Shown here: positions 1 to 41,329 of the stretch, piece by piece
Layout of the letters: every line of letters starts with the position of its first letter
How positions within the stretch are numbered: position 1 is the stretch's first letter
Origin: Parabacteroides goldsteinii
GTDB lineage: Bacteria > Bacteroidota > Bacteroidia > Bacteroidales > Tannerellaceae
Direction of reading: 5' to 3'
Length of the DNA: 41,329 nucleotides
Assembly: GCF_015550595.1 (NCBI RefSeq)
Contig: NZ_JADNBB010000041.1
Location: 1-41,329, forward strand
The notes under the pieces: model-generated
What the model saw: the letters and a program-made list of their open reading frames with translations, nothing else
What the model was told of the DNA's origin: nothing
The model's database searches: none
Program-made: the position numbers and the translations under genes

Positions 1-53
1 CCCAACCACGTCGATGGTACTGCGTAAAAGTGGGAGAGTAGATAACCGCCGTT
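1..53 (+). rRNA. rrf: 5S ribosomal RNA, 3' end only
   Basis: The first ~53 bases carry the conserved 3' half of Bacteroidetes 5S rRNA: the GATGGTACTGCG loop followed by GTGGGAGAGTAG and a CCGCCG closing strand. The 5' part lies outside the window, so this is the tail of an rRNA operon that runs into the window on the + strand. The exact 3' end is uncertain by a few bases. A terminator hairpin follows at 82-113. Confidence 0.9.
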
Positions 54-81
54 TTTGTCAGGTCGAAAGACTGAATGGTAG

Positions 82-116
82 AAAGGAGTTAGTTCGTAAG
101 AACTGACTCCTTTTCT
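82..116 (+). terminator. Rho-independent terminator of the rRNA operon
   Basis: A 14-bp stem (82-95 pairing with 100-113, one G-T wobble) encloses a GTAA tetraloop and runs into TTTTCT. It lies about 30 bases after the 5S gene, as expected for the end of an rrn operon, and separates it from the efflux operon. Confidence 0.85.
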
Positions 117-379
117 GGTTTTATGACTATCCACAAATACATTATTTGTTTTTGATTTATATTAATTTTGTGGACTTAGCAACAACTATTTGTGGAATAA
201 TTCTACGAAAGTATTCTTTATCAAAGATGCAGTTCTATCATGTAATAGGTTTATATCGTTAATATTTAATAGTATAGCGTTTTTTAACAGATCGTATTGA
301 ACAATGGTACGATTATTTCATTCTTACAATAGAGAGATAGAACAATAGAAAATTTAAATGTCATTTATAGATATTAGTA
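117..379 (+). promoter_or_regulatory. Leader region of the efflux operon with TTTGTGGA repeats
   Basis: No gene is seen here. TTTGTGGA occurs at 167-174 and 189-196 (22 bp apart), and its inverse TCCACAAA at 130-137. The outer pair extends to a perfect 10-bp inverted repeat, TCCACAAATA (130-139) with TATTTGTGGA (187-196). A TAATTTTG -7-like box (163-170) overlaps the first direct copy, but no well-spaced -33 TTG was found. A second small inverted repeat, ATCGTA/TACGAT, lies at 291-296 and 308-313. Repressor binding is an inference: no regulator gene lies beside the pump. Confidence 0.4.
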
Positions 380-1546
380 ATGGTAGGAGAAAGATTAGTA
401 AAAGGAAGTATCGTATTAGTCGCCCTTTTAATGCTGGCAACAGGTTGTCGTAAAAAAGAAGAACTGTTGCGTCCCCTTGTCATTGTAGACAAGCCTCAGA
501 AAGAAGATGTGCAAATATTTGGTGAATACGTAGGACGTATCCGTGCTGCGAGTTATGTAGAGATACATGCCCGTGTGGAAGGTTACCTCGAAAAGATGTT
601 ATTCGTAGAAGGTAAACAGGTTAAGCAGAACGAGCCTCTGTTTATAATCAATTCTGCACTTTATAAGGCACGTGTAGAAAAAGCAAGAGCACAGTTGAAG
701 AAGAATGAAGCACAGGCGGCAAAAGCCAAAAGAGATGTGGAACGTTTGCAGCCCTTGTATGAACAACATGCCGCCAGTCAGTTGGATCTCGATAACGCAT
801 TGGCTTCCCTGGATGATTCAGAAGCTAATATAGCAATGAGTAGAGCTGACCTCGATCAGGCACAACTGGAACTCGGTTATACAACTGTAACTTCCCCGAT
901 CGCCGGATATATCAGTGAACGTTTTGTCGATGTCGGTGCCTTGGTGGGGCCCGGTGTTAATTCAAAACTGGCTGCTGTTGTAAAAAGCGATACGGTATTG
1001 GTTGACTTTAAAATGACAGCACTGGATTATTTGCGTGCTGAGCGTCGTAATATTAAATTTGGTGAGCAGGATACAACCCGTTCCTGGCAACCGACCGTCA
1101 CTGTAACCCTTGCCGATAATTCTGAATATCCGGTAAAAGGAATTGTTGATTTCGCCGATCCGATCGTTGATCCACAAACAGGAACTTTCGGTGTACGTGC
1201 AGAATTAGCTAATCCGAATCAGAAATTACTTCCTGGACAGTTTACCCGTGTAAAACTATTATTAGATGTGCGTGAACGTGCAATCGTTGTTCCCCGGAAA
1301 GCTATCTCTATTGAACAGGGCGGTGTCTTTATTTATATTATCCGTCGTGACAATGTAGCGGAGAAACGTTTTGTACAGACAGGGCCGGAAATAGGAAATA
1401 ATATTGTTATCGAGCGTGGTCTTGGTGAAAATGAATCCGTCGTTGTAGAAGGTTATCATAAGTTAGTTCCCGGTATGTTGGTTCGTCCGGTTCAGGTTGG
1501 TGATGATAAAGCAGTCGAAGCATATAGAGAGGAGGCAGGAGAATGA
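380..1546 (+). CDS. RND efflux periplasmic adaptor (membrane fusion) lipoprotein, AcrA/MexA family
   Basis: This 388-residue adaptor should bridge the inner-membrane permease and the outer-membrane factor of a tripartite drug or solute pump. The N-terminus is a lipoprotein signal with lipobox LATGC, giving Cys23 as the lipidated first mature residue. It is followed by the barrel-sandwich half (RIRAASYVEIHARVEGYLEK), an alpha-helical hairpin at about residues 95-170, the second lipoyl half (TVTSPIAGYISERFV) and beta-barrel/membrane-proximal domains. The length is normal for the family. ATG 380 was chosen because it gives the signal peptide directly; no in-frame start lies closely upstream. Its stop overlaps the next start (ATGA, 1543-1546), so translation is probably coupled. 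Substrate cannot be inferred. Confidence 0.93.
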   Translation: MVGERLVKGSIVLVALLMLATGCRKKEELLRPLVIVDKPQKEDVQIFGEYVGRIRAASYVEIHARVEGYLEKMLFVEGKQVKQNEPLFIINSALYKARVEKARAQLKKNEAQAAKAKRDVERLQPLYEQHAASQLDLDNALASLDDSEANIAMSRADLDQAQLELGYTTVTSPIAGYISERFVDVGALVGPGVNSKLAAVVKSDTVLVDFKMTALDYLRAERRNIKFGEQDTTRSWQPTVTVTLADNSEYPVKGIVDFADPIVDPQTGTFGVRAELANPNQKLLPGQFTRVKLLLDVRERAIVVPRKAISIEQGGVFIYIIRRDNVAEKRFVQTGPEIGNNIVIERGLGENESVVVEGYHKLVPGMLVRPVQVGDDKAVEAYREEAGE

Positions 1547-4500
1547 AACCGGGATTTTTTATAGATCGTCCCGTATTCTCGACTGTACTTTCTTTATTAA
1601 TTGTTATAGTCGGGATTATCGGATTGATGTTGTTGCCGGTGGATCAGTATCCGCAGATCACGCCACCGGTTGTGAAGATTAGTGCCTCTTATCCGGGTGC
1701 CAGTGCCTTAACGGTGTCGCAGGCTGTCGCTACACCGATCGAACAGGAATTGAACGGTACTCCGGGTATGATCTATATGCAGAGTAGCAGTAGTAATTCC
1801 GGTGGTTTGACTATTACGGTCACTTTCGATGTGTCGGCAGATGCTGACCTGGCTGCCGTAGAAATACAGAATCGTGTGAAACTGGCGGAGTCGCGTCTTC
1901 CGTCCGATGTCGTACAAAACGGTATCACGGTGGAGAAGCAATCCGCCAGTCAGTTGATGACATTAAGTTTGAGTTCGGATGATCCTCGCTTTGACGAAAT
2001 CTACCTGAGTAACTTTGCTACGATCAATGTGCTCGATGTTCTTCGCCGCATTCCGGGAGTGGGACGTGTGTCGAATATCGGTAGCCGTTATTATGGTATG
2101 CAGATATGGGTATATCCCGATCGTCTAGCCAATATGGGATTGACGGTGAAAGATATCCAGAATGCCTTGAAAGAACAAAACAGCGAATCGGCAGCCGGTG
2201 AGTTAGGAAAACAACCCGTTATCGATGTCGATGTCACTATACCTATTACGGCCCGTGGCCGTCTTTCGACGGTGAAGGAGTTTGAGGATATTGTCGTTCG
2301 TGCTAACCAGGACGGTTCTATCGTCCGTTTGCGTGATGTTGCCCGTATCTCATTGGAAGCCTCTTCCTATTCTACCGAAAGTGGAATAAATGGAGAGAAT
2401 GCTGCTATCCTCGGTATTTATATGTTGCCGGGAGCTAATGCGCTGGAAGTCGCTGCGAACGTGAAGGAAGCGATGAAAGAGATCAGCCAGAACTTCCCGG
2501 AAGGGCTGGAATATAAATTCCCGTTTGATATGACGGAATATATTTCACAATCTATCCATGAAGTTTATAAGACATTGTTTGAAGCTTTGTTCCTGGTTGT
2601 ATTGGTTGTGTTCCTGTCATTGCAGAACTGGCGAGCCGCTTTGATCCCGACTATTGCCGTACCTATTTCTTTGATCGGTACATTCGGATTCATGTTGATC
2701 ATGGGATTCTCATTGAATATGCTGACCTTGTTGGGATTGATCCTGGCTATCGGTATTGTGGTGGATGATGCCATTGTAGTTGTGGAAAATGTGGAGCGCG
2801 TAATGCATGAGGAAAAACTGACACCCCGCGAAGCTACCCATAAGGCAATGCATGAGTTGACCGGCGCCTTGATTGCAACTTCAATGGTACTGGCTGCCGT
2901 ATTCGTCCCTGTAAGTTTCCTGAGCGGGATTACCGGTGCGTTATATCGCCAGTTCTCTATAACGATTGTCGTTTCAGTATTACTCTCAACGGTAGTCGCT
3001 TTGACATTGAGCCCTGCAATGTGTGCCTTGATCCTACGTCCGACAACCGGAAAGAAGAACTTCGTGTTCCGTAAAATCAATATCTGGTTACATAAAGGAA
3101 ATAATAAATATATCCATTTATTGTCGAAGGCTATCGGGAATCCCAAACGGATACTGGCAGGCTTCGGTATGGTACTTGTTTTTATCTTTGTACTGAACCG
3201 TTTCATTCCGACCAGTTTTATACCTGAGGAAGACCAGGGTTTTTTTACTGTGGAATTGGTAATGCCCGAAGGAGCAACCCTTGAACGTACCCGTAAGGTG
3301 ACCGACCGTGCTATCGAGTTTTTGGAGAAACAACCGGCTGTGGCCTATGTGCAAAACGTAACCGGTAGCAGTACCCGTGTGGGAACGTCACAAAGCCGTT
3401 CTACCCTTACCGTTATCCTGAAACCCTGGGAAGAGCGTAAGTCTTCCGGTATGGGAGTCGAAAATGTAATGGAAGTTGCCCGTAAGGAATTTGAATATTA
3501 TCCGGAGATATTAGCTTATCTGAACCGTCCGCCTGTTATTCCCGGACTGGGAGAAAGCGGAGGCTTGGAAATGCAGCTGGAAGCTCGTGGAGAAGCCAGT
3601 TGGGAAAATCTGGTAAGTGCAACCGATACTTTTATGCTGTATGCATCGAAAGCTCCGGAACTGACCGGTGTGTCTTCGGCTTTGCAACCGCAGATCCCTC
3701 AGTTATATTTTGATGTGGATCGCGACCGCGCTAAATTCCTGGGTATTCCGCTGACCGATATCTTTTCGACGATGAAAGCTTATCTGGGATCGGTATATGT
3801 GAATGACTTCAATATGTTCAATCGTATATATAAGGTCTATATTCAGGCGGAAGCACCTTACCGTGCGACTCCGGAAAGTCTGGGATTATTCTTTGTAAGA
3901 GCACAGAATGGTTCGATGGTTCCTTTGACCGCGTTAGGTACGACAAGTTATACAACCGGGCCCGGTACGATCAAGAAGTTCAATATGTTCTCTACGGCTG
4001 CGATCAGTGCCGTGGCTGCACCCGGATACAGTTCCGGAGAAGCGATGGCAGCTATGCAACAGATCGCCCGCGAACATCTGCCGGATAATATCGGTGTGGA
4101 ATGGAGTGGATTGTCTTATCAGGAAAAGAAAGCCGGAGGACAGACCGGTATGGTGCTTGCACTTGTATTCCTGTTCGTTTTCCTTTTCCTGGCTGCACAG
4201 TATGAAAGTTGGATTGTACCGATTGCTGTATTGTTGTCGTTGCCGGTTGCTGCCTTGGGAGCTTATCTGGGGATTTGGGCTACCGGACTGCATAACGATA
4301 TCTATTTCCAGATCGGGCTTGTTACCCTGATAGGTCTGGCGGCAAAGAATGCGATCCTGATCGTAGAGTTTGCCAAGGTGCAGGTGGATGCAGGTGTCGA
4401 TGTCATCAAAGCGGCCATTCATGCAGCCCAGATGCGTTTCCGTCCCATTTTGATGACTTCCCTGGCTTTTGTATTGGGAATGCTTCCAATGGTATTGGCC

Positions 4501-6075
4501 AGCGGACCGGGTTCCGCTTCCCGTCATAGTCTCGGAACCGGAGTGTTCTTTGGTATGCTGGTGGTTATAACCGTGGGGATTGTGCTGGTACCGTTCTTCT
4601 TTGTTTTTATCTATAAGGTAAAAAAGGTATTGAGAATGGAGCGTGTCAGCCAGTTTCTCCCGAAAGAGAAATTTTTCCGAAAGAGAAAGCTGTTCCTTTT
4701 TATTGCGGTTGCGACGGTTGCGTTGGTTTCGCTTTCTTCCTGTAAGTTGGGAGAGAAGTATGCCCGTCCGGACTTGAATCTTCCGGTTCGGTTCGAAGGA
4801 GAATCGGATACTCTTTCCGTAGAGAACATTCCCTGGGAAAGTCTGTATGCCGATACAACTTTGCAGCGGTTGATAACAACAGCCTTGGAAAATAATAAAG
4901 ATATGAAGATCGCAGCAGCCAGGATCAAAGAGATGATGGCAGCCAAACGCATCACTTTTGCCGAACAGTTCCCTGAAATCGGAGCGCGTATTTACGGACA
5001 GAAGGAGCGTTTGAACTATGGCGGTGATAATCCGAAACCCGATCCGGAATATGGGGCGAAGCTGACCCTCTCATGGGAACTCGACTTATGGGGAAACCTG
5101 CGTTGGGCGAATGAAGCCGGTATTGCAGCCTACCTGCAATCGGTAGAGGCCCGGCGTAGCCTCCAACTGACTTTAGTGGCGGAAGTGGCCGCTGCTTATT
5201 ATGAATTGTGTGCTCTCGACCGGCAGTTGAATATTGTTCGTCAGACGTTGGAGGCCCGCCATGAAGGAGTTCGTTTGGCGAAACTTCGCTTTGAAGGTGG
5301 TCTGACATCTGAAACATCTTATAACCAGGCATTGGTAGAGTTGGCCCGTACAGAAACGCTTGTCCCCTCGCTGGAACGTCAGGTCAGGATAAAAGAAAAC
5401 GATATTTCCCTTTTGTTGGGAGAATATCCCGGCTATATACCCCGTGGATTGTCTCTCGGCCAACAACGTCTGCCCGATGCATTGCCGGTAGGATTACCCT
5501 CTGCTTTGTTGGAGCGTCGTCCCGATATGCGGCAGGCCGAATTGAAACTGCGTGAAGCCAATGCCAAGGTAGGAGTTGCCTATACCGACCTGTTCCCGAA
5601 AATCAGTCTGACAGGTAACTTTGGTCTTGAAAGTGAAGAATTAGGCGACCTGTTGAAGAGTCCGGCCTGGTTCCTGGCGGGCGACCTGCTTCAACCGCTT
5701 TTTGCAATGGGAAAGAACAAGGCAAAGCTGAAAGTCTCGAAAGCCCGTTACGAACAGGAAGTTTACAGTTATCAGAAGAGTGTGATCGGTGCCTTTAAAG
5801 AGGTGAACGATGCTATTGTCACGATCCGCAAAGCAAAAGAGATTCGCTTCTCTCAGGAGCGGTTGGAGTCTGCGTCTGCTAAATACGTTAAGCTGGCAGA
5901 ACTGCAATATATCAATGGAGTAACCAATTATATCGACGTATTGGATGCACAGCGTGGATATCTGGATGCCCAGATCAGCTTGAATAATGCCGTATTGAAT
6001 GAACTGCTGGCGGTAGTTTATCTCTATAAGGCTTTGGGTGGAGGATATACAATTTCTTCGGAGGATATGCACTAA
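1543..6075 (+). CDS. Fused HAE1-type RND permease and OprM/NodT-type outer-membrane factor
   Basis: The 1510-residue frame holds two proteins normally encoded separately. Residues 1-1031 are a full-length HAE1 RND permease (AcrB is 1049). The TM4 proton-relay pair Asp408/Asp409 lies in IVVDDAIVVVENV, Lys935 in LAAKNAILIVEF, and the protein ends with the usual TM12. Residues 1032-1510 are an outer-membrane efflux protein. A basic stretch (KEKFFRKRK) and a hydrophobic segment end in an internal lipobox LSSC (Cys1067), followed by ~444 residues with the OMF ending (IDVLDAQR, VVYLYKALGGG). An in-frame ATG at 4636 (Met1032) could start a separate OMF. No stop or frameshift lies between the halves. 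Cleavage at Cys1067 by signal peptidase II is an inference. Confidence 0.93.
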   Translation: MKPGFFIDRPVFSTVLSLLIVIVGIIGLMLLPVDQYPQITPPVVKISASYPGASALTVSQAVATPIEQELNGTPGMIYMQSSSSNSGGLTITVTFDVSADADLAAVEIQNRVKLAESRLPSDVVQNGITVEKQSASQLMTLSLSSDDPRFDEIYLSNFATINVLDVLRRIPGVGRVSNIGSRYYGMQIWVYPDRLANMGLTVKDIQNALKEQNSESAAGELGKQPVIDVDVTIPITARGRLSTVKEFEDIVVRANQDGSIVRLRDVARISLEASSYSTESGINGENAAILGIYMLPGANALEVAANVKEAMKEISQNFPEGLEYKFPFDMTEYISQSIHEVYKTLFEALFLVVLVVFLSLQNWRAALIPTIAVPISLIGTFGFMLIMGFSLNMLTLLGLILAIGIVVDDAIVVVENVERVMHEEKLTPREATHKAMHELTGALIATSMVLAAVFVPVSFLSGITGALYRQFSITIVVSVLLSTVVALTLSPAMCALILRPTTGKKNFVFRKINIWLHKGNNKYIHLLSKAIGNPKRILAGFGMVLVFIFVLNRFIPTSFIPEEDQGFFTVELVMPEGATLERTRKVTDRAIEFLEKQPAVAYVQNVTGSSTRVGTSQSRSTLTVILKPWEERKSSGMGVENVMEVARKEFEYYPEILAYLNRPPVIPGLGESGGLEMQLEARGEASWENLVSATDTFMLYASKAPELTGVSSALQPQIPQLYFDVDRDRAKFLGIPLTDIFSTMKAYLGSVYVNDFNMFNRIYKVYIQAEAPYRATPESLGLFFVRAQNGSMVPLTALGTTSYTTGPGTIKKFNMFSTAAISAVAAPGYSSGEAMAAMQQIAREHLPDNIGVEWSGLSYQEKKAGGQTGMVLALVFLFVFLFLAAQYESWIVPIAVLLSLPVAALGAYLGIWATGLHNDIYFQIGLVTLIGLAAKNAILIVEFAKVQVDAGVDVIKAAIHAAQMRFRPILMTSLAFVLGMLPMVLASGPGSASRHSLGTGVFFGMLVVITVGIVLVPFFFVFIYKVKKVLRMERVSQFLPKEKFFRKRKLFLFIAVATVALVSLSSCKLGEKYARPDLNLPVRFEGESDTLSVENIPWESLYADTTLQRLITTALENNKDMKIAAARIKEMMAAKRITFAEQFPEIGARIYGQKERLNYGGDNPKPDPEYGAKLTLSWELDLWGNLRWANEAGIAAYLQSVEARRSLQLTLVAEVAAAYYELCALDRQLNIVRQTLEARHEGVRLAKLRFEGGLTSETSYNQALVELARTETLVPSLERQVRIKENDISLLLGEYPGYIPRGLSLGQQRLPDALPVGLPSALLERRPDMRQAELKLREANAKVGVAYTDLFPKISLTGNFGLESEELGDLLKSPAWFLAGDLLQPLFAMGKNKAKLKVSKARYEQEVYSYQKSVIGAFKEVNDAIVTIRKAKEIRFSQERLESASAKYVKLAELQYINGVTNYIDVLDAQRGYLDAQISLNNAVLNELLAVVYLYKALGGGYTISSEDMH

Positions 6076-6091
6076 GGCCTGTTTGTCCGGG

Positions 6092-6146
6092 AAACGATCG
6101 TTTTGCAACCGGCCGGGACCCTGGTGGTATCGAAAACGATCGTTTT
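6092..6146. promoter_or_regulatory. Twin palindromes upstream of metA, possible operator pair
   Basis: Two copies of a self-complementary motif lie between the efflux operon and metA: AAACGATCGTTT at 6092-6103 and AAAACGATCGTTTT at 6133-6146. Their centres are 42 bp apart, almost exactly four helical turns, so both sites face the same side of the DNA. They are 5' to the metA -7 box. I saw no third copy in the window. Binding by a dimeric repressor is an inference. Confidence 0.45.
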
Positions 6147-6212
6147 GATTGCCCCGTTGCCCTATTGGCATATTATTTACTGTTGTATAAACGTCAACTC
6201 TCAACTTATTCC

Positions 6213-6220
6213 TATCTTTG
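6213..6220 (+). promoter_or_regulatory. Probable -7 box for metA
   Basis: TATCTTTG fits the Bacteroidetes TAnnTTTG -7 consensus and lies 32 bases before the metA start. No clear TTG -33 element is seen at the right spacing, so the promoter may need activation. Confidence 0.45.
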
Positions 6221-6252
6221 TATTTCTAAAAACAATAAAGACAGGAATCGCG

Positions 6253-7185
6253 ATGCCATTAAATTTACAAAAGAATTTACCCGCTATTGAGCTTCTTAAA
6301 AAGGAACACATCTTTGTGATGGATTCCTTACGGGCTTCGGAACAGGATATCCGCCCTCTACGTGTGGTGGTATTAAACCTGATGCCGTTGAAGATAACGA
6401 CGGAGACCGATCTGATCCGTCTGTTGAGTAATACACCTTTGCAGGTTGAGCTTGACTTTATGAAAATAAAGGGCCATACTCCAAAGAATACTCCGATCGA
6501 ACACATGCAGGAGTTTTATAAGGACTTCGACGAAATAGGGAAAGATTATTACGACGGCATGATCATTACCGGTGCGCCGGTAGAGCAGATGCCTTTTGAG
6601 GAAGTGAGTTACTGGGAGGAAGTGACTACGATCTTCGACTGGGCACGTACGCATGTGACTTCTACATTATATATATGCTGGGCGGCACAGGCAGGGTTGT
6701 ATCATTTCTATGGTGTACCCAAATATGATTTGCCGGCGAAGATGTTCGGTGTTTTCCGTCATACGTTGCGGGAGCCTTCTTTACAGATATTCCGTGGATT
6801 CGATGATGAGTTTTATGTACCTCACAGTCGTCATACGGAGATCCGCCGTGAAGATATCCGTAAGGTGCCGGAGCTGACGTTGCTTTCCGAAAGTGAAGAG
6901 TCGGGTGTTTACATGGCAATGTCGCGTGGAGGGCGTGAATTTTATATCACCGGACATTCGGAATATTCGCCTTATACATTGAGCGATGAATATATCCGCG
7001 ACTTGAATAAGGGTCTTCCTATTTCGGTACCTCACAACTATTATCGTAATAATGATCCGGCCCAGGGCCCGGTTGTCCGTTGGCGTGGCCATGCCAACCT
7101 GCTCTTTACGAACTGGCTGAATTATTACGTTTATCAGGAAACCCCATTCAATATCGAAGATATCAAGAATCTGGGCAGCCTGTAA
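6253..7185 (+). CDS. metA: Homoserine O-acyltransferase MetA, predicted to use acetyl-CoA
   Basis: This 310-residue enzyme activates homoserine by O-acylation, the first committed step from homoserine to methionine, in the cytoplasm. The glutamine-amidotransferase-like fold shows nucleophile Cys142 (YICWAAQAG) and the His235/Glu237 pair (GHSEY). Residue 111 is Glu (TGAPVEQM). In this family Glu at 111 is associated with acetyl-CoA use and Gly with succinyl-CoA, so acetylation is predicted despite the usual succinyltransferase name. The frame is open back to 6103, but ATG 6253 gives the family N-terminus ([11 protein letters not shown]) and normal length; the 50-residue extension has no family match and would cover the -7 box. 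It stands alone between efflux and U32 genes. Confidence 0.95.
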
Positions 7186-7205
7186 GGGCGGTTCGCGAAC
7201 CGCCC
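7186..7205. repeat. 20-bp perfect palindrome directly after metA
   Basis: GGGCGGTTCGCGAACCGCCC begins one base after the metA stop and is self-complementary over its full length; CTACGG follows. It is much richer in GC than its surroundings. No T-tract follows, so it is not a standard terminator. It resembles the short GC-rich palindromes dispersed between genes in many genomes (REP-like), but only one copy is in this window. Confidence 0.55.
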
Positions 7206-7244
7206 CTACGGTCGCACCAATCAAATAACAACCAATAACAATAT

Positions 7245-9080
7245 ATGTCAATCAAACCTCGTCGTATAGAACTCCTGGCTCCGGCAAAGGATTTAACATG
7301 CGGCATCGAAGCTATCAATCATGGTGCCGATGCCGTGTATATCGGTGCTCCAAAATTTGGTGCGCGTGCTGCTGCCGGAAATTCATTGGACGATATTCGT
7401 ACCCTTTGCGATTATGCTCATCTATATAATGTTCGTATCTATGTGGCTTTAAACACGATACTTCGGGAAGACGAATTACAGGAAGCGGAACAACTGATCT
7501 GGCAACTTTATCAGGTTGGAGCTGATGCTTTGATCGTGCAGGATATGGGAATTACCCGTCTGAACTTGCCCCCCATCCCTCTGCATGCAAGTACACAGAC
7601 TGATAACCGGACACTGGAAAAGGTGAAATTCCTGGAAGCTGCCGGTTTTACCCAGGTCGTTCTGGCCCGTGAATTGTCGCTGAACGAGATCCGTCAGATT
7701 TCCGAACAGACGACTGTTCCGTTGGAAGTCTTTGTACATGGTGCTTTATGTGTCAGTTATAGCGGGCAATGTTACTTGAGTGCAGCACTTAGTGGGCGAA
7801 GTGCCAACAGGGGAGAATGTGCACAATATTGCCGTTTGCCCTATTCGATGGTGGATGCGAACGGGACAGAGATCGTACACGATAAACATTTATTGTCGCT
7901 CAAAGATATGAACCGCTCCGAGCAGTTGGAAGCGTTGCTGGATGCCGGAGTCTCTTCCCTTAAAATAGAGGGGCGATTGAAAGACGTCACTTATGTCAAA
8001 AATATAACTGCTTATTATCGTAAGAAGCTGGATACTATCTTGTCGCGACGTTCTGAGTACAGCCGTGCATCTGCCGGTAAAAGTACGTATGACTTTGAGC
8101 CGGTAGCAGAAAAAAGCTTCAACCGCGGATTTACCCCTTTCTTTTTGCATGAACGTACAAACGATATAACAGCCTTCAATACGCCGAAGTCATTGGGTGA
8201 ACCTGTCGGAACCGTCAAGGAATTGAAAGGGAACTCGTTTACTGTTGCCGGTGTGAAGCAACTCAATAACGGGGATGGTCTGGTTTTCTTCAATAACCGG
8301 GGCGAACTGGAAGGATTCCGCGTGAACAGGGTCGAAGCAAATCGTGTCTTTCCGCTGGACATGCCGGACATAAAGCCGAAGACACCTCTTTATCGTAATT
8401 TCGATCAGGTATTTGAAAAGCAGTTGGCAAAACCGTCTGCCGAGCGTAAGCTTTCCGTAAAGATAGAGTTTTTGGATAACGCTTTCGGCTTTACCTTAGT
8501 GATGGAAGATGAAACAGGTGCACGGGTAATGCTTACTGAACCATTTACTAAAGAATTAGCCCGTCGTGACCAGTCAGACAATATCCGTACCCAGCTTTCT
8601 AAATTGGGTAATACACCGTTCGAAGCCTCGGAGGTTGTCGTACAGATGAGTGAAAACTGGTTCGTTCCTTCCTCTTTGTTGGCGGATATGCGTCGTAAAG
8701 CAGTGGAGAAGTTGCAGGCCGACCGTGCTATCCGCTATCGGCGGGAACTGGCACGTAAGGTGGAGCCGGCCAAAGAGATTCCGTTCCCTGAAAGGCAATT
8801 AACTTATCTGGGAAATGTGTCGAACAGCCGGGCAACTGCTTTTTACAAGGCACATGGAGTAGAGAGTGTTGCCGAAGCATTCGAATTGAAGCCTGAAAAG
8901 GATGTTCCATTGATGTTTACCAAACATTGCCTGCGGTATAGTATGGGATGGTGTCCGACTTATCAAAAACAGAAATCTCCGTATAAGGAACCGTACTATC
9001 TTCTATATAAAGACACCCGGCTCCGCCTGCAGTTCGATTGCAAGCGGTGCCAGATGTTGGTGTATAAAGCGGAAGAATAA
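7245..9080 (+). CDS. U32 family protein, RlhA-like (probable 23S rRNA hydroxylation)
   Basis: The 611-residue protein begins with the U32 signature (RRIELLAPAKD, GADAVYIGAPKFGARAAAGN), a TIM-barrel-like domain to about residue 250. It carries the conserved cluster EVFVHGALCVSYSG plus CAQYCR. Cys169, Cys176, Cys192 and Cys196 are candidate iron-sulfur ligands. A long C-terminal region ends with more conserved cysteines (KHCLRYSMGWCP, DCKRC). Length and layout match the RlhA/YdcP group, which hydroxylates C2501 of 23S rRNA in E. coli; other U32 proteins act on tRNA (TrhP) or in ubiquinone synthesis (UbiU/V). The old 'peptidase' label is probably misleading. It follows metA by 59 bases. Family is certain; the exact substrate is inferred. 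Confidence 0.88.
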   Translation: MSIKPRRIELLAPAKDLTCGIEAINHGADAVYIGAPKFGARAAAGNSLDDIRTLCDYAHLYNVRIYVALNTILREDELQEAEQLIWQLYQVGADALIVQDMGITRLNLPPIPLHASTQTDNRTLEKVKFLEAAGFTQVVLARELSLNEIRQISEQTTVPLEVFVHGALCVSYSGQCYLSAALSGRSANRGECAQYCRLPYSMVDANGTEIVHDKHLLSLKDMNRSEQLEALLDAGVSSLKIEGRLKDVTYVKNITAYYRKKLDTILSRRSEYSRASAGKSTYDFEPVAEKSFNRGFTPFFLHERTNDITAFNTPKSLGEPVGTVKELKGNSFTVAGVKQLNNGDGLVFFNNRGELEGFRVNRVEANRVFPLDMPDIKPKTPLYRNFDQVFEKQLAKPSAERKLSVKIEFLDNAFGFTLVMEDETGARVMLTEPFTKELARRDQSDNIRTQLSKLGNTPFEASEVVVQMSENWFVPSSLLADMRRKAVEKLQADRAIRYRRELARKVEPAKEIPFPERQLTYLGNVSNSRATAFYKAHGVESVAEAFELKPEKDVPLMFTKHCLRYSMGWCPTYQKQKSPYKEPYYLLYKDTRLRLQFDCKRCQMLVYKAEE

Positions 9081-9147
9081 GGGAAATATGCTACTTGTTG
9101 TTATAAACAATGATTCACTTTAAACTATAATATAACATCTACTAATT

Positions 9148-9966
9148 ATGAAACGACATCTATTAGCCTTTGTACTTATCTTGTTTACTCTTGTATCTTG
9201 TGCAGATAAACCTCTCGATCCCTCTAAACCCGTCTATGTGACAGTAAAGACAACGATGGGTGATGTAACCGTTATGTTGTATGACGATACGCCGCTGCAT
9301 CGGGATAACTTTATCAAACTGTGCCAATCCGGCGAATATGAAGGAATGTTGTTCCATCGCATTATCAAAGACTTTGTTGTGCAGGGCGGCGATCCTACCA
9401 GTAAAGCCCACGAACCCGGCGTATTATATGGCGATGGCGACGGAGGTTATACCGTTCCGGCCGAGATACTCCCGAACCATTTCAACAAACGCGGTGCCTT
9501 GATCGATGCTAAAGAAGGAGATGATGTGAATCCCGAACGTGCTTCTGCCGGTACTCAATTCTGCTTTGTACAGGGAAAAGTGCTGAGTGATGCCGAACTG
9601 GATCAGAAAGAAGCACGCATTAATGAAATCCGCCGCAATTGGCTATACTATAGATTCATGGATCAACTGAAGAAAGAAGATCCCTCGCTGGCTGTCGAGT
9701 CGATGGAAACGGAACTGACCAACCGTGCTTTGATCATGGTGGAAGATACTTTGGCAGAACTGGGACCGTACGTTATTCCGGCCGAACAACGGGAGGTGTA
9801 TAAGACGGTAGGAGGTGTTCCCCATCTGGATAGTTCGGTGACGATCTTTGGAGAAGTGGTTGATGGTTTCGATATTGTAGAGAAAATGTCACTGGTGAAA
9901 ACCGATAAGAATGACCGTCCCGTACATGACGTTATGATCAAATCGACCAAGGTATTCCAGAAATAG
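9148..9966 (+). CDS. Cyclophilin-type peptidyl-prolyl isomerase, lipoprotein
   Basis: This 272-residue protein has a lipoprotein signal ending in LVSC (Cys18), so it should fold proteins on the periplasmic side of a membrane. The cyclophilin catalytic signature FHRIIKDFVVQGGDP supplies Arg71, Phe76 and Gln79, equivalent to Arg55, Phe60 and Gln63 of CypA. An inserted, mostly helical segment (about residues 145-220, rich in charged residues) interrupts the barrel before the last strands (GGVPHLDSSVTIFGEVVDGFDIVEKM). Such insertions are common in Bacteroidetes cyclophilins. It lies 67 bases after the U32 gene and may be cotranscribed. No unusual features otherwise. Confidence 0.93.
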   Translation: MKRHLLAFVLILFTLVSCADKPLDPSKPVYVTVKTTMGDVTVMLYDDTPLHRDNFIKLCQSGEYEGMLFHRIIKDFVVQGGDPTSKAHEPGVLYGDGDGGYTVPAEILPNHFNKRGALIDAKEGDDVNPERASAGTQFCFVQGKVLSDAELDQKEARINEIRRNWLYYRFMDQLKKEDPSLAVESMETELTNRALIMVEDTLAELGPYVIPAEQREVYKTVGGVPHLDSSVTIFGEVVDGFDIVEKMSLVKTDKNDRPVHDVMIKSTKVFQK

Positions 9967-10034
9967 GGTATTTCACAAAACAAGAAGCCTATTGTATGTT
10001 GTTCTATATAAAGTAATCAAACATACATATAGTC

Positions 10035-10685
10035 ATGAAGAAAATAGTAATCATAGGTGCAACCGGCTATGTAGGTTCTGCCATTTTGAAAGAAGCATTA
10101 GGGAGAGGGCATCAGGTAAAAGCAATCGTACGGAATCCATCGAAACTGATAATCGTAAATCCGAAACTGACAGTTGTCGGGGGCGATGTTACCGATACCG
10201 ATTTTCTATCCCGTGAATTGGCTAAGTCTGATGCTGTGATCAGTGCCTTCAATCCCGGTTGGTCGAATCCGGATATATATGATGAAACATTAAAAGGGTA
10301 TGGATCCATCCTTTGTGCCGTGCGTAACTCGGGTGTTCACCGCTTTCTGATGGTGGGCGGTGCAGGAAGTCTGCTGGTCGCTCCGGGCCGTCTATTGATG
10401 GATGAACCGGATGTTCCTCAAAAGCTTTTACCAGGTATACGAAGCCTGGCTAAAGTCTATACAGACCTGTTGATTCCCGAAAAGTCGGTTGATTGGGTGT
10501 TCCTGAGTCCTGCGGCGAATATGGCGCCTGGTCAGCGTACTGGGAAATTCCGTTTGGGCAAAGATGAATTGATCGTCGACGAAAGTGGCGAGAGTGCTAT
10601 CTCCGTCGAAGATTATGCCGTAGCTATGATCGACGAACTCGAACAGGAGAAACACCATAAAGAACGGTTTACCCTTGGGTATTAA
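10035..10685 (+). CDS. NAD(P)-binding Rossmann protein, atypical SDR family (YwnB/BVR-B-like)
   Basis: The 216-residue protein begins with a dinucleotide-binding motif (IVIIGATGYVGSAILKEAL, pattern GxxGxxG), followed by an Arg-containing loop (VRNPSKL) that suggests NADPH preference. The single-domain size, the middle motif (FLMVGGAGSLLV) and the late ISVEDYAVAMIDELE segment fit the atypical SDR group that includes biliverdin reductase B and YwnB. The Tyr-x3-Lys catalytic pair of classical SDRs is not evident, as is usual for this group. Function is unknown, possibly flavin or quinone reduction. It follows the cyclophilin by 68 bases on the same strand. Confidence 0.85.
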   Translation: MKKIVIIGATGYVGSAILKEALGRGHQVKAIVRNPSKLIIVNPKLTVVGGDVTDTDFLSRELAKSDAVISAFNPGWSNPDIYDETLKGYGSILCAVRNSGVHRFLMVGGAGSLLVAPGRLLMDEPDVPQKLLPGIRSLAKVYTDLLIPEKSVDWVFLSPAANMAPGQRTGKFRLGKDELIVDESGESAISVEDYAVAMIDELEQEKHHKERFTLGY

Positions 10686-10705
10686 GGTTAGTGCTTTGAT
10701 GGTGA

Positions 10706-10734
10706 TTGTTTTACACTTATTATTATTATCTTTG
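10706..10734 (+). promoter_or_regulatory. Promoter for the HAD phosphatase gene
   Basis: A TTG at 10706-10708 and TATCTTTG at 10727-10734 with an 18-base spacer fit the Bacteroidetes -33/-7 pattern, 40 bases before the ATG at 10775. Confidence 0.5.
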
Positions 10735-10774
10735 CTAGGCAGTAAAGACAAGATAGAAGTAAAAAAGCATAATT

Positions 10775-11404
10775 ATGACAAAGATTAAAAACATTGTATT
10801 CGATTTGGGAGGAGTCCTGATCGATCTGAGCCATGATCAGGCAGTCCGTCGTTTTGAAGAGATCGGTGTAGTGGATGCAGCGCAACTGCTTGATCCCTAT
10901 GAGCAAAAAGGTATTTTTCTGGAAGTAGAGAACGGAATGATCACAGCCGACGAGTATTGCCAAAAATTGCGTGAACACACAGGAAAAGATTTGTCTTATG
11001 AAGAAATAAAACATGCCTGGTTAGGTTTTATTGTCGATGTTCCTCAATACAAGCTCGACCATCTGTTGAAACTCCGCGAACATTACAATGTTTATCTTTT
11101 AAGTAATACGAATCCGATCATTCAGGAAGGTTGGGCACGTACCGATCAGTTCAGTGCTGCCGGACGTCCCATCGGGGATTATTTTGATAAGATGTATACT
11201 TCCTATGAGGTGGGCGTGACTAAGCCTGATCGAAAAATCTTTGATTATATGATCGCAGATAGCGGTCTTATCCCATCCGAAACCCTTTTCGTCGATGATG
11301 CGAAGAGTAACGTGGAGGTAGGCCGTAGTCTTGGTTTTCAAACCTATCAACCTGCGAATGGAGAGGACTGGCGTGAGGCAGTCGATAAGATATTGAATCA
11401 GTAA
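10775..11404 (+). CDS. HAD superfamily phosphatase, YihX-like
   Basis: This 209-residue cytoplasmic hydrolase carries all four HAD motifs: nucleophile Asp10 in VFDLGGVLID, Ser110-Asn111 in YLLSNTN, Lys150 in GVTKPDRKIF, and Asp174/Asp175 in LFVDDAKSN. The second Asp of the usual DxD is Gly, which is normal for the subgroup that includes YihX (alpha-glucose-1-phosphate phosphatase). A helical cap lies between residues 17 and 90. The substrate is a small phosphorylated metabolite, not identifiable here. It has its own promoter-like element and is followed by a terminator at 11430. Confidence 0.9.
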   Translation: MTKIKNIVFDLGGVLIDLSHDQAVRRFEEIGVVDAAQLLDPYEQKGIFLEVENGMITADEYCQKLREHTGKDLSYEEIKHAWLGFIVDVPQYKLDHLLKLREHYNVYLLSNTNPIIQEGWARTDQFSAAGRPIGDYFDKMYTSYEVGVTKPDRKIFDYMIADSGLIPSETLFVDDAKSNVEVGRSLGFQTYQPANGEDWREAVDKILNQ

Positions 11405-11429
11405 TTTCCTGGAGAATATAAGGAATACA

Positions 11430-11469
11430 AAAAAGCCGGCAGAAACAGTAATGCTTCTGCCGGCTTTTT
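11430..11469. terminator. Bidirectional terminator between the HAD gene and galE
   Basis: AAAAAGCCGGCAGAA (11430-11444) pairs perfectly with TTCTGCCGGCTTTTT (11455-11469) around a 10-base loop. The A-tract on one side and T-tract on the other let it end transcription from both the + strand HAD gene and the - strand rnf-galE operon. Confidence 0.9.
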
Positions 11470-11487
11470 ATATATTTAAACGGCTAT

Positions 11488-12528
11488 TTATTGGATACCG
11501 CGTTCGCGCAGTCTTTCCTGCCATTTCCAGGCAGAAGCTAATGTATCAGCCAATGTTTCTTTTGCAGTCCAACCCAATACTTTGTTAGCACGTTCCGGAT
11601 TAGCCCACACCTTTTCGATATCACCTTCGCGACGGCCTACGATCTTGTGAGGAACTTTTACGCCGGTAGCTTTTTCGAATGTGTTGATCAGTTCCAATAC
11701 GGTTACACCGTTTCCGGTTCCCAGGTTGAAATATTCAACATTTGCATCTGTCTTACCGCCCAGCATACGATCCATAGCGATCACGTGTGCTTTGGCCAGG
11801 TCGACAACGTTGATATAATCGCGGATACAAGAACCGTCAGGAGTATCGTAATCGTCACCGAATACACTTAGTTCCTTACGGATACCCATAGCAGTCTGAG
11901 TCAGATACGGGATCAGGTTCTGAGGAACACCGTTAGGTAATTCGCCGATTTCTGCACTCGGGTGAGCACCGATCGGGTTGAAGTAACGCAGGATAATGCT
12001 CTTGAACGGAGCGTTTGCGTGAATTGTATCGCGGATGATTTCTTCGTTGATCTGTTTTGTATTACCGTAAGGAGAAGTAGCCGGTTTGATCGGTGCATCT
12101 TCTGTTACAGGCAGGTTTTCAGGATCCGGCTGTCCGTAAACGGTACAGGAAGAAGAGAACACAATGCCTTCGATATTGAATTCGGGCATCAGTTCCAACA
12201 GGTTGACCAGCGTAACAACGTTGTTGCGATAGTATTTCAACGGTTGTTGAACAGATTCACCGACTGCTTTGCTGGCAGCGAACAGGATGATACCGTTGAT
12301 ACCCGGGTGAGCCTTCAAGGCTTCGCGGGTTCCTTCTTTATCTTTTAAATCCAGCTTGATGAATTCAGGGCGGATACCGGTGATCTTTTCGATGCCATCC
12401 AATACCTCGATATTGGAGTTTGACAGGTCGTCGATGATTACCACATCATAACCTGCATTCTGCAACTCAACTGTAGTGTGAGAGCCAATGTATCCGGTTC
12501 CACCTGCTACTAAGATTTTCTTTTTCAT
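11488..12528 (-). CDS. galE: UDP-glucose 4-epimerase GalE
   Basis: The 346-residue enzyme interconverts UDP-glucose and UDP-galactose (possibly the N-acetyl forms too) using bound NAD. It shows the Rossmann motif GGTGYIGSH at residues 9-17, the catalytic serine/threonine region SSSCTVYG (125-132), and Tyr154-x3-Lys158 in YGNTK. Length matches bacterial GalE (338 in E. coli). It is the last gene of the rnf cluster, 22 bases after rnfA on the same strand, so it is probably cotranscribed with the ion pump. A functional reason for that link is not evident. UDP-galactose would feed polysaccharide synthesis. Confidence 0.95.
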   Translation of the reverse strand: MKKKILVAGGTGYIGSHTTVELQNAGYDVVIIDDLSNSNIEVLDGIEKITGIRPEFIKLDLKDKEGTREALKAHPGINGIILFAASKAVGESVQQPLKYYRNNVVTLVNLLELMPEFNIEGIVFSSSCTVYGQPDPENLPVTEDAPIKPATSPYGNTKQINEEIIRDTIHANAPFKSIILRYFNPIGAHPSAEIGELPNGVPQNLIPYLTQTAMGIRKELSVFGDDYDTPDGSCIRDYINVVDLAKAHVIAMDRMLGGKTDANVEYFNLGTGNGVTVLELINTFEKATGVKVPHKIVGRREGDIEKVWANPERANKVLGWTAKETLADTLASAWKWQERLRERGIQ

Positions 12529-12550
12529 GCTAGTCTCTATTTAGATTAAA

Positions 12551-13123
12551 TTATACGATTCCAGAGAATCCCATAAACGCCATAGCCAGTAAACCGGCTG
12601 TAATGAGCGCAATAGGGGTACCTTTCATACCTTCGGGAACGCGGGTCAAAGCCAACTGTTCTCTAATCCCTGCAAAGATAACTAAAGCTAGCGCAAATCC
12701 AATAGCTGTTGATATTGCATATACAACAGATTCCAATAAATTATACTCTTTTTGTATTACGAGGATAGCGACACCCAGGATACAACAGTTGGTGGTAATC
12801 AACGGAAGAAACACGCCGAGTGCTTGGTAGAGGGCCGGTGAAACTTTTTTGAGAATAATTTCCACCATCTGAACCAAAGCTGCGATGATCAGGATAAAGC
12901 TGATCGTCTGCATAAAGCCTAATCCGAACTTATCCAGGATATATTTCTGGACAAGGAAGGTGACGATAGTTGCGATAGTAAGCACGAATGTTACTGCTGC
13001 ACCCATACCTGCTGCTGTTTCTACCTTTTTGGAAACGCCCAGGAAAGGACAGATTCCGAGGAACTGCGCTAATACAACGTTATTAACGAATACGGCTGCG
13101 ATAAATATTAGTATATATTCCAT
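12551..13123 (-). CDS. rnfA: Rnf complex subunit RnfA
   Basis: RnfA is a six-helix inner-membrane subunit of the Rnf ferredoxin:NAD+ oxidoreductase, which couples electron flow to Na+ or H+ transport. The 190-residue protein has the family start (MEYILIFIAAVFVNNVVLAQ), a GICPFLG loop early on, and TTNCCILG in the middle. In the Rnf and Nqr families the cysteines of these two half-related subunits (RnfA and RnfE) together hold a membrane-embedded [2Fe-2S] centre. Length equals E. coli RsxA (193). It follows rnfE by 18 bases and precedes galE by 22. Confidence 0.96.
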   Translation of the reverse strand: MEYILIFIAAVFVNNVVLAQFLGICPFLGVSKKVETAAGMGAAVTFVLTIATIVTFLVQKYILDKFGLGFMQTISFILIIAALVQMVEIILKKVSPALYQALGVFLPLITTNCCILGVAILVIQKEYNLLESVVYAISTAIGFALALVIFAGIREQLALTRVPEGMKGTPIALITAGLLAMAFMGFSGIV

Positions 13124-13141
13124 ATCTTTCGTTTTTTAATA

Positions 13142-13726
13142 TCAGGCTTTACGCAATTTGTTTACAATAGCAATCAGGTAACCTAATGCGATGAAGGCAC
13201 CCGGAGCCAGAACGAAGATCAGTGAACCATACTGTTCCGGCATCAAAGTTATACTGAATAGTTTACCGGTTCCCAACAGTTCACGAACGGCTCCCAGCAA
13301 AGTAAGTGCAAGGGTGAAACCTAATCCCATTCCTAATCCGTCGAAAGCAGAAGATATTACACCGTTTTTAGCAGCGAAAGCTTCTGCACGTCCCAGTACG
13401 ATACAGTTTACAACGATCAATGGAATGAACAAGCCGAGACTGGCATACAAAGCCGGAACGAAAGCTTCCATACACATTTGTACCACCGTTACGAATGTTG
13501 CGATCACGACGATGAAAGCTGGGATACGTACCATATCGGGGATCAGGTTCTTTAAAGCTGAAATAACCATGTTTGAACAGATCAGAACGAACATGGTAGC
13601 TAGTCCCATACTCATACCGTTCAGTGCTGAAGAGGTCGTACCCAAAGTAGGACACATACCCAGCAACAATACAAATGTCGGGTTTTCTTTGATGATACCG
13701 TTCATCAATACTTTCATATTATTCAT
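13142..13726 (-). CDS. rnfE: Rnf complex subunit RnfE
   Basis: RnfE is the inverted-topology partner of RnfA. It has six hydrophobic segments, the GMCPTLG loop near the N-terminus and VNCIVLGRAEAF in the centre, whose cysteines pair with those of RnfA around a [2Fe-2S] cluster. The frame is open to 13762, but ATG 13726 (MNNMKVLMNGI) gives the normal 194-residue protein; the upstream 12 codons are rnfG sequence in another frame. The start overlaps the end of rnfG by 8 bases, and GGAGGAA sits about 7 bases before it, one of the few Shine-Dalgarno-like sites in the window, consistent with translational coupling. Confidence 0.95.
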   Translation of the reverse strand: MNNMKVLMNGIIKENPTFVLLLGMCPTLGTTSSALNGMSMGLATMFVLICSNMVISALKNLIPDMVRIPAFIVVIATFVTVVQMCMEAFVPALYASLGLFIPLIVVNCIVLGRAEAFAAKNGVISSAFDGLGMGLGFTLALTLLGAVRELLGTGKLFSITLMPEQYGSLIFVLAPGAFIALGYLIAIVNKLRKA

Positions 13727-14351
13727 TGTCGTTTCCTCCCTCTTTAGTGTTAGCGGTTGCACCTGTTACTCCATCGGTACCGGCGAATGCGCTGTAAGCG
13801 CGGTTCACTGCGTCCAGGAATGCACGGCTGGTGATGGTTGCTGCTGTGATAGCATCTACGTCGCCACCGTCCTTGGTTACTTTCAAGCCTCCGTCTGCCA
13901 GATTGCGTCCCAGCACACTTTGTTTGTTCTTATCCGTACTGAACCATTCCTGCATCTTGGCTCCGAGTCCCGGAGTTTCCGCATGTTGCAATACTGAATA
14001 GTTTAACAGTTTACCGGTTTTATCGAATCCGACGATCACTTTGATCTCGCCGCTAAATCCTTTCTTGGTGTTACTTTCAACGGCAGCACCTACGAATTCA
14101 CCGCCTTTGGTAGCCGGATAGATCTTCAGTGAGTCGCCTTCGGCTGTAACGGCCATATAGGCATCTTCCGACGGTTTGTTGTCGAACTCAGGGGTAACAG
14201 CTTTGATAGCCGTTTCCAGCGCAGCCGCTTTGGAGGCGGCAATCGGACCGGTGGTGTACATGTTCACTCCGGCTAATATCGCTCCGGCCGCCACACAAAT
14301 GATGGTAAGCGACAAAAGCATATTGGGTAATGTTGATTTTAGTTTTGCCAT
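13719..14351 (-). CDS. rnfG: Rnf complex flavoprotein RnfG
   Basis: RnfG is a membrane-anchored periplasmic subunit with a covalent FMN. The 210-residue protein has one N-terminal transmembrane helix (about 9-30) and an FMN-binding domain. The flavinylation motif appears as DAITAATITS, with Thr172 as the predicted FMN-linked residue (consensus DxxT/SxAT). The conserved HAETPGLGAKM segment (123-133) is present. A periplasmic FMN transferase (ApbE) is needed for flavinylation and is not encoded in this window. It starts 2 bases after rnfD and overlaps rnfE by 8. Confidence 0.95.
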   Translation of the reverse strand: MAKLKSTLPNMLLSLTIICVAAGAILAGVNMYTTGPIAASKAAALETAIKAVTPEFDNKPSEDAYMAVTAEGDSLKIYPATKGGEFVGAAVESNTKKGFSGEIKVIVGFDKTGKLLNYSVLQHAETPGLGAKMQEWFSTDKNKQSVLGRNLADGGLKVTKDGGDVDAITAATITSRAFLDAVNRAYSAFAGTDGVTGATANTKEGGNDNE

Positions 14352-14353
14352 GC

Positions 14354-15313
14354 TTATTTCCCTCCAAAATGTTTAGGTTTGATATAACTGTTGATCAGCG
14401 GGGTAAATGCATTCATAATAAGAATAGCAAACGACATACCTTCCGGATAAGAACCGAACAAGCGGATCACTGTGGTCAGGATACCGATACCGACACCATA
14501 CACCAGCATTCCGTTCTTGCTCATCGGGGAAGTCACATAGTCAGTCGCCATAAAGATAGCTCCCAACATCAAACCTCCCGACAGCAGGTGAACGAACGGG
14601 CTTGCGTATTGAACCGGATTGACCAGATGCATAATACCTGTAAATACAAATACCGTAACCAGGATGGAAACAGGAATCTGCCAGGTAATGATCTTTTTCC
14701 ATAACATATAGCATAGTCCCAGAAGCAATGCCAATGCACTTACCTCACCGAGGCTACCGCCCATTTTACCGAGCAGCATATCGACGAGTGTAGGTAACTT
14801 GTCTAAAGCACCTTCGTTCATTAATGACAAGACGGTTGCACCCGTTGTAGCGTCTGTATAAGCTGTCAACTGACCAACTTCCGGCCAGGTTGTCATTTGT
14901 GCCGGGAAAGAGATCAACAGGAATACACGACCGACCAATGCCGGGTTGAAGATGTTGTTTCCTAATCCGCCGAACGACATCTTACCGATACCGATCGCAG
15001 CCAGCGCACCGATCAGGATGATCCATACGGGCAGGTTGGAGGGTAAGTTGAATGCGAGCAAGACACCGGTCAGGATAGCTGAACCGTCGCATACGGTCGG
15101 TTCCTTTTTCATCAGGAACTTCTGGATCAGATATTCAAAAAGGACACAGGCTATAACTGATGTTGCAGTAACGATCAATGCACCCAGTCCGAAATAGTAG
15201 AGGGATACCAGGAAAGCCGGAACAAGGGCAATCAGTACACCATACATATTTTTACTTATGCTGTCGCCGCCGTGGATATGGGGCGAAGGAGATACTATTA
15301 AATTATTTTCCAT
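14354..15313 (-). CDS. rnfD: Rnf complex subunit RnfD
   Basis: RnfD is a polytopic inner-membrane subunit related to NqrB and urea-transporter-like folds; it carries a second covalent FMN. The 319-residue protein has around nine or ten hydrophobic segments and the flavinylation motif DATTGATVLS, with Thr160 as the expected FMN site. Further family blocks are SPHIHGGDSISKNMYGVLIAL at the start, CDGSAILTGVLLAFNLP, GGLGNNIFNPALVGRVFLL and ATDYVTSPMSKNG. It is slightly shorter than E. coli RsxD (352). It lies 11 bases after rnfC and 2 before rnfG. Confidence 0.95.
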   Translation of the reverse strand: MENNLIVSPSPHIHGGDSISKNMYGVLIALVPAFLVSLYYFGLGALIVTATSVIACVLFEYLIQKFLMKKEPTVCDGSAILTGVLLAFNLPSNLPVWIILIGALAAIGIGKMSFGGLGNNIFNPALVGRVFLLISFPAQMTTWPEVGQLTAYTDATTGATVLSLMNEGALDKLPTLVDMLLGKMGGSLGEVSALALLLGLCYMLWKKIITWQIPVSILVTVFVFTGIMHLVNPVQYASPFVHLLSGGLMLGAIFMATDYVTSPMSKNGMLVYGVGIGILTTVIRLFGSYPEGMSFAILIMNAFTPLINSYIKPKHFGGK

Positions 15314-15324
15314 ATTGCTCTTTA

Positions 15325-16656
15325 TTATGACTTCCGTGCCCGTATAATACCCATTACTTTTCCTTTACCTGAACGGATATAATCCAGTAACGGACGGTTG
15401 GCCGGACAAGTATAACTACAAGAACCGCACTCGATACAGTCGGTTATATAATTCTTTTCTGCCAGATCCCATTCGGTGAATTCTGTTGCATTCATCAGCA
15501 GGGTAGGGTTGAGGCCCATCGGACAAACATTTACGCATTTGGCACAGCGGATGCAATCATATACCGGCTTGCGTACGGATTCCTCCTTAGTCAACAACAG
15601 TACGCCTGAACTACCTTTGGTAACCGGTACTTCCGGGCTGATCAGTGCTTTACCCATCATCGGACCGCCACCGATCACTTTACCTGTGTTTTCAGGGATA
15701 CCGCCGGCCGCTTCAATCAGTGCACTGATCGGTGTGCCCATACGAACCAGGAAGTTGGATGGATTGGCAACCGCCTTACCTGTGACAGTTACGACACGTT
15801 CGAATAACGGTTTGTTTTTCATCACCGCTTCATATACCGCATAAGCTGTACCGACGTTCTGTACAACTGCCCCGGCAGAGATGGGGAGTGCCCCGCTCTT
15901 TACCTGTCGGCGGATCACAGCATCGATCAGCTGCTTTTCACCTCCCTGCGGATATTGTACTTTCAGCGGCATGATCTCGATTCCTTTATAGGCGGCAGCG
16001 AGTTTATCTAAATGAGCGATGGCATCGGGTTTGTTGTTTTCGATACCGATCACAGCCTTTGTTACGTTTACGGCTTTCATCAGCAGTGTAACACCAACCA
16101 GAATCTGCTCTGCTTTTTCCATCATCAATGAGTGGTCGGAAGTCAGATAAGGCTCGCATTCGACGGCATTGATGATAATGATTTCTGCTTTGCTTCCGGG
16201 AGGGGGCATTAGTTTGACCTGTGTCGGGAAAGTTGCACCTCCCAGACCAACGATGCCGGCGGCAGCAATTTTGTCAACAATCTCTTTGGATGGTAGCGGG
16301 CATTCTTTTACGAGTGCCTCGCTGCGATCGATGGATTCTTCCCATTCGTCACCTTCCACATCAATATAAATAGCGGGACGTTTGTATCCGCTAGCGTCGA
16401 GAGCATTGTCTATTTTGTTTACTTTACCGGATACCGACGAGTGGATATTTGCCGATACAAAACCTCCGGCTTTCGCCAGGAGCGTACCTACCTTGACCTG
16501 GTCACCTTTCTTTACCACAGCCTGGGCTGGAGCTCCGATATGCTGGCTCAATGGTATAATGACCTGCTTGGGTATAGCCAGTCCGGTGATTTTCTTTCCG
16601 GCAGACAATTTATTTTCGGGTGGATGTATACCGCCGATTCGAAATGTCCTTAGCAT
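15325..16656 (-). CDS. rnfC: Rnf complex NADH-binding subunit RnfC
   Basis: RnfC is the cytoplasmic-face subunit that binds NAD(H) and FMN and passes electrons through two [4Fe-4S] clusters. The 443-residue protein begins with the family barrel-sandwich start (GGIHPPENK), followed by a Complex I 51-kDa-like nucleotide-binding domain (GLGGATFPTQVKL, INAVECEPYLTSDH, GGGPMMGKAL). Two cluster motifs follow: Cys368, 371, 374 and 378 (CIRCAKCVNVCP), and Cys407, 410, 413 and 417 (CIECGSCSYTCP). The long repetitive tail of enterobacterial RsxC is absent; this compact form is typical of Bacteroidetes and clostridia. Confidence 0.96.
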   Translation of the reverse strand: MLRTFRIGGIHPPENKLSAGKKITGLAIPKQVIIPLSQHIGAPAQAVVKKGDQVKVGTLLAKAGGFVSANIHSSVSGKVNKIDNALDASGYKRPAIYIDVEGDEWEESIDRSEALVKECPLPSKEIVDKIAAAGIVGLGGATFPTQVKLMPPPGSKAEIIIINAVECEPYLTSDHSLMMEKAEQILVGVTLLMKAVNVTKAVIGIENNKPDAIAHLDKLAAAYKGIEIMPLKVQYPQGGEKQLIDAVIRRQVKSGALPISAGAVVQNVGTAYAVYEAVMKNKPLFERVVTVTGKAVANPSNFLVRMGTPISALIEAAGGIPENTGKVIGGGPMMGKALISPEVPVTKGSSGVLLLTKEESVRKPVYDCIRCAKCVNVCPMGLNPTLLMNATEFTEWDLAEKNYITDCIECGSCSYTCPANRPLLDYIRSGKGKVMGIIRARKS

Positions 16657-16668
16657 ACTATTAGATTT

Positions 16669-17616
16669 TTATTTTTGAGTTGTTTCTTCTGTTGTTTTTG
16701 TTTCGGGCGCTGTTGCTGGCGTAGCTTCGGCTTTCGGTGCCGGTGCTGCTTTGGGCGTTACAGGCTTTACTTTGTCGGCGTCCACAGCCGGGGTAGCTTC
16801 TTTACGGGGCGGGAAGTTCAGTTCATGAATGGCTCCGGTAGGACATACGGCTACACATTTGCGGCACAGGCGGCATTTGCGGTAGTCGATGTAAGCCACA
16901 TTGTTTTCAAGTGTGATTGCCTCGAACGGACATTCTTTCACACATTTACCACAACCGATACATGCATTGGCACAAGCTTTCTTGGCAACGCCTCCCTTGT
17001 CTTTATTCACACAGCTTACGAAAATACGGCGTGATTTCGGCCCTTTCTTGCGTAGTTCGATGATATTTTTCGGACAAGCCTTGACACAGGCACCGCAGGA
17101 AGTACATTTGTCCTCTACCACTTCCGGTAGTCCGGTAGTCGGATTGATGTGGATCGCATCGAAAGCACAAACTGTCACACAATCACCAAAGCCCAGGCAA
17201 CCAAATGTACAGTTTGTTTCGCCACCATACAGGGAAGATGCAATGGTACAACTTTGTACGCCATCATAACGGTTGGTACGCGGACGGGCTTCGCAGGTTC
17301 CGTTGCAACGGACAACGGCTACCATCGGTTCGGCTGCTGTAGCTTCCATACCAAGGATGGAGGCGACTTTTCCCATTGTTTCGGCTCCACCGACCGGACA
17401 CAAAAGTCCTTCCAGCGAATCGGCTTTTACGCAGGCAGCAGCAAAGCCACCGCAACCAGGATATCCGCAACCTCCGCAGTTGGCTCCGGGAAGTGCTTCC
17501 TGAACTTGTGCGATACGAGGATCTTCGTATACTTCGAACTTCTTGGAGGCGGCGTAGAGGAATACTGCACCGATGGCTCCAATGGCTCCTAATGAAATAA
17601 CGGCAATTAAAATCAT
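16669..17616 (-). CDS. rnfB: Rnf complex ferredoxin-receiving subunit RnfB, multi-cluster form
   Basis: RnfB accepts electrons from reduced ferredoxin. The 315-residue protein has an N-terminal membrane anchor (1-22) and a Fe-S domain with Cys47, 50, 55 and 73 (NCGGCGYPGCGG). A chain of ferredoxin-type motifs follows: a divergent CTFGCLGFGDCVTVC, then CTSCGACVKACP, CIGCGKCVKECP and CRLCRKCVAVCP. At least five [4Fe-4S] clusters are therefore predicted, as in clostridial-type RnfB and more than in the E. coli protein (192 residues). The last ~50 residues form a Lys/Pro/Ala/Thr-rich low-complexity tail of unknown purpose. It starts 9 bases after rseC. Confidence 0.95.
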   Translation of the reverse strand: MILIAVISLGAIGAIGAVFLYAASKKFEVYEDPRIAQVQEALPGANCGGCGYPGCGGFAAACVKADSLEGLLCPVGGAETMGKVASILGMEATAAEPMVAVVRCNGTCEARPRTNRYDGVQSCTIASSLYGGETNCTFGCLGFGDCVTVCAFDAIHINPTTGLPEVVEDKCTSCGACVKACPKNIIELRKKGPKSRRIFVSCVNKDKGGVAKKACANACIGCGKCVKECPFEAITLENNVAYIDYRKCRLCRKCVAVCPTGAIHELNFPPRKEATPAVDADKVKPVTPKAAPAPKAEATPATAPETKTTEETTQK

Positions 17617-17625
17617 GATATTTGA

Positions 17626-18045
17626 TCAATTAAGTTTTTTCAAGGTAAATATGAATTTTCTTTTTAGTTTTTCGCGTAAAAAGTATAGTATGCAGTAGTA
17701 GGGAACTAATAGTAATAGACCGGTTAACCCGCTGGTTGTTTCGTTCCATTGCAAATAATTTCCTGCTACAATGGCCGCGACTACAATGATCAACGGAAGA
17801 ATGAAGGCCAGTAATACCGCTTGTAGTCCGAGTGAACTCTGACCGCTTAACGTAACTTCTTCGTTTACGTGGAATCTACCGGCGTTGGGATCGTTCACTT
17901 CAATGATTTTCTCTTTCTGGTCGGATGCGCTGCACATACCCTTTGCGTGGCAACCGGAACAGGCCGATTGTTGAATGATCCTGACAAAGATCGTATCGCC
18001 TTCGATCTTTTCGATTCTACCGTTGTGATTGATACTTTCGCTCAT
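17626..18045 (-). CDS. rseC: RseC/MucC-like membrane protein, first gene of the rnf operon
   Basis: The 139-residue protein has the RseC/MucC layout: a small N-terminal beta domain, a cysteine cluster CSGCHAKGMCSASDQ (Cys29, 32 and 38), then two membrane helices (about 70-95 and 103-122) and a basic C-terminal tail. E. coli RseC is linked to sigma-E control and to SoxR reduction together with the Rsx (Rnf) complex. Here it heads the rnf operon directly, supporting a redox partnership with Rnf. The frame is open to 18078, but ATG 18045 (MSESINHNGRIEKIEG) gives the family N-terminus. Confidence 0.9.
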   Translation of the reverse strand: MSESINHNGRIEKIEGDTIFVRIIQQSACSGCHAKGMCSASDQKEKIIEVNDPNAGRFHVNEEVTLSGQSSLGLQAVLLAFILPLIIVVAAIVAGNYLQWNETTSGLTGLLLLVPYYCILYFLREKLKRKFIFTLKKLN

Positions 18046-18075
18046 GTTTGTAATCTCGACATTGCAAAACCAGGG

Positions 18076-18083
18076 CAAAAGTA
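18076..18083 (-). promoter_or_regulatory. Probable -7 box of the rseC-rnf operon
   Basis: On the - strand this reads TACTTTTG, matching TAnnTTTG, 30 bases before the rseC ATG. I found no -33 TTG at the expected 19-21 base spacing (nearest is about 30), so the assignment is tentative. The 100-base gap to the upstream gene is the only sizeable one in the cluster. Confidence 0.4.
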
Positions 18084-18145
18084 AGGATTATTTAGATAAT
18101 ATGTCACGATTAACAAAGTTTATTACAGAAATAATTGAGCTTTAC

Positions 18146-19687
18146 TTACCATTTGTAATTAAAACCAAAGCTCAAGAGTTCATTGATCTGTAAATAACTG
18201 TCGAAGTCTTCGTTTTTCGCGATTCCGTCGTCATAACGTAAGTTAAGTGAAATGATGGTTGAGAAGAATCGGCTGATCGCCATATTCAGTCGGTTTTCAA
18301 ATTCACCCTGGATACGTTTGTAGTCTGTCATATAATACAGGCGGGAATACCAGATGATATTCCGGCTAAACTGAAATGTCATAGTTGCATTGACGGTAGA
18401 ACCGAATAAACTTTGCTTGTACGGGAATTCTTCCTGGCCCTTTTTTTTCTGGAAATGACGACCCAAGTCGATATCTTTATCTAATGTACGTACGTACGTA
18501 TAAGATAAAGGTGCGAGGTTGGCACTTAAAGTTACTTTTTTATGTTTTGACGACGCGAATGTTTTATCTAGGTCGTATTTCATACCGAGACCGATATTGA
18601 TACTGAAAGGAGAGAGCAGTCCGGCTAGCTTAACATCCTGGTTTTCTGCATAACTGCTGAATAGCTGGGTTTTGAAATCCACATCCAGTGTATAGTACCA
18701 CTTATTGAACGCTTTATAACCTAAGTTGCTATAAATACGGAACACATCATCTCCGACTTTATAGTCACGTAATGTGTCTTTAGGTGCTGTATATAAGTTA
18801 TTCTTTATTTCGAGCGAGTTCGTAAACTTTATTTTATCCTTATTATAATTAAATGTAAACAGTTCACGGTTTGTCAGGTTCAGCGTACTTACACCTCCTT
18901 TATGCCAGTTGGGGGAGATATAGTTTTGTGCAAACTGAATAGCACTTTCAAAATGAGAAGTCCAGTAGCGTATTTCCGGAATGAATTTTACCGGGGCATC
19001 TACGTCGCTGAAATCGGCTTCGCTTTCTATTTTGATTAGTTCCGGTTCGTAATGGGTTTTCTTGATTACTTTGGCTATAACTTTATCCTGAGGTAGGTCT
19101 CTCATCGAATAACGGAAGTAATCCGGATAGTTCGATTGTACATATTTATATGCTTTGTCTTCTATCTCCTTTTTCAACTCTTCCTGCTTGAATAAAGTAT
19201 CGGGAGTGAACGGTAAAGGTAACTGTTCATTCTTTACCCAGAAGTTTTCTTTATAAAATGTAAGATCCTTCGGTAATAGTTCGCCTTTAAACACGATCGG
19301 CAAGAACAACGGGTTGACGATCACTGTATCGCGAAAGGTCATATTATTATCGAATATGGTAGAGGCGTCACGTACCAGGCGGGCCCAGTACATGGCTTCA
19401 TCAGATATTTCCACTTCGTCCTTTTTAAGGAAACGAAGTAGATTCTCATTGGGTACGACCGGAGCGGAATACGACCGGTTCTGTTTTTCGAACTGTCCTC
19501 GCAGACTTATGATATTGTCCAGGTCCGGATCTTCTATTTCAATCATGGGGATAGTATCCGGTGCGTCACGTTGTGTTGTATTATTATTGACATTAGTTCC
19601 GGTAATAACAACCTTTTCCTGCGCTTCTGCCAGGCTTGCCAGTGATGTAAATATAGAAAACAAAATGAAGTACCTCTTGATAACCAT
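18146..19687 (-). CDS. Exported DUF3078-like protein, probable outer-membrane beta-barrel
   Basis: The 513-residue protein has a Sec signal peptide (cleavage near SLAEA/QEKV). A non-repetitive, Pro- and charge-rich segment runs to about residue 230. The C-terminal half is made of alternating short beta-strands (WHKGGVSTLNLTNRELFTFN, YNKDKIKFTNSLEIKNNLY, FNKWYYTLDVDFKTQLFSSY) and ends in FGFNYKW, an aromatic C-terminus typical of outer-membrane barrels. The W-x-KGG block resembles DUF3078 proteins, which are common in Bacteroidetes and lack a known function. It is encoded upstream of rseC with a 100-base gap. The coding strand has an A8 run (18441-18448) and 3.5 copies of a 4-base repeat (18486-18500). 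Confidence 0.82.
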   Translation of the reverse strand: MVIKRYFILFSIFTSLASLAEAQEKVVITGTNVNNNTTQRDAPDTIPMIEIEDPDLDNIISLRGQFEKQNRSYSAPVVPNENLLRFLKKDEVEISDEAMYWARLVRDASTIFDNNMTFRDTVIVNPLFLPIVFKGELLPKDLTFYKENFWVKNEQLPLPFTPDTLFKQEELKKEIEDKAYKYVQSNYPDYFRYSMRDLPQDKVIAKVIKKTHYEPELIKIESEADFSDVDAPVKFIPEIRYWTSHFESAIQFAQNYISPNWHKGGVSTLNLTNRELFTFNYNKDKIKFTNSLEIKNNLYTAPKDTLRDYKVGDDVFRIYSNLGYKAFNKWYYTLDVDFKTQLFSSYAENQDVKLAGLLSPFSINIGLGMKYDLDKTFASSKHKKVTLSANLAPLSYTYVRTLDKDIDLGRHFQKKKGQEEFPYKQSLFGSTVNATMTFQFSRNIIWYSRLYYMTDYKRIQGEFENRLNMAISRFFSTIISLNLRYDDGIAKNEDFDSYLQINELLSFGFNYKW

Positions 19688-19848
19688 AATACCTTATATT
19701 TTACACTCTTTAAGTATCTAGGGTGCGAAATTAGATAAAAAGTATGAGATGTGCTAATCTTTTACATGATATAACAATCTTAACTTATCTGTTTTTATAA
19801 CGGGTAGTTAAACAAAATGTTATGTAAGTCAGAACTTTATATGCTGAT

Positions 19849-19936
19849 GCCTTTCAACTAAGTTTTATATACCTTTCAACTAAATGTTTTGTTACCTAAA
19901 ACTATTATTTTTTATGCATACAACTAAGTATAAGGT
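19849..19936. repeat. Degenerate 22-bp tandem array, four units
   Basis: AACTA recurs at 19856, 19878, 19900 and 19922, exactly 22 bp apart. Units one and two share CCTTTCAACTAA in full (19850-19861 and 19872-19883), unit three keeps ACCT and AACTA, and unit four keeps CAACTAAG. Each core sits at unit positions 8-12. The array abuts and overlaps the 23-bp array on its right. Confidence 0.6.
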
Positions 19937-20020
19937 GTACTACTTATTATCTATTAGCTGTACTACATATATTATATAACATGTACTATATATATATTAT
20001 AAGGTGTACAGATTATTATA
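19929..20020. repeat. Degenerate 23-bp tandem array, four units
   Basis: GTAC recurs at 19937, 19960, 19983 and 20006, exactly 23 bp apart. In all four units TAT is at unit positions 1-3, A at 5 and TGTAC at 8-12, with an A/T tail. Units one and four share ATAAGGTGTAC in full (19930-19940 and 19999-20009). The core is partly palindromic. Function is unknown: protein-binding array, transcription control or remnant. Confidence 0.7.
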
Positions 20021-20166
20021 TGTATATCCTATTACTGATGAATACTGAGTTGTAATCCGGTTGTTAGTTTTATGGGAAGCGAGAAATAGTTTTCATGCAT
20101 GTAGTATTTACCGGATGCCTATGCGGTTGTTTGTATTAAATTAGGGTCGAAAAAACTTCCATACCC

Positions 20167-20196
20167 TTGTCGTCTGAATGAAAATGACTAACTTTG
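20167..20196 (+). promoter_or_regulatory. Promoter of pyrG-yidC
   Basis: TTG at 20167-20169 and TAACTTTG at 20189-20196, with a 19-base spacer, match the Bacteroidetes -33/-7 consensus. Transcription should start near 20203, leaving a leader of about 45 bases. Confidence 0.65.
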
Positions 20197-20234
20197 CGGT
20201 TTCGAAATGCAAGTGAGCAATTAAAGATAATTAA

Positions 20235-21851
<1,617 letters not shown>

Positions 21852-21862
21852 GAACGTTATAG

Positions 21863-23758
21863 ATGGATAAAAACACATTATTAGGTTTTCTGCTTATTGG
21901 TATTGTTTTATTTGCATTTAGCTGGTTGAACAAACCGACGCCTGAGCAGTTGGAAGCGCAGCGCCGTTATCAGGACTCAATCGCTCAGATTGAACTGACC
22001 AAACAGCTTGATATGCAAAAAGAAGATAGCAAAAGCATAGCTGATAACTCTTTCGATAATTTGCCGGACTCTGTGAGAGAGGCCCGGCTGAAAAGTAATT
22101 TCGGAGTATTTGCCGATGCAATGACAGGTACCGACGATGTTACTGTTTTGGAAAATAGCCTCATTGAACTTCATGTCAGCAATAAAGGGGGACGTATCTC
22201 TTACGCTCGTCTGAAAGATTATACAACGTACGATGATAAGCCGCTGGTTCTTTTCGAAGGAAAAGATGCATCGCTCGATTTTACGTTGGTGACGGCTACT
22301 AACCGTGTATTGAATACCGGTGAAATGTATTTTACTCCGGTAAAGACACAAGATCCGAATCAGTTGATCATGCGTCTGAATACCGGTGAGGGTAGTTCGC
22401 TGGACTTTATCTATACGATCAAGCCGGACGACTATATGGTCCAGTTCGATATTAAAGGTTCCGGCCTGAACGGCGTACTGGCTCCAAGCACAACCGCTTT
22501 GGATATGGTCTGGAAACAAAAGATCCGCCAGCAGGAACAAGGTATCAAGTATGAAAACAGATATACTGCTTTGTATTATAAATTTCTGGCCGATGGCGTA
22601 GAGCAGTTGAGCGAAAGTAAAAGTGAAGATAAGAAGGTATCGGGCCGTCTGAAATGGATCGGTTATAAAGATAAGTTCTTCTCGTCTGTAATGATTTCCG
22701 GAGAAGGTTTCGAAAGTGCGACTTTCGATTCAAAGATGGTTGAGGCAGACGGTATCGTAAAAGAATTTAAGACTGCGACAGCTGTTCCTTTCGACCTGAG
22801 AGGAAATGAAGCAACGAGATTCCGTTATTTCTTCGGACCGAATAGTTATACCTTGTTGAAATCATTTGATAAAGACGTCCCTTCAGATGACCAGTTGGAT
22901 CTGGAACGTCTGGTTCCGCTGGGTGCAAGCGTATTCCGTTGGGTGAACCAGTATTTCGTTATTCCGATGTTCGACTTTCTGGGAAAATATATCAGCAGTT
23001 ATGGTCTGATCATTTTCCTGATGACCATTATCGTGAAGTTGATCTTATTCCCGCTGACGTATAAATCTTATATGTCGTCTGCCAAGATGCGTGTACTTCG
23101 TCCGCAGGTAGAAGAACTGAATGCGAAGTATCCGGGGCAGGATAAGGCCGTGGAACGTCAGCGTGCGACAATGGAGCTGTATAGCAGGGCCGGGGCGAGT
23201 CCGATGGCCGGGTGTATCCCGATGTTGTTGCAGATGCCGGTGTTGATCGCCTTGTTCATGTTCTTCCCGTCGGCTATCGAGCTGCGTCAGCAGAGTTTCC
23301 TTTGGGCGCATGACTTGTCTACCTATGATGCGATCTTCAGCTGGAATAAATATATTCCTATTATCACTCCGTATTTCGGTAACCATATCAGTTTGTTCTG
23401 CGTACTGATGACGGCAACTAATATCGTATATACGAAATATAATATGGAAATGACCAATACCGGACAACAGCAGATGCCTGGTATGAAGGCTATGATGTAT
23501 ATGATGCCGCTGATGTTCCTGGTGTTCTTTAACCAGTATGCGTCAGGTTTGACTTATTATTACTTCATTTCTACATTGATCACGATCGTTCAGACATTAG
23601 TCTTCCGTTATACGATCAATGAAGATAAGTTGCTGGCCAAGCTGGAGGCAAACAAGAAGAAACCGCAGAAAAAATCAGGTTTCATGAAACGTTTGGAAGA
23701 AGCGCAACGTGCTCAGCAGGAACAATTAAAGAAACAAAAACAGCAGAAAAAGAGATAA
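21863..23758 (+). CDS. yidC: Membrane protein insertase YidC
   Basis: YidC inserts and folds inner-membrane proteins, alone or with SecYEG. The 631-residue protein has the Gram-negative layout: an N-terminal helix (about 5-20), a large periplasmic beta-domain (about 60-350), the conserved five-helix core beginning near VIPMFDFLGKYISSYGLIIF with the cytoplasmic hairpin (KMRVLRPQVEELNAKYPGQ), and a Lys/Gln-rich C-terminal tail that could contact ribosomes. It lacks the usual rpmH-rnpA neighbourhood and instead follows pyrG, an arrangement I regard as normal for Bacteroidales. A terminator follows at 23780. Confidence 0.97.
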   Translation: MDKNTLLGFLLIGIVLFAFSWLNKPTPEQLEAQRRYQDSIAQIELTKQLDMQKEDSKSIADNSFDNLPDSVREARLKSNFGVFADAMTGTDDVTVLENSLIELHVSNKGGRISYARLKDYTTYDDKPLVLFEGKDASLDFTLVTATNRVLNTGEMYFTPVKTQDPNQLIMRLNTGEGSSLDFIYTIKPDDYMVQFDIKGSGLNGVLAPSTTALDMVWKQKIRQQEQGIKYENRYTALYYKFLADGVEQLSESKSEDKKVSGRLKWIGYKDKFFSSVMISGEGFESATFDSKMVEADGIVKEFKTATAVPFDLRGNEATRFRYFFGPNSYTLLKSFDKDVPSDDQLDLERLVPLGASVFRWVNQYFVIPMFDFLGKYISSYGLIIFLMTIIVKLILFPLTYKSYMSSAKMRVLRPQVEELNAKYPGQDKAVERQRATMELYSRAGASPMAGCIPMLLQMPVLIALFMFFPSAIELRQQSFLWAHDLSTYDAIFSWNKYIPIITPYFGNHISLFCVLMTATNIVYTKYNMEMTNTGQQQMPGMKAMMYMMPLMFLVFFNQYASGLTYYYFISTLITIVQTLVFRYTINEDKLLAKLEANKKKPQKKSGFMKRLEEAQRAQQEQLKKQKQQKKR

Positions 23759-23779
23759 AGATCTTTTTGTTTCTATAAA

Positions 23780-23826
23780 AGAAAAAGGTGTGTCGACCCG
23801 GAAGGTCAGGCGCACCTTTTCTTTTT
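23780..23826 (+). terminator. Terminator after pyrG-yidC
   Basis: GAAAAAGGTGTG (23781-23792) pairs with CGCACCTTTTC (23811-23821), with one bulged A and an inner GACC/GGTC helix, followed by TTTTTC. It lies 22 bases after the yidC stop. Confidence 0.8.
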
Positions 23827-24028
23827 CTTAAAGTTGAAGATGTTAATAAAAAATTGCATATTTTGATCAGGTTGTTGAATTTTAATGCCTGGGAGAGAGT
23901 TTTGTCGTTTTATATTCATATATTTGCAATATTAGGTTATTGGTCAACGTGTGGTTGTTTGGTTGTTGTTGACGACTTTTGAGGATTACGACAGGATCTT
24001 GTTTTATCGTTTCTAAAAAATACATAAG

Positions 24029-24862
24029 ATGAGTAAGAAGGAAAAGCTTTTACAAGGAGTTGTAACTGGGGTCTTTGTATTATCATGTATCATTTTTTTC
24101 CAGTTTTTCGGTTCGGAACATTTGTTTGAAAAGGAGCAGGTCGTTGACTTATCGTCGCTATCTGGTGCTGTGTCCGAATGTCAGGGTAAACCGGCATTGC
24201 TGGCCTGTTCTTTGGCTAAAATACTCTCATCTTTAATGGTTCCTATCGGTGGGGGTGCCTTGTTGATTGCTCTTATCCTGTTGTTAGAGTGGTGGGCTTT
24301 CACTTATATATTGAAACGTTTTCATGTAGGAGAGATGGCTTTTTTATATGCCTTGCTGCCTGTCGTGTTGGAGTGGGGGACTTATTGCAGTCAGAGGTAT
24401 CATCTGGCTTCTATCTTATCGCTGGTGATTGTTTTATTATTGTTTTGTGGCTATATGACTATTAAGAATAAACTGTTGTCGATGCTGATAGGGTTTGCCT
24501 TATTGTTTATAGTGTATGCACTGGTTGGTAGCAGGCTGTTCATTTTCGTCATTCTGGTTTTGCTGTATGAAGCGGAGATAGGGGAAAAAAGATGGGTGTA
24601 CTGGGCTTTACTATTGATAACAGGGATTGTTTTGCCTGAATTTCTTAAAAGTGTATATGGGCTTTCGGAAGCAGATGCATATCAATATCCCAATCCATGG
24701 CTTCCGGCCTTCTTTCCGGCTATAACAATTGCTTCCGTATTGGTTATTACACAGTTCAAGGCAATCCGGCATTTGCCTGCCAACGTATGGTCAGTATCTA
24801 TTATGTCCGGACTGCTGGTGTTATTTGTTATAGTTTCTGTTTTTAGCCATGCTGTTCCCTAA
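24029..24862 (+). CDS. Unknown polytopic membrane protein, possibly DUF6057-like N-terminal part
   Basis: The 277-residue protein has around nine hydrophobic segments (approximately 8-28, 65-95, 103-120, 126-146, 149-184 as two, 188-205, 226-243 and 252-273) and one extracytoplasmic loop (29-64). The pattern in its first 80 residues (EHLFEKEQ, then [17 protein letters not shown]) reminds me of the membrane half of DUF6057 proteins of Bacteroidetes, which are about twice as long. If that is right, this copy lacks the soluble C-terminal half. Its last 20 bases overlap the 3' end of convergent kdsB. A TATATTTG -7-like box (23919-23926) lies upstream. I do not recognise a function. Confidence 0.75.
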
Positions 24863-25601
24863 GGAAAGCCAGAGCTTTTTCCATGTCTTCCGGCGTGTCG
24901 ATACCGATCGTTTCCTGTGAAGTGATGCCGACTTTTATTTTATATCCGTTTTCAAGCCATCGGAGCTGTTCCAGGCTTTCGGCCAGTTCGAGCGGTGATT
25001 GTGGCAGGCCGGTAATTTCTTTTAATGTATCGGTGCGGTAGGCGTATAATCCGATATGTTTATAATAGGTGTGATTGGGCAGCCATTCCTGATAGTTCTT
25101 GCCTCTCATGTAGGGGATAATCGAACGGCTGAAGTACATGGCTTCACTGTTCTTATTCAGGACAACTTTCGGTGAGTTGGCATTGAATAGCATCGTTTCG
25201 AAGTCATCGTCCGGACGGAATGGTTTCACCAGAGTGGCGATTTGTGTGTCGGCATTCGAAAAACAAGCTTTCAATGTGTTTATTTGTTCCGGATGGATGA
25301 AAGGCTCGTCTCCTTGGATATTGACGATTACGTCGTAACCTTCACCTACTTTTGTATAAGCTTCGTAACAACGGTCTGTCCCGCTTCGGTGTTGATCGGA
25401 AGTCATAACAACTTCTCCGCCGAAAGACTTTACGGCAACTTCAATGCGGTCATCGTCAGTTGCAACGCATACTGCATCCAGAACATCTTTTACTTGTTCG
25501 TAAACACGTTGTATCATAGGCTTTCCGGCCATATCAGCCAAAGGCTTTCCCGGAAAGCGGGTTGAGGCATATCTTGCCGGTATTATTCCGATAAATTTCA
25601 T
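24843..25601 (-). CDS. kdsB: 3-deoxy-manno-octulosonate cytidylyltransferase KdsB
   Basis: KdsB activates KDO with CTP, giving CMP-KDO for the lipid A inner core in the cytoplasm. The 252-residue protein shows the family start [25 protein letters not shown] with the nucleotide-binding Arg/Lys residues, followed by [21 protein letters not shown] and NIQGDEPFI, which hold substrate and Mg2+. Length is normal (248 in E. coli). It lies 34 bases downstream of the antiporter gene and is probably cotranscribed with it. Its 3' end overlaps the convergent membrane-protein gene by 20 bases. Confidence 0.96.
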
Positions 25602-25635
25602 ACTCCGGTTATTTATTTGTTTATTTATTAAATCG

Positions 25636-27897
25636 TTATTTTACTGTTTTTCCTTCACTGAGGCGTACCACTTTTTCGTGCTCACCTACAATCCATACAA
25701 TGTCGTTTTGTTCAAAAACAGTAGTAGGAGGCGGATTTTTGATTGAATGGGCATCCCGCTCGATACCGATGACCAGACAACCGGAATTGTCACGTATTCC
25801 CGATTCGAGAATGGTTCGTCCGATCAGTCCGGAACCTTCGCTGATAAAGAACTGCTCCATGTTTACCTCTTTTGTTTCCTGTCGGTTATTCAAAGATTCT
25901 TTATAACGCTCTTCTATGTATTGCCGGAAATGGTTCAGTTCGTCGTCTGCACCGACTACGATCAGTTTGTCGAAAGGGTAAAGTCGTTCGTTTCCACCCG
26001 GGATATTGATACGTCGGTCTCCTCGGATGATAGTAACGATGTTTACGTTACATTTTTGCCGGAAATTCAATTCTTTCAGTGTCTTTCCCATACTGGGCGA
26101 ATTTTGTTTGACTTCGAAGTCGGCCAGATGGAGATCACGTTCCAGCAAGTGACTTGCAAACCTTTGTTTGATGGGGGCATTACGTTCATTTTCCATTTCC
26201 CGTGCTGTCAGGTTGGTGAAAAAGTGACGTTCCATCAGGATAGATTGCTTTTTAAGCCATTTGGAGAGAATAACAAGGGTTATTACTGTTGCAGCGATAG
26301 CAAAGGCTATTCCGGCAGCAGCATTCAGCAGGCGCGCAACAGGAAGCATTACAAGGCCTATGCATAATATGATGCGTAATACGATCAGGGAAACCAGCGG
26401 GCCACGGTTGTATTTGCTGTCGTGCCATAATTGCTCGTATTCGACGGAGTGGTTCTTTTTCATCATGATCGCCCGTAACATCGGTGAGATCAGTATGAGG
26501 ATCAAAACCAGTGAGATGACTTCTCCTCGTATGCCGGGTAGCTTGCTGATGATGAATGGGGCGATGAATTGTAACCAGATAAATATCAGAACCAGTGTGA
26601 CGGCTGTATAAGTTCCGACAATACGTATCAGCGCTTTCAATAGCTTGTTCCAGGCACTTTTCTGCCGGATCGTATTAGAACCGGAGGAATAACGTTCCAG
26701 AAAACTTTTCCAACTGGCAGGAATGGTGCGTTCTGCTATTTTGTAAGCAGGTTCAGCCATTCGTATCATATATGGAGTGAAAAAGGTCGTTATAACGGAA
26801 ACGGCAACAACGATCGGATAAAGGAAATTGTCCGTCACTCCAAGAGTCAGGCCCAGAGAGGCGATAATGAAGGCAAATTCACCTATTTGTGCCAGTGAAA
26901 AACCGGATTGGATAGCGACTTTTATTGTCTGCCCTGATAATAGGACACCAAAGCTGCCGAATAATATCTGCCCAACCATTACAACGATCGTTAATATCAG
27001 GATCGGTATTTTATATTCCCAGAGTAATACCGGATCTATCAGCATACCCACCGAAACAAAGAAGATGGCTCCGAAAAGGTCCTTTACCGGTTTCACTATA
27101 TGTTCTATATGTTCGGCATCGATCGTTTCAGCCAGGATCGATCCCATTACAAAAGCTCCTAATGCTGAAGAGAATCCGGCTTTAGTGGCAATCATCACCA
27201 TTCCGAGGCAGAGGCCGAGGCTGACAATCAGTAATGTTTCATCATTGAGAAATTTCCTGGCTCTTTTCAGGAAAGAAGGAATCAGGTAAATACCCACAAC
27301 GAAACAGAAAAGCAGGAAAACGGCGAGTTTGATCACGCTGTCCAGTAGTTCCATACCTTCGACATGCTTGCTGACGGCCAGGGTGGAAAGCAGTACCATT
27401 AACAGGACGGCAAATAAATCTTCTACCACCAAAATTCCGAATACTACACCTGCAAACCGCCGGTTGCGGAGTCCCATATCATCGAAGGCCTTAAATATAA
27501 TTGTTGTGGACGACATGGAAAGCATTCCACCCAGAAAAAGGCTATTCATATGCCCCCAACCCAGCGAAAGGCCTGTGATATATCCGAATGTCATCATTCC
27601 GATCACGACCGTTATTGCTCCGATAACAGCAGTACCCCCGACTTTCATCAGCTTTTTGAAACTGAAGTCAAGTCCTAACGCAAAAAGCAGGAATACAACA
27701 CCTATATCTGCCCAGATACGGATACTTTCTATGTCTGTAACGGTGGGAATTTCTTTTATGGCTGGTCCGGCCAGGATTCCGGCAACAATGTAGCCAAGTA
27801 CGACCGGTTGCTTCAATCTCTTGAAAAGCAAAGTAACAAGTCCTGCAGAAATCAATATTACTGCCAGGTCTGAAATTAATGAAGGAATCTGAGACAT
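25636..27897 (-). CDS. CPA2 cation:proton antiporter (KefB/YbaL-like) with two TrkA_C domains
   Basis: Residues 1-385 form a Na+/H+-exchanger-type core with ~12 helices ([50 protein letters not shown]). A second hydrophobic block follows (about 425-550) with around four more helices. The soluble C-terminus carries two TrkA_C-type domains: about 600-675 (ends [14 protein letters not shown]) and about 680-753 (ends [14 protein letters not shown]). No RCK_N domain with a GxGxxG nucleotide motif is seen, so NAD-type gating as in KefC is unlikely; the TrkA_C pair may bind another ligand. It probably exports K+ or Na+ in exchange for H+. It is divergent from the AlbA_2 gene with 70 bases between them. 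Confidence 0.92.
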
Positions 27898-27915
27898 GCT
27901 TTCATTCTTTTTCCG

Positions 27916-27946
27916 TTGGCAAAGTTAGACATTTATTTTAATTTTG
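27916..27946 (+). promoter_or_regulatory. Promoter of the AlbA_2 gene, interlocked with a - strand -7 box
   Basis: On the + strand TTG 27916-27918 and TAATTTTG 27939-27946 have a 20-base spacer, a good Bacteroidetes promoter 22 bases before ATG 27968. On the - strand TAACTTTG (27927 down to 27920) is a -7 box for the antiporter gene, 23 bases before its ATG, and lies inside the + strand spacer. Confidence 0.6.
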
Positions 27947-27967
27947 TCGGTCAAATAATGTGCCAAA

Positions 27968-28621
27968 ATGAAGAAGAAACATCCGATAGAAGCATTGATA
28001 GAGCAGGGCGAGCATCAACAACTCGACTTTAAGTTCGAGGTGAGTGACAGTAAAAAGATAGCCCGCACCTTGTCTGCTTTTGCCAATACCGATGGCGGTC
28101 GGTTGCTGATAGGAGTGAAAGATAACGGAAATATTTCCGGTGTCCGTAGTGAGGAAGAGTATTATATGATAGAGGCCGCTTCAAAAATGTACACCCGTCC
28201 GGAAGTTCCTTTTGAAGCAACCCGTTGGGAGATAAACGGAAAAACCGTGCTGGAGGTTTATATAGCACCCAGTGAAGAGAAGCCTCATCTGGCACCGGAT
28301 AAAGAAGATAAATATAAAGCTTATATCCGTGTAGCAGATGAAAATATATTGGCGAACGAAGTCCTTATGTTGTCCTGGGAAAAGAAGCATAAGCCGGATG
28401 GAACTTTACTGAAGATAAGTAAGCCGGTGGAACGTTTGTTTGTCTACCTCGATGAGCATCCGTATATTAATGTAAGCCAACTTTGCCGGATTGGCCGCGT
28501 AAATTATTACACGGCCAAGAATATCCTGAGTGATCTGTTGGCAATAGATGCCCTCCAGTATGTGGTTATAGATAAGCGTATCCTGTATCAACGTATACCG
28601 GGGGCAGATCTGCCTTTATAA
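27968..28621 (+). CDS. AlbA_2 (Schlafen-like) domain protein with C-terminal winged helix
   Basis: The 217-residue protein has an AlbA_2 domain at about residues 10-120. Its conserved segments are GEHQQLDFKFEVSDSKKIARTLSAFANTDGGRLLIGVKDNG, in which ..E.DFK and NT.GG.L..GV are family signatures, and the later YKAYIRVADENILA. Residues ~145-215 resemble a winged helix (VSQLCRIGRVNYYTAKNILSDLLAID). AlbA_2 domains occur in putative regulators and in Schlafen-related nucleases; the role here is unknown, DNA-binding control being the simplest guess. It is divergent from the antiporter. Its last 6 bases overlap the convergent nfeD gene. Confidence 0.85.
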   Translation: MKKKHPIEALIEQGEHQQLDFKFEVSDSKKIARTLSAFANTDGGRLLIGVKDNGNISGVRSEEEYYMIEAASKMYTRPEVPFEATRWEINGKTVLEVYIAPSEEKPHLAPDKEDKYKAYIRVADENILANEVLMLSWEKKHKPDGTLLKISKPVERLFVYLDEHPYINVSQLCRIGRVNYYTAKNILSDLLAIDALQYVVIDKRILYQRIPGADLPL

Positions 28622-30001
28622 ATGTAATGTTTCTACGTATATCTGGGCATTCTCGAAACGGACGACTTTGACCTTTGTTCCCTTTTCTATAAAGCCGGAA
28701 TCGGATACACCATCGTATAATTCATCGTCAATGATTACTTTGCCGGAAGGACGGAGCACTGTAAAGGTTGTTCCCTCTTTTCCGATAAGAGGTGTGAGGG
28801 AAGGAGAGGTGTGAGCTTCTTCCAGGTCTTTATGGAGTGCTACTTTCTGCATCAGGCCTTTTGCTCCGATTTTATTGGATAGCCAGATCATTAAAACGAA
28901 TCCGAGACCGAGTCCGAACAATACTGTCAGGCAGGCTTCTCCGATTTCTTTGGTAGAAACGCCTTCAAAGTTGAAATCCGTATTATTGAGTAGGCTAAGG
29001 GTCAGGCCTGCAACCAGGAAAATTATACCACTGATCCCGGCTATCCCAAAGCCGGGAATAACAAATATTTCTGCAGCAATAAGTAGCAATCCGATGATAA
29101 ATACCAATATTTCCCAGTTTTGAGCCAATCCGTCCAGATACAAAGGTGCAAAATATAAGATAGCAGCAATAATAGCTGCCGCCGACGGAAACCCTAATCC
29201 CGGCGTTTGCATTTCAAAATAAATCCCACCTATAATAATAATGATAAGCAGTGATTGTAACATCGGATTCATGAGGAAACCTTTCAGGTCGTCGAACCAG
29301 GAAGGTTTATATGTCTTCAGTTCATAGGCGTTATATCCCAGATATTTGGTAATTACTTCATCGGGAGTTTCTGCTATCCCGTCACAATACCCCCATTGTT
29401 GTGCTTCGTCAGCGGTGAAGGTGAGCACTTTCCCTGTATCGATCAGGTTAGGGATGACTACCCGCTCGTCTACCATTGCTTCAGCAATCAGAGGGTTTCT
29501 TTTCCATTTGAAAGTGGTGTCTTTCCCCTGAATGATCGTGTCTTTTCCGTGAGCTTCCGCTGTAGAACGTATCATGGAACGCATATACGACTGGTATTTG
29601 TCGGGCATGGCAGTTCCGGTTTGATTGACTACCGTAGCTGCACCGATATTGGCTCCTTTCCTCATAAAGATTTTTTCACAGGCAATCGAAATGAGTGCCC
29701 CGGCTGAGGCTGCGTTGTTATCGATAAAAACATAAACGGGAACTGGATTGTACAGGATTGCCGTACGCATTGAATCTGCCGCTTCGAGCAATCCGCCATA
29801 TGTGTTCATATGGATCAGGACAGCGTCGGCGCCCAGCGAGTTTGCCTCTGTCAATCCGTTACTAAGATAAATACGAGTCGTATTATCTATCTCTTTTTTT
29901 ATATCAATCTGGTAGATGAGGTGCGTATCTTTAGCTTCTGAAACAAAGGTTGTTACGAGTAGTATTAATAACGTGCACAAGATTCCTGAATTTTTCATCA
30001 T
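28616..30001 (-). CDS. NfeD-family membrane-bound serine protease (ClpP-like plus OB domain)
   Basis: The 461-residue protein has a signal peptide (about 1-23), then a ClpP/SDH-type protease domain: Ser99 in NNAASAGALISIA and Lys135 in PDKYQSYMRSM are the likely Ser-Lys dyad, as in archaeal PH1510 (Ser97/Lys138). Residues ~240-385 hold around five membrane helices (LLIIIIIGGIYFEMQTPGLGFP, ILVFIIGLLLIAAEIFVIPGFG). The last ~70 residues form the OB-fold NfeD domain (LIGKEGTTFTVLRPSGKVIID). These proteases usually work with a flotillin-like SPFH protein encoded beside them, but none is adjacent here. The start could also be Met2. Confidence 0.93.
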   Translation of the reverse strand: MMKNSGILCTLLILLVTTFVSEAKDTHLIYQIDIKKEIDNTTRIYLSNGLTEANSLGADAVLIHMNTYGGLLEAADSMRTAILYNPVPVYVFIDNNAASAGALISIACEKIFMRKGANIGAATVVNQTGTAMPDKYQSYMRSMIRSTAEAHGKDTIIQGKDTTFKWKRNPLIAEAMVDERVVIPNLIDTGKVLTFTADEAQQWGYCDGIAETPDEVITKYLGYNAYELKTYKPSWFDDLKGFLMNPMLQSLLIIIIIGGIYFEMQTPGLGFPSAAAIIAAILYFAPLYLDGLAQNWEILVFIIGLLLIAAEIFVIPGFGIAGISGIIFLVAGLTLSLLNNTDFNFEGVSTKEIGEACLTVLFGLGLGFVLMIWLSNKIGAKGLMQKVALHKDLEEAHTSPSLTPLIGKEGTTFTVLRPSGKVIIDDELYDGVSDSGFIEKGTKVKVVRFENAQIYVETLHL

Positions 30002-30047
30002 ATTGTCTAATTATCTATGTTTTTTATACATTGTTGAAAATTGTAAC

Positions 30048-30084
30048 TTTAAACTTGTAAATTTTATAAATTCACAAGTTTAAA
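30048..30084. promoter_or_regulatory. 37-bp near-perfect palindrome between nfeD and the ECF sigma gene
   Basis: TTTAAACTTGTAAATTT (30048-30064) is inverted at 30068-30084 with a single mismatch, giving two 17-base arms around a 3-base centre. A further direct half-copy, AAACTTGCAAAT, begins at 30083. No T-tract follows on either strand, so a regulator site is more likely than a terminator. It lies about 47 bases before the nfeD start. Confidence 0.5.
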
Positions 30085-30190
30085 ACTTGCAAATGTTGTT
30101 CATTCTCAGTGATATTTACTATAAATATATTAAGTTACGATTTTTAATATTAATATTCATCAAAGCTCCATTTTTTTCAGGAAAAATTCC

Positions 30191-30198
30191 TATATTTG
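30191..30198 (+). promoter_or_regulatory. Probable -7 box for the ECF sigma gene
   Basis: TATATTTG fits TAnnTTTG and lies 65 bases before ATG 30264. No TTTG -33 is seen upstream, only a T-rich run at 30171-30177. Confidence 0.45.
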
Positions 30199-30263
30199 TA
30201 TTGTCTCTCGATAGTGAGAGGCAATACTTAACCGGTATTAACCTTTTATAAATAAGTAATAGT

Positions 30264-30773
30264 ATGAATGCGTTGCAATTTCAGAAAAAATTACTGAGCA
30301 TGCAAGAAAACATGATGAATTTTGCACTGATGCTCACTGCAAATCGGGATGATGCCCAAGATTTGATGCAAGACACAACGCTGAAGGTTTTAGACAATCA
30401 GGAAAAGTTCGTTGACAATATTAATTTCAAAGGATGGGTCCTGACCGTCATGCGTAACATTTTCATTAATAATTATCATAAGATAGTTCGTACGCAAACA
30501 GTAGTAGACCAAGGTGTTGATTTGTATAATTTGGATGTCGTAAATGATTCAGGATTTGACTCTCCGGACGGAGCCTATCAAATTCAAGAGATTACCAAGG
30601 CTATCAATGGGTTGAACGATGAACTTAAAGTTCCTTTCTCAATGTTTTTGAGTGGTTATAAATATAATGAGATCGCAGATAAATTGAATGTACCGCTGGG
30701 AACAGTAAAGAGTCGTATATTCTTTGCCCGCCAGGAATTGCAGAAAGTTTTGAAGGATTTTCGCCTTGGATAA
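30264..30773 (+). CDS. ECF-type RNA polymerase sigma factor
   Basis: The 169-residue protein has sigma region 2 at about 10-75 (NRDDAQDLMQDTTLKVLDN, FKGWVLTVMRNIFINNYHK) and a region 4 helix-turn-helix at about 110-165 (YKYNEIADKLNVPLGTVKSRIFFARQEL). It should direct RNA polymerase to a small regulon. No anti-sigma gene follows: after a terminator comes threonine aldolase. It closely fits a sigma factor I remember as widely conserved in Bacteroidales without a FecR partner, so it is unlikely to belong to a SusCD/polysaccharide locus. Confidence 0.94.
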   Translation: MNALQFQKKLLSMQENMMNFALMLTANRDDAQDLMQDTTLKVLDNQEKFVDNINFKGWVLTVMRNIFINNYHKIVRTQTVVDQGVDLYNLDVVNDSGFDSPDGAYQIQEITKAINGLNDELKVPFSMFLSGYKYNEIADKLNVPLGTVKSRIFFARQELQKVLKDFRLG

Positions 30774-30801
30774 TGGTTAATATTCTAACAAACAAGTTAA
30801 T

Positions 30802-30840
30802 AAAAAGAAGGAGTATTCGAAAGAGTGCTCCTTCTTTTTT
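30802..30840 (+). terminator. Terminator after the ECF sigma gene
   Basis: AAAAAGAAGGAG...ATTC pairs with GAGTGCTCCTTCTTTTT around a GAAA tetraloop (near 30819-30822), ending in a T6 run, 28 bases after the sigma gene stop. Confidence 0.88.
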
Positions 30841-30882
30841 AATATATGGATTATAAAAATGACATATTAATGAATAAATCCG

Positions 30883-30890
30883 TACTTTTG
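30883..30890 (+). promoter_or_regulatory. Probable -7 box for the ltaE operon
   Basis: TACTTTTG fits TAnnTTTG, 20 bases before ATG 30911. No good -33 is visible in the AT-rich sequence upstream, so the leader and promoter are tentative. Confidence 0.5.
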
Positions 30891-30910
30891 CCGCAAAAAT
30901 CAAGAATATA

Positions 30911-31939
30911 ATGAGAAGTTTTGCAAGTGATAACAACTCCGGCGTCCATCCGTTGATTATGGAAGCTGTGATTAAGGCTAATGAGGATCACGCAATAGGA
31001 TATGGTGATGACCCCTGGACAGCAACCGCTGTAGCAAAGATTAAAAGTATATTTGGCGAAGAGGCTTCCCCTTTCTTTGTTTTTAACGGTACCGGAGCCA
31101 ATTCGGTGGCCTTGCAGGCTGTTACACGTCCTTTTAATAGTATACTGTGTGCAGAGACTGCACATATTAATGTAGATGAATGCGGTGCTCCGGCACGTAT
31201 GACCGGATGTGCGGTAGTAACTATTCCGACAAGCGACGGCAAGCTCACCCCGGAGTTGATCAGGCCCCGTTTACATAACTTTGGCGTTTGCCATCATTCG
31301 CAACCTAAAGCGGTATATATTTCACAGGTCTCTGAATTAGGTACTGTTTACACGATAGAAGAGGTAAAAGCAATAGCAGATCTGTTGCATGCCCATAATA
31401 TGTATCTTCATATGGACGGTGCCCGCTTGGCAAATGCCTGTGCTTACCTGAACTGCTCCATGAAGCAGGTTACAGTAGATGCAGGTGTGGATATTCTGAG
31501 TTTTGGCGGAACTAAAAATGGTATGATGATGGGAGAAGCTGTTATTTCGTTCCGTCCTGAAGTAACCGAAAATTTGCAATATTACAGAAAGCAATCTGCC
31601 CAGCTTGCATCTAAACTCCGTTATTTGTCTGCCCAGTTCATTCCTTATCTGGAAAATAACTTATGGCTTGAAAACGCCATGAAAGCTAATATCAGTGCTG
31701 CGAAATTAGCAGAAGCATTAAAGCAATATCCTCAGATACAATTTACACAGAAGGTAGAAACGAATCAGATATTCTTTACTATCCCTTCCGAACCTTTGAA
31801 GAAACTGCTGGAACGTTATTTCTTCTATATGTGGAATGAAGAAAATAATGAAGCACGTTTGGTTACTTCCTGGGATACGACAGGAGAAGATATAGCCCAA
31901 TTTGAACAGGATTTGAAAGACGTAATGGGAGAATGTTAA
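30911..31939 (+). CDS. ltaE: Low-specificity L-threonine aldolase
   Basis: This PLP enzyme cleaves threonine or allo-threonine into glycine and acetaldehyde. The 342-residue protein is a fold-type I aminotransferase-like protein. Lys202 (SFGGTKNGMMMGEA) is the Schiff-base lysine, and Asp169 (HMDGARLANA) pairs with the pyridine nitrogen. The N-terminal block RSFASDNNSGVHPLIMEAV replaces the more common FRSDTVT start and is usual for a Bacteroidetes subgroup. It is the first gene of a tight + strand run; the next gene starts 18 bases on. A related beta-eliminating activity cannot be excluded. Confidence 0.93.
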   Translation: MRSFASDNNSGVHPLIMEAVIKANEDHAIGYGDDPWTATAVAKIKSIFGEEASPFFVFNGTGANSVALQAVTRPFNSILCAETAHINVDECGAPARMTGCAVVTIPTSDGKLTPELIRPRLHNFGVCHHSQPKAVYISQVSELGTVYTIEEVKAIADLLHAHNMYLHMDGARLANACAYLNCSMKQVTVDAGVDILSFGGTKNGMMMGEAVISFRPEVTENLQYYRKQSAQLASKLRYLSAQFIPYLENNLWLENAMKANISAAKLAEALKQYPQIQFTQKVETNQIFFTIPSEPLKKLLERYFFYMWNEENNEARLVTSWDTTGEDIAQFEQDLKDVMGEC

Positions 31940-31957
31940 TCACTAAACAATAAACAT

Positions 31958-33823
31958 ATGAAACACGGAAGTGGGTTGATGGCGGTACTTTTTATGTTAT
32001 TGCCTTTATGCAACCTTTATTCACAGGAGAAGGATGCGAGGGAAGATAATACCTTGCGTATAATGAGTTATAATATTCGTAACGGGAGAGGAATGGATGA
32101 TGTTTCCAACTTTCAACGTACGGCGGATGTAATCAATAAAGTGCGGCCAAATGTTGTCGCCGTACAGGAAGTGGACAGCGTGACAGCCAGAAGCGGCCGG
32201 ACCGATGTATTACGTGTATTGGCAGACAAGACACTGATGTATCCGGTATATGCCCCAGCCATTGATTATGATGGAGGAAAATATGGTATCGGTATGTTGA
32301 GCAAGGAGAAACCACTTAGTCATCGTTATATATCTCTTCCGGGAAGAGAAGAAGAACGTGCTTTGCTGATCGTTGAGTTTGAAAAATATATTTATTGTTG
32401 TACCCACCTTTCCCTGACAGGGGAAGATCGTCTGGCTTCATTGGATATTCTTCGCAAGGAAGTTGCAAAAGCCAGTAAGCCCCTTTTTATTGCCGGTGAT
32501 TTTAACGCTCACCCGGATTCGGAAGTCATTGAAGGTATACAGAGAGATTTTGTGATCCTGACAAATACCAAACAACCGACTTTTCCGGCAGATGAACCGA
32601 CAGAAACAATCGATTATATTGCAGCTTATGCAAAGGATACTACGGCCTTTACACGCCTTTCCACGTGGGTTGTCAATGAACCGGCTGCCTCCGATCATCG
32701 TCCGATCGTAACGGATATCGTTTTCAAGCAACCGGCTGACAAGATTTTCCGTACGGAACCTTATTTACAGAATCCCGTAGGAAACGGAATTACGGTTATG
32801 TGGCAGACAACTGTTCCTACTTACAGTTGGGTCGAATATGGTACAAATAAGAATCAGTTGAAGAAAGCGCGTACTATCGTGGATGGTCAGGTGATCTGCA
32901 ACGATTTACAGAATAAGATCAGACTGAATGATCTGGAACCGGGTAAGACTTATTATTATCGCATTTGCTCACAGGAAATCATGCTTTACCAGGCTTATAA
33001 GAAAGTCTTCGGAGAAACGGCTGTTTCCGATTTTCATACATTTACTTTGCCGGAATCATCTACTTCCGATTTTACAGCCATAATCTTTAATGACCTGCAC
33101 AAACATTCTGAAACATTACAAGCGTTGTATGGCCAGGTAAAAGATATTGATTATGATTTTGTCATCTTTAACGGTGATTGTATCGACGATCCGGCCAATC
33201 ATGATGAAGCAACACACTTCCTTTCCGAACTGAATGAAACAGTCGGGGCAGCCGATGTTCCTGTCTTTTATCTGCGTGGCAACCATGAGATCAGGAATGC
33301 TTATTCGATAGGTTTGCGCAAATTGTTCGATTATGTAGGTGATAAGACGTATGGCGCTTTCAACTGGGGCGATACACGTATCGTGATGTTGGATTGCGGT
33401 GAAGATAAGCCCGATGACTTTTGGGTTTATTACGGTCTGAATGATTTCTCCGCTTTGCGTGACGCCCAGGTCGGTTTCCTGAAAGAAGAGCTGGCATCCA
33501 AGCCTTTTAAACAAGCTGCTAAGCGCGTACTGATTCATCATGTGCCTATTTATGGAAAAGATGTAGACCGCTACAATCCTTGTCTGGAATTGTGGGGTGG
33601 TTTACTGGCCAAGGCTCCGTTCAATGTATGCATCAATGCGCATACTCACCGTCATGCTTATTATCCGAAAGGGGCTGCCAATGGAAACAACTTTCCGGTC
33701 ATTGTAGGTGGTGGTTACCGGATGGATGGTGCAACAGTTATGGTCTTACAGAAGAAAGGTAAGGAAATGACGCTGCGGGTATTGAATGCTAAAGGCGAAA
33801 CCCTCGAGGATTTAAAACTGTAA
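31958..33823 (+). CDS. Exported double phosphohydrolase: EEP domain, FN3-like domain and calcineurin-like phosphatase
   Basis: After a signal peptide (about 1-22, LYSQE), residues 30-255 form an endonuclease/exonuclease/phosphatase domain with Glu71 (QEVDS), Asp181/Asn183 (GDFNAHPDS) and Asp246/His247 (SDHRPI). Residues ~262-365 resemble the FN3-like N-terminal domain of purple acid phosphatases (EPYLQNP...ITVMWQT, LEPGKTYYYRI). Residues ~372-621 are a metallophosphatase with Asp379/His381 (NDLHK), Asp407 (NGDCID), GNHE 441-444, LIHHVP and AHTHRH. All metal ligands look intact, so both hydrolases should work, presumably outside the cytoplasm on nucleotides, phosphodiesters or phospholipids. 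It precedes a xanthine permease and xpt by 18 bases, suggesting nucleotide scavenging. Confidence 0.93.
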   Translation: MKHGSGLMAVLFMLLPLCNLYSQEKDAREDNTLRIMSYNIRNGRGMDDVSNFQRTADVINKVRPNVVAVQEVDSVTARSGRTDVLRVLADKTLMYPVYAPAIDYDGGKYGIGMLSKEKPLSHRYISLPGREEERALLIVEFEKYIYCCTHLSLTGEDRLASLDILRKEVAKASKPLFIAGDFNAHPDSEVIEGIQRDFVILTNTKQPTFPADEPTETIDYIAAYAKDTTAFTRLSTWVVNEPAASDHRPIVTDIVFKQPADKIFRTEPYLQNPVGNGITVMWQTTVPTYSWVEYGTNKNQLKKARTIVDGQVICNDLQNKIRLNDLEPGKTYYYRICSQEIMLYQAYKKVFGETAVSDFHTFTLPESSTSDFTAIIFNDLHKHSETLQALYGQVKDIDYDFVIFNGDCIDDPANHDEATHFLSELNETVGAADVPVFYLRGNHEIRNAYSIGLRKLFDYVGDKTYGAFNWGDTRIVMLDCGEDKPDDFWVYYGLNDFSALRDAQVGFLKEELASKPFKQAAKRVLIHHVPIYGKDVDRYNPCLELWGGLLAKAPFNVCINAHTHRHAYYPKGAANGNNFPVIVGGGYRMDGATVMVLQKKGKEMTLRVLNAKGETLEDLKL

Positions 33824-33841
33824 TACATATATGAAGTAAAT

Positions 33842-35221
33842 ATGAAGATTAGCACTGAAGAGTTAGAAGAGACTATCATTCCGGTAAAAGAAACAGACCT
33901 GATTTACGGTATAGATGACCGACCCCCTTTGAAAGAGGCCTTGTTTGCAGCCTTGCAACATTTGCTGGCCATTTTCGTCGCAATCATCACACCGCCTCTT
34001 ATTATAGCCGGAGCATTAAAGCTGGATCTTGAAACAACCGGATTTTTAGTGTCGATGGCTCTTTTCGCTTCCGGAGTGTCAACCTTTGTACAATGTAAAC
34101 GGATAGGCCCGGTAGGAGCCGGGCTGCTCTGTATACAGGGAACCAGTTTTTCGTTTATCGGGCCGATCATTTCGGCTGGATTAGCAGGCGGTTTGCCACT
34201 GATCTTTGGTGTTTGTATGGCTGCTGCCCCTGTTGAAATGGTTATCAGCCGTACTTTTAAGTATATGCGTACTATCATAACTCCGCTGGTTTCAGGAATA
34301 GTCGTCTTGCTGATCGGATTAAGTCTGATTAAGGTCGGTGTGGTCTCTTGTGGAGGTGGTTTTGCGGCTATGGACAACGGAACGTTCGGAAGTTTGAAGA
34401 ATATCGGAGTTGCCGCAACCGTTTTGTTGAGTGTATTATTCTTCAACCGTTGTAAGAATAAATACTTGCGTATGAGTTCGATCGTGCTGGGATTATGTAT
34501 CGGTTACGGACTTTCTTTTGTATTGGGAATGGTAGATATGAGTGCTGCCACATCCCAAAACCTGGCGGGGTTCAATATTCCGATGCCTTTTAAATACGGA
34601 TTGGATTTTAATATATCTTCTTTTATTGCTATCGGTTTGGTTTATTTGATCACAGCGATTGAAGCAACGGGTGATGTTACTGCCAATTCGATGATTTCTG
34701 GTAAATCCATTGAGGGTGAGGGGTATCTGAAACGTGTTTCAGGTGGCGTATTGGCCGACGGTGTAAATTCTTTTGTAGCCGGTATCTTTAATTCATTTCC
34801 AAACTCTATCTTTGCACAGAATAACGGAATTATCCAGCTTACCGGCGTTGCCAGCCGTTATGTAGGTTATTATATAGCCGGAATGCTGATCCTGCTGGGA
34901 TTATTCCCGATTGTTGGTGTGGTGTTCTCTTTAATGCCTGATCCTGTTTTGGGAGGTGCAACCCTGTTGATGTTCGGTACTGTGGCCGCTGCGGGTATCC
35001 GTATTATTGCTTCGCAGGAGATCAACCGGAAGGCTACACTGGTTTTGGCTGTTAGCCTTTCTCTCGGATTAGGTGTGGAATTAATGCCTGATATCCTGAA
35101 AACGGCTCCGGAAGCTATAAAAGGTATTTTTGCATCCGGTATTACAACCGGCGGTCTAACTGCTATAATAGCCAACATTTTCATTCGTGTAAAAGAAGAT
35201 AAAGAAGATAAAACACAATAA
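33842..35221 (+). CDS. Xanthine/uracil permease, NCS2 family
   Basis: This 459-residue inner-membrane carrier has about 14 hydrophobic segments and NCS2 signatures: ALQHLLAIFVAIITPPLI near the N-terminus, QGTSFSFIGP around residue 100, and IEATGDVTANSMISG around 280, which carries the conserved Glu. NCS2 proteins import purines or uracil with H+ or Na+. The xpt gene 6 bases downstream makes xanthine (or guanine) the likely substrate. The start at 33842 follows the stop of the phosphohydrolase by 18 bases. No purine riboswitch fits in these short gaps. Confidence 0.93.
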   Translation: MKISTEELEETIIPVKETDLIYGIDDRPPLKEALFAALQHLLAIFVAIITPPLIIAGALKLDLETTGFLVSMALFASGVSTFVQCKRIGPVGAGLLCIQGTSFSFIGPIISAGLAGGLPLIFGVCMAAAPVEMVISRTFKYMRTIITPLVSGIVVLLIGLSLIKVGVVSCGGGFAAMDNGTFGSLKNIGVAATVLLSVLFFNRCKNKYLRMSSIVLGLCIGYGLSFVLGMVDMSAATSQNLAGFNIPMPFKYGLDFNISSFIAIGLVYLITAIEATGDVTANSMISGKSIEGEGYLKRVSGGVLADGVNSFVAGIFNSFPNSIFAQNNGIIQLTGVASRYVGYYIAGMLILLGLFPIVGVVFSLMPDPVLGGATLLMFGTVAAAGIRIIASQEINRKATLVLAVSLSLGLGVELMPDILKTAPEAIKGIFASGITTGGLTAIIANIFIRVKEDKEDKTQ

Positions 35222-35227
35222 AAACAA

Positions 35228-35794
35228 ATGGAATTACTTAAACAGCGTATTCTGCAAGACGGCAGATGTTATCCGGGAGGTATCCTGAAGGTGGACAGTT
35301 TTATAAATCACCAGATGGACCCGATGCTTCTGTACAAAGTTGCCGAAGAATTTATCAATCGATTCAAAGGAGAACATATCAATAAGATCGTAACGATTGA
35401 AGCAAGCGGTATCGCCCCGGCCATTATGGTTGGTTATATCCTGCAACTGCCGGTGGTATTTGTAAAGAAAAAGCAACCGAAGACGATGGAGAATATGCTG
35501 AGTACGGTAGTCCATTCCTTTACCAAAGACCGTGATTATTCTGTTTGTATCAGCAATAATTTCCTGACGGCAGACGACCATATCCTGTTTATCGACGACT
35601 TCCTTGCATTCGGTAATGCCGCTATGGGAATGATCGACCTGGCTCAACAGGCTGGTGCGACAATTTCCGGTATGGGTTTTATTATCGAAAAGGCATTTCA
35701 GGATGGAGGAAAAGCTTTGCGCGAATCAGGTATCCATGTGGAAAGTTTGGCTATTATCGACAACCTCGACGATTGTAAGATCACGATCCGTTAA
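35228..35794 (+). CDS. xpt: Xanthine phosphoribosyltransferase
   Basis: Xpt converts xanthine and PRPP to XMP in the cytoplasm. The 188-residue protein matches the B. subtilis type: start [32 protein letters not shown], base and phosphate contacts IEASGIAPA, and the PRPP motif [14 protein letters not shown] (Asp-Asp pair). Length is as expected (194 in B. subtilis). Together with the adjacent permease it forms an uptake-and-salvage pair for xanthine. Confidence 0.96.
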
Positions 35795-35822
35795 AAAGAA
35801 ACCAACTAATTGAGTAAAGATA

Positions 35823-36236
35823 ATGAATACAGAAGTAAAAGAAAGATTACTCGACAGGGTGAAGACCAATCCCTATGTAAACCATTTGGGGGTACAATTC
35901 ACTACTGTCGAAGATGGGATCGTTGAGGCACGTATGCCCTTGCACGATGAACAACGCCAATATAGTGGTGTTATTCATGGAGGTGTATTGGCTGCCTTGG
36001 CCGATACGATCGCCGGATTTGCCGCCTATACAATGACTCCGTTGGATAAAGATATATTGACGGCAGAACTGAAAGTGTCCTTCCTGCGGGCAGCCTGGGG
36101 AAAAGAGTTGATTGCCAAAGGAACAGTGATCAAACCAGGACGACATGTACATTTCAGCGAATGTGAGATTTATTGTGATGATAAACTCGTAAGCAAAGCA
36201 TCCGGCACATTCAGTGTCGTACAACCACAGGTGTAG
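35823..36236 (+). CDS. PaaI-family acyl-CoA thioesterase (hotdog fold)
   Basis: The 137-residue protein has the PaaI/4HBT layout: NHLGVQFTTVEDGIVEARMPL, the active-site helix HGGVLAALADTIAGFAAYT (Asp of ALAD as likely general base), then LTAELKVSFLRAAWGKELIAKG. It should hydrolyse a small acyl- or aromatic-CoA ester; the substrate is not identifiable. It follows xpt by 28 bases, but a functional tie to purine uptake is not evident. It ends 12 bases from the convergent histidine phosphatase. Confidence 0.91.
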   Translation: MNTEVKERLLDRVKTNPYVNHLGVQFTTVEDGIVEARMPLHDEQRQYSGVIHGGVLAALADTIAGFAAYTMTPLDKDILTAELKVSFLRAAWGKELIAKGTVIKPGRHVHFSECEIYCDDKLVSKASGTFSVVQPQV

Positions 36237-36248
36237 ACAAAATCAGTT

Positions 36249-36773
36249 TTATATCGAAAAGCGCAGGCAAGCAGTGTTTTTCATAATCGGCAGCTTCAGG
36301 ATATCCTCTTGCTGCCTTTTTTCTATCCGTACGATGATGGCACGGTTAAAGCCCCCATGCCCGATAGCCAGGATACGTTTGCCCGGAAACTCGGTTTGCA
36401 GGAATTCCAGAAACTCTCCGGCTCTTTTATATAAAGCCTCCAGGCTTTCTACACTTTCAGGCAGGTTCTTGAAATCCATTTCGTTGGCAACCTTTCCGGT
36501 ATAGACACCCCAGTCCATTTCACGGAGCAGGGGAGTCTGGACAGGTTCCAGCCCTTTACGACGGGCAACAGCCATGGCTGTATCGTAACTTCGTGCCAGG
36601 TCGCTACTGACAATCACGTCGATCTCTTCTTCTTCCAACAGGTCGGCAAGTTGTTCCGCCTGTTGTTTTCCCAACTCGGAGAGATGCCCGGGCATTTGTC
36701 CCTGCATGATACGCAACTTATTCTCTTCCGTCTCTCCGTGACGACTTAGTATAAGCGATATTGTTGAAGTCAT
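36249..36773 (-). CDS. Histidine phosphatase family protein (phosphoglycerate-mutase-like)
   Basis: The 174-residue protein has the phosphohistidine nucleophile in SRHGETEEN (Arg11-His12-Gly13), Glu85 as probable proton donor (LLREMDWGVYTG), and the second histidine His139 (AIGHGGF). It is shorter than true phosphoglycerate mutases (~230) and more like CobC/GpmB-type phosphatases, so it probably removes phosphate from a small metabolite. It is the last gene of the dnaG-ABC operon, starting 1 base after the permease stop. Confidence 0.9.
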   Translation of the reverse strand: MTSTISLILSRHGETEENKLRIMQGQMPGHLSELGKQQAEQLADLLEEEEIDVIVSSDLARSYDTAMAVARRKGLEPVQTPLLREMDWGVYTGKVANEMDFKNLPESVESLEALYKRAGEFLEFLQTEFPGKRILAIGHGGFNRAIIVRIEKRQQEDILKLPIMKNTACLRFSI

Positions 36774-36774
36774 A

Positions 36775-38085
36775 TTATTTATACTTGATCCATTTTACCA
36801 TTTCCTTTATACTCGGTTTCTTTCCATACATAAGGATACCGACCCGGTATATCTTGGCTGATAACCAGACAATGCCGATAGCCGAAGCATATAGTAAAGA
36901 AACAGATAATAACTTCTCCCACAAAGGTATTTCAAACGGGATACGTACCATCATGACGATCGGTGAAGTGAACGGTATCATCGAACACCAGAAAGCCAGC
37001 GGGCCGTCCGGATTCTCCATGCTGTAAATACCGGCATACAACGCAAAGATCATAAAAATTGTAACAGGTGCCATAAACTGTTGCGTATCTTCCTGGCTGT
37101 CTACAGCCGAACCGATAGCCGCGAATATGGATGCATATAACATATAACCGCCAATGAAATAGATAATAAAGGAAATACCTATTTCTGCGATATTGATGGA
37201 ATTAATAATTCCCATAATCTCATTACCGGAAGAAGAGGCCAATGCATTCGTATCCACCATTCCCATCTGCGGGCCGGCTTGTAGGGCACTCATATCAGCC
37301 CCTCCCGAGAACATGAGTCCTCCTACGCTAACCAGTACGGTCGTGATAATCCCCCACAGGAATACCTGTGTCAGACCGACAAAACCAATACCGATAATTT
37401 TCCCCATCATCAGATCGAACGGACGGACTGAAGAAATCATTACCTCGATGATGCGGTTGGTCTTTTCTTCCATTACCCCTTGCATCACCATCGCACCATA
37501 CATCATAATGAACATATAAATAATGAACGTGAATACCATTCCGATCACGGATGCTACGGTGGCCGACGATGTACTTTCCTGTCCGTCTTCGCTCCATTTG
37601 ATGGTTTGCACATTAAAGTTGATCTTACTTTCCCGGATGATCTCTTTCAGATTGGGGATATTGAAGGAAGCAAGCTTTTCGCTTTCGAGTTGTTTACTTA
37701 ATGTCTGGTTAACCAGCCGGCTCAGTTCGACGGGTACTTGCTTCTCCGAGTAGAGAGTTGCCGCCTTGGGGTTGTTCAACAAATCGTCTGTAATACTCAG
37801 GAAGGCGAATATTTCCTTATCACTGTTCCGGCGATAGTCGTCTAACGTCTTGTTGCTATGGACGAAGTGGTAACTTTCATTGTTTTCAAATAGCTGGGCA
37901 TATTTTCCTGTCGTATCGATAATGGCGATATTACGAACCTCGTCTCCTTTGATAGTTGACAACCATAACGGGACGAACACCAGTGCAGCAAACAAAAACG
38001 GGGTTAATAGTGTAAGCAGGATAAACGACTTTTTACTTACCCGGCGCAGATACTCTCTTTTGATTATAAGTCCTATTTTATTCAT
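36775..38085 (-). CDS. ABC-2 type exporter permease, NatB/YhaP-like
   Basis: The 436-residue membrane subunit starts with a basic segment and one helix (about 20-43), followed by a ~130-residue extracytoplasmic domain and a C-terminal block of five or six helices (VIGMVFTFIIYMFIMMYGAMVMQGVMEEKTNRIIEVMISSV, ABC-2 signature). It overlaps the ATPase gene by 4 bases (ATGA, 38082-38085), so the two are translationally coupled and form one exporter. NatAB homologues export Na+; YhaQP-type substrates are unknown. Confidence 0.92.
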   Translation of the reverse strand: MNKIGLIIKREYLRRVSKKSFILLTLLTPFLFAALVFVPLWLSTIKGDEVRNIAIIDTTGKYAQLFENNESYHFVHSNKTLDDYRRNSDKEIFAFLSITDDLLNNPKAATLYSEKQVPVELSRLVNQTLSKQLESEKLASFNIPNLKEIIRESKINFNVQTIKWSEDGQESTSSATVASVIGMVFTFIIYMFIMMYGAMVMQGVMEEKTNRIIEVMISSVRPFDLMMGKIIGIGFVGLTQVFLWGIITTVLVSVGGLMFSGGADMSALQAGPQMGMVDTNALASSSGNEIMGIINSINIAEIGISFIIYFIGGYMLYASIFAAIGSAVDSQEDTQQFMAPVTIFMIFALYAGIYSMENPDGPLAFWCSMIPFTSPIVMMVRIPFEIPLWEKLLSVSLLYASAIGIVWLSAKIYRVGILMYGKKPSIKEMVKWIKYK

Positions 38086-39008
38086 GCCTGTGTCGTGTTT
38101 GTACCTGATACGGTGTTAATAAATATGTCGTTCATGGATGGTAATTCTTCGGTAAACGAGAGAATTTCTGCCTGTCCCGATAAAGTGGACAGTAGGGCAG
38201 AGTTGCTGATACCTTCCGCCTTATGGATCTGAAGTTCGCGTATCCCGCTCTGTTCCTTTTCGGAAAGTACGGTAAAGATATCCGTCTGATCGTTTTGCAG
38301 AGAGCTATCCGAGGTAATGCGCAAAGTAAACGTATTGTTCCGGAAACGGTTCCTTACTTCCGTTACATTTCCGGAAAGGACGACCTGTGAACGGTTGATC
38401 AGGGCTATATTATCGCATATTTCTTCCACTGATGCCATATTATGGGTGGAGAATATGATCGTATGTCCTTTCTCTTTCAGTTCCAGTATTTCCTGCTTCA
38501 GCCGTTCCGCATTCACCGGGTCGAAACCGCTGAACGGTTCGTCGAATATAAGCAGTGCCGGTTCATGAATAACGGTAATGATGAATTGAACTTTCTGTTG
38601 CATCCCTTTCGATAACTCTTCCAGTTTCTTGTTCCACCAGGGCATGATGTCGAACTTCTCGAACCATTGTGTCAGGCGTTTACGGGCCTCCTGATAAGAT
38701 AAGCCTTTTAATTGTGCCAGGTAGATCGCCTGTTCGCCGACTTTCATTTTTTTATAAAGACCACGTTCTTCCGGCAGGTATCCGATCTGGTATATATCCT
38801 CCGGCTGCGATTCACGTCCGTTGAAACGAACGATCCCGCTGTCGGGGGCCGTGATACGGTTGATGATACGGATCAGTGTGGTTTTGCCGGCACCATTAGG
38901 TCCGAGTAGTCCGAATATCTTTCCTTCGGGTACCTGGATGCTGACTTTGTTCAGGGCAAGATGATTGGCATACTGTTTTACCACATCTTCCGTTTCCAAA
39001 AAGTTCAT
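38082..39008 (-). CDS. ABC transporter ATPase, NatA/YhaQ-like
   Basis: The 308-residue ATPase has Walker A GPNGAGKTT (36-44), signature LSKGMQQK in place of LSGGQ (common in ABC-2 exporters), Walker B ALLIFDEPFSGFDP and the switch histidine in FSTHNM. A ~80-residue C-terminal extension beyond the nucleotide-binding domain is typical of the YhaQ/NatA group (DUF4162-like). It begins 16 bases after dnaG and overlaps the permease by 4 bases. Confidence 0.94.
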   Translation of the reverse strand: MNFLETEDVVKQYANHLALNKVSIQVPEGKIFGLLGPNGAGKTTLIRIINRITAPDSGIVRFNGRESQPEDIYQIGYLPEERGLYKKMKVGEQAIYLAQLKGLSYQEARKRLTQWFEKFDIMPWWNKKLEELSKGMQQKVQFIITVIHEPALLIFDEPFSGFDPVNAERLKQEILELKEKGHTIIFSTHNMASVEEICDNIALINRSQVVLSGNVTEVRNRFRNNTFTLRITSDSSLQNDQTDIFTVLSEKEQSGIRELQIHKAEGISNSALLSTLSGQAEILSFTEELPSMNDIFINTVSGTNTTQA

Positions 39009-39024
39009 AGGCTATAAGTTATTG

Positions 39025-41169
39025 TTACATTTTTAATACGATACGTTCTCCCAATTCTTTACTCAATACATTCTTTATCTCATTCAGGTGAGTCAGCTTT
39101 CTCATCAATTCGAACACCTGATCTTCATTTCCTTTCAGATGTGCTTCCTTGATGCCTAACTGGGTCTCTTTGATCTGGCGTATAATATAAGCATCCTTCA
39201 TGGCATATATTTCACGTATAACCAGCTGATCCAGTTTGTCTTCTTCCTGTTCCAGTTCACGATACTTGCTATGATATTTGCTCAACTGATATTTTTCGCT
39301 TATCAGGTTCGCTGCCAAACGGCTGACGTTCGGGTCCGGATGGGCCAGGAAGTAACGGTTGGCAATAAATCCCTCGTTCTTGCATCTCTCGGCTGCTTCG
39401 TCGAGCATGCTTTTGAAGATCGGGGTATAGAAAGTCAGATCGTCACGTTCCAAGTCGTAACGGATATATTCGGCAACATGCATAACGATATGTTCGTTTG
39501 TATCCTCATCCACATAGTCGAACAATACTTTCTCGCCGTACCGCACGATATATTTCAGTAACGTAAGTTCGTATATCTCATAAGGCGAACGGTTCGGCTG
39601 AACGGCGCGGACCGCTTCCAGCGGTTGTACCGGCGGAAAATCGGGCGGTGGAACCTCCATAGGCCCTGTCTCTTCCATCGGATATTCTTCCATGGGTGGA
39701 GGAGGGGGCATATCGTCCGGTAACGGCGTTGCTTCGTCCGATGGCGGCAAAAAGCTATCCTCTACGATCGGCTGGTAACCGGGAATATCCGGATATTCCG
39801 GTATCATACTCATCGTATTCGATACCGGAGGTACGGGCTGTGTCTGGTTGTTTTGCCTTTCTTCCTTATTTAAACGGATTTTATTGACTTCGTTCAGCAA
39901 CACCTGTTCGTCTATCTCCATCATCGCACTGCATTCGCGGATATAGATGGAACGGGCTATATTATCGGGGATGATGGCTACCGTGCGGATAATATCCGTG
40001 ATCAGCGACGAACGTTTGATCGGGTCGGTTCCTGCATCATCCAGTAATAAGCGGGTTTTAAAACGGATAAAGTCCGTTTCGCTCTGCTTGATAAATTCAG
40101 CGAACTGGCTGGCATTATGTTTACGGGCGAACGAGTCCGGATCTTCACCGTCCGGCAGCAGAACCACCTTGACGTTCATTCCGTCTTCCAGCAACAGGTC
40201 GATACCGCGCAGGGCGGCTTTGATACCGGCGGCATCACCGTCATATAATACGGTGATATTATTGGTGAAACGATGTATAAGCCGTATCTGTCCCTGTGTA
40301 AGAGCCGTACCGGACGAGGCGACCACATTCTCTATACCCGCCTGGTGCATGGAGATCACATCGGTGTAACCCTCTACCAGGAAGCAGCGGTCTTCCTTCA
40401 CCATCGACTGTTTGGCGAAATAGATACCGTAAAGCTCATTACTCTTATGGTAAATCTCGCTTTCGGGCGAGTTGACGTATTTGGCTGTTTTCTCGTCCTT
40501 TTTGAGCACGCGACCACCAAAAGCCACCACTTTACCGCTCAGAGTATGTACCGGGAAGATCACACGACCACGGAAACGGTCGTTTACTCCTCCGTTATCG
40601 TAAACAATGACTAACCCTGTTTTTTCAAGGAATTCTTTTTTATATCCGCTTTTTGTTGCCTCTTTATACAAGGCATCCCGTTGGTCGAGACTGTATCCGA
40701 GTTGGAATTTGCGGATGGTGTCTTCGCGGAATCCACGTTCGGCAAAGTAGCGTAGTCCGACGGTTTTTCCTTCTACATGTTCGTACAGCTGGGTTGTAAA
40801 GTATTGTTGTGCCCAACTGTTGACGATCAGCATACTTTCCCGGTCGCTTTTCTTTTGTTTTTCTTTATCGGTAAGTTCCCGTTCCTGTATCTCTATATTG
40901 TATTTCTTGGCAAGAAAACGTAAGGCATCGAAATAATTCAGCTGTTCATGCTTCATGATGAAGTGAACAGCCGTGCCGCCTTCGCCACAAGCGAAGCACT
41001 TGCAGATATTTTTGGCCGGAGAGACGTAGAAAGAGGGTGTTTTATCCGTATGAAAAGGACATAATCCTACATAGTTTATCCCTCTTTTGCGTAGGGTAAC
41101 GAATTCTGAAACAACATCCACAATGTTTGCAGCGTCAAGTATCCGGTCTATGGTAGGTTGATCGATCAT
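39025..41169 (-). CDS. dnaG: DNA primase DnaG
   Basis: DnaG makes RNA primers at the replication fork. The 714-residue protein shows the CHC2 zinc finger Cys37, His40, Cys58 and Cys61; the RNA-polymerase core; and a TOPRIM domain with Glu266 (LVEGYTDVISMHQ), Asp310 and Asp312 (LYDGDAAG). A Pro/Glu/Met-rich linker at ~438-527 (PPPPPMEEYPMEETGP, VPPPDFPPVQP) joins it to a helical C-terminal helicase-interaction domain (528-714). The total exceeds E. coli DnaG (581) mainly through this linker. It is followed after 16 bases by the ABC exporter genes; rpsU and rpoD, its partners in E. coli, are absent here. Confidence 0.96.
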   Translation of the reverse strand: MIDQPTIDRILDAANIVDVVSEFVTLRKRGINYVGLCPFHTDKTPSFYVSPAKNICKCFACGEGGTAVHFIMKHEQLNYFDALRFLAKKYNIEIQERELTDKEKQKKSDRESMLIVNSWAQQYFTTQLYEHVEGKTVGLRYFAERGFREDTIRKFQLGYSLDQRDALYKEATKSGYKKEFLEKTGLVIVYDNGGVNDRFRGRVIFPVHTLSGKVVAFGGRVLKKDEKTAKYVNSPESEIYHKSNELYGIYFAKQSMVKEDRCFLVEGYTDVISMHQAGIENVVASSGTALTQGQIRLIHRFTNNITVLYDGDAAGIKAALRGIDLLLEDGMNVKVVLLPDGEDPDSFARKHNASQFAEFIKQSETDFIRFKTRLLLDDAGTDPIKRSSLITDIIRTVAIIPDNIARSIYIRECSAMMEIDEQVLLNEVNKIRLNKEERQNNQTQPVPPVSNTMSMIPEYPDIPGYQPIVEDSFLPPSDEATPLPDDMPPPPPMEEYPMEETGPMEVPPPDFPPVQPLEAVRAVQPNRSPYEIYELTLLKYIVRYGEKVLFDYVDEDTNEHIVMHVAEYIRYDLERDDLTFYTPIFKSMLDEAAERCKNEGFIANRYFLAHPDPNVSRLAANLISEKYQLSKYHSKYRELEQEEDKLDQLVIREIYAMKDAYIIRQIKETQLGIKEAHLKGNEDQVFELMRKLTHLNEIKNVLSKELGERIVLKM

Positions 41170-41329
41170 TTATTTCCTTCCTTAATATAATGGGTCACAA
41201 ATGTAGTGAATTTATTTGAAAAGCTATTATAGTTTGATGAGTGTTGTTTATTTAGAAATAACTGAGTCAATAATATAGGAAAATGCCCCTGTCTGTCCAT
41301 CAGCTATCAGTCATAAATAAGACAAACCC
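41170..41329. other. Region upstream of dnaG, no gene seen
   Basis: These 160 bases should hold the dnaG promoter on the - strand. I see no convincing -33/-7 pair, tRNA or small gene. The window ends inside this gap. Confidence 0.5.

Follow-up and report, generated by a model that had tools for sequence, protein, structure and literature searches.

The 559-bp intergenic region between pyrG and a divergent DUF3078 protein gene of Parabacteroides goldsteinii carries short motifs that recur at fixed steps of 22 and 23 bp. What kind of sequence is this, and does it serve the gene beside it? A reading of the DNA made from its letters alone (hereafter, the sequence-only reading) had described two adjoining arrays upstream of pyrG, and had proposed for them (i) a likeness to iterons, (ii) a row of sites for a DNA-binding protein, and (iii) a possible role in nucleotide control. 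We address these proposals in the window (the whole stretch of DNA analysed, 41,329 nt in length), in the genome that it comes from (G000), and in related genomes. The features of the region are, from left to right:

18146..19687, minus strand: gene for a DUF3078 protein of 513 aa, the divergent left neighbour
19688..19784, minus strand: conserved block adjoining the DUF3078 gene; it is also present in P. gordonii, where this array is missing
19856..19929, plus strand: left arm, with AACTA at 19856, 19878, 19900 and 19922 (step 22 bp)
19930..20021, plus strand: centre, four 23-bp units with TGTACTAC-like cores and GTAC at 19937, 19960, 19983 and 20006
20064..20107, minus strand: right arm, the inverse of the left arm, with TAGTT at 20065 and 20087 (step 22 bp)
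20149..20246, plus strand: conserved block adjoining pyrG, holding a TAnnTTTG -7-like site at 20189
20247..21851, plus strand: pyrG, encoding CTP synthase (534 aa, GTG start)

The site at 20189 is one that we take to be a promoter-like -7 site. All eight positions given earlier for AACTA and GTAC proved exact, and the proposed context of GTAC, TATnAnnTGTAC, contains it at four of the four centre sites. On the plus strand of the intergenic region, neither AACTA nor GTAC occurs anywhere outside these eight sites. The description in two arrays was correct for both and stopped short of the whole, which comprises four AACTA at 22 bp, four GTAC at 23 bp and a third, inverted arm of two TAGTT at 22 bp, and which, as argued below, appears to be a member of a dispersed element.

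The claim that the arrays exceed chance was borne out. At a lag of 23, the best stretch has 49 of 69 bases identical. With any lag from 8 to 60 and each of four spans allowed, the observed phasing score was equalled in 0/1000 dinucleotide shuffles of the whole intergenic region and in 0/2000 shuffles of the AT-rich stretch alone. For the 22-bp part by itself (any lag from 8 to 40), the score was reached in 0/2000 shuffles at spans of 44 and 60, and in 13/2000 at a span of 22; three AACTA at 22 bp arose in 0/5000 shuffles, and the inverted TAGTT pair at 22 bp in 6/5000 shuffles of the right flank. Tandem Repeats Finder, an independent method, reports 19929-20021 with a period of 23 and, on the same window, does not call the 22-bp part. 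The palindromy of the window units is not significant (p 0.378, column permutation), and no match was obtained for the window in Rfam at gathering scores or for the gap in phage records. The phased repeats 5' of pyrG are genuine.

Two familiar classes of repeat find no support here. The units are contiguous and degenerate, as opposed to the identical repeats and unique spacers of CRISPR, which the sequence-only reading had rightly discounted. Its suggestion of replication iterons is not supported: the five neighbours checked are ordinary chromosomal genes (DUF3078, CTP synthase, YidC, RseC and an Fe-S protein) with no rep gene among them, and the 559-bp gap is without a DnaA box (TTWTNCACA).

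Several observations concern the flanking genes themselves. A GTAC tetranucleotide repeat of 3.8 perfect copies lies within the DUF3078 coding sequence (window positions 18486-18500). The first 600 nt of this gene are 96.5% identical to those of G037 and the next 600 nt 68.4%, while the same two parts are 83.2% and 87.9% identical to P. gordonii; the drop in identity to G037 inside the gene suggests that it is a mosaic, with recombination having occurred within it. Over 600 nt of pyrG, identity to the window is 97.5% in G037 and 92.2% in P. gordonii, the latter being, at 91% identity for the DUF3078 protein, the closest named relative in a list of four matching loci. The pyrG start had no BLAST match in E. 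coli genomes. Two pyrG homologues from other Bacteroidales (L099 in G090 and L108 in G082) contain one in-frame TAA each, which could be a sequence error or something else.

The array has counterparts elsewhere in the genus. Thirty-eight genomes were searched for the centre only (pattern GTACTACnTAT-12-GTACTACnTAT, at most three mismatches, with the reversed pattern as control), and nine of them contain it. Counting overlapping matches on both strands, genomes G012, G013 and G014 have 27, 36 and 35 (reversed control 1, 0 and 1), which correspond to 23 places (5, 10 and 8, respectively); G037 has five (control 1), and G000 has two, both of them in the present array (control 0). The control reaches four matches elsewhere (G009). 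In the three genomes with many copies, the family motif is ATAnGTAGTACTACnTAT at a 23-bp step. Twelve of the 23 places were examined, and in every one the centre is flanked by two or more AACTA at 22 bp on the left and two or more TAGTT at 22 bp on the right, so that the order AACTA at 22 bp, GTACTAC at 23 bp, inverted TAGTT at 22 bp is common to the window and all 12 loci. Since the arms are absent from the search pattern, this link between window and family is not circular.

A consensus of 17 copies shows AACTAA arms around GTAGTACTAC units, of which the outermost is degenerate. The flanks of different copies also align, mostly at 70-90% over 50-130 bp among the matches listed; among the listed alignments of at least 350 bp, non-orthologous places align over 350 to 544 bp, while a few places occupy orthologous positions in different species. 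In some copies (L257, L258, L259 and L184), a palindromic module, GGTGTCGG...CCGACACC, lies to the right of the GTAGTACTAC element. BLAST of the window in the genus genomes recovers only itself and G037 (the pyrG gap at 88%, and a second place on contig C7 at 76%), giving one locus in the window's own genome and two in G037, and the distasonis-type element yields no alignment to G000 at 1e-5. We infer the membership of the window copy from its motif, order, orientation and step rather than from BLAST.

The arm motif alone, as three AACTA at 22 bp, occurs in 17 of the 38 genomes; the window's own genome contains it at this array and nowhere else, against one match for the reversed control. Genome G026 contains it 20 times on several contigs (control 0), with a different unit that is often AACTATAATC or AACTATGTT, and may have a family of its own at this step. 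With the reversed control, G031 yields 10 matches. The family copies adjoin genes for GTP cyclohydrolase I, topoisomerase, class-I (R) tRNA synthetase, DXP synthase and FecR; in this survey of gene context (names read by eye, five flanking proteins checked with Pfam), no common function was found.

Comparison of orthologous gaps reveals that copies are present in some species and absent from others. G012, G013 and G001 all lack the copy that G014 has at 407k: in their orthologous gaps, the two flanks are separated by 0, 46 and 32 bp, respectively, whereas the distance in G014 is about 420-450 bp. A second copy, G013:C2:798k, was not found at the orthologous position in G012, G014 or G001; the gaps there hold 0.7-2.3 kb of other sequence, and are thus not clean empty sites. 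For the two copies together, absence was seen in 6/6 comparisons. Three further arrays in the window's own genome were compared with G037 and P. gordonii: that at C11:180468 is aligned in G037 and missing from P. gordonii at the orthologous position, that at C11:386887 is aligned in G037 on one side only, and that at C11:381310 had no match. At the one locus inspected for it (G014:407k against G012, G013 and G001), there is no clear target-site duplication. The 17-copy consensus and the G014:407k comparison show no sharp terminal repeat, and do not define exact ends. No transposase or binding protein linked to the element was found.

The pyrG gap itself shows the same turnover. Among 30 DUF3078 loci, pyrG is adjacent in 12, and it is in these 12 genomes that the check put forward by the sequence-only reading, namely whether spacing is kept while bases drift, can be read. 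The outcome was striking. Seven of the gaps hold a significant array at lag 22, 23 or 46 (equalled in 0/500 shuffles in six of them and in 4/500 in G035), and the arrays are of five types (G000/G037; P. gordonii; G003; G004/G005; G035), while the remaining five gaps (G017, G023, G034, G016 and G008) have none. When six of the array strings (G000, G009, G003, G004, G005 and G035) were compared, the sole match was between G004 and G005. By eye, the G004 unit GAAGTACTTC is similar to GTAGTACTAC, and arrays that appear different in the pyrG gap need not be unrelated. The G037 gap is 96.6% identical to that of the window apart from having exactly one 23-bp unit fewer. In P. gordonii, the blocks of about 100 bp on either gene side are conserved, and the difference from the window is confined to the middle, where a different array is found. 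Conserved sides around a differing middle fit a site that is tolerated between two promoter regions better than they fit a control element of pyrG, and the array is probably a bystander in the free stretch between the two blocks. With arrays of five sequences in seven of the 12 gaps and none in the other five, a dedicated pyrG role is unlikely.

Arrays of this step were also sought irrespective of sequence, in intergenic regions of at least 100 bp from eight partly sampled Parabacteroides genomes (crude ORF rule of 100 aa; lags 10-60; z of at least 5). The best phased match falls at lag 20-24 (40 regions) or at the doubled step, lag 41-48 (13 regions), in 53 of 460 regions and at other lags in 13, making 66 strong matches in all, where shuffles predict 3.2 regions at any lag. 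Six other Bacteroidales gave 5/139 regions in the same two ranges and five at other lags; E. coli K-12 gave 0/74, and one region at lag 12. The window's own genome has 26 matches in 231 intergenic regions, lags 21, 22 and 23 accounting for 2, 11 and 3 of them. Summed autocorrelation over all sampled intergenic DNA, a blunter measure than per-region phasing, shows a modest excess at lags 21/22, which are in the top eight, below lags 6, 9 and 7. The arrays mostly have 2-6 units, many of them three, and their sequences differ by eye. Units are palindromic (p of at most 0.05 against column permutation) in 20 of 43 arrays with periods of 20-24, three of the 43 being from other Bacteroidales.

Palindromic units invite the question of whether their two halves pair. 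If they paired, as RNA or as cruciforms, compensatory change would be expected. In 45 core sites (among them three from the window and, from other genomes, a few with four mismatches), the variable symmetric position (n-n) is Watson-Crick in 8, against 12.0 expected if the two bases were independent; the other departures comprise 55 that are one-sided and four that are two-sided, two of these being complementary. Similarly, 20 palindromic arrays contain 12 compensated unit pairs, against 18.8 when shuffled. There is no excess of compensatory change, and RNA hairpins within units are not supported. Units that are often palindromic, with arms that do not co-vary, favour dimeric protein sites or neutral satellite DNA over RNA hairpins, and symmetric arms that vary independently at a two-turn step are the pattern expected from a row of dimeric protein sites.

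We therefore favour, with a probability of roughly 0.6, the following account: what lies upstream of pyrG is a copy, by now diverged, of a short dispersed element that is non-coding and intergenic (left arm, GTAGTACTAC-type centre, inverse right arm), one of a class of fast-turnover arrays of 21-23 bp whose units are sites for a dimeric protein, and pyrG is a bystander. The two-turn unit would be the site of a dimeric DNA-binding protein, conceivably a recombinase/transposase or a nucleoid protein; packing of the protein along the helix would hold the step while the bases drift, and the arrays would turn over quickly between Parabacteroides genes. On this point the sequence-only reading fares in two ways: its row of protein sites at a fixed step would still be the leading mechanism, while the role tied to pyrG is not supported.

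The main rival to a row of protein sites is a neutral minisatellite without a binder, in which slippage or recombination lengthens and shortens the arrays and the 22-bp step is a product of the way in which duplications come about. Such a satellite accounts for much of the data, including (i) the exact one-unit difference between the window and G037, (ii) the presence, absence or replacement of arrays at orthologous gaps, (iii) the independent change of the unit arms, and (iv) the lack of significant palindromy in the window units. However, slippage has no obvious preference for 21-23 bp, yet 40 of the 66 strong matches lie at lag 20-24 and 13 at 41-48. Palindromic units (20/43) are also left unexplained, as are inverted arms in a fixed order at 12/12 places. 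We consider this a possible but doubtful explanation of the element.

That the array is transcribed and acts as RNA, either as a row of hairpins or as one long stem between the arms, we hold to be quite unlikely. On both strands, each of the five family members tested folds better than its shuffled versions (z -3.9 to -9.0); the window copy shows no such signal (z +1.1 and +0.2) and, as noted, no Rfam match. For the long stem, the covariation score over 17 copies is 0.149 versus 0.132 and is equalled in 4/500 shuffles, and 94.2% of cells are paired, which is equalled in 8/500; this signal is weak, the same shuffle test being passed by some unconstrained related sets, and the RNAalifold covariation term for the stem is only -0.63. 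Within units, the counts given above (8/45 against 12.0; 12 against 18.8) run against pairing. Very unlikely, finally, is an upstream regulatory array for pyrG, the nucleotide control once proposed: the array does lie upstream of the promoter-like site of pyrG and some array occurs in 7/12 pyrG gaps, but sequences differ between genomes, five gaps have no array, that of the window is replaced in P. gordonii, family copies adjoin unrelated genes, and arrays in the survey are equally frequent in convergent (10/55) and divergent (17/97) gaps and rarer in tandem ones (23/255; stretch ends, 3/53).

Two known systems come closest: bacterial tandem repeats with a constant size of 20-23 nt, and BrickBuilt, a 23-nt repeat of Porphyromonas gingivalis, a species of the same order, Bacteroidales, as Parabacteroides. 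Subirana and Messeguer described repeats of 20-23 nt, constant in size and variable in sequence, called them enigmatic, and suggested a nucleoid protein or a small RNA (PMC8161180). As characterized in the sections of that paper drawn on here, these repeats resemble ours in having a unit near two helical turns, a mostly non-coding location, species-specific families, and several sequences of the same size in one genome, the last of which is also true of the arrays in the window's own genome. They differ in that the Parabacteroides units are often palindromic and form short, degenerate arrays, in which pairing within units has not been kept, and in that a single dispersed element with inverted arms brings together modules of 22 and 23 bp. 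The search rule in the same sections is at least four repeats per array; the window has four degenerate units in its centre and four in its left arm, while many other arrays have three. The main text of a 2019 survey, the part of it used here, is without the terms Bacteroid, Porphyromonas and Parabacteroides (PMC6749651).

BrickBuilt is a 23-nt minisatellite inside a MITE (PMC4596501; a further source is PMC5771137). Compared by description only, with the portions of the first paper that describe it, BrickBuilt and the present element share 23-nt units without spacers, an intergenic location and multiple copies; most BrickBuilt copies, moreover, have a leader and/or tail and lie beside diverse genes, including folE and argS. 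Repeats of about 23 nt with conserved flanking segments, intergenic and multi-copy, are likewise found in G012, G013 and G014. In contrast, the small inverted-repeat ends described for BrickBuilt were not found in the Parabacteroides element; BrickBuilt has a single unit consensus and arrays of as many as 22.8 units, whereas the Parabacteroides arms are themselves 22-bp arrays, inverse of each other. REP/BIME sequences, in the account of them used here (PMC3733652), are also small, palindromic, intergenic repeats, and the GTAGTACTAC core happens to contain GTAG, but the Parabacteroides element has a regular tandem step of 22/23 bp. A REP/BIME system with its RAYT was rejected: the Y1 transposase domain (PF01797) has no match in G000, G012 or G014, and has four in G013, one in G009 and one in G037. 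Three of the four matches in G013 (contigs C2 and C4) contain an in-frame stop. Literature on intergenic repeats of Bacteroidales or Parabacteroides held nothing on this element among the matches listed.

What, then, would the arrays mean for Parabacteroides? A wider idea, which we judge unlikely, is that in this genus, and perhaps in other Bacteroidales, a protein oligomer reads two-turn steps of DNA; selection would keep the 21-23-bp spacing while the palindrome was repeatedly replaced, even at the pyrG gap, like a code co-evolving with its factor. At a more immediate level, about one in nine of the sampled Parabacteroides gaps holds an array of this enigmatic repeat class. A bait is at hand in the palindrome ATAnGTAGTACTACnTAT, which three genomes carry at 23 places with a step of 23 bp, as are a test that speaks against RNA hairpins within units and one orthologous gap in which five different arrays are found. 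With these, the question of a binder can be put to a direct test, and an unexplained class of bacterial repeats becomes easier to test.
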